From contig NZ_FOGR01000006.1 in the NCBI RefSeq assembly GCF_900111275.1, forward strand, positions 1 to 64,000: DNA of 64,000 nt. The letters are read 5' to 3'. This document shows positions 1-64,000 of the stretch, piece after piece. Every line of letters starts with the position of its first letter. Position 1 is the first letter of the stretch. The stretch is from Rhizobium sp. NFR03 (GTDB lineage: Bacteria; Pseudomonadota; Alphaproteobacteria; Rhizobiales; Rhizobiaceae). Under the pieces are notes generated by a model. The model was not told where the DNA came from. It saw nothing but the letters and a program-made list of their open reading frames with translations, and did no database searches. Made by a program: the position numbers and the translations under genes.

Positions 1-255
1 CTCGCTGCTCGGGGCGGCAATCTGAACCGGAATAAACGCAGATGTCGAAGACGGCGATAATGGATGTGCCGGGGTATGTTTCCTGATCCATTTCCAAACG
101 AGGTTCGCGTTGACCCCGTGTTCTCGCGCCAGTTTCGATACTGATGCGCCGGGTTCAAGGCAGGCCGCAACGAGGCGATCTTTCGAACCTTGATCGAAGC
201 GCCGTCTTCCATTCCGACCAACCAGCCGCACAGCGAGTTTTTGACCTTCACCCAT
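1..255 (-). CDS. tnpA: IS66-family accessory protein TnpA, 3' end outside window
   Basis: An open frame of 85 codons starts at ATG 255-253 and runs off base 1. It begins MGEGQKLAVRLVGRNGRRRF and contains a helix-turn-helix stretch (about residues 18-60) with the hallmark sequence LEPGASVSKLAREHGVNANL followed by VWKWIRKH, typical of IS66 TnpA (HTH_Tnp_1-like, DNA-binding). The tail FIPVQIAA is also usual for TnpA. It has a purine-rich AAAAAAGGTGG ahead of the start, partly inside a hairpin (260-286). The role is accessory to the TnpC transposase; tnpB and tnpC would lie left of the window. Confidence 0.82.
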   Translation of the reverse strand, partial: MGEGQKLAVRLVGRNGRRRFDQGSKDRLVAACLEPGASVSKLAREHGVNANLVWKWIRKHTPAHPLSPSSTSAFIPVQIAAPSSE

Positions 256-259
256 ACTT

Positions 260-286
260 GGTGTCCACCTTTTTTAAGTGGACACC
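260..286 (-). promoter_or_regulatory. Inverted repeat over the tnpA ribosome-binding region
   Basis: Perfect 9-bp arms GGTGTCCAC (260-268) and GTGGACACC (278-286) flank a 9-nt loop. On the minus-strand transcript the arm nearer tnpA includes the GTGG next to the A-rich Shine-Dalgarno and ends 5 nt from the ATG. It could limit translation of read-through transcripts entering from outside the element. That function is inference. Confidence 0.45.
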
Positions 287-302
287 TCATGCCAAAGCTC
301 AC

Positions 303-1481
303 TCAACTACAGAAGGTGCGGAGAAATTCGCGCTTACCAATATTCGTCAATCCGGCTCCGTGCGGGGAAATTATGATGTTGGCGCTGTGTAGCAGGCACG
401 CTTGCTCCTGCAAACTTCGTCCCTGTAATGATACCACCGTGAAGCCGTGCCGAGAAACCAGGGCCTCCACTTCACGCTCATTCACAAGCTTTCGGTCAGA
501 CGCATCGGATCGCGAAATGTAAATTCGCTCTGAAGCCGGTCTGGTAGAGTCAACAAGCTCGTTCTTGAGATTTCGGAAGGTTTCCATGAACACTGGATGC
601 GGATCAAGACCCGCCGTACCAAACTGCTGCGCAACGGCCAACTCCCGTACGTGAAGGCTCACATTATCTCTCACATAAACAGCTTTCAGACCGTATTTCT
701 TTAACAGCTTTTCCAGACCTGTGCGTTGAAACTCGGTATTTGGCTGAGATGTAACGATCGTATCAATCCCTAAGAGGAAATCAGGATTGATTCTCGCAAT
801 AAGAAATAATAGCCAATGATAGTAATTGTCGTAGATTCCACCGCACACATAGAGTGCTCGATCAATGGAAACGACGTCACCGGCGCTAGCATGCAAGTAG
901 CCTTCGCCTCGGTCTTCAATGAGATTATGCGTCAAAAAGAACGGGTGTTGAAATGCCGTGCTTTCGACAAAGCGATTATCAATACGAACAGCGCCGAATC
1001 GTGAAATAACTCGTGCGTCGTTCAATATAATGCGTTGAACAGAAGGTGCGGGATAGGAGTCTCCGTCAAGGGGTATATCACCGAATCTGTAAGGAGGATA
1101 TCGAACAACGATCGAAGGCTTTACAACCTCTCGATGCTACGCAGCCTGATCAATAGCTACTGGCAGCAGATGCTGCACGCCTGAAGCCTCTTCTAACTGT
1201 GCTTTTGCACCATGCAGGTTCGGATCAAGGAACTCTCCCTCAAGAACTAGGCGACCCAGCCGACGCACAGCTTGTTCAAAGGCGATAGACCTTTGTCCTG
1301 TTGGACCGAGAAAATAGAGGACACCGCCCTCCTCAAGCCACGACGTCTCGTTCGCTCCATTATAACCGAGAATTTTCCCGGGAGCGTCAAGAAGCAACAT
1401 TTTCTGATAGTGATCAAACTGATGATTAAAAAACCAGATCTTTTTCTGAAGACTATCGATAACTTTTTGAGGAAGCGACAT
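303..1481 (-). pseudogene. GT61-type glycosyltransferase, interrupted by in-frame TAG and truncated by IS66
   Basis: From ATG 1481 the minus strand is open for 114 codons, meets one TAG (1139-1137) and then stays open in the same frame to the IS66 end. The part after the TAG is a GT61 (DUF563) catalytic region with YYHWLLFL, a RIYISRSDASDRKLVNE segment and SPHGAGLTNI. The conserved GAGLTN block is followed directly by IS66-derived residues (GKREFLRTFCS), so roughly the last 60-80 residues are lost. The first good start after the TAG is only a TTG at 1025 without a clear ribosome site, which argues that the two halves were one gene. The role would be sugar transfer in surface polysaccharide assembly. 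GC is markedly lower than in the housekeeping genes. Confidence 0.75.
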
Positions 1482-1550
1482 AGGACACCGCAATGGATTA
1501 TCTAAGGATTGACGTCGATATCTTCAACTAACGATGCTTCGATTAGCCTC

Positions 1551-2555
1551 TCAGTTCGGCCAAGGAAGACCGCACGTTTCCCAAGGATCGACACGCGTAC
1601 CTTTATCGACACGAAGACCTAAATTTTCTTGAGGGAGATTGTAGATGTAATCGTGTGACAAACTGGCGAAGTTTTCGGAAAAACGCTCGAACGCCGACAT
1701 GTTTGAAAATGTCGATCGACTTAAACCGATAAAGGTCGATGCCAGCTTGCTGATTTCAAAATCAATAAGGGACGCATCTATCGCCGACATGTTCCTGTAA
1801 ATTTCTGGATCCATGAAGTCTGTCTTCCAAAACAATCTAATACCCGTTGCATCCTCGACAGCCTGATTGATCAAGTGCTTGGGCTGAGGCGCGTATCGCT
1901 CATCGCAGAAGACATAAAGCTGTTTAACATCCGGCAACGAGCTCTTGATCTTTGTGCAGATCTCCACAGGCGTAAGGTAATTCTGCTCTGGGCGAACGAG
2001 AACCGGATCCAGATTGTACCGGCAATAGGATGCCCAATCACCCTCGATCCGAAACTGCGCCATAACTGAGAGTTTATTCTTGTAGAAGATCTCGCTGCAC
2101 AATGTTTGGAACAATGATGAACTTCTTATCCGAGGCACCAACGACCGACAGAAATCAGAAATAATGTCCATCGCCGCAGTCTCTTCCTTCTCGGCAATGG
2201 AGCCGAGATGAGCCGCACCGAGGTGAAAATGGTTCTAACCGCCTCGCTCAATGCGATCCGCATACTCAACATCAGGGATTGGCACAACACCAACACCCCA
2301 GCGCTTCAGAAACTCGATAAATATTTCAGACCAAAATACGTCGCCGAAGGCGTGGAAGGTGGACTTGGTTTCGTCCTGATCGCGACTGTAGATCCTTGGC
2401 AAGTAGATGAAACGATCCGCTGGGTCAGGCATTCTGGACGCATTGATTACCAGGCCCAGAAGAGCAAGCTTCTGGTTGCTGATTCCACCATCATTATAGT
2501 CGAAACCTAAACCAGCCCTCGCCTCAGAAGGAGCGGATATCGGTAGATCTGTCAT
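1551..2555 (-). pseudogene. Fucosyltransferase-like glycosyltransferase with an in-frame TAG
   Basis: The ATG at 2555 overlaps the stop of the upstream GT61 gene (ATGA), so the start is set by translational coupling. The frame reads 106 codons, meets TAG at 2237-2235 and continues in the same frame for 227 more codons to 1551. The N-terminal half has GGISNQKLALLGLV, the nucleotide-sugar-binding loop region typical of O-/alpha-fucosyltransferase-like folds. The C-terminal half has QFRIEGDWASYCR, LYVFCDERY and FIGLSRSTFSNMSAF, matching the later motifs of that fold. The expected full length of about 334 residues is normal for the family. It is either a recent pseudogene or depends on amber readthrough. 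Sugar donor and acceptor cannot be read from sequence. Confidence 0.68.
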
Positions 2556-3748
2556 ACCTTGGACCTTGGCCGCAGAAGCTCGTTGAGACTTCCAAAATCG
2601 ACCAAAAATGCCTCGTCCCATGACGCTCCTCCATTGACGTTCTCGCCGCGCACCTCTTCGTAGGATTGCCCCCTCAAGGTCGCTATGAAGTAGAAGAAGG
2701 TATCCGGCATCGTCGCGGGCGCGAGATTGATGATGCGCGCGGTGGGCGGGGCGAACATGATATTGGTCATGCCGGCGCCCATGACGCCCATGACGCAGGA
2801 CGCGTTCTTGAACTTGTGGACCTGCTGCCTGAGATCCAGCTTCCCGGGATGCAGGATTTCAAAGCCATGTTCCGTCACCAGACGGTGCATGTCCTCTTCA
2901 TTGGCAATATTGCGTGGCGCGCCTGCGCGGCTGACGAAGATCTTGCGAGGCTCCTCGCCGTCCACCACATCCCGTATTCTATCGATCGCCTCGAACACGA
3001 GCGGCGACATGTAGGAACCGTGCATCGTCATCCCGCTGACGACGATCAACTCCTTGAAGAAGGTCACGCTGTTGGCCTTCAGTGGAAAGCGCGGGGTCGA
3101 TTTGATCGTATCGACGATACCGAGGGATTCGGAGATGACCGTGTTCATTCCGCCGCCGACATCCGGAATGGCAACGCCCGAGACATGAGTCAACTTTCGC
3201 GCCAATTCGAGCTTTGGCAAGATTTCCACCATCCAGTGCCCGTAATTGGCCTCGCCCCGCTTTCTCAGAAGCAGACAGGACGTATCGATGACAGGGATAT
3301 CGGTGGCGGATGCGATGTCCTGAAGGGCTCGCTCCTGTTCTGCAGGCGCGTGCTGCGTAATCGTCTGGCTGATGACCTTGCCGTCGCTGTTGAACACGAG
3401 GCCTTCGGCCGTCACATGGACATCGAAGACCTTGTCGACCGAAATCGTTCGCGCGACATGAGTGTTCGAGTACCAGCCGGGCCGCATGGCATCGTGGATC
3501 GGCTGGGGTATGAGATCGAGACCCCAGACGACCGGAGGCGGCGCAAGAAATTCAGGCGATTCAATCACACCCAAATGTACGTGATGCATACTGCGTATAT
3601 CGACGGCTTCAACCATTACGAATGACACTGCTCCGATGGCACGCTTGATAAGACCCTGTTTCGAACGCGCGTGCCAGAGGCATATGCATTTTTCAGGCCA
3701 AGTGACTGCTAATATTACCTTATGTAGTGCTTTGCCTGCCTCTAACAT
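2552..3748 (-). CDS. GT61 (DUF563) family glycosyltransferase, intact
   Basis: About 398 residues from ATG 3748, which has AAAGG 11 nt upstream; the frame also extends to a TTG at 3805. Family signatures are NYGHWMVEILPKL in the middle, the KIFVSRAGAPRNIANEEDM block and VMGVMGAGMTNIMFAPP near the C-terminus. The family transfers sugars such as xylose or N-acetylglucosamine, and in rhizobia such genes sit in exopolysaccharide or lipopolysaccharide clusters. The specific substrate is unknown. It heads a minus-strand operon with the two damaged glycosyltransferase genes: its stop overlaps the next start by ATGA. It is divergent from dxr. Confidence 0.82.
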   Translation of the reverse strand: MLEAGKALHKVILAVTWPEKCICLWHARSKQGLIKRAIGAVSFVMVEAVDIRSMHHVHLGVIESPEFLAPPPVVWGLDLIPQPIHDAMRPGWYSNTHVARTISVDKVFDVHVTAEGLVFNSDGKVISQTITQHAPAEQERALQDIASATDIPVIDTSCLLLRKRGEANYGHWMVEILPKLELARKLTHVSGVAIPDVGGGMNTVISESLGIVDTIKSTPRFPLKANSVTFFKELIVVSGMTMHGSYMSPLVFEAIDRIRDVVDGEEPRKIFVSRAGAPRNIANEEDMHRLVTEHGFEILHPGKLDLRQQVHKFKNASCVMGVMGAGMTNIMFAPPTARIINLAPATMPDTFFYFIATLRGQSYEEVRGENVNGGASWDEAFLVDFGSLNELLRPRSKV

Positions 3749-3861
3749 GAACAGGTCAGCCTTTCGACTGAATTTTCGGATCTTCCGTATCTTCTCGACC
3801 GCCAAGCGCGGTTAAGCCTTGTTCAGGAATTTCTCCGCTTGTACGACTTTGGCGCTTGAAC

Positions 3862-5067
3862 ATGGAGAGCGTCGTAAGCGGCATGGCGAAGTCAGAACAC
3901 CACCACATCACCATCCTCGGTTCCACCGGCTCCATCGGCTGCAGCACGCTTGACGTGGTCGCGCAGCTTGGCGGGCGGGAGCGGTTTGTGGTGGAGGCTT
4001 TGACGGGGAACGGGAATATCGGGCTTCTCTGCGAGCAGGCGAAGGCCGCCGGGGCGCGGCTGGCGGTGACGGCGGATGAGGGGCGGTATCTGGCGCTGAA
4101 ATCGGCGCTGGCCGGCACCGGCATCGCGGTGGCCGCGGGCAGAAGCGGGCTTGAGGAAGCGGCAGCCCGTGAGGCGGAATGGGTCATGGCGGCGATCGTC
4201 GGCACGGCCGGTCTTGCGCCAACGCTGACGGCAGCCCGGCGCGGTGCGGATATCGCGCTTGCCAACAAGGAATGTCTGGTTTCGGCCGGCGCGCTCTTCG
4301 TGCGTGCCGTGGCAGAGGGCGGCGGGCGGCTCATCCCTGTCGACAGCGAGCATTCCGCGATCTTCCAGGCGCTGGAGGACGACCAGCGCCACGCCGTGGA
4401 GCGCATCATCCTCACGGCCTCCGGCGGGCCGTTCCGCACATGGTCGCGAGAGGCGATGGCGGGCGTCACCGCCGAGATTGCCCGGGCGCATCCCAACTGG
4501 TCCATGGGCCTGAAGATCTCCATCGGCAGCGCCTCCATGTTCAACAAGGCGCTGGAGATGATCGAGGCAAAACACCTCTTCGATGTCGCGCCGGAGCAGA
4601 TCGAGGTGATCGTCCACCCGCAGTCGATCGTTCATTCCATGGTCGGCTATACCGATGGCTCGGTGCTCGCGCAGCTGGGCGCGCCGGATATGCGCACCGC
4701 CATCGGCTACGCTCTGACCTATCCCGAGCGCCCGGCGCTGAACGTCGAACGGCTGGATTTCGCAAAGCTGGCGCGGCTCGATTTCGAAGCGCCGGACGAG
4801 GTCCGCTTCCCCGCGCTCCGTCTCGCGCGCACTGCGCTCACGCGCGGCGGCCTGCAGGGTGCCGCCATGAACGCCGCCGAAGAGACCGCCTTCGAAGCCT
4901 TCATCGACGGGCGCATCGGTTTTCTCGACATGGCCGATATCGCCGAGACGGTGATGGAGCGGATGATCGACTGGCCGGCAGCCGGAGATATGGACGATGT
5001 CTTTGCCGGCGACGCCGCGGCCCGCCGTTTTGCTGTCGAGGCCATCGACGGTCGCGCGGCAGCCTGA
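3862..5067 (+). CDS. dxr: 1-deoxy-D-xylulose 5-phosphate reductoisomerase
   Basis: Converts DXP to 2-C-methyl-D-erythritol 4-phosphate with NADPH, the second step of the non-mevalonate isoprenoid pathway; cytoplasmic. The NADPH loop ILGSTGSIG lies near residue 15. The active-site blocks ANKE, PVDSEHSA, TASGGPFR, HPNWSMG and FNKALEMIEA are present, and the C-terminal helical domain is complete (about 400 residues, normal). Start is uncertain: ATG 3862 or ATG 3883 (MAKSEHHH, with GGAGAG rather far upstream at 3864); a TTG at 3856 also extends the frame. It stands apart from other isoprenoid genes and ends 1 nt before the stop of the convergent DUF2938 gene. Confidence 0.96.
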   Translation: MESVVSGMAKSEHHHITILGSTGSIGCSTLDVVAQLGGRERFVVEALTGNGNIGLLCEQAKAAGARLAVTADEGRYLALKSALAGTGIAVAAGRSGLEEAAAREAEWVMAAIVGTAGLAPTLTAARRGADIALANKECLVSAGALFVRAVAEGGGRLIPVDSEHSAIFQALEDDQRHAVERIILTASGGPFRTWSREAMAGVTAEIARAHPNWSMGLKISIGSASMFNKALEMIEAKHLFDVAPEQIEVIVHPQSIVHSMVGYTDGSVLAQLGAPDMRTAIGYALTYPERPALNVERLDFAKLARLDFEAPDEVRFPALRLARTALTRGGLQGAAMNAAEETAFEAFIDGRIGFLDMADIAETVMERMIDWPAAGDMDDVFAGDAAARRFAVEAIDGRAAA

Positions 5068-5068
5068 C

Positions 5069-5551
5069 TCAGCGAAGGAGCAGCGCCGTAGCGTAAAGCC
5101 CGAGGCCGAAGACGACGTGGGCTGCAAGGTTCAGCGCCCGCACCCTGCTGGGATTGGGTAGCCTGGAGGCGGCAACGCCGAGGCCGAGGCCCGGCTGCAG
5201 CAGAAACCAGCCCGCCGCCACCGTCACGATGCCCCAGACCAGCGCCGGGATCAGCGTCGGTTCAGCGAACCAGTCGAGACCGACAAAGAGCGCGAGCATG
5301 ACCCCGTAGACGATGCCGACGGCATAATGGCCGATCCAGCCGAGCGCATTTTCATTGGCAAACGGCGCGGCATCGCTGATGGATTCGTGAAACAGCTGCC
5401 CCCGCCCGGCATGATAGAACCACCGCCCGACCGGCGCCCAGTTCGCCTTTGGCTGACCGAAGACGACCGCCAGCAGAATGGCCCAGAGATCCATGGCAAG
5501 CGTCGCGCCCACCCCGATCACCAGCCCGCGCCAGATCAGTTCCATCATCAT
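5069..5551 (-). CDS. DUF2938 family membrane protein
   Basis: 160 residues with four or five predicted hydrophobic segments (roughly residues 5-30, 70-95, 100-120, 140-158). The pattern GATLAMDLWAILL, NWAPVGRWFYH, GWIGHYAVGIVYG matches the DUF2938 family, which has no assigned function. It lies downstream of hemA on the same strand (115-bp gap) and tail-to-tail with dxr. Co-transcription with hemA is possible. Confidence 0.8.
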   Translation of the reverse strand: MMMELIWRGLVIGVGATLAMDLWAILLAVVFGQPKANWAPVGRWFYHAGRGQLFHESISDAAPFANENALGWIGHYAVGIVYGVMLALFVGLDWFAEPTLIPALVWGIVTVAAGWFLLQPGLGLGVAASRLPNPSRVRALNLAAHVVFGLGLYATALLLR

Positions 5552-5666
5552 GCCATCGCCCCCGCCACTTCCCCGTTATGTCCGTCTTCTAGATCAGAAA
5601 CCGGGAGCTGCGAAGCGGAATATGCAGCGCGTCCGGGGGGAAGGCCCGAGCGCCGAACCCGTCGCC

Positions 5667-6881
5667 TCAGGCGACGGCGCGCGCCAGCGCGCACCGCGAC
5701 CAAAGCTGGTGCAACGCGCCGACCAGATGGTCGATATCGCCATCCGAGTGCAGCGGCGTCGGGGTGATGCGCAGGCGCTCGGTCTTCTTCGGCACGGTCG
5801 GATAGTTGATCGGCTGGACGTAGATGCCGCAATTGTCGAGCAGCAGATCCGAGATCCACTTGCACTTGGCCGCATCGCCCACGATCACCGGCACGATATG
5901 GCTCGGATTGGGCAGGTGCGGAATGCCGTTGCGATCGAGCGCGGACCGCAGCCGGCGCACGCGCTCCTGATGGGCGAAGCGCTCGACCTGACTTTCCTTC
6001 AGGTGACGGATCGAGGCGAGCGCGCCTGCGGCCAGCGCCGGCGGCAGCGCCGTCGTGAAGATGAAGCCGGAGGCAAACGAGCGAATATAATCGCAAAGAG
6101 CTGCGGAGGCCGCAATATAGCCGCCCATCACGCCGAAGGCCTTGCCGAGCGTTCCCTCGATCACGGTCAGCCGATGCATCAGGCCTTCGCGCTCGGCGAT
6201 ACCGCCGCCGCGCGGGCCGTACATGCCCACCGCATGAACCTCGTCGAGATAGGTCATCGCGCCATAGCGCTCGGCCACGTCACAGATTTCCTTGATCGGC
6301 GCGATGTCGCCATCCATCGAATAGACGGATTCGAAAGCGACGAGCTTCGGCGCTGCCGGATCGGCCGCCGCCAGCTTCGCCTCGAGATCGGCCACCGAAT
6401 TGTGCTTGAAGATCACCCGCTCGCACTTGGCGTGGCGAATACCCTCGATCATGGAGGCGTGGTTCCCGGCGTCGGAAAAGACGATGATGCCGGGAATGCG
6501 CGAACAGAGCGTTCCCAAGGCTGCCCAGTTGGACACGTAGCCGGAGGTGAAGAGCAGCGCGGATTCCTTGCCGTGGAGATCGGCAAGCTCCTGCTCCAGA
6601 AGAACATGGTAGTGCGTCGTGCCCGAGATATTCCGGGTGCCTCCCGCACCCGCGCCACAGTGATCGATCGCCTGCTTCATCGCGTCGATCACCTTGGGGT
6701 GCTGGCCCATGCCGAGATAGTCGTTCGAGCACCAGACGGTGACGTCCTTGACGCCATCGGCCGTATGCCGGCGCGCCTTGGGAAATTCCCCGCGCTGCCG
6801 TTCGAGATCGGCAAAGACGCGGTAGCGGCCTTCCTCGTGAAGACCGTCCAGTTCAGACCTGAAGAATTGCTCGAAGTTCAT
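5667..6881 (-). CDS. hemA: 5-aminolevulinate synthase
   Basis: PLP enzyme condensing glycine and succinyl-CoA to 5-aminolevulinate, the first step of alphaproteobacterial haem synthesis. It begins [15 protein letters not shown] from ATG 6881, preceded by GGAGA at good spacing; the frame extends upstream to 6950 but without family similarity. Visible motifs are [24 protein letters not shown], the PLP-pocket [15 protein letters not shown], and [14 protein letters not shown] containing the Schiff-base lysine. Length (404 residues) is normal. Its succinyl-CoA substrate is made by the sucAB-lpd and sucCD enzymes encoded at the far end of the window. Confidence 0.97.
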
Positions 6882-7269
6882 GCGTGTCTCCAGACCCTTG
6901 GCGTCTTTTTCAGCGAACCATCCCGGTGGCCGGCCGGCACGCGCCCTCATGGCTTGCGCGGCATCAGGCCCATTGTTTTGAATGGTTCCAGATTATCGTG
7001 AAGATTTCATTCCACCCTCATCTCAATCAAGTCAAGACCGGGGCGTAAAACAGACCTGTGACACGATATCGCGACCGTCGAACCTGAAAACGCCGGCAAG
7101 GCTCCCGGCTGCCTTCAGCTTTTGTTCATCATAATTGTCGTCCATTCCGTTAGGGACGTTTTTTATGGCTTCGGATTGGACTTTCGGAAGGCCGCATTTA
7201 ACTTCTCGCATTAAGGTTCATGAAAAGGCACGCATCTGCCAGTTCCAAGGGAAGCAGGGGAAGATCATT
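6882..7269. promoter_or_regulatory. Intergenic region between hemA and the lipoprotein gene
   Basis: 388 bases without a supported gene, lying between divergent genes. On the minus strand a CTTGAC (7036-7031) could be a -35 element for hemA, but no clear -10 follows at normal spacing. Around 6970 there is a weak inverted repeat (CCATTG...GAATGG). On the plus strand the ribosome site of the lipoprotein gene (AGGGGAAG) precedes 7270. No RNA gene was recognised. Confidence 0.35.
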
Positions 7270-7527
7270 ATGAAGAAAGCCATTGTGCTGGCGGTACTCG
7301 CCATGACGGTTGCCAGCTGCAGCCAGACGGAAAAGGGCGCCGGTATCGGCGCCGTCTCGGGCGCGGTCATCGGCGGCGCCGTCACCGGTAATGTTCGCGG
7401 TGCAGCCGTCGGTGCTGCCATCGGCGGCGTTTCCGGCGCGGTTATCGGCAATGTCTCGGAACAGCCCGGCCAGTGCTACTACCGCGATCGCAACGGCGGC
7501 CGCTACATCGACGATTGCCCGCGCTGA
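7270..7527 (+). CDS. Small glycine-zipper lipoprotein
   Basis: 85 residues: a signal peptide with lipobox TVASC (Cys at residue 17), then a glycine-zipper segment (about residues 22-62, GAGIGAVSGAVIGGAVTGN and similar repeats) and a short C-terminal tail with YYRDRNGGRYIDDCP. The zipper suggests a membrane-inserted or oligomerising helical hairpin, as in small envelope lipoproteins of rhizobia. The ATG at 7270 is chosen because AGGGGAAG lies just upstream and the signal peptide starts there. It is followed by a strong terminator, so it is probably monocistronic. Specific function unknown. Confidence 0.82.
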   Translation: MKKAIVLAVLAMTVASCSQTEKGAGIGAVSGAVIGGAVTGNVRGAAVGAAIGGVSGAVIGNVSEQPGQCYYRDRNGGRYIDDCPR

Positions 7528-7568
7528 TTGCGTCCTCAAGGGTCGCCGATCCTGCGAAAGACATTCGG

Positions 7569-7594
7569 AAGCCCCGCTTCGGCGGGGCTTTTGT
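7569..7594 (+). terminator. Rho-independent terminator after the glycine-zipper lipoprotein
   Basis: Nine-base stem AAGCCCCGC / GCGGGGCTT closed by a TTCG tetraloop (7569-7590), followed by TTG-TTT. It lies 42 bases after the lipoprotein stop. Confidence 0.85.
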
Positions 7595-7762
7595 TTCCAG
7601 AACGTCACACTAACGACTGTTTCTGACGTCACGAGGCGTTGGAGACTTCATCCCCCTCACGAGGATGTGTAGTGTCACGGGACATCGCAGACGTGCAAAC
7701 GTCTGAAGAGACAGCATCGCTTTCCGTGGGCGATCGCTACAGCACTTGTCAGCCAACACGGG

Positions 7763-9694
7763 ATGCGGAATCGAATGCGTTTGCCGACTGTCAGTCCCGC
7801 GTATCGTAAAGCCGGCCTTGCCTTGAGCGTTGCCGCGCTGGCACTCTGCGGCCCCGCCTCCGTGCAGGACGCTGCTGCGTTCAAGCTTTTCGGCATCAAC
7901 TTCTTCGGCAAGGACAAGGACGAGGAGGCTGCGGAGGTCATCGATCCCGTCACCTATACCGTGACCTTGAACGAGGGCACTGAAGACGACGAATTGAAGA
8001 GCGCGCTTTCCGGCAGTTCCAGGCTGGTCCAGGATAAAGACAAGCCCGTATCCGGCAATCTTGGCCTCGCCATCAAGGCCCGCGACGACCGCGACAGACT
8101 GCTGGCCGCACTTTACGAAAAGGCCCGCTACGGCGGCACCGTACAGGTTATGGTCGCCGGCAAGCCGATCGAGAGCCTGCCACCGGACCCTGTCTTTCCC
8201 GCAGGCGCGCCCGTACCCGTCACCATCACGGTCGATCCGGGCCCCGTCTTCACCTTCGGCAACATTCTTCTGGAGAGTGACGCCGGCGGCCGCGATCCCA
8301 AAGCCTACAGTCTCGAGCCTGGCAACCGCGCCGATTCGACCCTGATCATCAAGGCTGGCGAGAAGATCGTCGAGGATCTGAAGAAAGAGGGTCGCCCGCT
8401 TGCGACCCTGAAGTCCCGCACGGCCGTCGCCGACCACAAGACAAACACGGTCGATGTGACGATCGGTGCCGAAGGTGGCCCGGTTGCGCCTTTCGGCGCT
8501 GTCGCCATCAAGGGTGCGCGCACGGTCAACCCGGATTTCGTCGCCAATTACTCACGGCTCAACACCGGCCGGCAATATTCGCCGGAGGAGATGCGCAAGG
8601 CCTCCGAGCGCCTGCGACAGCTCGGCGTCTTCTCCAGCATCACCATCCGCGAGGCCGAGCAACTCGCACCCGACGGCTCGTTGCCCCTGACCATCGAGGT
8701 CTCCGAAGGCAAGCACCGCTATTTCGGCGCAGGCGCCAAGTTCTCCTCGACAGACGGCTTTGGCGTGCAGGGCTATTGGGGACACAGGAACCTCTTCGGC
8801 GAGGCGGAATCTCTGCGCATCGAAGGGTCGATCGACCGGCTGGGCGAGACCAAGGAGATCACCGATCTCGATTATACCGCCGGCATCCTCTTCACCAAGC
8901 CCGGCGTCTTCGATCCCTACTCCACCCTGACCGCCAGCGTCAAAGCGTCCCTGATGGATCCGGATGCCTATAAGGCGCAGGTGGTGACGGGTGCTGTCGG
9001 CATCGCCTACGAGCTCTCGGAAGCCGACACCCTGTCGATCGGCGCGGAACTCGCCTGGAACAATATCGAGGACGCGTTTAGCGAGCGCCGATATTTGACG
9101 CCGTCCATCCCGCTCGATTATGTCCACGACGCCCGCGACGACAAGCTGAACCCAACCGAAGGCTACCGCGCCACCCTGAGCGTCAAGCCGAGCTACGATA
9201 TCTACGGCCAGACGTTCTTCTCTTCGTTCGAGGGCTCGGCAACCGGCTATCTCGGTTTCGGCGAAGACAACAAATACGTGCTGGCAGGACGCCTTGGTGC
9301 GGGCGTCATCGCGGCCGATGGCGGGCTGGACGATATTCCGGCGACACGCCGTTTCTTCCTCGGCGGTGGCGGCACCGTGCGCGGCTTCTCCTACCAGGAA
9401 ATCAGCCCGCGCAACGCGGATGACGACCTTCTCGGAGGCCGCTCCTACGTCAACGCCAATGTCGAGGCCCGCATCGGTGTCACGAAGACCATCAGCGTCG
9501 TGCCCTTCATCGATGCCGCCACCGTATCGGCAAAGACCGTGCCGGACTTCTCGGACGTCAAGATCGGAGCCGGCATCGGCGTGCGCTATCTGACCGCGGT
9601 CGGTCCCATTCGCGTGGATTTCGCCGTGCCGCTGAACCCCTATGACGGGGGAACGCGATACGGCATTTATGCCGGAATCGGCCAGACGTTCTGA
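7763..9694 (+). CDS. tamA: Outer-membrane translocation/assembly module, Omp85 family (TamA)
   Basis: 643 residues: an N-terminal signal sequence (cleavage probably after about residue 39, in AAAF), POTRA-like domains (about 70-340), and a C-terminal Omp85 barrel with the lid-lock motif TVRGFSY near residue 540 and a final strand ending GIGQTF. The protein acts in the outer membrane with TamB in insertion of autotransporters and other barrel proteins. tamB follows on the same strand after 150 bp. A small perfect hairpin (CAGACGT-GCAA-ACGTCTG, 7688-7705) precedes the gene. Start ATG 7763; ATG 7775 is an alternative. Confidence 0.93.
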   Translation: MRNRMRLPTVSPAYRKAGLALSVAALALCGPASVQDAAAFKLFGINFFGKDKDEEAAEVIDPVTYTVTLNEGTEDDELKSALSGSSRLVQDKDKPVSGNLGLAIKARDDRDRLLAALYEKARYGGTVQVMVAGKPIESLPPDPVFPAGAPVPVTITVDPGPVFTFGNILLESDAGGRDPKAYSLEPGNRADSTLIIKAGEKIVEDLKKEGRPLATLKSRTAVADHKTNTVDVTIGAEGGPVAPFGAVAIKGARTVNPDFVANYSRLNTGRQYSPEEMRKASERLRQLGVFSSITIREAEQLAPDGSLPLTIEVSEGKHRYFGAGAKFSSTDGFGVQGYWGHRNLFGEAESLRIEGSIDRLGETKEITDLDYTAGILFTKPGVFDPYSTLTASVKASLMDPDAYKAQVVTGAVGIAYELSEADTLSIGAELAWNNIEDAFSERRYLTPSIPLDYVHDARDDKLNPTEGYRATLSVKPSYDIYGQTFFSSFEGSATGYLGFGEDNKYVLAGRLGAGVIAADGGLDDIPATRRFFLGGGGTVRGFSYQEISPRNADDDLLGGRSYVNANVEARIGVTKTISVVPFIDAATVSAKTVPDFSDVKIGAGIGVRYLTAVGPIRVDFAVPLNPYDGGTRYGIYAGIGQTF

Positions 9695-9844
9695 CAGCCG
9701 GTCGCAGCAGTCGGCAGAGCATGTCGAATGCCTGCATTCCCTCGGCGGATTGCCGTTGCAATGACATGATCGCAACCTACGGGTTGCGGACATGACGACG
9801 ATCGATGGGTCAGGGCGAGACGCCGGCCTGACATGGAGCAGACG

Positions 9845-12800
9845 ATGACACGGATTTTCTCGATCGCCTTGCGCGGCTTCGCCGCTCTCCTCGGCCTTGT
9901 TGTCGTTCTCGCACTGGCCTTCGTGCTGTTTGCCGGCTTTACGGCCCCCGGCGCGCGCATGGTCGCCAGCCTGATCGAGAAATATGCCTCGACACCGGAC
10001 CAGATCGTCCAGATCAACGATCCGAGCGCGCTTCTCACCGGCAATTTCAAGGCCGGCTCCATCGCGCTCTACGACAGCAAGGGCGCCTATGCCGAAATCC
10101 GCGAGCTGAAGCTCGACTGGTCCCCCACGGCACTGTTCTCCAGGCGGTTCGACGCCGCCAGCCTGTCCGCCGGCTATATCCGCATCGACCGCCTGCCTAT
10201 TCCTTCCCAGCAGACCGAGGAGGTCCGGTCCAGCTTCGCCCTGCCGCTCGACGTAAAGATAGACCGTTTCGATCTTAAGGAAGTGGTCATCGGCAAGGCC
10301 ATTGCCGGCGAGGACCAGGTGCTGAACGCGGGCGGCACTGTCAACGCCACCAATTCCAGTATTGCCGCAACGGTGGCCGTCGCCCAGCGTGACCGGCCCG
10401 ATGCGAAAGCGCTTGCCGATATCGTCTACAACCCTTCCGCCAATGCGCTGAAGCTCGAAGCCAGTGTGGACGAGCCGAAGGGCGGCATGCTTGCCCGTGC
10501 GCTGCGCCTGCCGGGCGAACCCGCGATAACGATCCGCCTGACCGGCGATGGTCCGCTGTCACGCTGGAACGGAAACGCAAGCGCTGCCCTCGACGGACAG
10601 GAAGTTCTCAAGCTCGACGGCTCCCATACGCTGGCGCCGGACGGGTACCGGACGCTGTCGCTCAACGGCGGCGGCACCTTCGCCGCCCTGATGCCGGAGA
10701 CGCTGCGCCCGTTGTTCGAAGGCACCACCGCAATCGACATCGCAGCCGCCCTGCAGGATGGCACCGCAATCCGCATCGATCGTGGCCGCATCTCCACGGC
10801 CGCGATCGATGTCAACGCCGCTGGCACGCTTAGCACGGTCGGCAGCAATGACCTCAAGGTAACGCTTGCCGGCGTCGGTGGTCCGGCACCCCTGCGCTTG
10901 GGCCTTTCCGGCGGAACGGCCGAATTCGCCATACGGTCGGCAGATCTTTCGCTGGTCGGCGATGCCCGCTCCGCTGTGCTCGATCTCAATGCCGCGCTCG
11001 ACCGCGCCGTGCTGCCCCAAGGCACCATCGAGAATGCGGCCCTGAAGGCCCACAGCGATGCCTTCGACATGACGAACCGCAGCGGCGCCGTCACCCTCTC
11101 GCTGACGACGGGCGCAACCAAGCTGGCGAATGCGGATCTCGACCGGCTGATCCGGGGTCCCCTGACGATCGATGGTCGCCTCGACGTGAGCCGTAACGCC
11201 ATCGCATTCAATCCGCTGACGATCGACACCGCAGGCGTCGATGGCACCGTCACCGGCAGTTACGGCCTGACAGATGGCACGCTCGCGACCGATCTCCGCC
11301 TGACCGCACCTGCAGAAGCTCTTCCGCCGGCCGTCGCAAGCCGGGCTGGCGGTGCGGTTTCGCTCGACGGTCGCATTGAAACGGGAGCCAACGGGGCCCT
11401 TTCGCTCTCCGGCCTGTCTCTGAAGGCCCCGACGCTCGATGCTACAGGCAACCTCGCGCTCCAGTCTGGAAGCCTCACGGGGCGGATCGAGGCCACGGTT
11501 CCTGATATCGGCGCCTTTGCTGCGAATGCGAACGGCAGCGCCACCGTCACCGCCGACATATCCGGCCCGTTGAGCGCGCTCGGGATCAAGGCGGAGGCCA
11601 GGACGGATCAGGCGTCGATCGCCGGAAAAAGCGTAACCGGCCTCACGGTTATCGCCGACACCACGCTGCGCGGTGGCCTGCCTGTCGGCAAGCTCACTGC
11701 CAATGGCGCAGTCGATGGCCAAGCCGTCTCCGCGACCGCAGATCTCACCGCCGAGAATGGCGGGCTTGCCATACCCGCGCTCGAGGCGACGATTGCCGAA
11801 AACCGCATTACCGGCGCCCTCACCTTCACGCCGGACTTCCAGCCGAACGGAACACTCAACTTCGCGCTGCCGAATGTCGGCGCGCTGGCGTCTCTGGCCG
11901 GCCAGACCGCTGCGGGCGACCTCTCCGGCAAGGCGGATATCGTCAGCCGCGACGGCAAGACCTCGGTTGCGATCGATGCTACCGGCAGCGGCCTCTCGCG
12001 CGGCGATCTCTCGATCGTCCAGCCACGTGCGCAGGTCACGATTACCGATCTGAAGAACCTCACCGTCGAAGGCAAGATCACCGCTGATTCGCTCGGTCAG
12101 GGCAGCAATCGCGCCACCGGTACGACGATTACGCTGAACAAGCTGGGCGCAGACACGAACATCGCGCTCGACGGCACCTTCGACAACGCGCCGCTGTCGC
12201 TGAAGGGCGCGGTAACCACGCAGAATGGCTCGCCGTCCTTCACCATCCAATCGCTGAACGCCGCGCCCCGTGGCATCCCGCTCGAACTCTCCGATCCGAA
12301 GACCCTGGCGCTGGATCAGGGTGGTGTCCGGCTCGATAATTTCACCATCCAGCTTCCCGGCGGCACGGCCAGCGTCACCGGCCTCGTCGGGGAGACCCTC
12401 GATGTCGCTGTTGCCGTGCGCGGCAACCCGGCCGTCGAATACGCCCAGCCCATCGAAGGCGGCGAGGCCCGCGTGGCTATCGCAACGGCGGATATCCTCG
12501 CCCGTGGCCCGATGACCGGCGCCGTCATCGACGTGAAGGGACAGCTTGCCTATGTCGCCCTGCCCCAGGGCCGGCTTGAGACGGTCGGCATCGTCGCCCA
12601 TAGCGATCGCTTCGATATCACCGGTCGAAAGGGCGCAATCCGCGCCACGGTCGATGCCGGCGCGACCCGCTTCGTCAACGCCGATCTCGGCCGCCTCTTG
12701 CCCGCCCCCCTGAAACTTGACGCAACCGTCAGCGTGGCGCCGGATGCGGTCGGCTTCGATCCGGTCACCATCGACAGCGCCGGTCTCGACGGCGCTGTCA

Positions 12801-15556
12801 ACGGCCGGTTCCAGATGAGCGACAACAGCTTGCGCGCCGCCCTCCGCTTGAGCGCGCCGCCGAACTCCCTGCCCGCCGCGCTCGCGTCGCGGTTCGATAC
12901 GAACCTCGCACTATCGGCGAACGTCACTCGGGATACCGCTGGCGCCTTGAACGTCACCAACATTGCCGTCGATTCAGGCACCATCACCGCCAATGGCTCG
13001 CTGTCGCTGATCGACGGACAGTTGACCGCGGCGACTGCCGGCACGCTTCCCGATCTTGGCAAAGTGCTGGCCGACGCCAAGGGCAACGCCCGCTTCACGC
13101 TGGATGCAACCGGCGCCCTCGAGCGTCCGCTGGTCAAGGCGGAGATCCGCTCCAGCGGCGCGACTCTGGCCGGGAGAACGCTGAGCGATCTCGTCGCGGC
13201 GGCGACGGTCACTGCCGATCCCGCAAACCCGCAGGCGGCTATCACGGCCACCGGCGCACTCGGCGGCCAGGCAATCGACATCCGCACCCGGCTCGAGACG
13301 ACGAACGGCCGCATCCGCATCCCCGAACTCGCCGCCCGGATCGGCGACAACCGGCTCGACGGCAGCATCGACCTTACGGAAGCCTATGAGCCGAATGGCA
13401 CCATCACCTTCGATCTGCCGGATGTCGCGTTGCTTGCAGCCATGGCAGGCGAGCGCGCTTCGGGCGATCTTGCAGGCTCTGCGACCATTGCCAGCACGAA
13501 TGGCAAGACCTCGCTCGCTCTGAAGGCATCGGGATCCGGCATCAAGCGGGGCGATCTCGTCATCACCCGCCCGCAGGCCGACATCACCGTCGATGACGTG
13601 AAGGCGCTCGCCATTCGCGGCTCAGCCAAGGTGGAAACGATCGCGCAAGGCGCAAACCGCGTTTCCAACCTCGATCTCGCCTTCGACCAGAAACAGCCCG
13701 GCCTCACCGACGTCCGGCTTGATGCAGTCTACGACAATGCACCGCTCGTCTTCCGCGGTGCCATCGAAACGGCAGCGGCACGCACGACCGTCCGGCTCGC
13801 GACACTGTCGGCAGCACCTCGCCAGATCGCGCTGAAGCTTGCCGCACCCTCCACCATCGTGATCGAGAACGGCACGGTACGCGTCTCCGACCTGCGCATT
13901 GGTGCATCCGGAGGCACGCTGGCCATCACCGGCACGGCGGGCAACACGCTCGACCTCAACGTCCGCCTCGACCGCCTGCCCGCCCGGCTGATCAATGCGG
14001 TCTCGCCGACGCTCGGTGCAGACGGCACCATCAACGGCTCGATCATCGCCAAGGGCACCGCTGCCGCGCCCGATGTTACCTACGATCTGCGCTGGGCCAA
14101 TGCCACCGTCGCCCAGGCGAAGTCGGCCGGCGTTGGCGCCTTGACCATCACCGCCAAGGGTGGTTTCGCCGACAACACCGTCACGCTCGACACCGATATC
14201 CGCGGCGGCGGCGGGCTTGCCTTCAATGGCGGGGGAAAGCTTGGCATTGCCGGCAACCGACCGATCGACATGCGGTTCAACGGCGATCTTCCCTTCGCGC
14301 TCCTCGGCCCGATCCTTGCGCAGAACGGCTTCGTGCTGAACGGCACCGCAAAGGTCGATGCGGCAATCTCCGGTGCGGTGTCGGCCCCGATCATCAACGG
14401 ATCCGTCACCACATCCGGTGCCCGCCTGCTCGATGCGCGCCGAAACCTCGCCATCAACGCGCTGACGGCAAATGTAATCCTTGCTGGACAGCAGGCGCGG
14501 ATCGAGCGGCTCACGGGAACGCTATCGACCGGCGGCTCACTTGCGGTCACAGGCACGATCGGTATTGAGCCCGGCTCGGGCTTCCCCGCCAATCTCGACA
14601 TCCGCCTTGCAAAGGCAACCTATGTCGATGGCAGCCTGCTGACGGCCAACCTCGATGGCACGCTGAAGCTGACCGGCCCCCTTACCGGTTCGCCCATCCT
14701 CAGCGGGCGCGTTGCCATTCCCAAGGCATCCATCACCATTCCCGAAAAGCTTCCAGCATCGCTGTCGGAGATCAACATCAAGCACCGCAACGCGCCGGCC
14801 GACGTGCGCCGCATGCAGGCGCAGGTTCAAAAGGACGCAGGCGACGGCACGACCGAGAAGAGCGGCGGCATCGGCTTCGATCTGACGGTCGCAGCATCCC
14901 GCATCTTCGTGCGCGGCCGCGGCGTCGATGCCGAGCTTGGCGGCGATCTCGTCATCCGCGGCAACGCCGCCAGTCCGGCCGTCACCGGCGGTTTCCAGAT
15001 GCGCCGTGGGCGGCTGGAAATCCTCGGCAAACGCCTCGACTTCACCGAGGGGACCATCACCTTCGGCGGAAACCTCATTCCGGCCCTCGACCTCGATGCG
15101 ACATCGACGGCTGGCTCCACCACCGTCACCGTCAATGTCGCGGGCCTCGCCAACAGCCCCAATGTAACCTTCAGCTCCTCGCCCGCTTTGCCGCAGGATG
15201 AAATCCTTGCCCAGCTGATCTTCAACCGGTCGCTTTCCAACCTGTCGGCCGTGCAGATCGCGCAGCTGGCAAGCGCCGTGGCGCAGCTTGCCGGCGGACA
15301 GGGTGGCTCCTTGTTCGACGGGTTGCGCAACAAGCTCGGCGTCGATGATCTCGACGTCTCCACGGACGATGGCGGTGGCGCCATGTTCAGGGCCGGGCGC
15401 TATATCAACGATCGCACCTATCTGGAACTGCAGCAGAGCGCGGAAGATGGCGCCAAGGCGGTGATCAATCTCGATGTCGGCCGTGGCGTGAAACTGCGCG
15501 GAGAGGCAGGCTCGGAAGGCGGCGGCGCCGGCGTCTTTTACGAAAAGGAATACTGA
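9845..15556 (+). CDS. tamB: Translocation/assembly module TamB with internal duplication
   Basis: 1903 residues from ATG 9845, which has GGAG at 6-nt spacing; the ATG at 9833 lacks such a site. One N-terminal membrane anchor (residues about 5-30) is followed by a very long repetitive beta-rich periplasmic region and the conserved C-terminal TamB (DUF490) domain with FVRGRGVDAELGGDL, LTITFGG-like strands and a last strand GVFYEKEY. It bridges inner membrane and TamA and is thought to conduct lipids or substrates. Two stretches, about residues 365-880 and 880-1400, are clearly homologous at a spacing of about 516 residues (ALPQG, HSDRFD/HSDAFD, FNPLTIDTAG/FDPVTIDSAG), making the protein longer than E. 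coli TamB. Confidence 0.93.
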   Translation: MTRIFSIALRGFAALLGLVVVLALAFVLFAGFTAPGARMVASLIEKYASTPDQIVQINDPSALLTGNFKAGSIALYDSKGAYAEIRELKLDWSPTALFSRRFDAASLSAGYIRIDRLPIPSQQTEEVRSSFALPLDVKIDRFDLKEVVIGKAIAGEDQVLNAGGTVNATNSSIAATVAVAQRDRPDAKALADIVYNPSANALKLEASVDEPKGGMLARALRLPGEPAITIRLTGDGPLSRWNGNASAALDGQEVLKLDGSHTLAPDGYRTLSLNGGGTFAALMPETLRPLFEGTTAIDIAAALQDGTAIRIDRGRISTAAIDVNAAGTLSTVGSNDLKVTLAGVGGPAPLRLGLSGGTAEFAIRSADLSLVGDARSAVLDLNAALDRAVLPQGTIENAALKAHSDAFDMTNRSGAVTLSLTTGATKLANADLDRLIRGPLTIDGRLDVSRNAIAFNPLTIDTAGVDGTVTGSYGLTDGTLATDLRLTAPAEALPPAVASRAGGAVSLDGRIETGANGALSLSGLSLKAPTLDATGNLALQSGSLTGRIEATVPDIGAFAANANGSATVTADISGPLSALGIKAEARTDQASIAGKSVTGLTVIADTTLRGGLPVGKLTANGAVDGQAVSATADLTAENGGLAIPALEATIAENRITGALTFTPDFQPNGTLNFALPNVGALASLAGQTAAGDLSGKADIVSRDGKTSVAIDATGSGLSRGDLSIVQPRAQVTITDLKNLTVEGKITADSLGQGSNRATGTTITLNKLGADTNIALDGTFDNAPLSLKGAVTTQNGSPSFTIQSLNAAPRGIPLELSDPKTLALDQGGVRLDNFTIQLPGGTASVTGLVGETLDVAVAVRGNPAVEYAQPIEGGEARVAIATADILARGPMTGAVIDVKGQLAYVALPQGRLETVGIVAHSDRFDITGRKGAIRATVDAGATRFVNADLGRLLPAPLKLDATVSVAPDAVGFDPVTIDSAGLDGAVNGRFQMSDNSLRAALRLSAPPNSLPAALASRFDTNLALSANVTRDTAGALNVTNIAVDSGTITANGSLSLIDGQLTAATAGTLPDLGKVLADAKGNARFTLDATGALERPLVKAEIRSSGATLAGRTLSDLVAAATVTADPANPQAAITATGALGGQAIDIRTRLETTNGRIRIPELAARIGDNRLDGSIDLTEAYEPNGTITFDLPDVALLAAMAGERASGDLAGSATIASTNGKTSLALKASGSGIKRGDLVITRPQADITVDDVKALAIRGSAKVETIAQGANRVSNLDLAFDQKQPGLTDVRLDAVYDNAPLVFRGAIETAAARTTVRLATLSAAPRQIALKLAAPSTIVIENGTVRVSDLRIGASGGTLAITGTAGNTLDLNVRLDRLPARLINAVSPTLGADGTINGSIIAKGTAAAPDVTYDLRWANATVAQAKSAGVGALTITAKGGFADNTVTLDTDIRGGGGLAFNGGGKLGIAGNRPIDMRFNGDLPFALLGPILAQNGFVLNGTAKVDAAISGAVSAPIINGSVTTSGARLLDARRNLAINALTANVILAGQQARIERLTGTLSTGGSLAVTGTIGIEPGSGFPANLDIRLAKATYVDGSLLTANLDGTLKLTGPLTGSPILSGRVAIPKASITIPEKLPASLSEINIKHRNAPADVRRMQAQVQKDAGDGTTEKSGGIGFDLTVAASRIFVRGRGVDAELGGDLVIRGNAASPAVTGGFQMRRGRLEILGKRLDFTEGTITFGGNLIPALDLDATSTAGSTTVTVNVAGLANSPNVTFSSSPALPQDEILAQLIFNRSLSNLSAVQIAQLASAVAQLAGGQGGSLFDGLRNKLGVDDLDVSTDDGGGAMFRAGRYINDRTYLELQQSAEDGAKAVINLDVGRGVKLRGEAGSEGGGAGVFYEKEY

Positions 15557-15620
15557 CGTCCGGGCATCTTCGACGTATCCGTGTCTGGCGATGGCTGCTG
15601 CGGACCTTCGCGATGCGCAA

Positions 15621-15651
15621 TCTGGCGAATACGCCTTTGCAATTCGCCAGA
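15621..15651 (+). terminator. Inverted repeat after tamB, possible terminator
   Basis: Perfect 10-bp arms TCTGGCGAAT (15621-15630) and ATTCGCCAGA (15642-15651) with an 11-nt loop, located 65 bases after the tamB stop. It has no T-run, so it may act as an mRNA-end stabiliser rather than an intrinsic terminator. Confidence 0.45.
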
Positions 15652-15743
15652 ACGGCCACGCAAATTTACCCATCTTGCATCTTCCGGCAGGACCGCCGCC
15701 GGTGCACAGTCCCGGCCAGATGTTTCGATAAGGGGAGATGCAG

Positions 15744-16667
15744 ATGGTTTCGATTGGTTTGATTGGCGTACCGCTGGAAGAAGGCTCCGGCCGCCGGGGC
15801 TGCAGCATGGGGCCGACGGCTCTCAGGATCGCCGGCATCGACCGCGTCATGGCCGATCTCGGATTTGACGTCACGGATCATGGAGACCTGCGCCCTGAGC
15901 CTGTTGAGGGGCTCGGACGTCATCCGGGCGCCAAACACCTGCCGGTCGTCGCCGGCTATACCCGCGCGCTGGAGGCAGCGACCTATGAGACGGCGTCGAA
16001 CGGCGCGGTGCCGGTCATTCTGGGTGGGGACCACGCGCTTTCGATGGGCAGCGTCTCGGGCATGGCGCGGTATGCCGCGGAAAACGGCCGACCGCTCTTC
16101 GTGCTGTGGCTCGATGCCCATGCCGATTTCAACACGCCGGACACCTCTCCCTCGGGCAATATGCATGGCATGCCTGTCGCCTTCTTCTGCGGTCACGCCG
16201 AATTTACGGACATTCTGCCGCCCGGGCGTCCCTTTGTGGACCCCAGGCGCGTCTATCAGGTCGGCATCCGCTCCGTCGATGAGACCGAGCGACAGGAAAT
16301 CAATCGCCATGGCGTCAATGTCTATGACATGCGCGCGCTGGACGAGATGGGCGTTGCCGCCATCGTCAAGGAGATCCTGAAGGCCGTGGAAGGCGAGGAC
16401 GGGCTGCTGCATGTCAGCCTCGACGTCGATTTTCTCGAGCCGGACATCGCACCCGGCGTCGGCACCACGGTACCCGGCGGCGCGACCTTCCGGGAGGCGC
16501 ATCTGGTCATGGAAATGCTCTGTGACAGCGGCCGGGTGTCCTCGCTCGACCTCGTGGAACTCAATCCCTTCCTCGACGACCGCGGCAAGAGCGCCCGCGT
16601 CATGGTGGAACTCGCCGCCAGTCTTTTCGGTCGCCGTATTCTCGACCGGCCGACCCGCAGTGGCTGA
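15744..16667 (+). CDS. rocF: Arginase
   Basis: Hydrolyses arginine to ornithine and urea with a binuclear Mn centre. The metal-binding motifs are all visible: [26 protein letters not shown] and [14 protein letters not shown]. Length of 307 residues is normal for arginases. ATG 15744 is chosen because GGGGAG (15732-15737) lies 6 nt upstream; the ATG at 15738 touches that site directly. The rest of a catabolic cluster (ornithine cyclodeaminase, rocR-like regulator) is absent here, so it appears to be a single gene. Confidence 0.93.
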
Positions 16668-16764
16668 AACAGCTTCTGCGGAGCATGAAAAGCTCTTTTA
16701 ACCATTCATGCTGTATCCTGCAGTCTGAAAATCCGTCGTGATTTCGAATGCGGGGACAAGACAC

Positions 16765-17244
16765 ATGAGCAATGCACTGACAATGGCCGGTTTTGGCGGC
16801 GAGACGCTGGAAATCATCGCATTCCGGCTGCATGACCAGGAATTCTGCGTCAAGACCACGACGATCCGCGAAATTCGCGGCTGGGCGCCGTCGACACCCA
16901 TTCCGCATTCGCCGCCGGAAGTCATCGGCGTCATGAACCTGCGCGGCACGGTCATTCCGATCATCGATCTCGCGCACAAGCTGGGCATGAAATCGACTGT
17001 CGCCAACGAGCGCAGCGCCATCGTCGTTGCCGAAGTGCATTCGATGGTCGTCGGCCTCGTTGTCGATCGCGTCTCCGATATCCTGACGGTGCAGGGCAGC
17101 CAGGTTCAGCCGGTTCCGGAAGTCACGACATCCTTCGACAAGGCCTATGCCGAAGGCATCATCGCCAACGAGAACGGCATGATCTGCTTCCTCAACCTCG
17201 CTCGCATGTTCAAGGAACGCGACGTCGAGGAAATGGCGGCCTGA
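16765..17244 (+). CDS. cheW: Chemotaxis coupling protein CheW
   Basis: 159 residues forming a single CheW domain that links methyl-accepting chemoreceptors to the CheA kinase. Typical blocks are FRLHDQEFCVKTTTIREIRG, PEVIGVMNLRGTVIPIIDLA and GLVVDRVSDIL. ATG 16765 is chosen because GGGGAC precedes it at good spacing; the longer frame starts at a GTG (16738). No other che genes are in the window, so it is a stand-alone copy, perhaps serving an additional receptor set. Confidence 0.92.
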   Translation: MSNALTMAGFGGETLEIIAFRLHDQEFCVKTTTIREIRGWAPSTPIPHSPPEVIGVMNLRGTVIPIIDLAHKLGMKSTVANERSAIVVAEVHSMVVGLVVDRVSDILTVQGSQVQPVPEVTTSFDKAYAEGIIANENGMICFLNLARMFKERDVEEMAA

Positions 17245-17349
17245 CAGCTGCCGGACAGCAATATTACATAATGCTGTTACATGCCTCTGGGAAAACCGGA
17301 CGGCGGCGCGGGGCCCCCTCGTGCCCACCCGATCCGGAGGCCCTGGAGC

Positions 17350-17925
17350 ATGCGCACACGCAAGAGACCAACGCTGGCAGCCCTGCTGTGGACAGCCTTC
17401 CTGCCCACCACGCTGATGGCGGCGGTGCATTTCAGCGGCCTGCTGCTTACCGACAATTTCCATGAAGTCGTTCCGGGGCAGCTCTACCGGTCGGCGCAGC
17501 CGTCAGGCGCCGATCTCTCCGACTACAAGAGCCGCTACGGCATCCGCACCGTCATCAATCTGCGCGGCCCGAGCGAGGCGTCCTGGTACCGCGACGAGAT
17601 CGAAGCGGCCGCACGCGAAGGTCTCGTACATATCGACTTCCCGATGTCGGCCTCACGTGCACTGACGACGGAGAAGAGTCGCAAGCTGATCACGATCCTC
17701 CGCGACGCCCCCAAGCCCATTCTGGTTCACTGCAAGTCCGGCGCCGACCGCACGGGCCTTGCAAGTGTCATCTATGCGAGCCAGATCGCCGGTAGGGACG
17801 AGGAGACGGCGGAGCGGCAACTGTCGATCGCCTTCGGCCACATTGCCATCCCCTTCCTCTCCTCCGCTTTTGCCATGGATGAAAGCTGGGAAAATCTCGA
17901 GGCCGAGCTCGGCATGCCGGGATAG
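17350..17925 (+). CDS. Dual-specificity/tyrosine phosphatase-like protein with N-terminal membrane segment
   Basis: 191 residues. An N-terminal hydrophobic segment (about residues 10-35) precedes a cysteine phosphatase fold with the P-loop HCKSGADRTG (about residue 125) and an upstream PGQLYRSAQPS motif. The substrate could be phosphotyrosine or another phosphate ester; that cannot be decided here. The start ATG 17350 has CGGAGG 9 nt upstream. It is convergent with acvB, with 17 bp between stops. Confidence 0.85.
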   Translation: MRTRKRPTLAALLWTAFLPTTLMAAVHFSGLLLTDNFHEVVPGQLYRSAQPSGADLSDYKSRYGIRTVINLRGPSEASWYRDEIEAAAREGLVHIDFPMSASRALTTEKSRKLITILRDAPKPILVHCKSGADRTGLASVIYASQIAGRDEETAERQLSIAFGHIAIPFLSSAFAMDESWENLEAELGMPG

Positions 17926-17942
17926 GCCGAGTGCCCGAAGCT

Positions 17943-19313
17943 TTAAGGAGCGGGCTTGCCGAGCCGCCTGTCATAGCCATCGAGGATGCGCTTGACCAAG
18001 GCCGGGTAGTCCTCATCGAAATGATGCCCGCCTTCGATCGGGATGACCTCGATGCCGGTGCCCTTGAGCGTCGGGCATACGTCATCCTCCTCATCGGTCC
18101 CGTAGACGCACTGGACGAGCGCGGGGTCGATGGTCTTCAGATCATCGGCTGGATCACCATGGCCGTCGGAGGCGGCAGCACCCAGCCAGCCGAGAACCGA
18201 AATCTTGTAGTCAACCTGGTGCGACACGGCGAGGAGCGAGATCTGCGAGACACGCGCACGATCGGCAGCCGGCAGCAGGTTGTAGGTTCGTGGCAAGACG
18301 TCGGCGCCGAAGGAATAGCCGATGAGCAGGACGCGTTTGACCTTCCATCGCTTGCTATAGAGCCCGATGATGCGCGACAGGTCGTTTGCGACCTCCTGCG
18401 GTTCGCGCTCTGCCCAGAAGTAGCGCAGCGAATCGATACCCACGACCGGCATGCCCTGCTGCTGCAGCACATCGCCGACCTCCTTGTCGATATCGCGCCA
18501 GCCGCCATCACCCGAGAGCACGATGGCCATCGTATCGCGCGTCGGCTTCGCATCGAGCACGGTGAGCGGCAGGCCGAGCGGGTTGTCGTCACCGCCGCTA
18601 TTCTCCACGAGGCTCGATAGAGTGTCGGAGAAATCCTGCCAGATCTCGCCATCGCTGTCCTGAACATCGATGTCGTCATGCTTTGCCTTCAGCGCTTCCA
18701 CATGGGCCTTGCCATCGGCTGGTGCCGCCGCGCCGAGAAGAACCGTTACCGGATCGGGCAGAGGCCCGTCGGTCAGGCCGTATTCCATCCGGTCACCCAC
18801 GGTGCGCTTGTCGGCGGGCGTGCACAGCTCGCGGGTCAGCGCGATACCGGCGTCGGGGTCGGCGGCGAGCGTATGACCGATTGTGGCCGGCGGCGTCTGC
18901 GCCGCAATCGCCAGCGCCATGGCGCCGCCCGCGCCGACGCCGGCGACGATCGGCAGGTCGTAATCGGAATTATCGAGGGAACGCTGGATCTGCTGGCTGA
19001 GCGCCTCGATATCGGACACCGTATAGACGCAGTCGCCATCGTCCTTGGCAAGCGAAGCGAGGTAGGATGGCAGGTCGATACCGATGACCAGCGCACCCTT
19101 GCCTGTCATCCGCGACGCCACGTCGTCTTCCCGGGGGCCCCAGCCGGCCGCATCCGAGAGCAGCACGACGGCCGCCTTCACCTCGCCCGAAGGCTTGAGG
19201 ATGCGTGGCGCGGGGATCATGCCGGTGTCGAAGCCGGATGCATCTTGGGCGGACGCGGCGCAGGGCGCCGCCGCCAGCAGGCTCAGAACCGTCAACGTCT
19301 TCAACAGTCTCAT
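17943..19313 (-). CDS. acvB: AcvB/AtvA periplasmic virulence protein (VirJ-like)
   Basis: 456 residues with a signal peptide (MRLLKTLTVLSLLAAAPCAA) and two related alpha/beta-hydrolase-like halves. The C-terminal half carries GYSFGADVLP, a G-x-S-x-G-like nucleophile elbow. In Agrobacterium AcvB is needed for virulence, and in Rhizobium tropici the orthologue AtvA gives acid tolerance; AcvB has been reported to act on lysyl-phosphatidylglycerol. The start ATG 19313 overlaps the mprF stop as ATGA, so the pair is translationally coupled. Confidence 0.92.
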   Translation of the reverse strand: MRLLKTLTVLSLLAAAPCAASAQDASGFDTGMIPAPRILKPSGEVKAAVVLLSDAAGWGPREDDVASRMTGKGALVIGIDLPSYLASLAKDDGDCVYTVSDIEALSQQIQRSLDNSDYDLPIVAGVGAGGAMALAIAAQTPPATIGHTLAADPDAGIALTRELCTPADKRTVGDRMEYGLTDGPLPDPVTVLLGAAAPADGKAHVEALKAKHDDIDVQDSDGEIWQDFSDTLSSLVENSGGDDNPLGLPLTVLDAKPTRDTMAIVLSGDGGWRDIDKEVGDVLQQQGMPVVGIDSLRYFWAEREPQEVANDLSRIIGLYSKRWKVKRVLLIGYSFGADVLPRTYNLLPAADRARVSQISLLAVSHQVDYKISVLGWLGAAASDGHGDPADDLKTIDPALVQCVYGTDEEDDVCPTLKGTGIEVIPIEGGHHFDEDYPALVKRILDGYDRRLGKPAP

Positions 19314-21946
19314 TTCTTCACGAGCCCTTTCACGCCGCCACCGATCAGGAAGGTGGCATCCATCAACGAGAGAACCGGACTGATCCCTCCGCCGGCTGCC
19401 ATGTAACGAGGCTCCCATCGGGGATGGAACTTCGTCTTGAAGGCTTTGAGGCCCTTGAAATTATAGAAGCGCTCGCCGTGCTCGAAAACGGTCCGGCCGA
19501 CCTTGTCCCAGACCGGCGACGAGCGCCGCTCCGAAAGGCCGGCGAGCGGCGCCATGCCGAGATTGAAGCGCTTGAAGCCGAGATCGCGCAGATGCTCCAT
19601 GACCGAGACGAACAGGAAATCCATCGATCCCTTGGGCGCATCGGGCGAAAAACGCATCAGGTCCACCGAACCCTCTTCGAGCGTATCGGTCACGAGAATA
19701 TTGGCGAAAGCCACGATCTTGCCCTCGACCTTGAGAACCGCGACCGGCTGTCGGCTGAGATAGTCCCGGGAAAATGCGCCGAGCGAGAAACCCTTCTCCT
19801 TGGCTTCGTGATGCGCAAGCCAGCTGTCCGACACCGTCTGGAGATCGTTGAGAATGGCAGGCACGTCAGCAGCCTCGATCAGTTCGAAAACCAGTCCGTC
19901 CCGCTGCCCGCGGCTCACCGTCTGGCGCAGCGTCGCCCATTTGCCGCCCTTCAGGGTAAAGTTTGTGAGGTCCATCGTCGCGATTTCACCCAGTCGGAAG
20001 GCGCGCAGGCCAGCATCCGCATAGTAGGACAGACCGGCCGGCGAGACCTGATAGAAGACCGGACGACAGCCGACGGCGCGAGCGCTTTCGACGAACTGCC
20101 AGATCAGATCTGCCCAGGCATCGCGCGGGCCCACCGGATCGAACAACGCGATCCAGGAGCGGGCTTGCCGGCCATACATGATGAAAGCCCTGTCATCATG
20201 GGAGAACATCAGGCTCTTGTCACCCATCAGCACGAGGTTGGCATCGGACATCCCCTGCTGCGCGACGATCGCCATGGCGCGGTCCAGATCCTGCGGCGAC
20301 GGTGTCTCGATCGTCCCGCGTGCCGGCCGCATCAGGCTCCAGAACGCGACAGCCCCGGAGAACAGGACCAGGCCCAGCACGGCGCGCAATCCCCGCGGCG
20401 CTTCGGCCGAGAGCTCGAACTCCCACCAGAGCCGGTTGGAATATGCGACGTCGCGGTAGACGAACAGAAGCACGGCCACGGCAAACAGGCAGAGCGCACC
20501 CATGGCCGTCAGCCACGGCACCGTCAACGCGGTACTGGTCATGGTTGCCGGCCGTGTGAACAGACGGCGGCTGATAAGCAGGCTGACGATGAAGAAAGCG
20601 AGCAGCCCTGCTTCGAACACGGCCACGGCCTTGACCAGTGAGAGCAGAAGGGCTGCAAGCGACAGGCCGAATGCTGCCCACCATGCCCCGTCGAGCCGCC
20701 GCGCAAGGCCACGTGCCGCAATCAAAAGAGCCAGACCCAGCACGCTTGCGAGAAAATGCGCGCCCTCGATGACCGGCAGCGGCACGTAGTCGGCAAGGAA
20801 GGCAAGATTCTCGTCCGGCGTCGGGGTGACGCTCGAGAAGACGAGCATGGCTGCAAGCACGAGCGCGAGCGCGGACAGAAGCAGCGGCGTCAGGCGTCCG
20901 GCGACACGCCGCATGCTGGAGCCAACCGGCTTGCGGGCAAGCGTGCGCACTTCGGCGATGACCACGAAAAGCACGGCGAGGATCAGCGGAACGACATGGT
21001 AGATGAGACGATAGAGAACCAGCGCGCCAAGAACCGTATCGACGCTTGCCGTCTGTCCGAGAGCCGCAACGATGACGGTTTCGAAGACGCCGAGACCCGC
21101 CGGGACATGGCTGAGCACACCGAGCCCCACCGCCACGGAGTAGATGGCGAGAAAGGCCGGCCAGCCGATCGTTCCCTCCGGCAGGAGCACGTAGAGCACA
21201 GAGGCCGAAGCCGCGAGATCGAGAACGGTGACGAGGAACTGCCGCGATGCCGTCCGCGAATCGGGCAGCCGGACCGAGATGCGACTGAAAACGAGCGGCT
21301 GCCCGTCACGACCCGCCACCATCAGCGCGACAATGGCCGTCAGAACGAGAATGGCGACAACCCGCAGGCCGGATGCCGACAGCCAGGTGAGCGGCGCGAC
21401 TTCCGGCGCGATGGCCAGAAGACTGAGCGAGCCGACGGCGGCAAGGCCGAGACCGAAGGCGAGCGTGACGAAAGCGATGACCCCGCCGATCTCCTCCGGC
21501 TTCAGGCCGAGCCGGGAATAGGCGCGATACCGGATCGCCCCGCCGCTCAACGGTCCGAAGCCTGCGGTATTGCCAACCGCATAGGCGGCAAAGGCCGTCA
21601 GCGCGACATCGTTGTAGGGCAGGCGACGCTTGACGTAGGAGAGCGCACTGACATCGTAGAATGTAAGGGCGAAGAAGCTGAGGCCTGTGAACACCAGCGC
21701 GAGCGCAATCGCGGTCCAGCTCGTGGAATCGAGCGCACCCATCACGTCCTCGTAGCGGACTTCCGAGGTCAGGTGCACGATGGCAATGACGACGATGGCG
21801 GCGACAAGCAGGATGGCGCCGCCAGCCGCGAACCGGCTGATGCCGCCGACGCGGGCAAGGATGTCGCGGGGGACATCAGGCTCCGCACCTGTCGCAGGTG
21901 CGCCGGCAGAAGCAGGGATCGAAGGCGTCGTGTCGGGAAGGGTCAT
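19310..21946 (-). CDS. mprF: Lysylphosphatidylglycerol synthetase/flippase (LpiA/MprF)
   Basis: 878 residues. The N-terminal half has many membrane segments (flippase domain, from about residue 40) and the C-terminal third is a soluble DUF2156 GNAT-like synthetase domain (residues about 540-860, with FMYG-like FIMYGRQARSWIALFDPVG and GSMDFLFV). It transfers lysine from lysyl-tRNA to phosphatidylglycerol and flips the product, lowering envelope charge. It is known in rhizobia as lpiA, acid-induced and followed by atvA/acvB exactly as here. The start ATG 21946 is followed by a proline-rich, apparently cytoplasmic N-terminus. Confidence 0.94.
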   Translation of the reverse strand: MTLPDTTPSIPASAGAPATGAEPDVPRDILARVGGISRFAAGGAILLVAAIVVIAIVHLTSEVRYEDVMGALDSTSWTAIALALVFTGLSFFALTFYDVSALSYVKRRLPYNDVALTAFAAYAVGNTAGFGPLSGGAIRYRAYSRLGLKPEEIGGVIAFVTLAFGLGLAAVGSLSLLAIAPEVAPLTWLSASGLRVVAILVLTAIVALMVAGRDGQPLVFSRISVRLPDSRTASRQFLVTVLDLAASASVLYVLLPEGTIGWPAFLAIYSVAVGLGVLSHVPAGLGVFETVIVAALGQTASVDTVLGALVLYRLIYHVVPLILAVLFVVIAEVRTLARKPVGSSMRRVAGRLTPLLLSALALVLAAMLVFSSVTPTPDENLAFLADYVPLPVIEGAHFLASVLGLALLIAARGLARRLDGAWWAAFGLSLAALLLSLVKAVAVFEAGLLAFFIVSLLISRRLFTRPATMTSTALTVPWLTAMGALCLFAVAVLLFVYRDVAYSNRLWWEFELSAEAPRGLRAVLGLVLFSGAVAFWSLMRPARGTIETPSPQDLDRAMAIVAQQGMSDANLVLMGDKSLMFSHDDRAFIMYGRQARSWIALFDPVGPRDAWADLIWQFVESARAVGCRPVFYQVSPAGLSYYADAGLRAFRLGEIATMDLTNFTLKGGKWATLRQTVSRGQRDGLVFELIEAADVPAILNDLQTVSDSWLAHHEAKEKGFSLGAFSRDYLSRQPVAVLKVEGKIVAFANILVTDTLEEGSVDLMRFSPDAPKGSMDFLFVSVMEHLRDLGFKRFNLGMAPLAGLSERRSSPVWDKVGRTVFEHGERFYNFKGLKAFKTKFHPRWEPRYMAAGGGISPVLSLMDATFLIGGGVKGLVKK

Positions 21947-22203
21947 GGAACCACATGCGTCTGGTGAAGGCCGGAAAGCGCTTTATTGCAAAGCTCTATA
22001 GCGTCGGGCCGTGCTGCTTGACAGTGAACTTCCTGTAACGTTCAGCAGATTGCAATACGCTTGAGCATAGGCCGACATCAAGGTCACCTCTGGCTTTCAT
22101 CAGCAAATCCGGCAATACGAGGGCAGACGGGGTTCTGTGCGTGCCAGCTCTCTTGAAGACGCACCCGACCCGGCTATTTCTCGACGCAGTTCAGGCGGGC
22201 AGA

Positions 22204-23079
22204 ATGACGAACAGCACGAGCGACCACAGAGACAAGGCCGACAAGACGAACGGCCGGCAGGACGTTTCGGATGTAGCCGGACTGCAGGATGACGGCGACG
22301 CCCGGCAGCCGGACCAGCCGTACGGACTGCGCGCCACGTTGCGGCGGCTCTACTACGGCACGGATGGTCAGGCCGTCGGCTTCCAGCTGACGATCGGCAT
22401 CGTCGATCTCGCCGTCATCCTGTTCTTTCTGGCGGGCCCTTATCTCACGCGCCACGGCATCTATCTGGCCATCGACTATGCGATCGCGGCGCTCATCGCC
22501 TTCGAACTGACGGCAAGGGCGCTCATCGCCAACAATGCCTGGCGCTTTCTCGTCCGGCCGATGACGCTGGTCGATATCGTCATTCTTGCCACGCTGCTCT
22601 TTCCAGAGACGTTCTCGAACTTCGCCTTCCTCCGGGCCTTGCGCATCTGGTCCTTCAGCCAGAGCCGCGTCTTCGGCATTCTGGTCCACAAGGTCGGATG
22701 CCGGGAATATCAGGATGTCATCGGCGCCTGTATCAACTTCGTGACGTTTCTCTTTCTCGTCACCGGCTTCGTCTACACCGCGTTCTTCGCAACGGAATCC
22801 GGCATTACCGGCTTCGTGGACGCTCTCTATTTCACGGTGGCGACCATCACCACCACGGGCTTCGGCGACATCACGCTGCCCGGTACGCTCGGCAAACTGA
22901 CCTCCATCGTCACCATGATCTTCGGCATCTCGCTGTTCGTGCGTCTGGCGCAGGCCATCGTCCGGCCGAACAAGGTGCGCTTCTCCTGCCCGCAATGCGG
23001 CCTGAACCGTCATGATGCAAATGCCGTTCACTGCAAGGCCTGCGGCCACATCCTGAATATCCCCGACGAAGGCCTCTGA
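22204..23079 (+). CDS. Voltage-gated-type potassium channel with C-terminal zinc ribbon
   Basis: About 291 residues from ATG 22204 (the frame extends upstream to a GTG at 22141, so the start is uncertain). It has six hydrophobic segments between about residues 55 and 255, an arginine-bearing S4-like segment (FLRALRIWSFSQSR), and a pore with selectivity filter TTTGFGDI. After the last membrane segment comes a compact zinc-ribbon, CPQCG...CKACG (about residues 262-282). The first 40 residues are charged and Gln/Asp-rich. Ion selectivity for K+ is inferred from TTGFGD. Its left neighbour is the divergently transcribed mprF; no partner gene is evident. Confidence 0.85.
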   Translation: MTNSTSDHRDKADKTNGRQDVSDVAGLQDDGDARQPDQPYGLRATLRRLYYGTDGQAVGFQLTIGIVDLAVILFFLAGPYLTRHGIYLAIDYAIAALIAFELTARALIANNAWRFLVRPMTLVDIVILATLLFPETFSNFAFLRALRIWSFSQSRVFGILVHKVGCREYQDVIGACINFVTFLFLVTGFVYTAFFATESGITGFVDALYFTVATITTTGFGDITLPGTLGKLTSIVTMIFGISLFVRLAQAIVRPNKVRFSCPQCGLNRHDANAVHCKACGHILNIPDEGL

Positions 23080-23150
23080 TCGCTCGGGAAGCTCCGCTGT
23101 CTCCAGACCCGCACAAGCATTAACAGGCTTGATGGAAACCGGATGCTTTT

Positions 23151-23217
23151 GCGCGTCGCACAACTTTGCGACGCGCGGGCGCATTGTGCCAATCCGGCAC
23201 ACGCTTGTCCTAGGCAA
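23151..23217. repeat. Cluster of three palindromes
   Basis: Within 67 bases: a perfect 10-bp stem GCGCGTCGCA / TGCGACGCGC with loop CAACTT (23151-23176), a 6-bp stem TGTGCC / GGCACA (23185-23201), and the near-palindrome CTTGTCCTAGGCAAG (23203-23217). It lies between the channel gene and a small membrane-protein gene. No T-run follows, so ordinary termination is not obvious. Confidence 0.5.
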
Positions 23218-23258
23218 GTCTGCCGGCTCCTGTTACATTTCGATATGCGGAAACGGTC

Positions 23259-23456
23259 ATGACGGAAACGATCCTGCTGGCACTCTACACGCTCGTGACA
23301 CTGTTCTTTCTTGAGACGACGTTTCGTGAGGGCGAGATGGCGCAGGTCAAGAGCTGGGACATCATGCGGGTCGCGGGCCTGCTCTATTGTCTTGCATGGC
23401 CCCTGATGATCCTGCACGTGACCATTCTCGCCTATCGCGACCGGCACGCCCGCTGA
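23259..23456 (+). CDS. Small predicted membrane protein, unknown function
   Basis: 65 residues with a hydrophobic segment at each end (about residues 4-20 and 37-58) and a charged hinge FREGEMAQVKSWD between them. It has ATG 23259 with a GGAAAC ribosome-like site upstream. It precedes another unknown gene (23588) on the same strand by 131 bp. No family was recognised. Support is the clean start, the membrane pattern and its being the only plausible frame here. Confidence 0.6.
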   Translation: MTETILLALYTLVTLFFLETTFREGEMAQVKSWDIMRVAGLLYCLAWPLMILHVTILAYRDRHAR

Positions 23457-23587
23457 TCGGGAGGATAAGGCCGCGCGTCTGACGCCGGGCGCCAATCCGG
23501 CGCACGCGCCATCGCCAAACTGGACTCCCTGCCAGGACAGGCTCATAGGGCAGGCAAGCGAAGATCAGACGGAGACGATGACGCGGC

Positions 23588-24589
23588 ATGACGAGTGTGG
23601 AGAAAGGCCGTTCTGGACGCGTGTTCTTTGCCATTGCCGTTCTCGTCGTTTTCACGGCGATCGTTGGCACGGTTCTGGGCGCAAACGACCTGCGCAACCT
23701 CAATCTCGTTCTGGCGCATTTCGGCTATCCGCCCGTTAAACTGGAGCAACTCTTCCCAGCTGAAGCACCAACCGTTCAAAGCGCACCCGGTCTCGTTATG
23801 CCGGCCGTGCGCATCGTCAAGGGCATCCGCCTGCCGGCGCCCACCATTCAGGTTCCGCGCTACGCGCGCGCGAACCTGGACGGCATCCCCACCACCTTCG
23901 TTCGCGCGATCCGCATGGATCCGCGCAGCCTCTGCGATGCCCTGCGCGCGAACGGATTTCCCGAGATCACCTGGACCGCGGGCGCAGTGGACGGGCGCGG
24001 GTCCGAATGCTCGTCTTTCCGGTCGATCGGAAAGAGCGTTCCGACGGTTGCCGCGCCTGCTGAACCCCCGCGGATCGAGACGCCGGAACCGCAGACCGGC
24101 GAAGACGTCGATCCGGACAACGAACCTCTGGTGGAGGCACCGCCGGACGAGCTTCCGCCACCGCAGCAATCCTCCGTCTTCGTGCTACTGAAGGGCGATC
24201 TTCAGGGCCGGGTCCTCTCTTTCCGCGTGAAATTCAACATCGAGATCCAAGCAGACCGCGCGACGGTGATCGCGGCGGGAAGCCGCGCCGTGGAGTCCTT
24301 CCTCAAGCAGGTGCACTGGCAGGACGATGGCGACATGCTGCGCCAGATCGCAGCACTGCAGGAGTTCGACAGGGACGACTTCGGCAGCCACATCCTGTTC
24401 AAGCGGGAAATGGGTGATCTGCCGCGATACAACTTCCTCGCCCGCCAGAGCGATAAGCCACGTCGCAAGATCAGCGACGCGTTTTTCGATCCGTTCGCGT
24501 GGTTGCCTCTGAGTGATGCCGGCCTCTCGCTCTGGATGCCGAAGACCGCGCTGCAAAGCTTCAAGCTTCCGCCGTTTCCCGGCAAGTGA
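23588..24589 (+). CDS. Uncharacterised membrane-anchored protein upstream of the ExoY-like gene
   Basis: 333 residues. An N-terminal membrane anchor (about 11-32) is followed by a region up to residue 130, then a proline- and acid-rich linker (about 150-200, EPPRIETPEPQTGEDVDPDN) and a C-terminal domain (200-333) with mixed charges. This suggests a periplasmic protein tethered to the inner membrane. No catalytic motif is recognised. Its place just before a sugar transferase gene hints at exopolysaccharide export or regulation, but the 275-bp structured gap between them means that link is inference only. Confidence 0.72.
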   Translation: MTSVEKGRSGRVFFAIAVLVVFTAIVGTVLGANDLRNLNLVLAHFGYPPVKLEQLFPAEAPTVQSAPGLVMPAVRIVKGIRLPAPTIQVPRYARANLDGIPTTFVRAIRMDPRSLCDALRANGFPEITWTAGAVDGRGSECSSFRSIGKSVPTVAAPAEPPRIETPEPQTGEDVDPDNEPLVEAPPDELPPPQQSSVFVLLKGDLQGRVLSFRVKFNIEIQADRATVIAAGSRAVESFLKQVHWQDDGDMLRQIAALQEFDRDDFGSHILFKREMGDLPRYNFLARQSDKPRRKISDAFFDPFAWLPLSDAGLSLWMPKTALQSFKLPPFPGK

Positions 24590-24623
24590 CCGAATTTGCG
24601 AACCAGCGTCACGTAAAACATTA

Positions 24624-24686
24624 GAATTTTAGGATTAACCAATAGACAAGGCATTTGAAATGCCTGGTTGCCAAAATTCCTTGTCT
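24624..24686 (+). promoter_or_regulatory. Nested inverted repeats in the leader of the exoY-like gene
   Basis: A long imperfect hairpin can form: GAATTTT (24624-24630) with AAAATTC (24673-24679), AACC (24637-24640) with GGTT (24666-24669), and AGGCATTT (24649-24656) with AAATGCCT (24658-24665). A competing pairing is AGACAAGG (24644-24651) with CCTTGTCT (24679-24686). Mutually exclusive pairings of this kind are typical of regulatory leaders, though it could instead be the 3' end of the upstream gene. Confidence 0.5.
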
Positions 24687-24701
24687 TTAATAAATCGTTA
24701 A
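24687..24701. promoter_or_regulatory. CtrA-like box TTAA-N7-TTAA upstream of the exoY-like gene
   Basis: TTAA (24687-24690), seven bases, TTAA (24698-24701). This equals the half-site arrangement of the alphaproteobacterial cell-cycle regulator CtrA (TTAA-N7-TTAA[C]). It lies 163 bases before the start codon at 24865 in an AT-rich stretch. Confidence 0.4.
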
Positions 24702-24864
24702 ATGCGAATATTGATCGACTGGATACTTGAAAAAAACCGAGTTTAAAAGGCGCTTCTGCGTATCAATATGGCACAAATCTGTGCCGTTCCATGAAAATCG
24801 CGTCCGCCGCTCTCATTCATCACGTCACATCGACGACAAAGCTTTAGTTGCAGGGAAACAGCCG

Positions 24865-25635
24865 ATGAGCCCCAATTCCACACTGCATAGAATAGGTCGC
24901 CCCGAGACCGTAACCGATGCGGGAAACAAGAGCGGAGCACGCTCGCCTTTGCTGGAAGCCATGCTGGCTGATACCGTGCTCGCAAACGACAACGTTCCCA
25001 CAGTTTCGGTGCGCGGACGTCCCCAGGCACCGATGCAGTTCGCCATGAAGCGGGCGATGGATGTCGGGGGAGCGCTTGCCGGGCTGGTCGTTCTCGCCCC
25101 GATCCTTCTGCTGATCGCCATCCTCATTCGTCTGGAGAGCAAGGGCCCCGTCTTCTTCCGCCAGTTGCGCACGGGCCGGAACGAAGTACCCTTCGAAATT
25201 CTGAAATTCCGATCGATGTATGTCGAGCAATGCGATCACGCCGGCGTGAGGCTGACGGTCGATGGCGACCCCCGCGTGACGCGCATGGGCCGGTTCCTGC
25301 GCAAGACCAGCCTTGACGAAATTCCGCAACTCTGGAACGTCGTCGTCGGGCATATGTCGCTCGTCGGACCTCGCCCGCATGTGCCGGACATGGTCGCCGG
25401 CGGCATGAACTACGCGGACCTCGTCCGCGGATACGAGAACCGCCATCTGGTCCGTCCGGGATTGACGGGGCTTGCACAGTCCCGGGGACTTCGCGGCCCG
25501 ACAACGGATCGAGACACGGCCATCCGCCGCATTCTGAGCGACGTGGAATATATCAGGACCTTCTCCATCCTGCTCGACATCGGCATCCTCTTCCGCACCA
25601 TCATCAACGAACTTCGGGGCGGCACGGGCTCCTGA
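24865..25635 (+). CDS. exoY: ExoY/PssA-like undecaprenyl-phosphate hexose-1-phosphate transferase
   Basis: 256 residues starting at ATG 24865 after AGGGAAA. One membrane helix (about residues 65-90, [20 protein letters not shown]) precedes a bacterial sugar-transferase domain with [37 protein letters not shown] and [13 protein letters not shown]. These enzymes put the first sugar (glucose or galactose phosphate) on undecaprenyl phosphate to start exopolysaccharide repeats at the inner membrane. The gene stands alone, separate from the glycosyltransferase island at the left end. Whether it corresponds to ExoY or PssA cannot be told from motifs. Confidence 0.88.
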
Positions 25636-25658
25636 ACCGAAGCGCCAGCATGACATCG

Positions 25659-25688
25659 AACGGCTCGGGCTGAAACGCCCGGGCCGTT
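25659..25688 (+). terminator. Hairpin after the exoY-like gene
   Basis: Twelve-base arms AACGGCTCGGGC (25659-25670) and GCCCGGGCCGTT (25677-25688), 11 of 12 pairs, with a TGAAAC loop, 24 bases after the stop. Only a weak T-rich stretch follows. Confidence 0.6.
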
Positions 25689-25723
25689 CGTTGCTCTAAG
25701 GGCCCGGCCGTTAGTTGCTCTAA
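25677..25723. repeat. Direct repeat upstream of the fdsR-like gene
   Basis: Two near-identical copies of GCCCG(G)GCCGTTxGTTGCTCTAA, at 25677-25699 and 25702-25723. The first copy includes the right arm of the terminator hairpin. They end 30 bases before the LysR gene start, so they could be operator half-sites or a small duplication of the terminator. Confidence 0.4.
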
Positions 25724-25752
25724 CAGCCGGGGAAGCGCATGATCCGGCCTGT

Positions 25753-26646
25753 ATGATCGACAAGCTCGAATTCTTCATAGCTCTTGCACAGGAGCGGCAT
25801 TTCGGCCGCGCCGCGGAGCAATGCGGCATCACCCAGCCAACGTTGTCCGCCGCCATTCGTCAGCTCGAAGACACGCTCGGCGTCATGCTCGTCAATCGCG
25901 GCGCCCGGTTTCAGGGGTTGACGCCGGAAGGTCAGCGCGTACTGGAATGGGCGCGCCGCATCGTCGGCGATGCCCGCACGATGCGGCAGGAGATGCGGGC
26001 GGCGAAGAAGGGTCTCGTCGGCCACATCCGCCTCGCGGCCGTGCCCACCACGCTGGCGATGGTTCCGCGGCTCACGGCCCCCTTCCAGCAGAAACATCCA
26101 GACGTGACCTTCTCCGTCCTGTCGACCACATCATCGAAAATGCTGGGGCTTCTCGAAAATCTCGAGATCGACGCCGGCCTCACCTATCTCGACAACGAAC
26201 CGGTCGGACGCGTGACCAGCGTGCCTCTGCTGATGGAGCGCTACCATCTCGTCACAGCCACGGGAACGCCCCTATCCGAGCGGTCATCCGTGACCTGGGC
26301 CGAGGCCAGCACCATTCGGCTTTGTCTATTGACGAACGATATGCAGAACCGCCGCATCATCAATCAGCACTTCAGCGAGGCGGGTGTACAGGCCCGCCCG
26401 ACGCTCGAATCCAACTCGATGATCGTGCTGTTCTCCCACATCCGCACGGGCCAATGGGCCAGCATCATGCCGTACAACGTCGCGAAATCCTTCGGCTTTC
26501 ACGATGACATCCACGTAATACCGATCGAGGAGCCGGATGCGGGCCACCTCGTCGGACTGGTCGCAACGCATCGTGAACCCTATACGCCGCTGGTCTCCGC
26601 CCTCCTGCATGAGGCCCGCAAGCTCGCAGAACAACAGGGACTTTGA
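25753..26646 (+). CDS. fdsR: LysR-family regulator of formate dehydrogenase (FdsR-like)
   Basis: 297 residues: an N-terminal winged helix-turn-helix (about 1-60, FFIALAQERHFGRAAEQCGITQPTLS) and a LysR substrate-binding domain (about 90-290). Unusually for LysR regulators it lies upstream of its likely target in the same direction rather than divergent, 149 bp before fdsG. Its position makes it the likely regulator of the fds operon, as FdsR is in Cupriavidus. The inducer is not known from sequence. Confidence 0.85.
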   Translation: MIDKLEFFIALAQERHFGRAAEQCGITQPTLSAAIRQLEDTLGVMLVNRGARFQGLTPEGQRVLEWARRIVGDARTMRQEMRAAKKGLVGHIRLAAVPTTLAMVPRLTAPFQQKHPDVTFSVLSTTSSKMLGLLENLEIDAGLTYLDNEPVGRVTSVPLLMERYHLVTATGTPLSERSSVTWAEASTIRLCLLTNDMQNRRIINQHFSEAGVQARPTLESNSMIVLFSHIRTGQWASIMPYNVAKSFGFHDDIHVIPIEEPDAGHLVGLVATHREPYTPLVSALLHEARKLAEQQGL

Positions 26647-26795
26647 TAGAAATCTTCTATCGCTCCACGGTTCTTCCATATTGCTCGCGACGTTCATCTC
26701 TGAGACCTTTTGCATCCGACGCCGGGTTCATTCACCCCGCTTGGAGGAGACCGGTGCAACCGCCGGTGCGTCGCGGACAGGTTTGGAGGAACCCG

Positions 26796-27275
26796 GTGGA
26801 TCGACACCTTGTCAGCAGCGACCTTGCAACGAGCGTCGCCGAGATCGTTTCCGATCTGAAACATCTTGAAGGCCCGCTTTTGCCGATCCTGCATGCGGTT
26901 CAGGATGCATTCGGTCATATTCCGAACGAGGCCGTTCCGATGATCGCAACGGGGCTCAACCTGTCGCGCGCCGAAGTTCACGGCGTCGTCACCTTCTACC
27001 ATGATTACCGCAATCATCCGGCCGGCCGGCATGTGCTCAAACTCTGTCGCGCCGAAGCGTGCCAGGCCATGGGCGGTGACCGTCTGGGCGACCGGGCAAA
27101 AAGCCGCCTCGGCATCGATTTCCACCAGACGACGGCGGACGGCGCGATCACGCTGGAACCCGTCTTCTGTCTCGGTCTCTGTTCCACCGCACCCGCCGCC
27201 ATGCTGGACGGCGCGGTGCACGGGCGGCTGGATGCACACGGGCTCGACACGCTTCTGGCGGAGGTGGGCGCATGA
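26796..27275 (+). CDS. fdsG: NAD-dependent formate dehydrogenase gamma subunit
   Basis: 159 residues, homologous to NuoE, with a thioredoxin-like [2Fe-2S] domain: cysteines in LKLCRAEACQAMGG and EPVFCLGLC. GTG 26796 is chosen because GGAGGA (26785-26790) is 5 nt upstream and the length then matches FdsG; an almost identical GGAGGA...GTG module lies at 26744-26756 in the same frame and would add 14 residues. Its stop overlaps the fdsB start (ATGA). It passes electrons in the diaphorase part of the soluble complex. Confidence 0.92.
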   Translation: MDRHLVSSDLATSVAEIVSDLKHLEGPLLPILHAVQDAFGHIPNEAVPMIATGLNLSRAEVHGVVTFYHDYRNHPAGRHVLKLCRAEACQAMGGDRLGDRAKSRLGIDFHQTTADGAITLEPVFCLGLCSTAPAAMLDGAVHGRLDAHGLDTLLAEVGA

Positions 27276-28837
27276 CCCGCGTTTTCATTCCCAGAGACGC
27301 CGCAGCCCTTGCCGTCGGTGCGGACCGTGTCGCAGCCCGCCTCGCGCAGGAAGCCGCGGCCCGCGGTTTCGATATCACCATCGTCCGGACCGGATCGCGC
27401 GGCCTGCATTGGCTGGAGCCGCTGGTGGAAGTGGAAACCGCGATGGGCCGCGTCGCCTACGGCCCCGTGACACCCGCCGACATCGCCCCTCTGCTCGACG
27501 CGGGTCTGCTCACCGAAGCATCCGAAGCCGCCAATCACCCTCTCTTCCTCGGACCAACCGAAGAAATACCGTTCCTCCGGAACCAGACCCGTCTCACCTT
27601 CGCACGCTGCGGCATCGTGGATCCGCTGTCGCTCGACGACTACCGCGCCCATGGCGGGCTTGCCGGCCTTACCAAAGCGGTCGGCATGACACCTGGCGCG
27701 ATTGTCGAAGCTGTCACGCTCTCCGGCCTGCGCGGCCGCGGTGGCGCGGGCTTCCCGACCGGCATCAAATGGAAGACCGTCCTCGACTGTCCGGATGAGC
27801 GGAAATACATCGTCTGCAACGCCGACGAAGGCGACAGCGGCACCTTTGCCGACCGGATGATCATGGAGGGTGACCCCTTCGTCGTCATCGAGGGCATGAC
27901 GATCGCGGGTCTTGCAACCGGAGCCACCAAAGGCTTCGTCTACATCCGCTCGGAATATCCCCATGCCATCGCAACGATGACGACGGCCGTCGACATCGCC
28001 CGGCGAGCCGGGGTTCTTGGCGGCTCGGTTCTCGGGCAGGCCGGCAGCTTCGATATCGAGATCCGCACCGGCGCCGGCGCCTATGTCTGCGGCGAGGAAA
28101 CCGCGCTTCTGAATTCGCTCGAAGGCAAGCGCGGCGTGGTGCGGGCCAAGCCGCCTTTGCCGGCGCATAAAGGCTTCTTCGGGCAACCGACCGTCATCAA
28201 CAACGTCATCTCGCTCGCCTCAGTCCCCGTCATCCTCGACAGGGGACCCGAACATTACCGCGACTTCGGCATGGGCCGCTCGCGCGGCACGATCCCCATT
28301 CAGATCGCGGGCAACGCCCGGTACACCGGCCTTTACGAAGTTGGCTTCGGTCTCACGCTCGGAGAGATCATCGATACCGTGGCCGGCGGAACCGCAACCG
28401 GGCGCCCCGTCAAGGCCGTGCAGGTCGGCGGTCCGCTCGGCGCCTATTTCCCGCGCGCGCTGTTCGATACGCCGTTCGACTACGAAGCCTTCGCTGCGGC
28501 CGGCGGCCTTATCGGCCATGCCGGCATCACCGTCTTCGACGACACCGCCGACATGCTGAAGCAGGCGCGCTTTGCCATGGAGTTCTGCGCGGTGGAAAGC
28601 TGCGGCAAGTGCACGCCCTGCCGCATCGGCTCCACCCGCGGCGTCGAGGTCGTCGACCGCATCGGTCGCGGCATCGAGCCGGAGAAGAACCTCGCGCTCC
28701 TGACCGACCTTTGCAACACCATGAAGTTCGGCTCCCTCTGCGCGCTCGGCGGTTTCACGCCCTATCCCGTCATGAGCGCCGTCACGCATTTCCCCAGCGA
28801 TTTCGTCGCGGCACCGGTTGTGGAGGCTGCAGAATGA
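27272..28837 (+). CDS. fdsB: NAD-dependent formate dehydrogenase beta subunit
   Basis: 521 residues, NuoF-like diaphorase that binds FMN and NAD. Motifs: GLRGRGGAGFPTGIKW (FMN/NADH site), CNADEGDSGTFADR, GAYVCGEETALLNS and the C-terminal [4Fe-4S] site ESCGKCTPCRIGSTRG. The first 110 residues form an extra N-terminal domain usual in FdsB. It is coupled to fdsG by ATGA. The 3' end carries a SD-like GGAGG and an ATG overlapping the stop, but a RIME repeat now separates it from fdsA. Confidence 0.95.
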   Translation: MTRVFIPRDAAALAVGADRVAARLAQEAAARGFDITIVRTGSRGLHWLEPLVEVETAMGRVAYGPVTPADIAPLLDAGLLTEASEAANHPLFLGPTEEIPFLRNQTRLTFARCGIVDPLSLDDYRAHGGLAGLTKAVGMTPGAIVEAVTLSGLRGRGGAGFPTGIKWKTVLDCPDERKYIVCNADEGDSGTFADRMIMEGDPFVVIEGMTIAGLATGATKGFVYIRSEYPHAIATMTTAVDIARRAGVLGGSVLGQAGSFDIEIRTGAGAYVCGEETALLNSLEGKRGVVRAKPPLPAHKGFFGQPTVINNVISLASVPVILDRGPEHYRDFGMGRSRGTIPIQIAGNARYTGLYEVGFGLTLGEIIDTVAGGTATGRPVKAVQVGGPLGAYFPRALFDTPFDYEAFAAAGGLIGHAGITVFDDTADMLKQARFAMEFCAVESCGKCTPCRIGSTRGVEVVDRIGRGIEPEKNLALLTDLCNTMKFGSLCALGGFTPYPVMSAVTHFPSDFVAAPVVEAAE

Positions 28838-28870
28838 CGGACGCGGTCGGCATCAAGGTTGCGGTATCGC

Positions 28871-29014
28871 GGCTGCCCCTCACCCTAACCCTCTCCCCGC
28901 ATGCGGGGAGAGGGGACGTGGCCTGCTCACCGTTTTTGAACACGGCAGCACCTCGCTCCAGGTCCCTTCTCCCCGTCGAAACGGGGAGAAGGTGGCGGCA
29001 GCCGGATGAGGGGC
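28871..29014. repeat. RIME-type rhizobial intergenic mosaic element
   Basis: A mosaic of palindromes: a perfect 24-bp palindrome at 28890-28913 and a 12-bp stem with CGAA loop at 28965-28992 (CCTTCTCCCCGT / ACGGGGAGAAGG), bounded by CTGCCCCTCACCC on the left and GCCGGATGAGGGGC on the right. This matches the known RIME family of Rhizobiaceae in arrangement and sequence. It lies inside the fds operon between fdsB and fdsA. Confidence 0.8.
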
Positions 29015-29062
29015 ACCTCACCGGCAACACCAAATCACACCCTCATCGTTCAGGAGACCCCC

Positions 29063-31942
29063 ATGCTTCTCGTTCCTGAAACCGATTTCGGCACCCCCGC
29101 CTCTCATGCGGAAAAGCTCGTCACGCTCACCATCGACGGTCGCGAGATTACCGTACCCGAGGGGACATCCATCATGCGCGCCTCCATGGAGGCAGGCATT
29201 CAGGTTCCAAAACTCTGTGCGACCGACATGGTCGACGCGTTCGGCTCCTGCCGGCTCTGTCTGATCGAGATCGACGGGCGAAACGGCACACCTGCATCCT
29301 GCACCACACCCGTGGCGCCGGGCATCGTCGTCCATACCCAGACGGCTCGGCTGAAAGACATCCGCAAGGGTGTGATGGAACTCTATATCTCCGATCATCC
29401 GCTCGACTGTCTGACCTGCGCAGCCAATGGCGATTGCGAACTACAGGATATGGCAGGTGCGGTCGGCCTGCGCGACGTGCGCTACGGCTATAAGGGTGAC
29501 AACCATGTAAAGGCCCGCGATAGCGAGGGCACAAACGCCCGCTGGATGCCGAAGGACGAGAGCAACCCCTATTTTACCTACGACCCTTCCAAATGCATCG
29601 TCTGCTCGCGCTGCGTGCGGGCCTGCGAGGAGGTGCAGGGCACGTTCGCGCTGACAATCGAGGGCCGTGGCTTCGACAGCCGCGTTTCGCCCGGCCAGCA
29701 CGAGGATTTCCTCTCCTCGGAATGCGTTTCCTGCGGCGCCTGCGTGCAGGCGTGTCCCACCGCGACGCTCACCGAAAAGTCGGTCATATCAATTGGTCAG
29801 CCCGAACATTCCGTCGTCACCACCTGCGCCTATTGCGGCGTCGGCTGCTCGTTCAAGGCGGAAATGCGTGGTGAGGAACTGGTGCGCATGGTGCCCTGGA
29901 AGGACGGGCAGGCCAATCGCGGCCACTCCTGCGTCAAGGGCCGCTTTGCCTATGGCTACTCCACGCATAAGGAGCGCATCCTCAACCCGATGATCCGCGA
30001 GAAGGTCACCGACCCATGGCGGGAGGTCAGCTGGGACGAGGCGCTCGCCCATACGGCTGCCGAGTTCCGCCGCATCCAGTACCAGTACGGTCGCGAATCG
30101 ATCGGCGGCATCACGTCCTCGCGCTGCACCAACGAGGAAACCTACCTCGTCCAGAAGCTCATCCGCGCCGGCTTCGGCAACAACAACGTCGATACCTGTG
30201 CCCGCGTCTGTCATTCTCCGACAGGCTACGGCCTCGGTCAGGCCTTCGGCACGTCGGCCGGCACGCAGAATTTCGATTCGGTCGAAAAGTCCGACGTCGT
30301 CATCGTCATCGGCGCGAACCCGACCGACGGCCATCCCGTCTTTGGGTCGCGCCTGAAAAAACGGCTGCGGCAGGGCGCCAAGCTGATCGTCATCGACCCC
30401 CGCCGCATCGATCTGGTCCGCTCGCCTCATGTGGAGGCCGCCTACCACCTGCCGCTGAGGCCCGGCACCAATGTCGCCGTCGTCACGGCGCTGGCCCATG
30501 TCATCGTCACCGAAGGCCTCTTCGATGAAGCCTTCATCCGTACCCGCTGCGACTGGTCGGAGTTCGAGGACTGGGCCGGCTTCGTCTCGGACGAGCGCCA
30601 CAGCCCCGAAGCGACGGAGGCGCTGACGGGCGTACCCCCGGAAGCCCTTCGTGGCGCCGCGCGCCTGTTTGCAACCGGCGGCAACGGCTCGATCTATTAC
30701 GGTCTCGGTGTCACCGAGCACAGCCAGGGCTCCACCACCGTCATGGCGATCGCCAATCTGGCCATGGCCACCGGCAATATCGGCCGCCCCGGCGTCGGCG
30801 TGAACCCGCTTCGCGGACAGAACAATGTGCAGGGCTCCTGCGACATGGGCTCCTTCCCGCACGAGCTTCCCGGCTATCGCCACGTGTCGGACGACGCCAC
30901 GCGTGATATCTTCGAAAAGCTCTGGGGCGTCACTCTGTCGGACGAGCCGGGTCTGCGCATTCCCAATATGCTGGATGCCGCCGTCGATGGCTCCTTCAAG
31001 GGGCTCTACATCCAGGGCGAGGATATCCTCCAGTCCGACCCGGATACCAAGCATGTTGCGGCCGGCCTCGGGGCCATGGAATGTGTCGTCGTGCAGGACC
31101 TGTTCCTCAACGAAACGGCCAACTACGCCCATGTCTTCCTGCCGGGCTCCACCTTCCTTGAGAAGGACGGCACCTTCACCAATGCGGAGCGGCGCATCAA
31201 CCGCGTCCGCAAGGTGATGACCCCGCGCAACGGCTTTGCCGACTGGGAGGTGACGCAGAACCTCGCCCGCGCCATGGGTCTCCCGTGGACCTACACGCAC
31301 CCGTCGCAGGTCATGGACGAGATCGCTGCGACAACGCCGAGCTTCGCCAAGGTCTCCTATGCCTATCTGGAGGAGAAGGGCTCCGTGCAGTGGCCCTGCA
31401 ATGAGAAGGCCCCCGAGGGTTCGCCGATCATGCATGTCGATGGCTTCGTGCGCGGCAAGGGCAAGTTCATCCGCACCGAATATGTCGCGACCGACGAGAA
31501 GACCGGCCCGCGCTTCCCGTTGCTTTTGACCACCGGCCGCATTCTCAGCCAGTACAATGTCGGCGCGCAGACGCGGCGCACCGAAAATGTCGTCTGGCAT
31601 GAGGAGGACCGGCTCGAAATCCACCCGCATGATGCCGAACTGCGCGGCATTCGCGATGGCGACTGGGTGCGGCTTGCCAGCCGTTCGGGCGACACGACCC
31701 TGCGCGCGCTGATCACCGACCGCGTCGCGACCGGTGTCGTCTACACGACCTTCCACCACCCGACGACACAGGCGAACGTCATCACGACCGACTTTTCAGA
31801 CTGGGCGACCAATTGCCCGGAATACAAGGTCACGGCGGTGCAGATCTCGCCCTCGAACGGTCCGTCGGAATGGCAGACCGAATATGAGGATCAGGCCCGC
31901 CAGTCGCGCCGCATCGCTGCCAAGCTGGAGGCTGCTGAATGA
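29063..31942 (+). CDS. fdsA: NAD-dependent formate dehydrogenase alpha (catalytic) subunit
   Basis: 959 residues from ATG 29063 (AGGAGA upstream). It oxidises formate to CO2 at a Mo-bis-MGD centre. In order: a [2Fe-2S] ferredoxin domain (GSCRLCLIEI), a His/Cys-ligated [4Fe-4S] site (HPLDCLTCAANGDC), two [4Fe-4S] clusters (CIVCSRCVRACEE and CVSCGACVQACPT), the cofactor-proximal cluster CAYCGVGCSF, and the catalytic cysteine in NVDTCARVCHSPTG, i.e. Cys rather than selenocysteine. The C-terminal molybdopterin dinucleotide-binding domain is complete. The stop overlaps the ATG of a 32-codon ORF. Confidence 0.96.
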   Translation: MLLVPETDFGTPASHAEKLVTLTIDGREITVPEGTSIMRASMEAGIQVPKLCATDMVDAFGSCRLCLIEIDGRNGTPASCTTPVAPGIVVHTQTARLKDIRKGVMELYISDHPLDCLTCAANGDCELQDMAGAVGLRDVRYGYKGDNHVKARDSEGTNARWMPKDESNPYFTYDPSKCIVCSRCVRACEEVQGTFALTIEGRGFDSRVSPGQHEDFLSSECVSCGACVQACPTATLTEKSVISIGQPEHSVVTTCAYCGVGCSFKAEMRGEELVRMVPWKDGQANRGHSCVKGRFAYGYSTHKERILNPMIREKVTDPWREVSWDEALAHTAAEFRRIQYQYGRESIGGITSSRCTNEETYLVQKLIRAGFGNNNVDTCARVCHSPTGYGLGQAFGTSAGTQNFDSVEKSDVVIVIGANPTDGHPVFGSRLKKRLRQGAKLIVIDPRRIDLVRSPHVEAAYHLPLRPGTNVAVVTALAHVIVTEGLFDEAFIRTRCDWSEFEDWAGFVSDERHSPEATEALTGVPPEALRGAARLFATGGNGSIYYGLGVTEHSQGSTTVMAIANLAMATGNIGRPGVGVNPLRGQNNVQGSCDMGSFPHELPGYRHVSDDATRDIFEKLWGVTLSDEPGLRIPNMLDAAVDGSFKGLYIQGEDILQSDPDTKHVAAGLGAMECVVVQDLFLNETANYAHVFLPGSTFLEKDGTFTNAERRINRVRKVMTPRNGFADWEVTQNLARAMGLPWTYTHPSQVMDEIAATTPSFAKVSYAYLEEKGSVQWPCNEKAPEGSPIMHVDGFVRGKGKFIRTEYVATDEKTGPRFPLLLTTGRILSQYNVGAQTRRTENVVWHEEDRLEIHPHDAELRGIRDGDWVRLASRSGDTTLRALITDRVATGVVYTTFHHPTTQANVITTDFSDWATNCPEYKVTAVQISPSNGPSEWQTEYEDQARQSRRIAAKLEAAE

Positions 31943-32037
31943 CGGTCAAGCGCGGCAAGACGACAGGTGGAGAAGCCAGAGGGGTTGCCAGAGCAGTGGC
32001 CAAAGGAGTGGACACCGCGGGGATCGCGCATAGATGA
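31939..32037 (+). CDS. Candidate 32-residue basic ORF between fdsA and fdsC
   Basis: It starts MTVKRGKTTGGEARG and ends GIAHR. Its ATG overlaps the fdsA stop (ATGA at 31939-31942) and its stop overlaps the fdsC ATG (ATGA at 32034-32037). GGAGG lies 8 nt before the start. It is Arg/Lys/Gly/Ala-rich with no Cys or aromatic residue. It may be a real small protein, or only a translational bridge that carries ribosomes from fdsA to fdsC. No homologue was recognised. Confidence 0.45.
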   Translation: MTVKRGKTTGGEARGVARAVAKGVDTAGIAHR

Positions 32038-32897
32038 TACCCATGATCCGCTTTACCGCCACGCCCCTCGCCCGCACCGTGCCGCAGCTCTCACGCCGCG
32101 ACGGTCGCATCCGTCCGGCCACACGCATTGTTCCCGAGGAGACCCCCGTCGCCTTCAGCTACGGCGGCTCCACCCATGCGGTGATGATGGCGACGCCTGC
32201 CGATTTCGAGGATTTCGCCACGGGCTTCAGCCTGACGGAGGGCATTATTTCAGATCCCGCCGATATCGAAGGTATCGAGGCTGTGGAGACGCCGGAAGGT
32301 TACGACCTGCAGATCACATTGCGCGATGAGCCCCACGATGCCCTCGTCACCCGGCGTCGGCATATGGCCGGGCCTGTCGGTTGTGGCCTTTGCGGCATCG
32401 AATCGCTGGAGCAGGCCGTGCGGGAGACACCCTCGGTTGCCGCCTCCAGCCTCAGCCTCACGCCGAGCGAGATCGCGCAGGCCGTCGCCATGCTGAACAG
32501 CCGTCAGCCGCTGCATGCCGAGACCCGCGCCGTCCACGGCGCCGGTTTCTACACGCCGGGCAAGGGACTGGTTGCCGTGCGCGAGGATGTCGGTCGGCAC
32601 AATGCGCTCGACAAGCTGGCCGGTGCCGCCGCCCGACAAGGGTACAAGGGCGCCGCTGGTGCTGTCGTGGTGACGAGCCGTGTTTCGGTCGAGATGGTCC
32701 AGAAGACGGCCATTCTCGGCAGTCCCTTCATCATCGCCATTTCGGCCCCGACGGCGCTGGCCATCCGCACCGCCGAGAAGGCGGGCATGACGCTGGTCGC
32801 GCTGGTGCGCGGCGAGGAGTTCGAAGTCTTCACGCATGCAGATCGCATCACGCCCGAAGCCGCGCATCCGCAGGAGAGAACAAGCCATGTCGCCTGA
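32034..32897 (+). CDS. fdhD: Formate dehydrogenase accessory sulfurtransferase (FdhD/FdsC)
   Basis: 287 residues. It belongs to FdhD, which binds bis-MGD and helps sulfurate the molybdenum before insertion in the apoenzyme; in fds operons it is named FdsC. Motifs are GPVGCGLCGIESLEQA (a Cys-x-x-Cys usual in the family), REDVGRHNALDK and SRVSVEMVQKTAILG. The start ATG 32034 overlaps the preceding small ORF; a second ATG is at 32043. Its stop lies 11 nt inside fdsD. Confidence 0.93.
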   Translation: MIPMIRFTATPLARTVPQLSRRDGRIRPATRIVPEETPVAFSYGGSTHAVMMATPADFEDFATGFSLTEGIISDPADIEGIEAVETPEGYDLQITLRDEPHDALVTRRRHMAGPVGCGLCGIESLEQAVRETPSVAASSLSLTPSEIAQAVAMLNSRQPLHAETRAVHGAGFYTPGKGLVAVREDVGRHNALDKLAGAAARQGYKGAAGAVVVTSRVSVEMVQKTAILGSPFIIAISAPTALAIRTAEKAGMTLVALVRGEEFEVFTHADRITPEAAHPQERTSHVA

Positions 32898-33267
32898 CGC
32901 CGCAAAGGACGTCCACCTTGCCGAAGACGGCCCGCCGCACGGCACGGATGCTAAGCTCGTGCGCATGGCAAACCAGATCGCCACCTTCTTCCGCTCGCAA
33001 CCGCACGAGGACGGACCGGCCGGCATCGCCATCCATATCAACAAGTTCTGGGAGCCGCGCATGCGTGGCGCATTCTTCGCACTGGTCGAGAAGGGCGATG
33101 CAGGCTTCGATCCGCTGGTGCTGGCGGCTGCCCCCCTGATCAAGCGCCCGTATTCCAGGGAAGACGCCATTGGCACCGGAGAAGACGCCGCTCGCGGCGC
33201 TCCCGGCGGCAAGGGTACGGCGGCCGGCGAATCGCTGTCGGAGCCGAACATGCCCGAGAGCCCGTAG
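32887..33267 (+). CDS. fdsD: NAD-dependent formate dehydrogenase delta subunit
   Basis: 126 residues from ATG 32887 (GGAGAGAA upstream, overlapping fdsC by 11 nt). The core (about residues 22-85: LVRMANQIATFFRSQP, GIAIHINKFWEPRMRG, PLVLAAAPLIKRP) is the FdsD family, a small subunit of the soluble formate dehydrogenase. The last 40 residues are a Gly/Ala/Pro-rich tail of low complexity. It ends the enzyme part of the operon. Confidence 0.9.
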   Translation: MSPDAAKDVHLAEDGPPHGTDAKLVRMANQIATFFRSQPHEDGPAGIAIHINKFWEPRMRGAFFALVEKGDAGFDPLVLAAAPLIKRPYSREDAIGTGEDAARGAPGGKGTAAGESLSEPNMPESP

Positions 33268-33374
33268 ACCACCCCCGCTTCGGGATCTTGCAGTGTGGAG
33301 GCTGCGAGGTTTCAGGCGCGCATACGAGACGCAGACCAACCGCCCGAGGAGGGGCGTAGAGGAGGAGGACGACC

Positions 33375-35027
33375 ATGTCGGCAACGACGGAAACACTCGG
33401 CATGCCCGCGTCGGCGGGACTGCTCGACCGGGAGCGCATCATTGCCAAGCCCGGCTTCAATCGGTGGCTCGTGCCGCCGGCAGCACTCGCCATTCATCTC
33501 TGCATCGGCATGGCCTATGGCTTCAGTGTGTTCTGGCTGCCCTTGTCGAAAGCAATCGGCATCACCGCACCGGCTGCCTGCGCCGACCTGACGCTCGGAT
33601 CCGCCCTCTTCACCACCTCTTGCGACTGGCGGGTCAGCGATCTCGGCTGGATCTACACGCTGTTCTTCGTCCTGCTCGGCTCGTCCGCGGCAATGTGGGG
33701 CGGCTGGCTGGAGAAGGTGGGCCCGCGCAAGGCCGCGACCGTCTCGGCCTTCTGCTGGTCCGGCGGCATTCTGATCGCGGCCCTGGGGGTTGCGACGCAC
33801 CAGCTCTGGCTGATGTGGCTCGGCGCGGGCGTTATCGGCGGCATCGGGCTCGGGCTCGGCTATATCTCGCCGGTTTCCACGCTCATCAAATGGTTTCCCG
33901 ACCGCCGCGGCATGGCAACGGGCATGGCGATCATGGGCTTTGGCGGCGGCGCCATGATCGGCGCACCGCTCGCCAACATCCTCATGACGCATTTCCGCTC
34001 CGATACGTCCGTCGGCGTCTGGCAGACCTTCGTCGTGATGGCGCTCGGCTATCTCGTCTTCATGCTGGCCGGCGCTTTCGGCTATCGCATTCCGCCCGCC
34101 GGCTGGCGTCCGGAAGGATGGACACCGCCCGCCGCCAAAAGCACAATGATCACGACGCGCCATGTGCATCTGCGCGATGCCCACAAGACGAAGCAGTTCT
34201 GGCTGATCTGGGCCGTCCTCTGCCTCAACGTCTCCGCCGGCATCGGCGTCATCGGCATGGCGTCACCCATGCTCCAGGAGATCTTCGCCGGATCCCTGAT
34301 CGGAGCGCCCGGAGTTGCCTTCACCGACATGTCGAGGGAGCAACTGGCGGGCGTTGCGGCGATCGCCGCCGGCTTCACCGGGCTCCTCTCGCTCTTCAAC
34401 ATCGGCGGACGCTTCTTCTGGGCTTCGCTGTCCGACAGGATCGGGCGCAAGAACACCTACTATTGTTTCTTCCTGATCGGCATCGCGCTCTACGCACTCG
34501 CTCCCTGGGCGGCTGGCATCCAGAGCAAGCTGTTCTTCGTCGGCATGCTCTGCATCATCCTGTCGATGTATGGCGGCGGCTTCGCCACCATTCCCGCCTA
34601 TCTCGCCGATATCTTCGGCACGCAGTTCGTCGGCGCCATTCACGGCCGGCTGCTGACGGCCTGGGCAACGGCGGGCATCATCGGTCCTGTCGTGGTCAAC
34701 TACATCCGCGAAGCCCAGATCGCCGCCGGCCTGCCGCGCGATCAGGTCTATAACACCACCATGTATATCCTCGCCGGCATGCTGGCGCTCGGCCTCGTCG
34801 CCAACGCCTTCGTGCGTCCGCTGGCCGACAAGTGGTTCATGAAGGATGCGGAGGTGGCAGCGCTTCAGGCAAAGACCGCCGCCGTCAATGCAGGTCCGTC
34901 CGGCTCCTTCGGCATCGGCCGGGGCGGGCTCGACGCCAAGGCGCTCCTTGCCTGGGCCTGCGTCGGCCTGCCCCTCGCCTGGGGCGTCTGGGTCACGGTG
35001 AAAGCGAGCCTTGCACTCTTCGGCTGA
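33375..35027 (+). CDS. OFA-family MFS transporter (oxalate/formate antiporter-like)
   Basis: 550 residues with 12 predicted membrane segments, an extended loop between segments 2 and 3 (CADLTLGSALFTTSCDW) and another large central loop (about 250-275), plus an additional hydrophobic segment at the C-terminus (about 525-545). The MFS signature DRRGMATGMAIMGFGGGAMIG is present. Position directly after fds genes suggests formate or oxalate exchange feeding the dehydrogenase. A strong ribosome site (AGGAGGAGG) precedes ATG 33375. Confidence 0.88.
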   Translation: MSATTETLGMPASAGLLDRERIIAKPGFNRWLVPPAALAIHLCIGMAYGFSVFWLPLSKAIGITAPAACADLTLGSALFTTSCDWRVSDLGWIYTLFFVLLGSSAAMWGGWLEKVGPRKAATVSAFCWSGGILIAALGVATHQLWLMWLGAGVIGGIGLGLGYISPVSTLIKWFPDRRGMATGMAIMGFGGGAMIGAPLANILMTHFRSDTSVGVWQTFVVMALGYLVFMLAGAFGYRIPPAGWRPEGWTPPAAKSTMITTRHVHLRDAHKTKQFWLIWAVLCLNVSAGIGVIGMASPMLQEIFAGSLIGAPGVAFTDMSREQLAGVAAIAAGFTGLLSLFNIGGRFFWASLSDRIGRKNTYYCFFLIGIALYALAPWAAGIQSKLFFVGMLCIILSMYGGGFATIPAYLADIFGTQFVGAIHGRLLTAWATAGIIGPVVVNYIREAQIAAGLPRDQVYNTTMYILAGMLALGLVANAFVRPLADKWFMKDAEVAALQAKTAAVNAGPSGSFGIGRGGLDAKALLAWACVGLPLAWGVWVTVKASLALFG

Positions 35028-35033
35028 ACGAAA

Positions 35034-35068
35034 AAAGCCCTTCGTGCGGGTTCGCGCGAAGGGCTTTC
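35034..35068. terminator. Bidirectional terminator between the OFA transporter and yggT
   Basis: Stem AAAGCCCTTCG (35034-35044) / CGAAGGGCTTT (35057-35067). On the minus strand it is followed by TTTTTT, giving a strong terminator for yggT; on the plus strand only TTTC follows. Confidence 0.85.
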
Positions 35069-35092
35069 ATTGGGGGCAGGACGAGACGCCGA

Positions 35093-35395
35093 TCAGTAGG
35101 TCGGCGCAAGCAGGGCCGGAGCGATCGTCGTGTTCAGCAATTGTTGCAGGAAGAACAGGATGACCAGCACCACAAGCGGCGACAGATCCACGCCGCCCAT
35201 GTTCGGCAGGATACGGCGGATCGGACGGTAAAGCGGCTCCGTCAGCTGATAGAGCGAGCGGCCGATCATGCTGATCGCCTGATTGTTCGTATTGATGATG
35301 TTGAAAGCGTAGAGCCAGGAAAAGATCGCCGAGGCGATGATGAGAAACCAGGCGATATTGATGATGAAGTTCAGTGTTGCGATGACGGCGAGCAT
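35093..35395 (-). CDS. yggT: YggT family membrane protein
   Basis: 100 residues with two YggT-type hydrophobic regions (about residues 2-30 and 70-95) joined by the conserved SLYQLTEPLYRPIRRILP segment. The family sits in the inner membrane and is linked to osmotic tolerance or division-plane functions in various bacteria; the role here is unknown. ATG 35395 is chosen for its GGAGG ribosome site; the longer frame (to 35458) lacks support. Confidence 0.88.
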   Translation of the reverse strand: MLAVIATLNFIINIAWFLIIASAIFSWLYAFNIINTNNQAISMIGRSLYQLTEPLYRPIRRILPNMGGVDLSPLVVLVILFFLQQLLNTTIAPALLAPTY

Positions 35396-35657
35396 GCCGG
35401 GCCTCCGGTTCCTGGACCGCCGTGCACCATCGGCGATGGGCAACCGTCGTTCCAACATTTATGGCTGCACAGTATGTCCTCGACCCGTTTCCCGGAACGC
35501 GGCATTGTGCAGGTGTTGACTGACATGTAGACACTGGCGGCGAAGGCGGCAACCCTGCGTCGCGCGCGGTGTTGCAACATGTTTAAGACGGCGCACCGCC
35601 GCCATTCCGCCCATCCGCGGACGGGCCGATGCACCAGAGGCCGGGAAAGACCAGTTC

Positions 35658-36899
35658 ATGTCCATCGTCGAAACAGGAGACCGCTATGCCGCATTCCGGC
35701 ATGTCGGATACCGCCGCTATTTCTTCGCCCGGTTCCTCGCCTATTTCGCCATCCAGATCGTCAGCGTCTCCGTCGGCTGGCAGATCTATGACCTGACGCG
35801 CGATCCGTTCGACCTCGGCCTGATCGGCCTCTTCCAGTTCCTGCCGTCGCTGGTCCTGATCCTCGTCACCGGCTCGGTCGCCGACCGCTACAACAGGCGC
35901 ATGATCATGGGCGTCAGCATGGGCGTCAGCACACTCTGTGCGGCGGCGCTTCTTGCCCTGACCCTTACGGGCACCTTCACCCTCTGGCCCGTCTATACGA
36001 TCCTCGTCGTCTTCGGTATCGAGCGGGCCTTTCTCGCACCCGCATCCCAGTCGCTCGCACCCAATCTCGTGCCGGAGCGGGACCTTGCCAACGCGATCGC
36101 CTGGAATTCCACCTCGTGGCAGACCGCGATGATCGTCGGCCCCGTGGTCGGCGGCCTCATCTATGCCCTCGGCCCGGCCATTCCCTACAGCGTCGCCGTG
36201 CTGTTCTTCGCCGCCAGCGTCGTGATGGTCTATGCGATCCCGAAGCCTGCGCAGAAGAGCAGCCAGACCGCCCAGAGCTGGCAAGCCATTACCGCGGGCT
36301 TTCGCTACATCCGGGCGGAAAAAGTGGTGCTCGGTGCGATCTCGCTCGATCTCTTCGCCGTTCTCCTCGGTGGCGCCATCGCGCTCATGCCGGTCTTTGC
36401 CCGCGATATCCTTGCTCTCGGCCCGTGGGGTCTCGGCCTCCTGCGCGCAGCCCCGGGCGTGGGCGCCGTCGGCATGGCCATGTGGCTCGCCGCCCATCCG
36501 ATCCGCCATCGCGCCGGCGTGCTGATGTTCGTCGGCGTCGCGCTCTTCGGCCTCGGCACGGTCATCTTCGGCCTGTCCGCGACACCGTGGATCTCGATCG
36601 TGGCGCTCGTCATCATGGGCGCCTCCGACATGATTTCGGTCTATGTCCGGGAAACGCTGATCACGCTGTGGACGCCGGATGAGCTGCGCGGCCGCGTCAA
36701 CGCCGTCAACATGGTGTTCGTCGGCGCATCGAACGAACTCGGCGAATTCCGGGCAGGCATGATGGCATCTGCCTTCGGCGCGGTACCGGCCGTCGTCATC
36801 GGAGGGGCCGGCACGCTGGTCGTGGCCGTGCTCTGGTCGCTCGGCTTCTCGCAGCTCCGCCGGATAGACACGCTCGATGCACCCGAGACGAAGCGATAG
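35658..36899 (+). CDS. MFS transporter, EntS/MFS_3-like exporter
   Basis: 413 residues with 11-12 membrane segments. The first part (RYFFARFLAYFAIQIVSVSVGWQIYDLTRDPFDLGL) and the loop after segment 2 (GSVADRYNRRMIM) fit the MFS_3/enterobactin-exporter-like group. In the middle, ERAFLAPASQSLAPNLVP and NAIAWNSTSWQTAMIVGP are typical. The substrate cannot be assigned. It is transcribed divergently from yggT and convergently with the TerB-like gene. Confidence 0.85.
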   Translation: MSIVETGDRYAAFRHVGYRRYFFARFLAYFAIQIVSVSVGWQIYDLTRDPFDLGLIGLFQFLPSLVLILVTGSVADRYNRRMIMGVSMGVSTLCAAALLALTLTGTFTLWPVYTILVVFGIERAFLAPASQSLAPNLVPERDLANAIAWNSTSWQTAMIVGPVVGGLIYALGPAIPYSVAVLFFAASVVMVYAIPKPAQKSSQTAQSWQAITAGFRYIRAEKVVLGAISLDLFAVLLGGAIALMPVFARDILALGPWGLGLLRAAPGVGAVGMAMWLAAHPIRHRAGVLMFVGVALFGLGTVIFGLSATPWISIVALVIMGASDMISVYVRETLITLWTPDELRGRVNAVNMVFVGASNELGEFRAGMMASAFGAVPAVVIGGAGTLVVAVLWSLGFSQLRRIDTLDAPETKR

Positions 36900-36937
36900 G
36901 CCGGCCATGTTCCAGCCGGCGGCAACGAGAAGATCGC

Positions 36938-37432
36938 TTAGTGCTCGGCCGTTTCCACGATATCCGATTTCGCAGCGGCCTCTTGCCGTTTCATGATGCG
37001 GTCGCGGCCGGAAACGCCGAGCAGGTCGGCGATCCGCCAGATAACGTGGTCTTCCATCTCGCTGCGCTCGCCGTCGACATAAACGATCTCCCACAGCATA
37101 CCGACGAGATCGATCCGCTGCTCCTCGCTGAAGTGGCGCTTGATATCCGACGTAAAGCGGAAGAAGTCGATCGCCTCGCTTTCGGCATCCTCGCCAGCGG
37201 CGATCAGCGCATCGAGCGCTGCATCGTCGAGCGTGTAATGTTCCTTGATCATGGAGCGCACCTTGCGACGCTCGATATCGTCGGCGTGGCCATCGGCCTC
37301 CATCACCTGAATGCAGAGCGCGACGATCGCGATGCGTGGATCGCCGGCCTCGATCGGGTTCGGGTGCTCGGCACCGGTGAGACTGTCGATAAAAGTGCGG
37401 ATACGGTCAAACATGGATGGCGCGTCGCTCAC
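36938..37432 (-). CDS. TerB-like (tellurite-resistance-family) protein
   Basis: 164 residues, all-helical, with acidic motifs VMEADGHADDIERRKVRSMI and IVYVDGERSEMEDHVIWRIADLLGV typical of the TerB/DjlA N-terminal fold, probably binding divalent metal. ATG 37432 is used; ATG 37414 (MFDRIRTF) is possible. It lies downstream of hemY on the same strand (105-bp gap, with a hairpin in between), so it may be partly co-expressed with the haem cluster. Confidence 0.83.
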   Translation of the reverse strand: MSDAPSMFDRIRTFIDSLTGAEHPNPIEAGDPRIAIVALCIQVMEADGHADDIERRKVRSMIKEHYTLDDAALDALIAAGEDAESEAIDFFRFTSDIKRHFSEEQRIDLVGMLWEIVYVDGERSEMEDHVIWRIADLLGVSGRDRIMKRQEAAAKSDIVETAEH

Positions 37433-37509
37433 GGGAAGAGGGGCGTTGGTATCCGCAGAAAAGACGAGGCTGAAAGCCCGGTCTAGCCCTATTCTCGCCG
37501 CAAACGTGG

Positions 37510-37530
37510 AAAGGGGCCCCGCAGGGCCCC
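37510..37530 (-). terminator. Terminator-like hairpin after hemY
   Basis: Seven-base arms GGGGCCC / GGGCCCC with a 4-nt loop (37513-37530), followed on the minus strand by TTTCC. It lies directly after the hemY stop. Confidence 0.5.
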
Positions 37531-37537
37531 CGAACCG

Positions 37538-39268
37538 TCAGAAAATTTTGAATGTCGTCTTTTCTGCAACTCTATCCTTGCGGACGCCAGGATCATCCGG
37601 CGGTCGACCAAAGAATGGCTCGACAGGAGCCTCTGCCGGCTTCGCAGCAGATGCCGTGCCGGACGCCGGCTGAGACGACGCCTTGGCTGCAATCGCGGCG
37701 TCCTCCTTCCTGACCGGATCCGTGCCATTGGCTTCGTCAGCTTCGCGCACCACGATAGGATGCGCGGGCTCGACAGGCTCGTGGACAATGACCGATTCGG
37801 TGGGTACGGGAACGGCGAACGCCGTCGTGCGCTCGACTGTTTCCACAGGGACGGCCGATGTCGTCGCCTCCTCCTGCACCTCGACCGGCCTCTGAGCGCT
37901 GGTCGGTGCCGCGAGAGGCGGAAGACTGCGAATGGCAGCTTCGCCGCGACTGATGCCACCTTCCTCAAGCGGTCCGTCGATCGTGTTGACCGGCATCTTC
38001 CACTCGAAAGCATCCAGGCGTCCACTGACGGGCGAAACCGGCAGCCACTCCTGCGACACGACACCATCGGCGATCCAGGCGGCGTCACGCGGGCTCTTCA
38101 GCGCCTGGTTCATCCAGTGGCGGATACGCCCCTCGTCGCCCGTATCGGCCTCCTCGATATCGGCGAGCAGCAGAAAGACGCTTTCCGTTGGCGCAATTCG
38201 CGCCGCAGCTTCCGCCATGGACCGCGCCAGCGCCAGTTCGCGGGCCTCCAGCGCGCTTTCGGCCACCGCCATCAGCGAGATCGCATTGTTCGGCTTCCAC
38301 GCTTCCAGCTTGCGCGCACGCTTCAGACGATCGACGGCCGAGTCACCGCTCCGCGCCCGAACATAGGCCTTGGCAACGTCAGGATGCGGCGCATGCTTCC
38401 ACAGCTTTTCGAGAACCGAGGCGGCCTTCCGCAGATTGTCCTCGCGAAACAGCGCCTTGGCGGCGATCAGCCCGGCCGGCACGAGTGTAGCGTCGAGCTT
38501 GAGAGCCGCGAGCGCATCGTCGCGCGCCGCCTTTGGGTCGGCATCCAGCTTTTCGCGGGCACGAGCGGTGAGAAGCACCGCCTTCTTGCGGTCGGCTTCC
38601 TTGCGGTCGATGACGTGGCTGGTGCGGCTCTGGTCGAGCAGATGCACCGCCTCGTCCCAACGCCCGGCCTGACTGCGCTCATCGAGCGTTGCCAGGGTTG
38701 CCCAGGCAAGGTGTGGCGCCTTGTCTGCCGCGCGCTCGGCATATTGGCGGGCAGCTTCATTCGCACCGAGACGCTTGGCTTCGAGATAAAGTCCGCGCAG
38801 ACCAAGTTCGCGCGTTTCCGGATCCTCGGCCATCCGCTCGAACTTGCGCCGGGCATCGTCATGCTTGCCTTCGATCAACGCCGTCTGCGCTTCGAGAAGA
38901 TGGATCAGCGGTTCCTGATCGGCCGACAACAGGCCGCGCGTGCGCGCCGTCATCTTGCGGGCAAGGATCGCATCGCCGGCACCGGCGGCGATAAGCCCGG
39001 TGGACAGTGCCTGATAGCCCCGGTCGCGCTTGCGGACGCGGAAATAGCGGGCGATCGAGTGGGGCGAGAACCAGATGACGCGGACGAGCCAGACGACGAG
39101 AAGAATAGCCGCGATCAGGGCAACGAGAAGCGTGGCGCCGACCATCAGGCTGGTTTCGATGCGCTGACCCATCCAGACCAGCGAGAGTTCGCCCGGACGG
39201 TCCGCAAGCCAAGAGAAACCAGCGCCAAGCGCAAGCACGATCAGGACGAAGATGAGAATTCGGATCAA
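37538..39268 (-). CDS. hemY: HemY-family TPR membrane protein
   Basis: 576 residues: two N-terminal membrane helices (about 2-22 and 42-65), then the HemY N-terminal domain and tetratricopeptide-like helices to about residue 400, and a disordered Glu/Pro/Ala-rich tail. HemY in proteobacteria is linked to late haem synthesis, probably as a scaffold, and is distinct from the Bacillus oxidase of that name. It follows the mitofilin-like gene by 11 bp in the hemC-hemD-mic60-hemY series. Confidence 0.92.
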   Translation of the reverse strand: MIRILIFVLIVLALGAGFSWLADRPGELSLVWMGQRIETSLMVGATLLVALIAAILLVVWLVRVIWFSPHSIARYFRVRKRDRGYQALSTGLIAAGAGDAILARKMTARTRGLLSADQEPLIHLLEAQTALIEGKHDDARRKFERMAEDPETRELGLRGLYLEAKRLGANEAARQYAERAADKAPHLAWATLATLDERSQAGRWDEAVHLLDQSRTSHVIDRKEADRKKAVLLTARAREKLDADPKAARDDALAALKLDATLVPAGLIAAKALFREDNLRKAASVLEKLWKHAPHPDVAKAYVRARSGDSAVDRLKRARKLEAWKPNNAISLMAVAESALEARELALARSMAEAAARIAPTESVFLLLADIEEADTGDEGRIRHWMNQALKSPRDAAWIADGVVSQEWLPVSPVSGRLDAFEWKMPVNTIDGPLEEGGISRGEAAIRSLPPLAAPTSAQRPVEVQEEATTSAVPVETVERTTAFAVPVPTESVIVHEPVEPAHPIVVREADEANGTDPVRKEDAAIAAKASSQPASGTASAAKPAEAPVEPFFGRPPDDPGVRKDRVAEKTTFKIF

Positions 39269-39279
39269 ATCGGCTCTCC

Positions 39280-40665
39280 TCAGCCCTGTTTGGCGGGTGT
39301 GGAGCCGGTTGCGGCTCCGGCCACGGCGGCGTCGATCAGGCCTTCGACCTTGATGCGTTCATCGAGCTTCGCACGGAAGTCCGCACCGGCATCCTTGGCA
39401 GGTTGCGGCAGTCCGTCCCATTCGAGGCTCGCGCCCTTCAGGTCGCCATTGGTCAGGCGGTCCTCGATGCGCGCAACGACGGCTTCCGGACCCGTGCCCT
39501 CGACGCTGCCGACCGGGCGAACCCGCACGGCAGAGGCTGCACTTCCCACCAGACGCGAGAAGATGCCCTGATTCGGATCTGCCCCGCGAATGGCCGCCAG
39601 CATGGCGTCGGCCGTATCGGGGAAGGTGCGCGTCAGGTCCGAACGCGACGAGACGCCGCGCGGCGCGACGTCGGCCAGACCGGCAACGGCAGGGTCGTCC
39701 GGTGAAATGCTCTTCAGCGCATCGAGTTCGGCCAGAAACGGTCCGCCGCGATCGATCGACGTCTTCAGCGCCGTCACCGCGACGGCGCGGGCGAGCTGAA
39801 CATCGCTTGCCGGCTCCTCAAGCTTCTTCTCCGCCTCCTCGATGCGTGTCGAAAGCTGCGAAGCGGCGGTCTCGGCCGCACGGCTCTGGTCGGCAAGACC
39901 GGACTTTACCGTTGCCAGCTCTTGCGTCAGGCTCTCGACCTGCGCCTTCAGATTATCCGAGCCCGATGCGTCACCGGCCGCCCCGACGCTTTGCTCAAGC
40001 GCGGCGAGTCTTTGCTCCATACCTTCGCCACCGGACGAGCCTGCCGCCGAAATCTGCGACTTCAGCGCATCGACTTCGGCGCCCAGATCACGACCTGGGT
40101 CGGCATTGCCGGACGACGAAGGGCCGATCGACGGGATGACCCCGGCATATTGCAGAACGCCGGCACCGGCGAGCGCGATCAAGCCGCCCAGAATGCCGGC
40201 CGCCAGCGCGCCCGAGCGTGAAGGGCTTGAGGGCTGCGCCGAACTAGGGGGCTTGGAAGAACTGGCAGACTTCGAGGACGTGGCAGACTGCGTCGGCGGA
40301 ACGGACGACGTTTTGGGCCGCGTCGAAGAAGCCGGTTCCTCGGCAAAGGCTGCCGCTGCCGCTTCGGCGCGTGCCTGCTCTGCAGCCTCGGCTTCCCTGC
40401 TGGTCTGGCCAGACGTGTCGCTCAGTGCATCATTTTTCAAATGCAGGCTTCCGGCAGCACCTTGCTCGGCATCGGCTGTCGCCGCGTCCGGCACGACCGT
40501 GTCGTCAGACGAGCTCTTTTCCATCGTGTCTCGCTCCGATGCATCCGGACGAACGTCCGTCGCCTCCGGTCGCGCCGTATCCGACGCATCCGGCGTGGCA
40601 TGCAGATCGATCGTCAGCGGCTCCTGATCGGGCTTGGTGCGGCGCGGCGGGTTCTCCGGATCCAT
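39280..40665 (-). CDS. Alphaproteobacterial mitofilin (Mic60-like) protein
   Basis: 461 residues: a long acidic, Ser/Pro-rich cytoplasmic N-terminus (1-150), one membrane helix (about 152-175, GALAAGILGGLIALAGAGVL), a coiled-coil stretch (about 195-285) and a C-terminal mitofilin domain (DLKGASLEWDGLPQPAKDAG). Alphaproteobacterial Mic60 sits between hemD and hemY, as here, and can bend membranes; it is regarded as the ancestor of the mitochondrial crista-junction protein. The bacterial role (intracytoplasmic membranes, outer-membrane contact) is not settled. Confidence 0.88.
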   Translation of the reverse strand: MDPENPPRRTKPDQEPLTIDLHATPDASDTARPEATDVRPDASERDTMEKSSSDDTVVPDAATADAEQGAAGSLHLKNDALSDTSGQTSREAEAAEQARAEAAAAAFAEEPASSTRPKTSSVPPTQSATSSKSASSSKPPSSAQPSSPSRSGALAAGILGGLIALAGAGVLQYAGVIPSIGPSSSGNADPGRDLGAEVDALKSQISAAGSSGGEGMEQRLAALEQSVGAAGDASGSDNLKAQVESLTQELATVKSGLADQSRAAETAASQLSTRIEEAEKKLEEPASDVQLARAVAVTALKTSIDRGGPFLAELDALKSISPDDPAVAGLADVAPRGVSSRSDLTRTFPDTADAMLAAIRGADPNQGIFSRLVGSAASAVRVRPVGSVEGTGPEAVVARIEDRLTNGDLKGASLEWDGLPQPAKDAGADFRAKLDERIKVEGLIDAAVAGAATGSTPAKQG

Positions 40666-40752
40666 GCTCTCTTCTCTATGCGTGAGGTCAACAGCATAAA
40701 CCTAGACACCGACCCCGGCGAGGGAAAGGGCCCAAAGGTCGATTTGCGCGAT

Positions 40753-41454
40753 TCAGGCGTCGAGCAGAGCGAGAAGCGCATCCTCGTCCGGCCGCGGCGC
40801 GATCTCCACATGCCGGCATCCGGGCGGCACGGCGTCCGCAATCCGGGGCCCGAGGCAGAGGATCCGCACCGTATCGGCCAGCATCGCCGGAGCGATGTCG
40901 GAAAAGAACTGCCGGACTGCCTCCCGCGAGTAGAACAGCACGGCTTGCGGATCAAAGGCCCTTACGCGCGCGGAAAGCTCGCCCGGCGGCCGCACGACCG
41001 GTCTCATGCGATAGACAAGGCGAACCTGCAACGGCACGCCGGCAACGGTCATGCGCGTTTCCAGATCCGGCAGTCGGGGCGTGCCCGCGAGATAGAGGAG
41101 AATACCGGTCTGCCCGTAGCGATCACGCAGGATCAATTCTGCAAGACCCGCCGCGTCGCCGGGACCGACGCGCACCTGGGAAAAGCCCAGATCGAGCGCC
41201 GCCTCCGCCGTTGCAGTACCCACGCAGTAAACCGGCAAGGGCACCAGCGACGGCAAGGCGTCGGGGGATTGCCGCAACGCCCGAAAGGCCTCCGCACTGG
41301 TGGCGACCACGCCCGATGCCGTGAGAGCCGTGGCGCGGATCGGCAGATGCTCCGCCTCGCTCAGCGGCAGGAGCAGCGTTTCATGGCCGGCAAGCGCCAG
41401 CCGCCGGAGCGTGTTGTCCGCAGTCGTTTCCGGGCGCGTGACGAGGACGCGCAC
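40753..41454 (-). CDS. hemD: Uroporphyrinogen-III synthase
   Basis: About 233 residues from GTG 41454, four bases after the hemC stop; the frame extends further upstream inside hemC but without family resemblance. Begins VRVLVTRPETTADNTLRRL, as usual for HemD, with ATSAEAFRAL, VGTATAEAALDLGF and LYLAGTPRLPDLE blocks. It closes and inverts ring D of hydroxymethylbilane. Sequence conservation in this family is low, so the hemC neighbourhood adds weight. Confidence 0.9.
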   Translation of the reverse strand: MRVLVTRPETTADNTLRRLALAGHETLLLPLSEAEHLPIRATALTASGVVATSAEAFRALRQSPDALPSLVPLPVYCVGTATAEAALDLGFSQVRVGPGDAAGLAELILRDRYGQTGILLYLAGTPRLPDLETRMTVAGVPLQVRLVYRMRPVVRPPGELSARVRAFDPQAVLFYSREAVRQFFSDIAPAMLADTVRILCLGPRIADAVPPGCRHVEIAPRPDEDALLALLDA

Positions 41455-41458
41455 GCGC

Positions 41459-42388
41459 TCACGCCCAGCTTGAGAAGAAACCGGGCGCCGCATCCGCGCG
41501 AATGTCCTCGCCTGCCTGCGCTCCGATCCTTGCCGCATCGCCCGCCCGCCCCTCGGCATTGACGCGGTGATGCTGGGTGCCGTCCGGCGTCAGGATCATC
41601 CCGGAGAAAGAGATCTGCTCTCCGTCGGATATCGCATAGCCGGCTATGGGTGTGCGGCATGACCCATCCAGCGTATCGAGAAACGCCCTTTCGCAGGTCA
41701 CGGCCTCATGCGTCCTGCGATCATCGATGGCCGACAGAAGCTCGTTAATTCTCGTGTCGCCAATCCGGCTTTCGACAGCGATAGCGCCTTGCGCAGGCGC
41801 CGGCGGGAAATAGGTGGGATCGAGAATCTCGGTCGCCACGCCTTCGAGATTGAGCCGCTTCAGCCCGGCAAGCGCGAGCAGCGTACCATCCACCTGGCCC
41901 TCGGCAAGCTTGCGCAGCCGGGTCTCCACGAGACCGCGATAGACGACGACGTTGATGTCGGGCCGCAGCCGGCGGATCAGAGCCTGTCGACGCAGCGAAG
42001 CCGAGCCGACCGTCGCCCCTTCCGGCAGGGCAAGGAGGGTCGGCGCCGTGCCGCCGATGAAGGCATCGCGGGCGTCCTCGCGCGGCAGGAAGGCGGAGAG
42101 GAACAGGCCGTCCGGCAGACGGGTCGCCATGTCCTTTGCCGAATGCACCGCAAAATCGAGCGTACCCGCCAGAAGCTGGTCTTCCAGCTCCTGCGTGAAG
42201 AGTCCCTTGCCTCCGATTTCCGATAGCGCGCGGTCGGTGATGCGGTCGCCCGCCGTCGATAGTGGCACGATCTCGAACATCTCCTCCGGCAGGCCATGCG
42301 CCGCCATCAGCCGGTCGCGTGTTTCATGGGCCTGAGCCAGCGCAAGCCGGCTGCCGCGCGTGCCGATCCGGAAAGGTTTCGTTTGCAT
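41459..42388 (-). CDS. hemC: Porphobilinogen deaminase (hydroxymethylbilane synthase)
   Basis: 309 residues; joins four porphobilinogens to hydroxymethylbilane. N-terminal [13 protein letters not shown], then [43 protein letters not shown] and the dipyrromethane-cofactor cysteine in [11 protein letters not shown]. It begins the minus-strand haem operon, divergent from tsaD with 75 bp between start codons, a layout common in alphaproteobacteria. Confidence 0.96.
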
Positions 42389-42463
42389 CCGCTACGATCC
42401 GTTGTTACCGGAGGTCCGTGTATCCCCCTTTATTCCCGACCGCAATCTTCGAGTAACCCGCCC

Positions 42464-43558
42464 ATGAACCGGCCCCTGCGTATTCTCGGCATCGAGACGA
42501 GCTGCGACGAAACCGCCGCTTCCGTGGTGCTGCGCGAAACGGACGGGCGCGGCGAAATCCTTGGCGACGTGGTGCTGAGCCAGCTTGAAGAGCACAGCGT
42601 CTACGGCGGCGTTGTACCGGAAATCGCCGCTCGCGCCCATGTCGAGGCGCTGGATACGCTGATTGCCGAAGCACTGGCCCGCGCGCAAATGTCGCTGTCC
42701 GACGTCGATGCGATTGCCGCCACCAGCGGCCCGGGGCTTATCGGTGGGCTGATCGTCGGCCTCATGACCGGCAAGGCGATGGCCCGTGCCGCAAACAAGC
42801 CGCTCTATGCCATCAACCATCTCGAAGGCCACGCGCTGACCGCGCGACTGACGCATGGCCTCACCTTCCCCTATCTGATGCTGCTGGTGTCCGGCGGCCA
42901 TACCCAGCTGGTGCTGGTGCGCGGCACCGGCGACTACGAGCGCTGGGGCACGACCATCGATGACGCGCTGGGCGAGGCCTTCGACAAGACGGCAAAACTT
43001 CTGGGCCTTCCCTACCCCGGCGGCCCGGCCGTCGAACGCGCCGCCCGCAGCGGCAATCCGGAGCGCTTCACCTTCCCCCGCCCGCTCGTCGGCGAAGCGC
43101 GGCTGGACTTCTCCTTCTCAGGCCTGAAGACCGCCGTTCGGCAGTCGGCGCAAGCGATCGCGCCGGTGGGCGAGCAGGATATCGCCGACATCTGCGCCTC
43201 CTTCCAGCATGCCGTGTCCCGAACGCTGAAGGACCGGATCGGTCGCGGTCTCCAGCGCTTTCGCGAGACCTACCCGGATGCCGGCCGGCCCTCCCTCGTG
43301 GTTGCCGGCGGCGTGGCCGCCAATCAGGCCCTGCGGGCAACGCTCGACAGCCTCTGCGACAAAAATGGGTTCGATTTCGTCGCCCCGCCGCTCCATCTCT
43401 GCACCGACAATGCCGCGATGATCGCATGGGCGGGCGCAGAGCGCATGGCGGCCGGCCTGCCGCCAGATGAACTTTCCGTTTCGCCCCGCGCGCGCTGGCC
43501 ACTCGATGGGAACGCCGAAACCCTGCTCGGCTTCGGCAAGCGCGGCGCCAAGGCATGA
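42464..43558 (+). CDS. tsaD: tRNA N6-adenosine threonylcarbamoyltransferase
   Basis: 364 residues from ATG 42464. ASKHA-fold enzyme that transfers threonylcarbamoyl to A37 of ANN-decoding tRNAs, with TsaB/E partners encoded elsewhere. Motifs: [15 protein letters not shown], the metal-binding HxxxH in [24 protein letters not shown], and the late [12 protein letters not shown] and [11 protein letters not shown]. The stop overlaps the gpsA start (ATGA). Confidence 0.96.
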
Positions 43559-44559
43559 GCGAGCCAATGCGGTCTCCTGCCGACAAAGTGGCTGTTGTCG
43601 GCGCAGGCGCGTTCGGAACCGCGCTCGCCACCGTTATCGCGCGCACCGGCCGCAGCGACGTCACGCTCATCGCCCGCCGGAAGGACGTAGCCGACGCGAT
43701 CCTCTCGCAGCGCCGGCACGAGGAGGCACTGCCCGGCATCGAACTGCCCGAGGGCCTTTTGGCCACGGCCGAACCAGCCTCCGTTTCCTCAGCCGGCATC
43801 GTCCTCTTCGCCATGCCGTCGCAGGCGCAGCGAGAGGCCGCGCAAGCGCTCCGGCCGCACCTTGCGCCGGGCACCGACATCGTCATCTGCGCCAAGGGTC
43901 TGGAACGCGGCACCGGCCGGCTTCTGACGGAGGTGGTGGCCGAGGAACTACGAGACCTCGATGTGTCCGTTCTCTCCGGTCCCGGCTTTGCCGCCGATAT
44001 CGCCACCGGCCTGCCAACCGCCATGGTCATCGCCTCGGCTACGGCAGACCGTGCCGCCCGCCTTGCGACCGCTCTTTCCGGCCCGTCCTTCCGCCTTTAC
44101 CCCTCGGCCGACCGCACGGGCGTTCAGCTCGGCGGCGCGCTGAAGAATGTGCTGGCGATTGCCTGCGGCATCGTCGAGGGCGCGGGTCTCGGCGACTCCG
44201 CCCGCGCCGCCATGATCGCCCGCGGCCTTGCCGAACTCTCGCGCTACGTCGCGGCCTGCGGTGGCCGGGGCGACACCGTCCGCGGCCTGTCCGGGCTCGG
44301 CGATCTCGTCCTCACCGCCACCAGCCATCAGTCGCGAAACCTGCGCTATGGAATCGCGCTCGGTCGCAAGCAACGCGCCGCCCAGCCGACCGCCGATCTC
44401 GTGGAAGGCGCGCTTGCGGCCTCGGTCGCGGCCACAGAGGCCCGCCGTCTCGGCCTCGACATGCCGCTCACCTTCGCAGTAGCCGCCATGATCGACGGCA
44501 CCATTGACGTGGAAACGGCGCTCGAACAGCTCATGTCCCGTCCCATCACTCAAGAATAG
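43555..44559 (+). CDS. gpsA: Glycerol-3-phosphate dehydrogenase [NAD(P)+]
   Basis: 334 residues; reduces dihydroxyacetone phosphate to sn-glycerol 3-phosphate for phospholipids. The Rossmann motif [12 protein letters not shown] is near residue 15, followed by the catalytic-lysine segment [16 protein letters not shown] and [18 protein letters not shown]. Start ATG 43555 overlaps tsaD; ATG 43567 is an alternative. It begins a compact plus-strand run with yciI, EVE and the methyltransferase. Confidence 0.95.
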
Positions 44560-44577
44560 CTTTGGAAAGGCACGACC

Positions 44578-44868
44578 ATGCTCTTTGCAGCCCTTTGCAC
44601 CGATAAGGAAGGCGCGCTCCAGATCCGCCTCGACACCCGTCCGACCCACGTCGCCTATCTCGATGACCTGAATACGCGTGGTATCCTGAAAATCGCCGGC
44701 CCGTTTCTGGGCGACGACGGCAAGCCGACCGGCAGTCTCGTCATCATCGACGCCGAGACGAAGAAAGCGGCCGCCGCGATCTTTGCCGAAGACCCCTACG
44801 CCAAGGCCGGCCTCTTCGCCTCCGTCGAGGTCAAGGCCTGGAATTGGGTGTTCAACAAGCCGGAGTGA
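44578..44868 (+). CDS. YciI family protein
   Basis: 96 residues of the small alpha+beta YciI fold (ferredoxin-like, with the conserved RPTHVAYLDDL containing the family histidine and a GPFLGDDGKPTGSLVIID strand). Members are thought to be small lyase/hydrolase-like enzymes; the substrate is unknown. GGAAAGG precedes ATG 44578, 18 bp after gpsA. Confidence 0.88.
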   Translation: MLFAALCTDKEGALQIRLDTRPTHVAYLDDLNTRGILKIAGPFLGDDGKPTGSLVIIDAETKKAAAAIFAEDPYAKAGLFASVEVKAWNWVFNKPE

Positions 44869-44874
44869 CGTGCG

Positions 44875-45318
44875 ATGGCCTACTGGCTCTGGAAATCCGA
44901 ACCGTTCAAATGGTCCTGGGCCATGCAGAAGGACGCGGGCGAAGCCGGCACCGAATGGACCGGCGTGCGCAATTACCTTGCCCGAAACAACATGCGGGCC
45001 ATGAAGATCGGCGACAAGGGCTTCTTCTATCACTCCAACGAAGGCTTGGAGATCGTCGGCATCGCCGAGGTCTGCGCCCTGTCGCATCCTGATTCGACGG
45101 CCGAAGGCGATGCCCGCTGGGACTGCGTCGATATCCGCGCCGTCTGCGACATGCCCCGGCCCGTCACGCTGAAGGACGTGAAGGCAAGCGAGAAGCTGAA
45201 GGACATGCAGCTCGTCACCTCCATGCGCCTCTCGGTTCAGGCCGTGACGGAAGACGAATGGCAGGAGGTCTGCCGCATGGGCGGCCTCGACAGCCCACCG
45301 GAATCGCCCCCCGCATGA
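44875..45318 (+). CDS. EVE domain protein
   Basis: 147 residues forming one EVE (PUA-like) domain: MAYWLWKSEPFKWSW at the start, WTGVRNYLARNNMRAMKIGDKGFFYHSNEG, and VTLKDVKASEKLKDMQLV. EVE domains bind modified bases in nucleic acid. Overall resemblance is to the thymocyte nuclear protein 1 group, which is usually a housekeeping copy in alphaproteobacteria. It follows yciI by 6 bp. Confidence 0.92.
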   Translation: MAYWLWKSEPFKWSWAMQKDAGEAGTEWTGVRNYLARNNMRAMKIGDKGFFYHSNEGLEIVGIAEVCALSHPDSTAEGDARWDCVDIRAVCDMPRPVTLKDVKASEKLKDMQLVTSMRLSVQAVTEDEWQEVCRMGGLDSPPESPPA

Positions 45319-45328
45319 AGACCGGGGC

Positions 45329-45973
45329 GTGAAGACGGATCCCGAACGCTTCATCCGCGAGAACACGAGCGTCATCGCTCCCCCGCATGTTCCCGAGGTG
45401 CGGCTGTTTCTGGCGAGCGAGGCGCACGATCTCTGGCTGAAGACGGAGGACGAGCTCGACGCCATCGGCCTGCCGCCGCCCTTCTGGGCCTTCGCCTGGG
45501 CCGGCGGACAGGGTCTTGCCCGCTACGTGCTCGATCAACCCGACATCGTGGCCGGCAAGAGCGTCATTGACTTCGCCTCCGGCTCCGGGCTGGTGGCGAT
45601 CGCCGCCATGAAGGCCGGCGCGGCATCGGTTCTCGCTTTGGATACCGATCCGTGGACGGGGACCGCGATCCGTCTCAATGCTGAACTGAACGACGTGGCC
45701 GTCACGAGCGAGAACACGGACCGGATCGGCCGGCCCGTCGCCTGCGACGTGTTCCTTGCTGGCGACGTCTTTTACGACAAGGCCTTTGCCGACAGGCTGA
45801 TACCCTGGTTCGAACGTCTCGTGGCAAGCGGCATCGACGTCATCGTCGGCGACCCCGGCCGCTCCTATTGTCCGCGCCATCGCATGGAGCCGCTTGCGAC
45901 CTTTGAGGTTCCGGTCACACGGGCGCTGGAAGACAGCGAGGTCAAAAAGACGACGGTCTGGCGGTTTCGCTAG
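45329..45973 (+). CDS. Class I SAM methyltransferase, ETF-beta lysine methyltransferase-like
   Basis: 214 residues from GTG 45329. SAM-binding motif I is SVIDFASGSGLVAIAAMKAG, with the acidic motif II ALDTDPW and a DVFLAGDVFYDKAFADR block; the N-terminal PPPFWAFAWAGGQGLARYVL segment is typical of the METTL20/ETFB-KMT group, which trimethylates the electron-transfer flavoprotein beta subunit. It follows the EVE gene by 10 bp; a five-codon ATG...TGA mini-frame (45315-45332) overlaps both genes. Confidence 0.85.
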   Translation: MKTDPERFIRENTSVIAPPHVPEVRLFLASEAHDLWLKTEDELDAIGLPPPFWAFAWAGGQGLARYVLDQPDIVAGKSVIDFASGSGLVAIAAMKAGAASVLALDTDPWTGTAIRLNAELNDVAVTSENTDRIGRPVACDVFLAGDVFYDKAFADRLIPWFERLVASGIDVIVGDPGRSYCPRHRMEPLATFEVPVTRALEDSEVKKTTVWRFR

Positions 45974-46109
45974 AATATTTTCGATGAACACGGGTTCACC
46001 GGAAATACTCTAGCCTCTTGTTTTCTCCGCATTGTCCGACGCGGAAGCGATGCCGCTTCGGCTGGAAATACTCCAGATTGCATTGCAGGAGCCGGCCGCG
46101 AACCTGGCC

Positions 46110-46634
46110 TCAGCGCCCCCGAATGACGCAGACGCCCGCCTCGAAGCTGCACGCGCTGTCGTTGCGGCGAGCTGCACCGCGGTCGATGTTGATCACGCGG
46201 CTTCGTAAAGTACCGGTTCCCGCGGGATAGCGTTCGATGGCACCGTAGGAGGGATCTTCATCATAATTCGTGACGGTGAAGTAGCTGCCGGCGTTGCGGC
46301 GATAGAGGCCGTTCGCATTGCCGGAATATCGCCCGGAGCCGACGATGATGGCGGCCGGCGCATGCCAGCCGCGTGGATACCGACGCTCGCCGTCGAAGAC
46401 GCCGCGCACGACGCGATAGTCTGGTATCGCGCGATAGTCCGGTATCGCGCGATAATCCGGCACGTCACGGTCGTCACTCTGAAGCCGGACGCCGGATCTT
46501 TGTTCGAGCTGTTCTTGCTGCACGCGGTGATACAGACCACGATAGCCCTCATCCCCTGCTTCGGCGCTTCCGAACGAGGAGGCGACCAGGGCAATGGCGA
46601 CGACGATCGGCCGCAGAGAAACGTCCCGAACCAT
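46110..46634 (-). CDS. Secreted protein of unknown function with short tandem repeats
   Basis: 174 residues with a signal peptide (about 1-26, VVAIALVASSFGSAEA). A six-residue unit occurs three times in a row, PDYRAI-PDYRAI-PDYRVV (about residues 59-76; DNA around 46405-46465). The remainder is Tyr/Arg/Gly-rich with two cysteines near the C-terminus (SACSFEAGVCVIRG), perhaps a disulfide. No family was recognised. A CtrA-like box lies 20 bp before the start. It is followed by a 136-bp gap to the convergent methyltransferase gene. Confidence 0.72.
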   Translation of the reverse strand: MVRDVSLRPIVVAIALVASSFGSAEAGDEGYRGLYHRVQQEQLEQRSGVRLQSDDRDVPDYRAIPDYRAIPDYRVVRGVFDGERRYPRGWHAPAAIIVGSGRYSGNANGLYRRNAGSYFTVTNYDEDPSYGAIERYPAGTGTLRSRVINIDRGAARRNDSACSFEAGVCVIRGR

Positions 46635-46935
46635 AATGAACCTCCGACGGATCTTAACAAAACGTTAAGAGCAATCTGGCGCAGGTCGTCGCGAAAGTCA
46701 GGCGGTTGCAGCAGATTTCGCCGGATATGCTTAACCGTTAAAATACCGTGCATCGCCGTTTCCGATAAACCTCCGTCTCTAATCGATTAATTTTCTTTCG
46801 CACCGCAAACAGGCTTGTGAAGACCCCTGCCGAAGATTAAAGCTCGCGACAACTGAATGCTGCGCAATCCCTGCGCAAACCGGATATAAAAAGTCTAGTT
46901 TCTGGACGATTGACCGGTCGTTCCGTGAGGTTCAG
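46635..46935. promoter_or_regulatory. Divergent intergenic region between the secreted-protein gene and sdhC
   Basis: 301 AT-richer bases without a gene. It holds the CtrA-like box (46654-46668), a second TTAA pair at closer spacing (46729-46740 region), and a possible sdhC promoter: TTGTGA (46815-46820), 17-bp spacer, TAAAGC (46838-46843). The sdhC ribosome site is GAGG at about 46927. The promoter match is weak. Confidence 0.4.
46654..46668. promoter_or_regulatory. CtrA-like box upstream of the secreted-protein gene
   Basis: TTAA (46654-46657), CAAAACG, TTAA (46665-46668). It is centred about 27 bases before the minus-strand start at 46634, so if bound it would overlap the promoter or leader of that gene. 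Confidence 0.38.
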
Positions 46936-47328
46936 ATGACGAATGTCACCAAAAGCCGGCCGCTTTCGCCGCATCTTCAAATCTACAAGCTCATTCCGAC
47001 CATGCTCATGTCGATTGTGCACCGCATCACCGGCGCGGCGCTCTACTTCGGCACGGTGCTCGTCGCCTGGTGGCTGATCGCAGCGGCCAGCGGCCCGGCC
47101 TATTACGATTGGGCCAGCTGGTTCTTCGGCACCATCATCGGTCAGGTCATTCTGTTCGGCTACACCTGGGCGTTGATCCACCATATGTTCGGCGGTCTGC
47201 GCCACTTCATGTGGGATCTGGGCTACGGCTACGAGAAGGAATTCTCGACCAAGCTCGCCATCGCCAATGCCGTCGGCTCCATCACCGTGACGCTCCTTCT
47301 GTGGATCGTCGGCTACATCGTTCGCTGA
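46936..47328 (+). CDS. sdhC: Succinate dehydrogenase cytochrome b556 subunit
   Basis: 130 residues with three membrane helices. The family motif RPLSPHLQIYKLIPTMLMSIVHRITG and the haem-ligand region GYTWALIHHMFGGLRHFMWD are present. It anchors SdhAB to the inner membrane and forms part of the quinone site. First gene of sdhCDAB, 11 bp before sdhD. Confidence 0.96.
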   Translation: MTNVTKSRPLSPHLQIYKLIPTMLMSIVHRITGAALYFGTVLVAWWLIAAASGPAYYDWASWFFGTIIGQVILFGYTWALIHHMFGGLRHFMWDLGYGYEKEFSTKLAIANAVGSITVTLLLWIVGYIVR

Positions 47329-47339
47329 GGGCACACACC

Positions 47340-47720
47340 ATGGATATGCGCACACCACTGGGCAAGGTTCGCGGTCTCGGCTCGGCCAAAGAAGGCACGG
47401 ATCACTTCTGGCGCCAGCGCCTGACGGCCGTCGCCAATGTGCCCCTTCTGACCTTCTTCGTCATCTTCATCATGACCTATGCCGGCGCTCCTCACGCAGA
47501 CGTGGTCGCCGCGCTCGCCAATCCGTTCGTTGCCGTGGTCATGGCCCTTGTCGTCATCTCCGCCCTGACCCACATGCGGATCGGCATGCAGGTGATCGTC
47601 GAGGACTACGTTCACGCCGAAGGCATCAAGATCGTCCTTCTCATGCTCAATACATTCTTCGCGATCGCAGTTGGCGGGCTCTGTCTTTTCGCCATCCTGA
47701 AGCTCGCCTTTGCAGGATAA
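47340..47720 (+). CDS. sdhD: Succinate dehydrogenase hydrophobic membrane anchor
   Basis: 126 residues with three membrane helices; begins [20 protein letters not shown], the typical alphaproteobacterial SdhD start, with [13 protein letters not shown] and [16 protein letters not shown] (quinone/haem region). It ends 4 bp before sdhA. It pairs with SdhC as the membrane part of complex II. Confidence 0.95.
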
Positions 47721-47724
47721 CACC

Positions 47725-49587
47725 ATGGCATCGACCGAAGCACCGTCCGTCAACGGCCCGACTTCCATCAACGGCAAGGCCTACCAGTATGTCGATCATT
47801 CCTACGACGTGATCGTCGTGGGCGCTGGCGGCGCGGGACTGCGCGCCACGCTCGGCATGGCCGAACAGGGCTTCAAGACGGCCTGCATCACCAAGGTCTT
47901 CCCGACGCGCTCCCACACGGTTGCAGCCCAGGGCGGCATTGCCGCATCGCTGCAGAACATGACGCCGGACAGCTGGCAGTGGCATCTCTATGACACGGTC
48001 AAGGGTTCCGACTGGCTCGGCGACGTCGATGCCATGCAATATCTCGCCATGGAAGCGCCGAAGGCGGTCTATGAGCTCGAGCATTACGGCGTGCCCTTCT
48101 CGCGCAACGCCGAAGGCAAGATCTACCAGCGCCCGTTCGGCGGTCACATGCAGAATTACGGTGAAGGCCCGCCGGTGCAGCGCACCTGCGCTGCGGCCGA
48201 CCGCACCGGTCACGCCATCCTGCACACGCTCTACGGCCAGTCGCTGAAGCACAATGCCGAATTCTTCATCGAGTATTTCGCCCTCGACCTGATCATGTCA
48301 GACGACGGCAGCCGTTGCACGGGCGTCGTCGCCTGGTGCCTCGATGACGGCACGATCCACCGCTTCTCGGCCAAGATGGTCGTGCTGGCGACAGGCGGCT
48401 ACGGGCGCGCTTACTTCTCGGCAACCTCGGCCCATACCTGCACGGGCGATGGCGGCGGCATGATCGCACGCGCCGGCCTGCCGCTGCAGGACATGGAGTT
48501 CGTCCAGTTCCACCCGACCGGCATCTACGGCGCCGGCTGCCTGATCACCGAGGGTGCACGCGGCGAAGGCGGTTATCTCGTCAATTCCGAAGGCGAGCGC
48601 TTCATGGAGCGCTATGCACCGTCCGCCAAGGACCTCGCCTCGCGCGACGTCGTCTCCCGCTGCATGACGCTGGAAATCCGCGAAGGTCGCGGCGTCGGCA
48701 AGGCGAAGGACCACATCTTCCTGCATCTCGACCATCTCGACCCCGCCGTTCTCAACGAGCGTCTGCCGGGGATTTCCGAAAGCGCCAAGATCTTCGCAGG
48801 TGTCGACGTAACGCGCGAGCCGATCCCGGTTCTGCCGACGGTTCACTACAACATGGGCGGTATTCCCACCAATTACTGGGGCGAGGTGCTGAATGCCGAC
48901 AGCGAGAACCCGGAGCGCATCATCCCCGGCCTGATGGCCGTCGGTGAAGCCGGCTGCGCCTCGGTGCATGGCGCAAACCGCCTTGGCTCCAACTCGCTGA
49001 TCGACCTCGTGGTCTTCGGTCGCGCCGCCGCCATCCGCGCCGGCGAGGTCATCGACCGGGCAAGCCCGATCCCCGCGCTGAACAAGGCCGCATGCGACAA
49101 GATCGTCGGCCGTCTAGACACGCTGCGCTATGCCAGCGGGGGCACGCCGACGTCCGTTCTGCGCGAAAAGATGCAGCGCACGATGCAGGAAGACGCCGCC
49201 GTGTTCCGCACGCAGGAATCGCTGGAAAGCGGCTGCAAGCGGATGAGCGCCATCTGGTCCGAAATGTCCGACATCAAGGTCACCGACCGCTCGATGATCT
49301 GGAACTCGGATCTGGTGGAAACGCTGGAACTGGAAAACCTGATGGCCAACGCCATCACCACGGTTGTCGGCGCGGAGGCCCGCAAGGAAAGCCGCGGCAG
49401 CCACGCCCGCGAGGACTACACATCCGGCCCGTTCGCAGGTCGCGACGACGTCAACTGGCGCAAGCACACGCTGGCTTGGGTCAATGAGGCCGGCGACGTC
49501 AAGCTCGACTATCGCCCGGTTCACACCGAATTGCTCGCCGAAGGCATCGATCCCTACAAGATCGAGCCCAAAGCCCGCGTCTACTAA
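47725..49587 (+). CDS. sdhA: Succinate dehydrogenase flavoprotein subunit
   Basis: 620 residues from ATG 47725 (AGGA upstream). Oxidises succinate to fumarate with covalently bound FAD: dinucleotide motif [14 protein letters not shown]-linked histidine in [12 protein letters not shown], substrate-site blocks [22 protein letters not shown] and the catalytic region [11 protein letters not shown]-terminal domain complete. Feeds electrons to SdhB. Confidence 0.98.
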
Positions 49588-49614
49588 CGGAAGCCCGGGT
49601 CAAGGAAAACAGAT

Positions 49615-50394
49615 ATGGTTGAACTTGCACTTCCCAAGAACTCGCAGATGACCGAAGGCAAGGTGTGGCCGAAGCCCGCCGGCGCCACCAACACCCGCGA
49701 ATTCCGCGTCTATCGCTGGAGCCCCGATGACGGCAAGAACCCGTCGATCGATACCTTCTTCATCGATATCGACGATTGCGGCCCGATGGTTCTCGATGCA
49801 TTGCTCTACATCAAGAACAAGATCGATCCGACGCTGACGTTGCGCCGCTCCTGTCGCGAGGGCATCTGCGGATCCTGCGCGATGAACATCGACGGCACCA
49901 ACACGCTGGCCTGCACCAAGGGCATGGATGACGTGAAGGGCACGGTAAAGGTCTATCCCCTGCCGCATATGCCGGTCGTCAAGGATCTCGTGCCGGACCT
50001 CACGAACTTCTACGCCCAGCACCGCTCGATCGAGCCCTGGCTCAAGACGGTCTCGCCCGCTCCGGCCAAGGAGTGGAAGCAGAGCCACGACGATCGCGCC
50101 AAGCTCGACGGTCTCTACGAGTGCATCCTCTGCGCCTGCTGCTCGGCCTCGTGCCCGAGCTACTGGTGGAACGGCGATCGCTATCTCGGCCCGGCCGTCC
50201 TTCTCCAGGCCTATCGCTGGCTGATCGACAGCCGCGACGAAGCGAAGGGCGAGCGTCTGGACAATCTGGAAGATCCCTTCCGCCTCTATCGCTGCCACAC
50301 CATCATGAATTGCGCGCAGACCTGTCCCAAGGGCCTCAACCCTGCCAAGGCAATCGGCGAGATCAAGAAAATGATGGTCGAGCGTCGCGTCTGA
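49615..50394 (+). CDS. sdhB: Succinate dehydrogenase iron-sulfur subunit
   Basis: 259 residues with the [2Fe-2S] site CREGICGSC, the [4Fe-4S] site [13 protein letters not shown] and the [3Fe-4S] region ending [15 protein letters not shown]. Carries electrons from SdhA to the SdhCD quinone site. Last gene of the operon, followed by a 10-bp perfect stem-loop at 50410. Confidence 0.98.
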
Positions 50395-50409
50395 GCCATA
50401 TTTTTACGG

Positions 50410-50435
50410 GAGGAAACGCGGATCGGCGTTTCCTC
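50410..50435 (+). terminator. Stem-loop after sdhB
   Basis: Perfect 10-bp arms GAGGAAACGC (50410-50419) and GCGTTTCCTC (50426-50435), 6-nt loop, 15 bases after the sdhB stop. No T-run follows, so it may work as a 3'-end stabiliser as well as or instead of a terminator. Confidence 0.55.
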
Positions 50436-50475
50436 ACCGCCACAAGGCTGTAGGAAAGAACGTTTTTCAACAACC

Positions 50476-50491
50476 TTAAAGGTCGATTAAC
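50476..50491. promoter_or_regulatory. CtrA-like box upstream of the Omp19-like gene
   Basis: TTAA (50476-50479), AGGTCGA, TTAAC (50487-50491): full agreement with the CtrA consensus TTAA-N7-TTAAC. It is about 64 bases before the ATG at 50555. Confidence 0.5.
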
Positions 50492-50554
50492 CTTAATCCG
50501 GCCTATATCTGTCTCGAACGTTCATTTTTCATGCGAGACGACCGGGAGTTCGAA

Positions 50555-51103
50555 ATGCGGGCATATCATGTTGCGGCGGGTCTAGCGGCGGTGCTGGCCC
50601 TTTCGGGATGCCAGCGCACGTCAGTGGGCGCTTTCGATCAGCGTGACATGGGAGGCCCTGCCCCGTTGCAGGCGCAGCCCGTTCCCTCCGTTTCCGGCGG
50701 CTCCCTGCCACCTCCGACGAGCGGTGACACATCTCAGTTCCCCGCAGCACCTGTTAACCAGACGGCAGCACTCGGCGGCGCGCAGGTTCCCCCCGGTGCT
50801 CCGGCAGTTCCTGCAGCCTCGCTCGACGTGACGAAGGAATCCATGGTCGGCAACTGGCGCGTCGCCAATGGCGGCAGCTCCTGCGACATGTTCCTGACGC
50901 TGACCAATCTCGGCTCCGGCTCACGCGGCGGCACCCGCGGTTGCGCAGGCGAGCTGACGCAGATGGGTTCGTGGGAAGTGGCCGGCAAGCAGGTCGTCCT
51001 CAAGGACCGCAGCGGCAATGCGCTTGCCCGCCTCTACAAGACAGCCGATTCGCGCTATGACGGCCAGACGAACGGCGGACAGCCCGTCAGCCTGAGCCGC
51101 TGA
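50555..51103 (+). CDS. omp19: Inh/Omp19-family outer-membrane lipoprotein
   Basis: 182 residues from ATG 50555 (GGGAG upstream). Signal peptide with lipobox LSGC (Cys about residue 19), a Pro/Gln/Gly-rich linker (about 25-90), and a C-terminal AprI/Inh-type domain (about 95-180) with [20 protein letters not shown] and [15 protein letters not shown], two cysteines likely forming the family disulfide. Brucella Omp19, a protease inhibitor and surface lipoprotein, has this architecture. The gene carries its own promoter region with a CtrA-like box. Confidence 0.87.
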
Positions 51104-51207
51104 TTCCCAAGCGGTCGAAGCGGTTTGATCAAAAGCCGTATCGACTTGCGGCGATTTCCAGCGCCCGGCACCGGCCGGGCTTCTTCTGACGGCCAGGAAG
51201 GCTGCGC

Positions 51208-52362
51208 GTGCCAAACGCCGAGAACACCATCTCCAGACGCCTTGAGGCTCGCATTGCCAGCGGCGACATGCGCCGCGATCCGGCGCAGCTTGCCATTGCC
51301 GCCCGCCTCGACCGGCTTTCGACGGAGCTTGCCGCCAGTCGCGCCAATCGCAAGTCGAATGCGCTTGGCTGGTTGTTTGCCGCAAAGCGTGATCAGCGTC
51401 CACCGATCAAGGGCCTGTATCTCTATGGCGGCGTCGGGCGCGGCAAGACCATGCTCATGGATCTCTTTTTCGAGACCGTGCCGATCGAGCGCAAGCGGCG
51501 CGCGCATTTTCACGAGTTCATGGCCGAGGTGCAGGATCGCATTTTCAAGCATCGGCAGAAGCTGAAGAACGGCGAGACGAAGGAGGCGGACCCCATGCCG
51601 CCTGTTGCAGCCGATATCTATGCGGAAGCCCGTCTCCTCTGCTTCGACGAGTTCTCGGTGACCGACATTGCGGATGCCATGATCCTGTCGCGCCTCTTCG
51701 GCGAGCTTTTCAAGCGGGGCTGCGTGCTGGTCGCCACGTCGAATGTCGAGCCCCGCGATCTCTATCGCGACGGGCTCAACCGCTCGCTCTTCCTGCCCTT
51801 CGTGGATCTCCTGCGCGCTCATGCCGAGGTCGTGCCGCTCGACACGCAGACCGACTATCGCCTTGAGAAGACCAGCGGCCTGCCCGTATGGTCCTCGCCG
51901 CTCGATGACGCCGCGCGTGACGCACTCGATACATCCTGGGCGAAGGCAACTGCGGGGCTGCAACCCGCACCAGCCGATCTCACCTTCAAGGGCCGGACGA
52001 TCCACGTGCCGTTGGCTGCCGGCGACTGCGCGCGGTTCTCCTTCGCCGATCTTTGTGCCCGTCCCCTCGGCGCAACCGACTATCTCACCATTCTGTCGCA
52101 TTACCGTGTCATCTTCATTGATGACATCCCGCTGCTCGATCCTGAACGGCGCAACGAAACCAAGCGCTTCATCATGCTGGTCGATACGATTTACGATCAG
52201 GGTGCGCGGCTGTTCGCATCGGCTGCGGCACGCCCCGAAGACCTTTTGACCGTCAAGCGCGGAACCGAAGGATTCGAGTTCGACCGGACCGTTTCCCGGC
52301 TGATCGAACTGCAAAGCAGCGAATATGCCGGTACGCATGCTGCAAATGCGAAGAATTCGTGA
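51208..52362 (+). CDS. zapE: Cell division ATPase ZapE (AFG1-like)
   Basis: 384 residues from GTG 51208 (CAGGAAGG upstream). P-loop GGVGRGKTMLMDLFF, Walker B LLCFDEFSV, sensor-region ATSNVEPRDLYRDGL and the C-terminal VIFIDDIPLL. ZapE is an ATPase acting at the division site in E. coli, and the mitochondrial homologue AFG1/LACE1 works in protein quality control. It lies directly upstream of mdh, as in many alphaproteobacteria. Confidence 0.93.
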   Translation: MPNAENTISRRLEARIASGDMRRDPAQLAIAARLDRLSTELAASRANRKSNALGWLFAAKRDQRPPIKGLYLYGGVGRGKTMLMDLFFETVPIERKRRAHFHEFMAEVQDRIFKHRQKLKNGETKEADPMPPVAADIYAEARLLCFDEFSVTDIADAMILSRLFGELFKRGCVLVATSNVEPRDLYRDGLNRSLFLPFVDLLRAHAEVVPLDTQTDYRLEKTSGLPVWSSPLDDAARDALDTSWAKATAGLQPAPADLTFKGRTIHVPLAAGDCARFSFADLCARPLGATDYLTILSHYRVIFIDDIPLLDPERRNETKRFIMLVDTIYDQGARLFASAAARPEDLLTVKRGTEGFEFDRTVSRLIELQSSEYAGTHAANAKNS

Positions 52363-52367
52363 CCGAA

Positions 52368-52389
52368 TATCTTACGTTGACGTAAGATA
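52368..52389. promoter_or_regulatory. Perfect 22-bp palindrome upstream of mdh
   Basis: TATCTTACGT (52368-52377), TG, ACGTAAGATA (52380-52389): perfect 10-bp arms with a 2-bp centre, 6 bases after the zapE stop and 161 bases before the mdh ATG. The short centre disfavours an RNA hairpin and favours a dimeric repressor operator. It also contains TTGACG, a good -35 hexamer, at 52377-52382. Confidence 0.55.
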
Positions 52390-52409
52390 ATAATGATCTA
52401 AACGATTGA

Positions 52410-53513
<1,104 letters not shown>

Positions 53514-53543
53514 TCTTTTCCGACATCAGACAGGAATATTTCC

Positions 53544-54740
<1,197 letters not shown>

Positions 54741-54744
54741 TCAC

Positions 54745-55122
54745 ATGAGCGATGCGAAAAAGACGGTCAATCGCCAGTCCTTCGGACCGAACGAGACCGA
54801 CATCAACCTGTGCTACTTCGTTTGCTGGGACACCACGCCGGACCTCGACGACGAGGCCGCCGATCGCTGGGCCCATTTCACGCATGACGAAGATGCCGTC
54901 GAGTTCTTCAAGCTGAAGTCGAAGGACGAAACGCTGTACGTCTGGAAGGGCGAGCTGGGCATCTCGACAGCCGACAAGCAGTTCGACTGGTTCCACACGC
55001 ACTGGTCCAAGAACCTGAACAGCCATCTTGGTGAGAAGTCGATCGCCGGCAAGGGTTACCGCTGGTCCAACGACGCTTTCGAAGAATTTGATTCCCTCGA
55101 ATTCGAGGAAGAGGAAAACTGA
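54745..55122 (+). CDS. Unrecognised 125-residue protein between sucC and sucD
   Basis: It starts [19 protein letters not shown] at ATG 54745, four bases after the sucC stop with AAGGGTG upstream, and ends three bases before the sucD ATG. It is soluble, has no membrane segment or signal peptide, contains six tryptophans and two cysteines (LCYFVCWD), and ends in a strongly acidic tail ([13 protein letters not shown]). Codon use and GC look like the neighbours, so it does not appear recently acquired. The tight spacing predicts production stoichiometric with SucC and SucD. No family recognised; a role as assembly or regulatory partner of succinyl-CoA synthetase is speculation. Confidence 0.82.
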
Positions 55123-55125
55123 TCC

Positions 55126-56028
55126 ATGTCCATTCTCATCAATAAAGACACCAAGATCCTCGTTCAGGGTCTGACGGGCAAGACCGGCACGTTCCACACC
55201 GAGCAGGCGCTCGCCTATCATGGCACGCAGATGGTCGGCGGCATCAACCCGAAGAAGGGTGGCGAGACCTGGGAAGGCTCCAAGGGCGAAAAGCTGCCGA
55301 TCTTCGCAACCGTTGCCGAGGGCAAGGAACAGACCGGCGCCGACGCGTCCGTCATCTACGTTCCCCCGGCCGGCGCCGCTGCCGCCATCATCGAGGCGAT
55401 CGAAGCGGAAATCCCGCTCATCGTCTGCATCACCGAAGGCATTCCGGTTGCCGATATGGTCAAGGTCAAGGCGCGTCTCGATGCGTCGAAGTCCCGCCTC
55501 ATCGGCCCGAACTGCCCCGGCGTCATGACGCCGAACGAGTGCAAGATCGGCATCATGCCGGGCAACATCTTCAAGAAGGGCTCCGTCGGCGTTCTCTCGC
55601 GTTCGGGCACGCTCACCTATGAAGCCGTGTTCCAGACCACGAACGAAGGCCTCGGCCAGACGACCGCTGTCGGCATCGGCGGCGACCCGGTCAAGGGCAC
55701 CGAATTCATCGACGTGCTGGAAATGTTCCTGGCCGACGACGAGACCAAGTCCATCATCATGATCGGCGAAATCGGCGGCTCCGCCGAAGAAGAAGCCGCG
55801 CAGTTCCTGATGGACGAAGCCAAGCGTGGCCGCAAAAAGCCGATGGTCGGCTTCATCGCCGGTCGCACGGCACCTCCCGGCCGCACTATGGGCCATGCAG
55901 GCGCCGTGATCTCCGGCGGCAAGGGTGGCGCGGAAGACAAGATCGCCGCCATGGAACAGGCCGGCATCCGTGTTTCGCCCTCCCCGGCCCGCCTCGGCAA
56001 GACGCTGGTGGAAGTCCTCAAGGGCTGA
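55126..56028 (+). CDS. sucD: Succinyl-CoA synthetase alpha subunit
   Basis: 300 residues: CoA-binding Rossmann domain ([16 protein letters not shown]) and ligase domain with the phosphohistidine in [39 protein letters not shown] is conserved. Its translation start (GAGGAAAA upstream) is 3 bp after the unknown ORF. A GC-rich hairpin follows 10 bp after its stop. Confidence 0.98.
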
Positions 56029-56037
56029 TGCAACTTT

Positions 56038-56072
56038 AAGGGACGGCCGGCCATTGGCGCCAGCCGTCCCTT
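56038..56072 (+). terminator. Hairpin between sucD and sucA
   Basis: Ten-base arms AAGGGACGGC (56038-56047) and GCCGTCCCTT (56063-56072). Only two Ts follow, so it is probably a partial terminator or processing site separating sucCD from sucAB expression. Confidence 0.55.
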
Positions 56073-56250
56073 GCCCCATCTAAGTGAAGTCGGCAATCGA
56101 AGCCTCGCGCTTGGGTCCTGCCAAACAAATGACACGCATACGGCCGTATTGGATGGCCGTCGCAAAGTCGGCCCGGGATGGCACGTCCGCATATCCCAGA
56201 GGCCGCATCCAACAAGTCAGGAGGCGGACGGACAGGTCCGCGATAAAACC

Positions 56251-59247
<2,997 letters not shown>

Positions 59248-59486
59248 CGCGTCGATATGGGCATCCTCTCCACCACCTCGCACCAGATCGGTCGGACCGT
59301 TGCATCGGCAGCGGTTTCGACAGCTCTGGCGAGGTGGCTGGACTGTCAGCCCGATACCGGCCTTTCTCATGGTCGGTCCCGTGGGCGGAACGCCGTTCCG
59401 CCGCGGTCTGCTTCCTCATCTATTCCCTTTTCAGGCGCGACTGACCGGTCCGGCAGCAACGCCCGCAACATCAGGACGTTTTAACA

Positions 59487-60728
59487 ATGGCAACCGAAAT
59501 CCGCGTGCCCACCCTGGGTGAATCCGTCAGCGAAGCCACGATCGGCACCTGGTTCAAGAAGGTCGGCGACACCGTGAACGCCGACGAGCCCCTGCTGGAA
59601 CTCGAAACCGACAAGGTTACGATCGAAGTCCCGGCACCGGCCTCCGGCACGCTGTCGGAAATCGTTGCCAATGAAGGCGAAACGGTCGGTCTGGGTGCGC
59701 TTCTCGGTCAGATCGCCGAAGGTGCGGGCGCTGCCGCCGCTCCAGCTGCAAAGCCTGCCGAAGCCACTGCCCCTGCCGCGGACAAGACGGCTGCCGAGGC
59801 GCCTGCCGCTTCGCAGTCCGCCCCCTCCTCCATGCCGCCCGCGCCGGCTGCCGCCAAGATGCTGGCTGAAAACAATGTTTCCGCCGATGACATCGACGGC
59901 TCCGGCAAGCGTGGCCAGGTCCTCAAGGGCGACGTGATCGCCGCCGTCAACCGTGGCCTCCAGACGCCGGCAGCGCCTGCCGAACAGGCCAAGGCTCCTG
60001 CTCGCGGCCCTTCCAACGCAGCAGACGCTCCGCGCGAAGAGCGCGTGAAGATGACGCGCCTGCGTCAGACGATCGCCAAGCGCCTCAAGGACGCCCAGAA
60101 CACGGCCGCCATGCTGACCACCTACAACGAGGTGGACATGAAGGCGGTCATGGATCTGCGCACCAAGTACAAGGACGTCTTCGAAAAGAAGCATGGCGTG
60201 AAGCTCGGCTTCATGGGCTTCTTCACCAAGGCCGTGACGCACGCGCTGAAGGAACTGCCGGCCGTCAACGCCGAGATCGACGGCACGGATCTGGTCTACA
60301 AGAACTTCTGCCACGTCGGCATGGCCGTCGGCACCGACAAGGGCCTCGTCGTCCCGGTCATCCGCGATGCCGACCAGATGTCGATCGCCCAGATCGAGAA
60401 GGAACTCGGCCGCCTTGCCAAGGCTGCCCGTGACGGCTCGCTGTCGATGGCCGACATGCAGGGCGGCACCTTCACCATCACCAATGGCGGCGTCTACGGC
60501 TCGCTGATGTCCTCGCCGATCCTCAACGCACCGCAGTCCGGCATTCTCGGCATGCACAAGATCCAGGATCGCCCGGTCGTCGTCGGCGGCCAGATCGTTA
60601 TCCGCCCGATGATGTATCTCGCGCTCTCCTACGATCACCGCATCGTTGACGGCAAGGAAGCCGTGACCTTCCTCGTCCGCGTCAAGGAAAGCCTCGAAGA
60701 TCCCGAACGTCTCGTTCTCGACCTCTGA
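59487..60728 (+). CDS. sucB: Dihydrolipoamide succinyltransferase (E2)
   Basis: 413 residues: one lipoyl domain (1-77, lipoylated Lys in [15 protein letters not shown]), an Ala/Pro-rich linker, a peripheral subunit-binding domain (about 118-155, [19 protein letters not shown]), a second linker, and the acyltransferase core with [12 protein letters not shown] (catalytic His and Asp). The 239-bp spacer after sucA holds an 8-bp perfect hairpin (GGCGGAAC-GCC-GTTCCGCC, 59384-59402). Confidence 0.97.
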
Positions 60729-60739
60729 GACTGAATAAC

Positions 60740-60767
60740 GAGGCCTGCCCGGCAAGGGCGGGCCTTC
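60740..60767 (+). terminator. Hairpin after sucB
   Basis: Arms AGGCCTGCCC (60741-60750) and GGGCGGGCCT (60756-60765), 9 of 10 paired, 5-nt loop, followed by TTCG. Weak T-tract, so termination is probably partial. Confidence 0.55.
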
Positions 60768-60788
60768 GCCTGACTGAGAGATCCCCTC

Positions 60789-61202
60789 ATGGAACCGACC
60801 GTCATCGCTGCCTCGCCCTTTCCGGCGCTTGTCGCCTGGAGCGTGGTATTGCTCGTTGTGCAGATCTGCCTCCAGGGCATGCTGGCGACGCGCGAACTCG
60901 GGTCCAGCTGGAACGCCGGCCCGCGTGATGGCGACAAACAGCCGGAAGGCGTGGTTGCAGGCCGCGCCGGACGGGCGTCCAAAAATCTCCAGGAAACCTA
61001 TCCGGCCTTCGTTGGTCTGGCGCTCGGTCTCGCCATTGCCGGCGATCCCTCCGGCTGGGGGCTGATTGGCGCCTGGATCTGGTTTGCCTGCCGCATCGTC
61101 TATGTTCCCCTTTACCTCGCAGGCATCCCCTACATCCGTTCGCTCGTCTGGCTCGGCTCGCTGGCGGGCCTGATCGTGATGGGGCTGGTCCTGATCTTCT
61201 GA
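60789..61202 (+). CDS. MAPEG family membrane protein
   Basis: 137 residues with four hydrophobic segments (about 8-30, 72-88, 90-108, 115-136) and the MAPEG-type ASKNLQETYPAFVGLALGLAIAG motif (FLQTFP-like). The superfamily includes glutathione-linked membrane enzymes; bacterial members of this branch have no fixed role. It sits between sucB and lpd with a LysE gene, a position that suggests co-transcription with the dehydrogenase genes but not shared function. Confidence 0.85.
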   Translation: MEPTVIAASPFPALVAWSVVLLVVQICLQGMLATRELGSSWNAGPRDGDKQPEGVVAGRAGRASKNLQETYPAFVGLALGLAIAGDPSGWGLIGAWIWFACRIVYVPLYLAGIPYIRSLVWLGSLAGLIVMGLVLIF

Positions 61203-61221
61203 CGTCAAGCGATCACCGGAG

Positions 61222-61884
61222 ATGATGATGGATATGTCCCTGCACCCCTATCTGCTCGAACTCGCCTCGCTGATGGCGGTGTTCTTCTTCGGGATCATCT
61301 CGCCCGGAGCGGATTTTGCGATGGTCATGCGCCAGTCGATCGTCAACGGTCGCCGTTCGGCGATTTTGACCTCGTTCGGCGTCGGCACGGCGCTGATGGT
61401 GCACGTCACCTATACCATCCTAGGACTCGGCCTGATCATTTCGCAGTCGATCACGCTCTTCAACATCATCAAATGGTGCGGTGTCGCCTACCTCGTCTAT
61501 ATCGGCATCAAGGCGCTGCGCTCGAAGCCGGCAGCCGCCGCCGCGGACGGAGCGCCTGTGCAGGTTACACAACGCGAGCCGCAATCTGCTCTCAAAGCCT
61601 TCGGTCTGGGCTTCGCCGCCAACGCTCTGAACCCGAAGCCGGTCTTCTTCTTTCTATCGATCTTCTCCACGGTCGTGAGCCTGCAGACGCCCGTCGCGGT
61701 CAAGTTCGGCTACGGCCTCGTCATGGCGGGCTGCCTCATCCTCTGGTTCGTGGGCGTCAGCCTGTTCATGACGACGCCCGCCATGCGCTTGCGCTTCACC
61801 CGAATCAGCCATTGGATCGACCGCGCCAGCGGCATGGTCTTCATCGCGCTCGGGCTCAAACTTGCAACCGAGAAGGCAGCGTAA
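61222..61884 (+). CDS. LysE/RhtB family amino-acid exporter
   Basis: 220 residues with six membrane segments. The family motif GIISPGADFAMVMRQSIVNGRRSAILTS near the N-terminus is clear, along with GFAANALNPKPVFFFLSIF. Members export lysine, homoserine, threonine or similar compounds; the substrate is not predictable here. A GGAG ribosome site precedes ATG 61222 (three in-frame ATGs follow in the first five codons). Confidence 0.9.
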   Translation: MMMDMSLHPYLLELASLMAVFFFGIISPGADFAMVMRQSIVNGRRSAILTSFGVGTALMVHVTYTILGLGLIISQSITLFNIIKWCGVAYLVYIGIKALRSKPAAAAADGAPVQVTQREPQSALKAFGLGFAANALNPKPVFFFLSIFSTVVSLQTPVAVKFGYGLVMAGCLILWFVGVSLFMTTPAMRLRFTRISHWIDRASGMVFIALGLKLATEKAA

Positions 61885-61985
61885 ACCCGGCTGGCTTGCT
61901 CGACATTCACATCCGGCAGCTGCCAAGCGGCAGCCAACGTCAACATCGGCAGTCGGGACAGGCTGCGCACGGAAGGAAAGTATTC

Positions 61986-63389
61986 ATGGCTTATGACGTC
62001 GTTGTTATCGGAACCGGCCCCGGCGGCTATGTAGCCGCCATCAAGGCAGCCCAGCTCGGCCTGAAGGTCGCCGTTATCGAGAAGCGCGCCACCTATGGCG
62101 GTACCTGCCTCAACATCGGCTGCATCCCCTCCAAGGCCCTGTTGCATGCATCCGAGATGTTCCACGCCGCCGGCCATATGGACAGCCTCGGCATCGAGAT
62201 CGAGGCACCGCGCCTCAACCTGCCGAAGATGATGGAGCACAAGGACGCGACCGTAAAGTCGAACGTCGAAGGCGTGGCCTTCCTCTTCAAGAAGAACAAG
62301 ATCGACGCCATCCAGGGTACAGGCCGCATCGCCGGTGCCGGAAAGGTCGTTGTTACCAATGATGCCGGCGAGGAGCAGACGGTCGAAACGAAGAACATCG
62401 TGATCGCGACCGGCTCCGACGTTGCCGGCATCCCCGGCGTCCCTGTCGAGATCGACGAGACCGTCATCGTCTCCTCCACGGGCGGCATCGCTCTTGAAAA
62501 AGTGCCCGGCACCATGGTTGTCGTCGGCGGCGGCGTCATCGGCCTCGAGCTCGGCTCGGTCTGGGCCCGCCTCGGCGCACAGGTCACCGTTGTCGAATAT
62601 CTCGACAACATCCTCGGCGGCATGGACGGCGAAGTCTCCAAGCAGTTCCAGCGCATTCTCGCCAAGCAGGGCATCACCTTCAACCTCGGCGCCAAGGTCA
62701 CAGGCGTTGCGCGCGAGGGCGACGGCGCAATCGTAACCTTCGAGCCGGTCAAGGGCGGGGAAGCCCAGACGATTTCCGCCGACGTAGTTCTCGTGGCGAC
62801 AGGCCGCAAGCCATACACGGCGGGCCTCGGTCTCGAAGAAGCCGGCGTCGCGCTCGACAATCGCGGCCGCGTCGAGATTGACGGCCACTACAAGACGAAT
62901 GTCGATGGCATCTACGCCATCGGCGATGTCGTGCGCGGCCCGATGCTCGCCCACAAGGCAGAAGACGAAGGCGTGGCGCTGGCCGAAATCCTTGCCGGTC
63001 AGGCAGGACACGTGAACTATGACGTCATTCCCGGCGTCGTCTACACCCAGCCGGAAGTCGCCTCCGTCGGCAAGACAGAGGAAGAGCTGAAGAGCGCCGG
63101 CATTGCCTACAAGGTCGGCAAGTTCCCCTTCACCGCCAATGGTCGCGCCCGCGCGATGCAGGCCGTCGACGGCTTCGTGAAGATCCTTGCGGACAAAGAG
63201 ACGGATCGCGTTCTCGGCGGCCACATCATCGGCTTCGGCGCTGGCGAAATGATCCACGAAATCGCCGTCCTCATGGAATTCGGCGGCTCCTCGGAAGATC
63301 TCGGCCGCACCTGCCACGCCCACCCGACCATGTCGGAAGCCGTCAAGGAAGCCGCCCTTGCCACCTTCTTCAAGCCGATCCATATGTAA
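61986..63389 (+). CDS. lpdA: Dihydrolipoyl dehydrogenase (E3)
   Basis: 467 residues from ATG 61986 (GGAAAG upstream). FAD motif VVVIGTGPGGYVAAIKAA, redox disulfide GGTCLNIGCIPSKALL, NAD motif MVVVGGGVIGLELGSVWARLG, and the C-terminal active-site HAHPTMSE. Reoxidises the lipoyl groups of SucB. Genomic linkage to sucAB suggests this is the 2-oxoglutarate dehydrogenase copy. Confidence 0.97.
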   Translation: MAYDVVVIGTGPGGYVAAIKAAQLGLKVAVIEKRATYGGTCLNIGCIPSKALLHASEMFHAAGHMDSLGIEIEAPRLNLPKMMEHKDATVKSNVEGVAFLFKKNKIDAIQGTGRIAGAGKVVVTNDAGEEQTVETKNIVIATGSDVAGIPGVPVEIDETVIVSSTGGIALEKVPGTMVVVGGGVIGLELGSVWARLGAQVTVVEYLDNILGGMDGEVSKQFQRILAKQGITFNLGAKVTGVAREGDGAIVTFEPVKGGEAQTISADVVLVATGRKPYTAGLGLEEAGVALDNRGRVEIDGHYKTNVDGIYAIGDVVRGPMLAHKAEDEGVALAEILAGQAGHVNYDVIPGVVYTQPEVASVGKTEEELKSAGIAYKVGKFPFTANGRARAMQAVDGFVKILADKETDRVLGGHIIGFGAGEMIHEIAVLMEFGGSSEDLGRTCHAHPTMSEAVKEAALATFFKPIHM

Positions 63390-63442
63390 GAAACGGCCTG
63401 CGGCAATCTGCCGATTGCCATGCAGCACGAGACGAAGAATAT

Positions 63443-63471
63443 GAGCGGTACCTTCTGAAAGGATACCGCTC
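63443..63471 (+). promoter_or_regulatory. Stem-loop sequestering the ribosome site of the DUF2867 gene
   Basis: GAGCGGTACCTT (63443-63454) pairs with AAGG-A-TACCGCTC (63459-63471; one bulged A), leaving a 4-nt loop. The ribosome site GAAAGGA (63457-63463) is inside the stem and the ATG follows at 63472. Either a translation-control hairpin or the 3' end of the lpd transcript. Confidence 0.5.
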
Positions 63472-63948
63472 ATGCGTCCCCAAGAGAAATCTGTTGTCTT
63501 GCCTCATGGAGCCCTGCCGAACGCAGATTGGGCAGACTGCTGGGAAATCAACGATGCAATTGCGTTTCTGACAGCATTCGAGGCCGCGGAAATTGCCTTG
63601 ATGCAATCACCGCTGTGGGTCCGTGCGCTGATGAAGGCGAGGGATATCGTGGTTAGTCCCCTCGGCCTTAAGACCTCAAGGAGTTTTTCCGACGAGCGAA
63701 AGATCGGTCTCTTTCCGATCCTCTCCGAGACCCGTGACCAGATTGTCCTCGGCTTTGACGATCGTCATCTCGATTTCAGAATCATCGTAGACGTAGCGGC
63801 GATTGATGACGTGCGGCAGTGTGTCCGGATAACGACGCTCGTCCATCGCAAAATTTTCTTCGGCAAACTCTACCTCGCTGCCATCGAGCCATTTCACCGG
63901 CTCATCGTCGCAAGTGCGCTGGGACGCTTCCACCGCCTTCCAAGATAA
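63472..63948 (+). CDS. DUF2867 domain protein
   Basis: 158 residues; begins MRPQEKSVVLPHGALPNADW, then ADCWEI and a central LFPILSETRDQIVLGFDDRHLDFRI strand pair, matching DUF2867, a family without known activity. Soluble, no signal peptide. The start codon directly abuts a stem-loop. Last complete gene in the window; the remaining 52 bases hold no recognisable feature. Confidence 0.75.
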   Translation: MRPQEKSVVLPHGALPNADWADCWEINDAIAFLTAFEAAEIALMQSPLWVRALMKARDIVVSPLGLKTSRSFSDERKIGLFPILSETRDQIVLGFDDRHLDFRIIVDVAAIDDVRQCVRITTLVHRKIFFGKLYLAAIEPFHRLIVASALGRFHRLPR

Positions 63949-64000
63949 CTTCGATGGGCCGCTTGGGCCTCTTTAAGACGAGGTAGAGGCGAAGGCATTG

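Follow-up and report, generated by a model that had tools for sequence, protein, structure and literature searches.

Genomic neighbourhood is a standard guide to gene function, and a gene wedged between the genes for two subunits of one complex seems the strongest case for it. Such a gene was found in Rhizobium sp. NFR03, in the 64,000 nucleotide stretch of DNA analyzed here (termed the window), where an unnamed reading frame separates sucC from sucD, encoding the beta and the alpha subunit of succinyl-CoA synthetase. A sequence-only reading of this DNA had suggested that the encoded protein is a partner, chaperone or regulator of SucCD. Does the location support this? The mdh-sucC-sucD-sucA-sucB row spans from approximately 52.5 to 60.7 kb of the window (Table 1). 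SucC and SucD scored above the cut-offs of their NCBIfam equivalogs, and three other reading frames of the row are presumably mdh, sucA, and sucB.

The inserted reading frame was correctly described as encoding 125 amino acids, including six tryptophans, and as being separated by four nucleotides from the sucC stop codon and by three nucleotides from the sucD ATG. The protein has a calculated pI of 4.5 and looks soluble. An in-frame GTG at position 54733 would add four residues to the protein; the ATG at 54745 is the likely start since the open frame is only 126 amino acids long in the relative G004. The sequence AAGG is located in the final sucC codons about 12 nucleotides upstream of the inserted ATG in all 16 copies of the gene described below, and these codons (AAGGGT in the window) may provide its ribosome site. 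GAGG is found in the final codons of the inserted reading frame, about 11 nucleotides upstream of sucD. Both ribosome sites had been called good; they are plausible but not strong.

Table 1. Features of the mdh-sucCDAB row in the window.
Feature	Position	Strand	Basis
mdh, first gene of the row	52551..53513	+	Open reading frame, tblastn query; name presumed
sucC, succinyl-CoA synthetase beta subunit, 398 aa	53544..54740	+	NCBIfam NF001913, E 1.5e-168
Inserted gene, 125 aa, unnamed family	54745..55122	+	Homologues and selection; no match in Pfam, NCBIfam or PADLOC
GAGGAAGAGGAA, codons of the EEEE tail; also resembles the sucD Shine-Dalgarno region	55105..55116	+	Sequence; putative function
sucD, succinyl-CoA synthetase alpha subunit, 300 aa	55126..56028	+	NCBIfam NF004230, E 2.5e-137
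sucA	56251..59247	+	Open reading frame, tblastn query; name presumed
sucB	59487..60728	+	Open reading frame, tblastn query; name presumed

The gene is present in one copy in its own 5.4 Mb genome, which has Rhizobium sp. PP-CC-3A-592 and Ferranicluibacter rubi, from a Rhizobiaceae genus, as its relatives in a named collection. A profile search of 394 genomes of the family identified clear copies in seven, i.e., in every genome of the same genus (g1, seven genomes) except G006, and in genome G315 of a second genus (g131); three other matches (E 0.02-0.1, covering 33-59 residues) were left uncounted. Within g131, 10 of 60 genomes carry the gene, G315 included. The own genome was the sole match in a sample of 385 genomes of the class, and it was accompanied by two weak matches (E 0.0016 and 0.004, residues 34-80) among 398 genomes of the phylum. 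The one of these that was opened resembles arginyl-tRNA synthetase by eye, and the similarity was judged to be due to chance. Plasmids (best E 8), phages (best E 3) and viral contigs (none confirmed) contained no convincing relative.

Altogether 16 distinct copies were found in two genera of Rhizobiaceae. Every one of them is located between sucC and sucD, and the frame is 125 or 126 amino acids long throughout. Of the 14 genome pairs for which dN/dS was computed, 11 carry the gene in both members; the values were 0.03-0.27 for the inserted gene, compared to 0-0.16 for sucC and sucD. The existence of 15 other copies together with these dN/dS values makes the reading frame more than a chance opening; it is a genuine gene under purifying selection.

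Neither Pfam nor NCBIfam contained a family for the window protein, and Pfam searches with 15 of the 16 copies returned only PF06946, for four members and with a best E of 0.05. PADLOC gave no match for the 15 members scanned, PHROGs gave weak matches (best E 0.0067), and the PDB search gave no trustworthy match. A phmmer similarity to the PARP3 WGR domain (E 0.35) was dropped when a profile of 15 sequences did not reproduce it. The two AlphaFold monomer models, with a mean pLDDT of 51 and 46, were too poor for use.

SucC and SucD were located throughout the family by a joined SucC/SucD query, and with one genome per genus 107 of 109 genera could be measured (all but G119 and G124). Gaps above 300 bp between sucC and sucD were found in 32 of 107 genera, compared to 2 of 102 for mdh/sucC, 5 of 104 for sucD/sucA and 5 of 104 for sucA/sucB (Fisher p of 8e-9, 1e-6, and 1e-6, respectively, calculated as if the genomes were independent, although they are not). 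The sucC/sucD junction is therefore a variable slot, enriched for large gaps over the other junctions of the row at this limit. For gaps above 150 bp the corresponding numbers were 37/107, 8/102, 43/104, and 8/104. Here sucD/sucA, a naturally long junction with a median of 143 bp, exceeds sucC/sucD, and the contrast thus depends on gene-sized gaps (limits of 250-350 bp). The sucA/sucB count leaves out three genomes without a match to the lipoyl domain (G007, G016, and G069) and replaces an earlier one of 18 of 104 gaps above 250 bp, which were mostly missed SucB N-termini.

Insertions at the other junctions occur but are rare. A clear forward reading frame was found in 8 of the 12 control gaps above 300 bp. 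Both mdh/sucC gaps (G064 and G128) and two of the five sucD/sucA gaps (G076 and G128, with one of the two G076 reading frames being cupin-like by eye) are filled by reading frames; one of the five long sucA/sucB gaps (G085) resembles a broken sucA reading frame. In the window itself sucD and sucA are separated by about 220 bp (56029-56250) that contain no clear gene, a spacing that is long in relatives too, and a gene for a LysE/RhtB-like exporter (by eye; 61222-61884) is located between sucB and an lpd-like gene as another extra gene of the row. A small gene that is YciI-like by eye recurs between sucA and sucB in three genera (L115 in G035, L133 in G077, and L143 in G087).

Long gaps at this junction were also found beyond the family. 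In other families of the order, 12 of the 24 measurable genomes (28 sampled) had a sucC/sucD gap above 150 bp; for other orders of the class the number was 4 of 27 genomes with linked genes (38 sampled). Four of these 16 gaps (G046, G051, G054, and G778) carry one of the ten families described next.

The slot is occupied by unrelated genes oriented as the operon, i.e., cupins, VapBC pairs, secreted-looking and membrane proteins, and DUF1579 proteins, with signal peptides and membrane spans called by reading the sequences. Ten families, that of the inserted gene among them, were searched by profile. At least one was found in 34 of the 37 gaps above 150 bp (exceptions G008, G028, and G083), although the only match in G079 was a VapC-like stretch in 259 bp; with extra genomes included, 53 of 76 sucC/sucD gaps contained one of the families and 23 did not. 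All matches were on the operon strand and at sucC/sucD, and none of these ten families, the seeds of which were drawn from sucC/sucD gaps, turned up in the 68 gaps above 150 bp at the remaining junctions. Matches were found in 19 genomes for VapC, 17 for VapB, 13 for cupins, 13 for the secreted-looking families, 9 for a small membrane protein, 3 for DUF1579, and 3 for another membrane protein, and VapBC pairs were found in the slot of 13 sampled genera. Five of ten representatives scanned reached the cut-off of a Pfam family (Cupin_2, PIN, DUF1579, RHH_1, and Nucleotid_trans). The gene finder based on codon scores made no call in many gaps containing known families and was excluded from the counts.

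Some slots hold two to four occupants in series, such as a membrane protein, a cupin, VapB, and VapC in G110; this array (L057) and that of G189 (L072) consist of different occupants and place a VapBC pair inside a TCA operon. Cupin reading frames begin 3-5 nucleotides past the sucC stop codon in G025, G080, G103, G116, and G120. The similar gap size raised the idea that the inserted gene is a diverged form of the 123 amino acid slot cupin, which the profile comparison did not bear out (hhalign probability 0.65%). The hhalign probability was below 1% for the inserted protein against the cupin, DUF1579, and two secreted-looking families, and 1.6% against a fifth slot family.

Slot contents turn over frequently. 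When mapped on a SucC+SucD tree covering 106 genera, occupancy required 27 changes, at least 15 of which were forced by well-supported branches, and shuffled labels required 30.0 changes on average, with 69 of 500 shuffles being as low as 27. Occupancy consequently hardly tracks this tree, which is not a species tree since sucC itself seems to have been transferred. Cupins alone required 8 changes for 8 genera and VapBC 10 for 12.

The same turnover is seen within one genus. Of 57 measured g131 genomes 10 contain the inserted gene, 42 are empty, and 5 have other contents, of 515 bp in G355 and approximately 235 bp in G264, G804, G826, and G839, with a reading frame named only for G264; outside the count are G814 (84% complete, no match) and G805 and G816 (not searched). 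Both sucC and sucD are kept in all 47 measured genomes without the gene, and they nearly abut in the 42 empty genomes as well as in G006. On the SucC tree 8 of the 10 g131 carriers group with the genus of the window (support 98), and the other two with native g131 sequence. The former group also includes G006 and G017, both without the inserted gene. The inserted proteins of g131 are closer to one another, with dN of 0.108 between G315 and G838 compared to 0.296 between G000 and G838. SucC and the inserted gene therefore have partly different histories, which indicates recombination around the slot. In eight g131 genomes (L199-L206) SucC is 93% identical to that of the window, and the identity is 76-78% for sucA fragments and 74-80% for mdh fragments (seven of the eight). 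This points to horizontal replacement of sucC in these genomes.

The acidic tail noted in the sequence-only reading is present, and its codons allow another explanation than one at the protein level. The tail DNA, GAGGAAGAGGAA (GAG GAA GAG GAA), is identical in all 16 copies and sits where the sucD ribosome site is expected. In g131 the stop codon of the insert and the sucD start codon overlap as TAATG. Between the two genera (15 genome pairs, which are not independent) codon choice for shared residues at positions 119-124 agreed in 84 of 90 cases, compared to 55-64% in the five preceding stretches. Restricting the comparison to residues with two codons gave 84/90 in the tail against 374/532, and for glutamate only the numbers were 69/75 and 34/52. 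Within g131 the tail codons were no better conserved (38/42, 0.90) than those of residues 101-118 (101/113, 0.89). In a loose test without shuffled control, a Shine-Dalgarno-like word preceded sucD in 34 of 41 insert-bearing genomes and in 62 of 63 that have no insert; it was missing from seven genomes with inserts. The resemblance of the tail codons to a sucD ribosome site means that the acidic tail need not be a feature of the protein. We infer that a gene occupying the slot generally has to re-form the ribosome site of sucD, and that the acidic tail at least partly reflects this requirement.

Based on these observations we consider the inserted gene, with a probability of about two in three, to be a lineage-specific passenger that occupies an accessory slot in the TCA operon and is coupled to it in translation. 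The gene would probably be co-transcribed with the TCA operon, and the final sucC codons would supply its ribosome site and thereby couple its translation to that of sucC. Its own final codons, encoding the acidic tail, would in turn give sucD a new ribosome site, so that synthesis of the alpha subunit is not switched off. The activity of the protein is most likely not directed at SucCD. What speaks against a passenger is that all 16 copies found lie at sucC/sucD and none elsewhere, whereas a free passenger could sit in other places too. Exchange of the slot among genomes by homologous recombination could account for this exclusive location.

The proposal of the sequence-only reading, a lineage-specific accessory subunit, chaperone or regulator of SucCD that would be made between the beta and the alpha subunit and meet both at assembly, seems unlikely to us. 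It is consistent with the purifying selection, with the conserved ends and acidic tail of the protein, and with all copies lying a few nucleotides from both genes or overlapping sucD at the stop and start codons, and it keeps some probability because the family is found nowhere else. Thus the description as a selected and tightly packed gene holds. The step from location to partnership is not supported, since the junction is a variable slot with unrelated occupants in roughly one third of the sampled genera, making location weak evidence, and unrelated genes such as the cupin reading frames are packed equally tightly. The signal-peptide-like proteins and toxin-antitoxin pairs found there are unlikely partners of SucCD. 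No copy was found in an unrelated context, but 50 of the 60 g131 genomes and G006 lack the gene, and each of these that was measured has both sucC and sucD; the gene is not kept wherever SucCD is present (six of seven genomes in g1 and 10 of 60 in g131). The tail codons, furthermore, are explicable by the sucD ribosome site. Even more doubtful is a scenario in which the sucC/sucD junction is a dedicated accessory slot of the whole order that swaps cassettes by recombination in the sucC and sucD flanks, with some occupants, including the inserted family, tuning succinyl-CoA synthetase, e.g., the beta/alpha ratio or assembly during coupled translation.

A small stress, immunity or anti-phage gene exploiting the constant expression of a TCA operon would fit the patchy presence within one genus and the VapBC pairs occurring in the same slot. 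We find this very improbable given the PADLOC and PHROG results and the lack of a toxin partner adjoining the inserted gene in the slot. That the region is a spacer or regulatory sequence, open by chance and not a protein gene, would agree with the lack of a known family and of a confident fold; the dN/dS values and the frame preserved in every copy leave hardly any room for it, and Rfam gave no match in positions 50000-64000 of the window.

The sucC/sucD junction shows that even a place between two subunits of one complex can be a slot with high turnover, and guilt by association is weak there. This raises the questions of how a central operon can accommodate one insertion after another between subunits that need balanced synthesis, and of whether restoring a ribosome site for sucD is obligatory for an inserted gene. 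Among the matches listed in PMC, no title or abstract opening described the slot.

The mdh-sucCDAB row is a standard operon of rhizobia, and the window has the same gene order and flanks, differing by the extra gene between sucC and sucD. VapBC, Cupin_2, and DUF1579 proteins (PF01850, PF07883, and PF07617) use the same slot in related genera; the cupin and DUF1579 proteins have no profile relation to the inserted protein. The locus also resembles genomic hitch-hiking (Rogozin et al., 2002, as cited in PMC2234087), in which genes without apparent functional relation lie within a conserved row, perhaps for steady expression. It differs from hitch-hiking in that the junction splits two subunits of one complex and that its content varies by genus.
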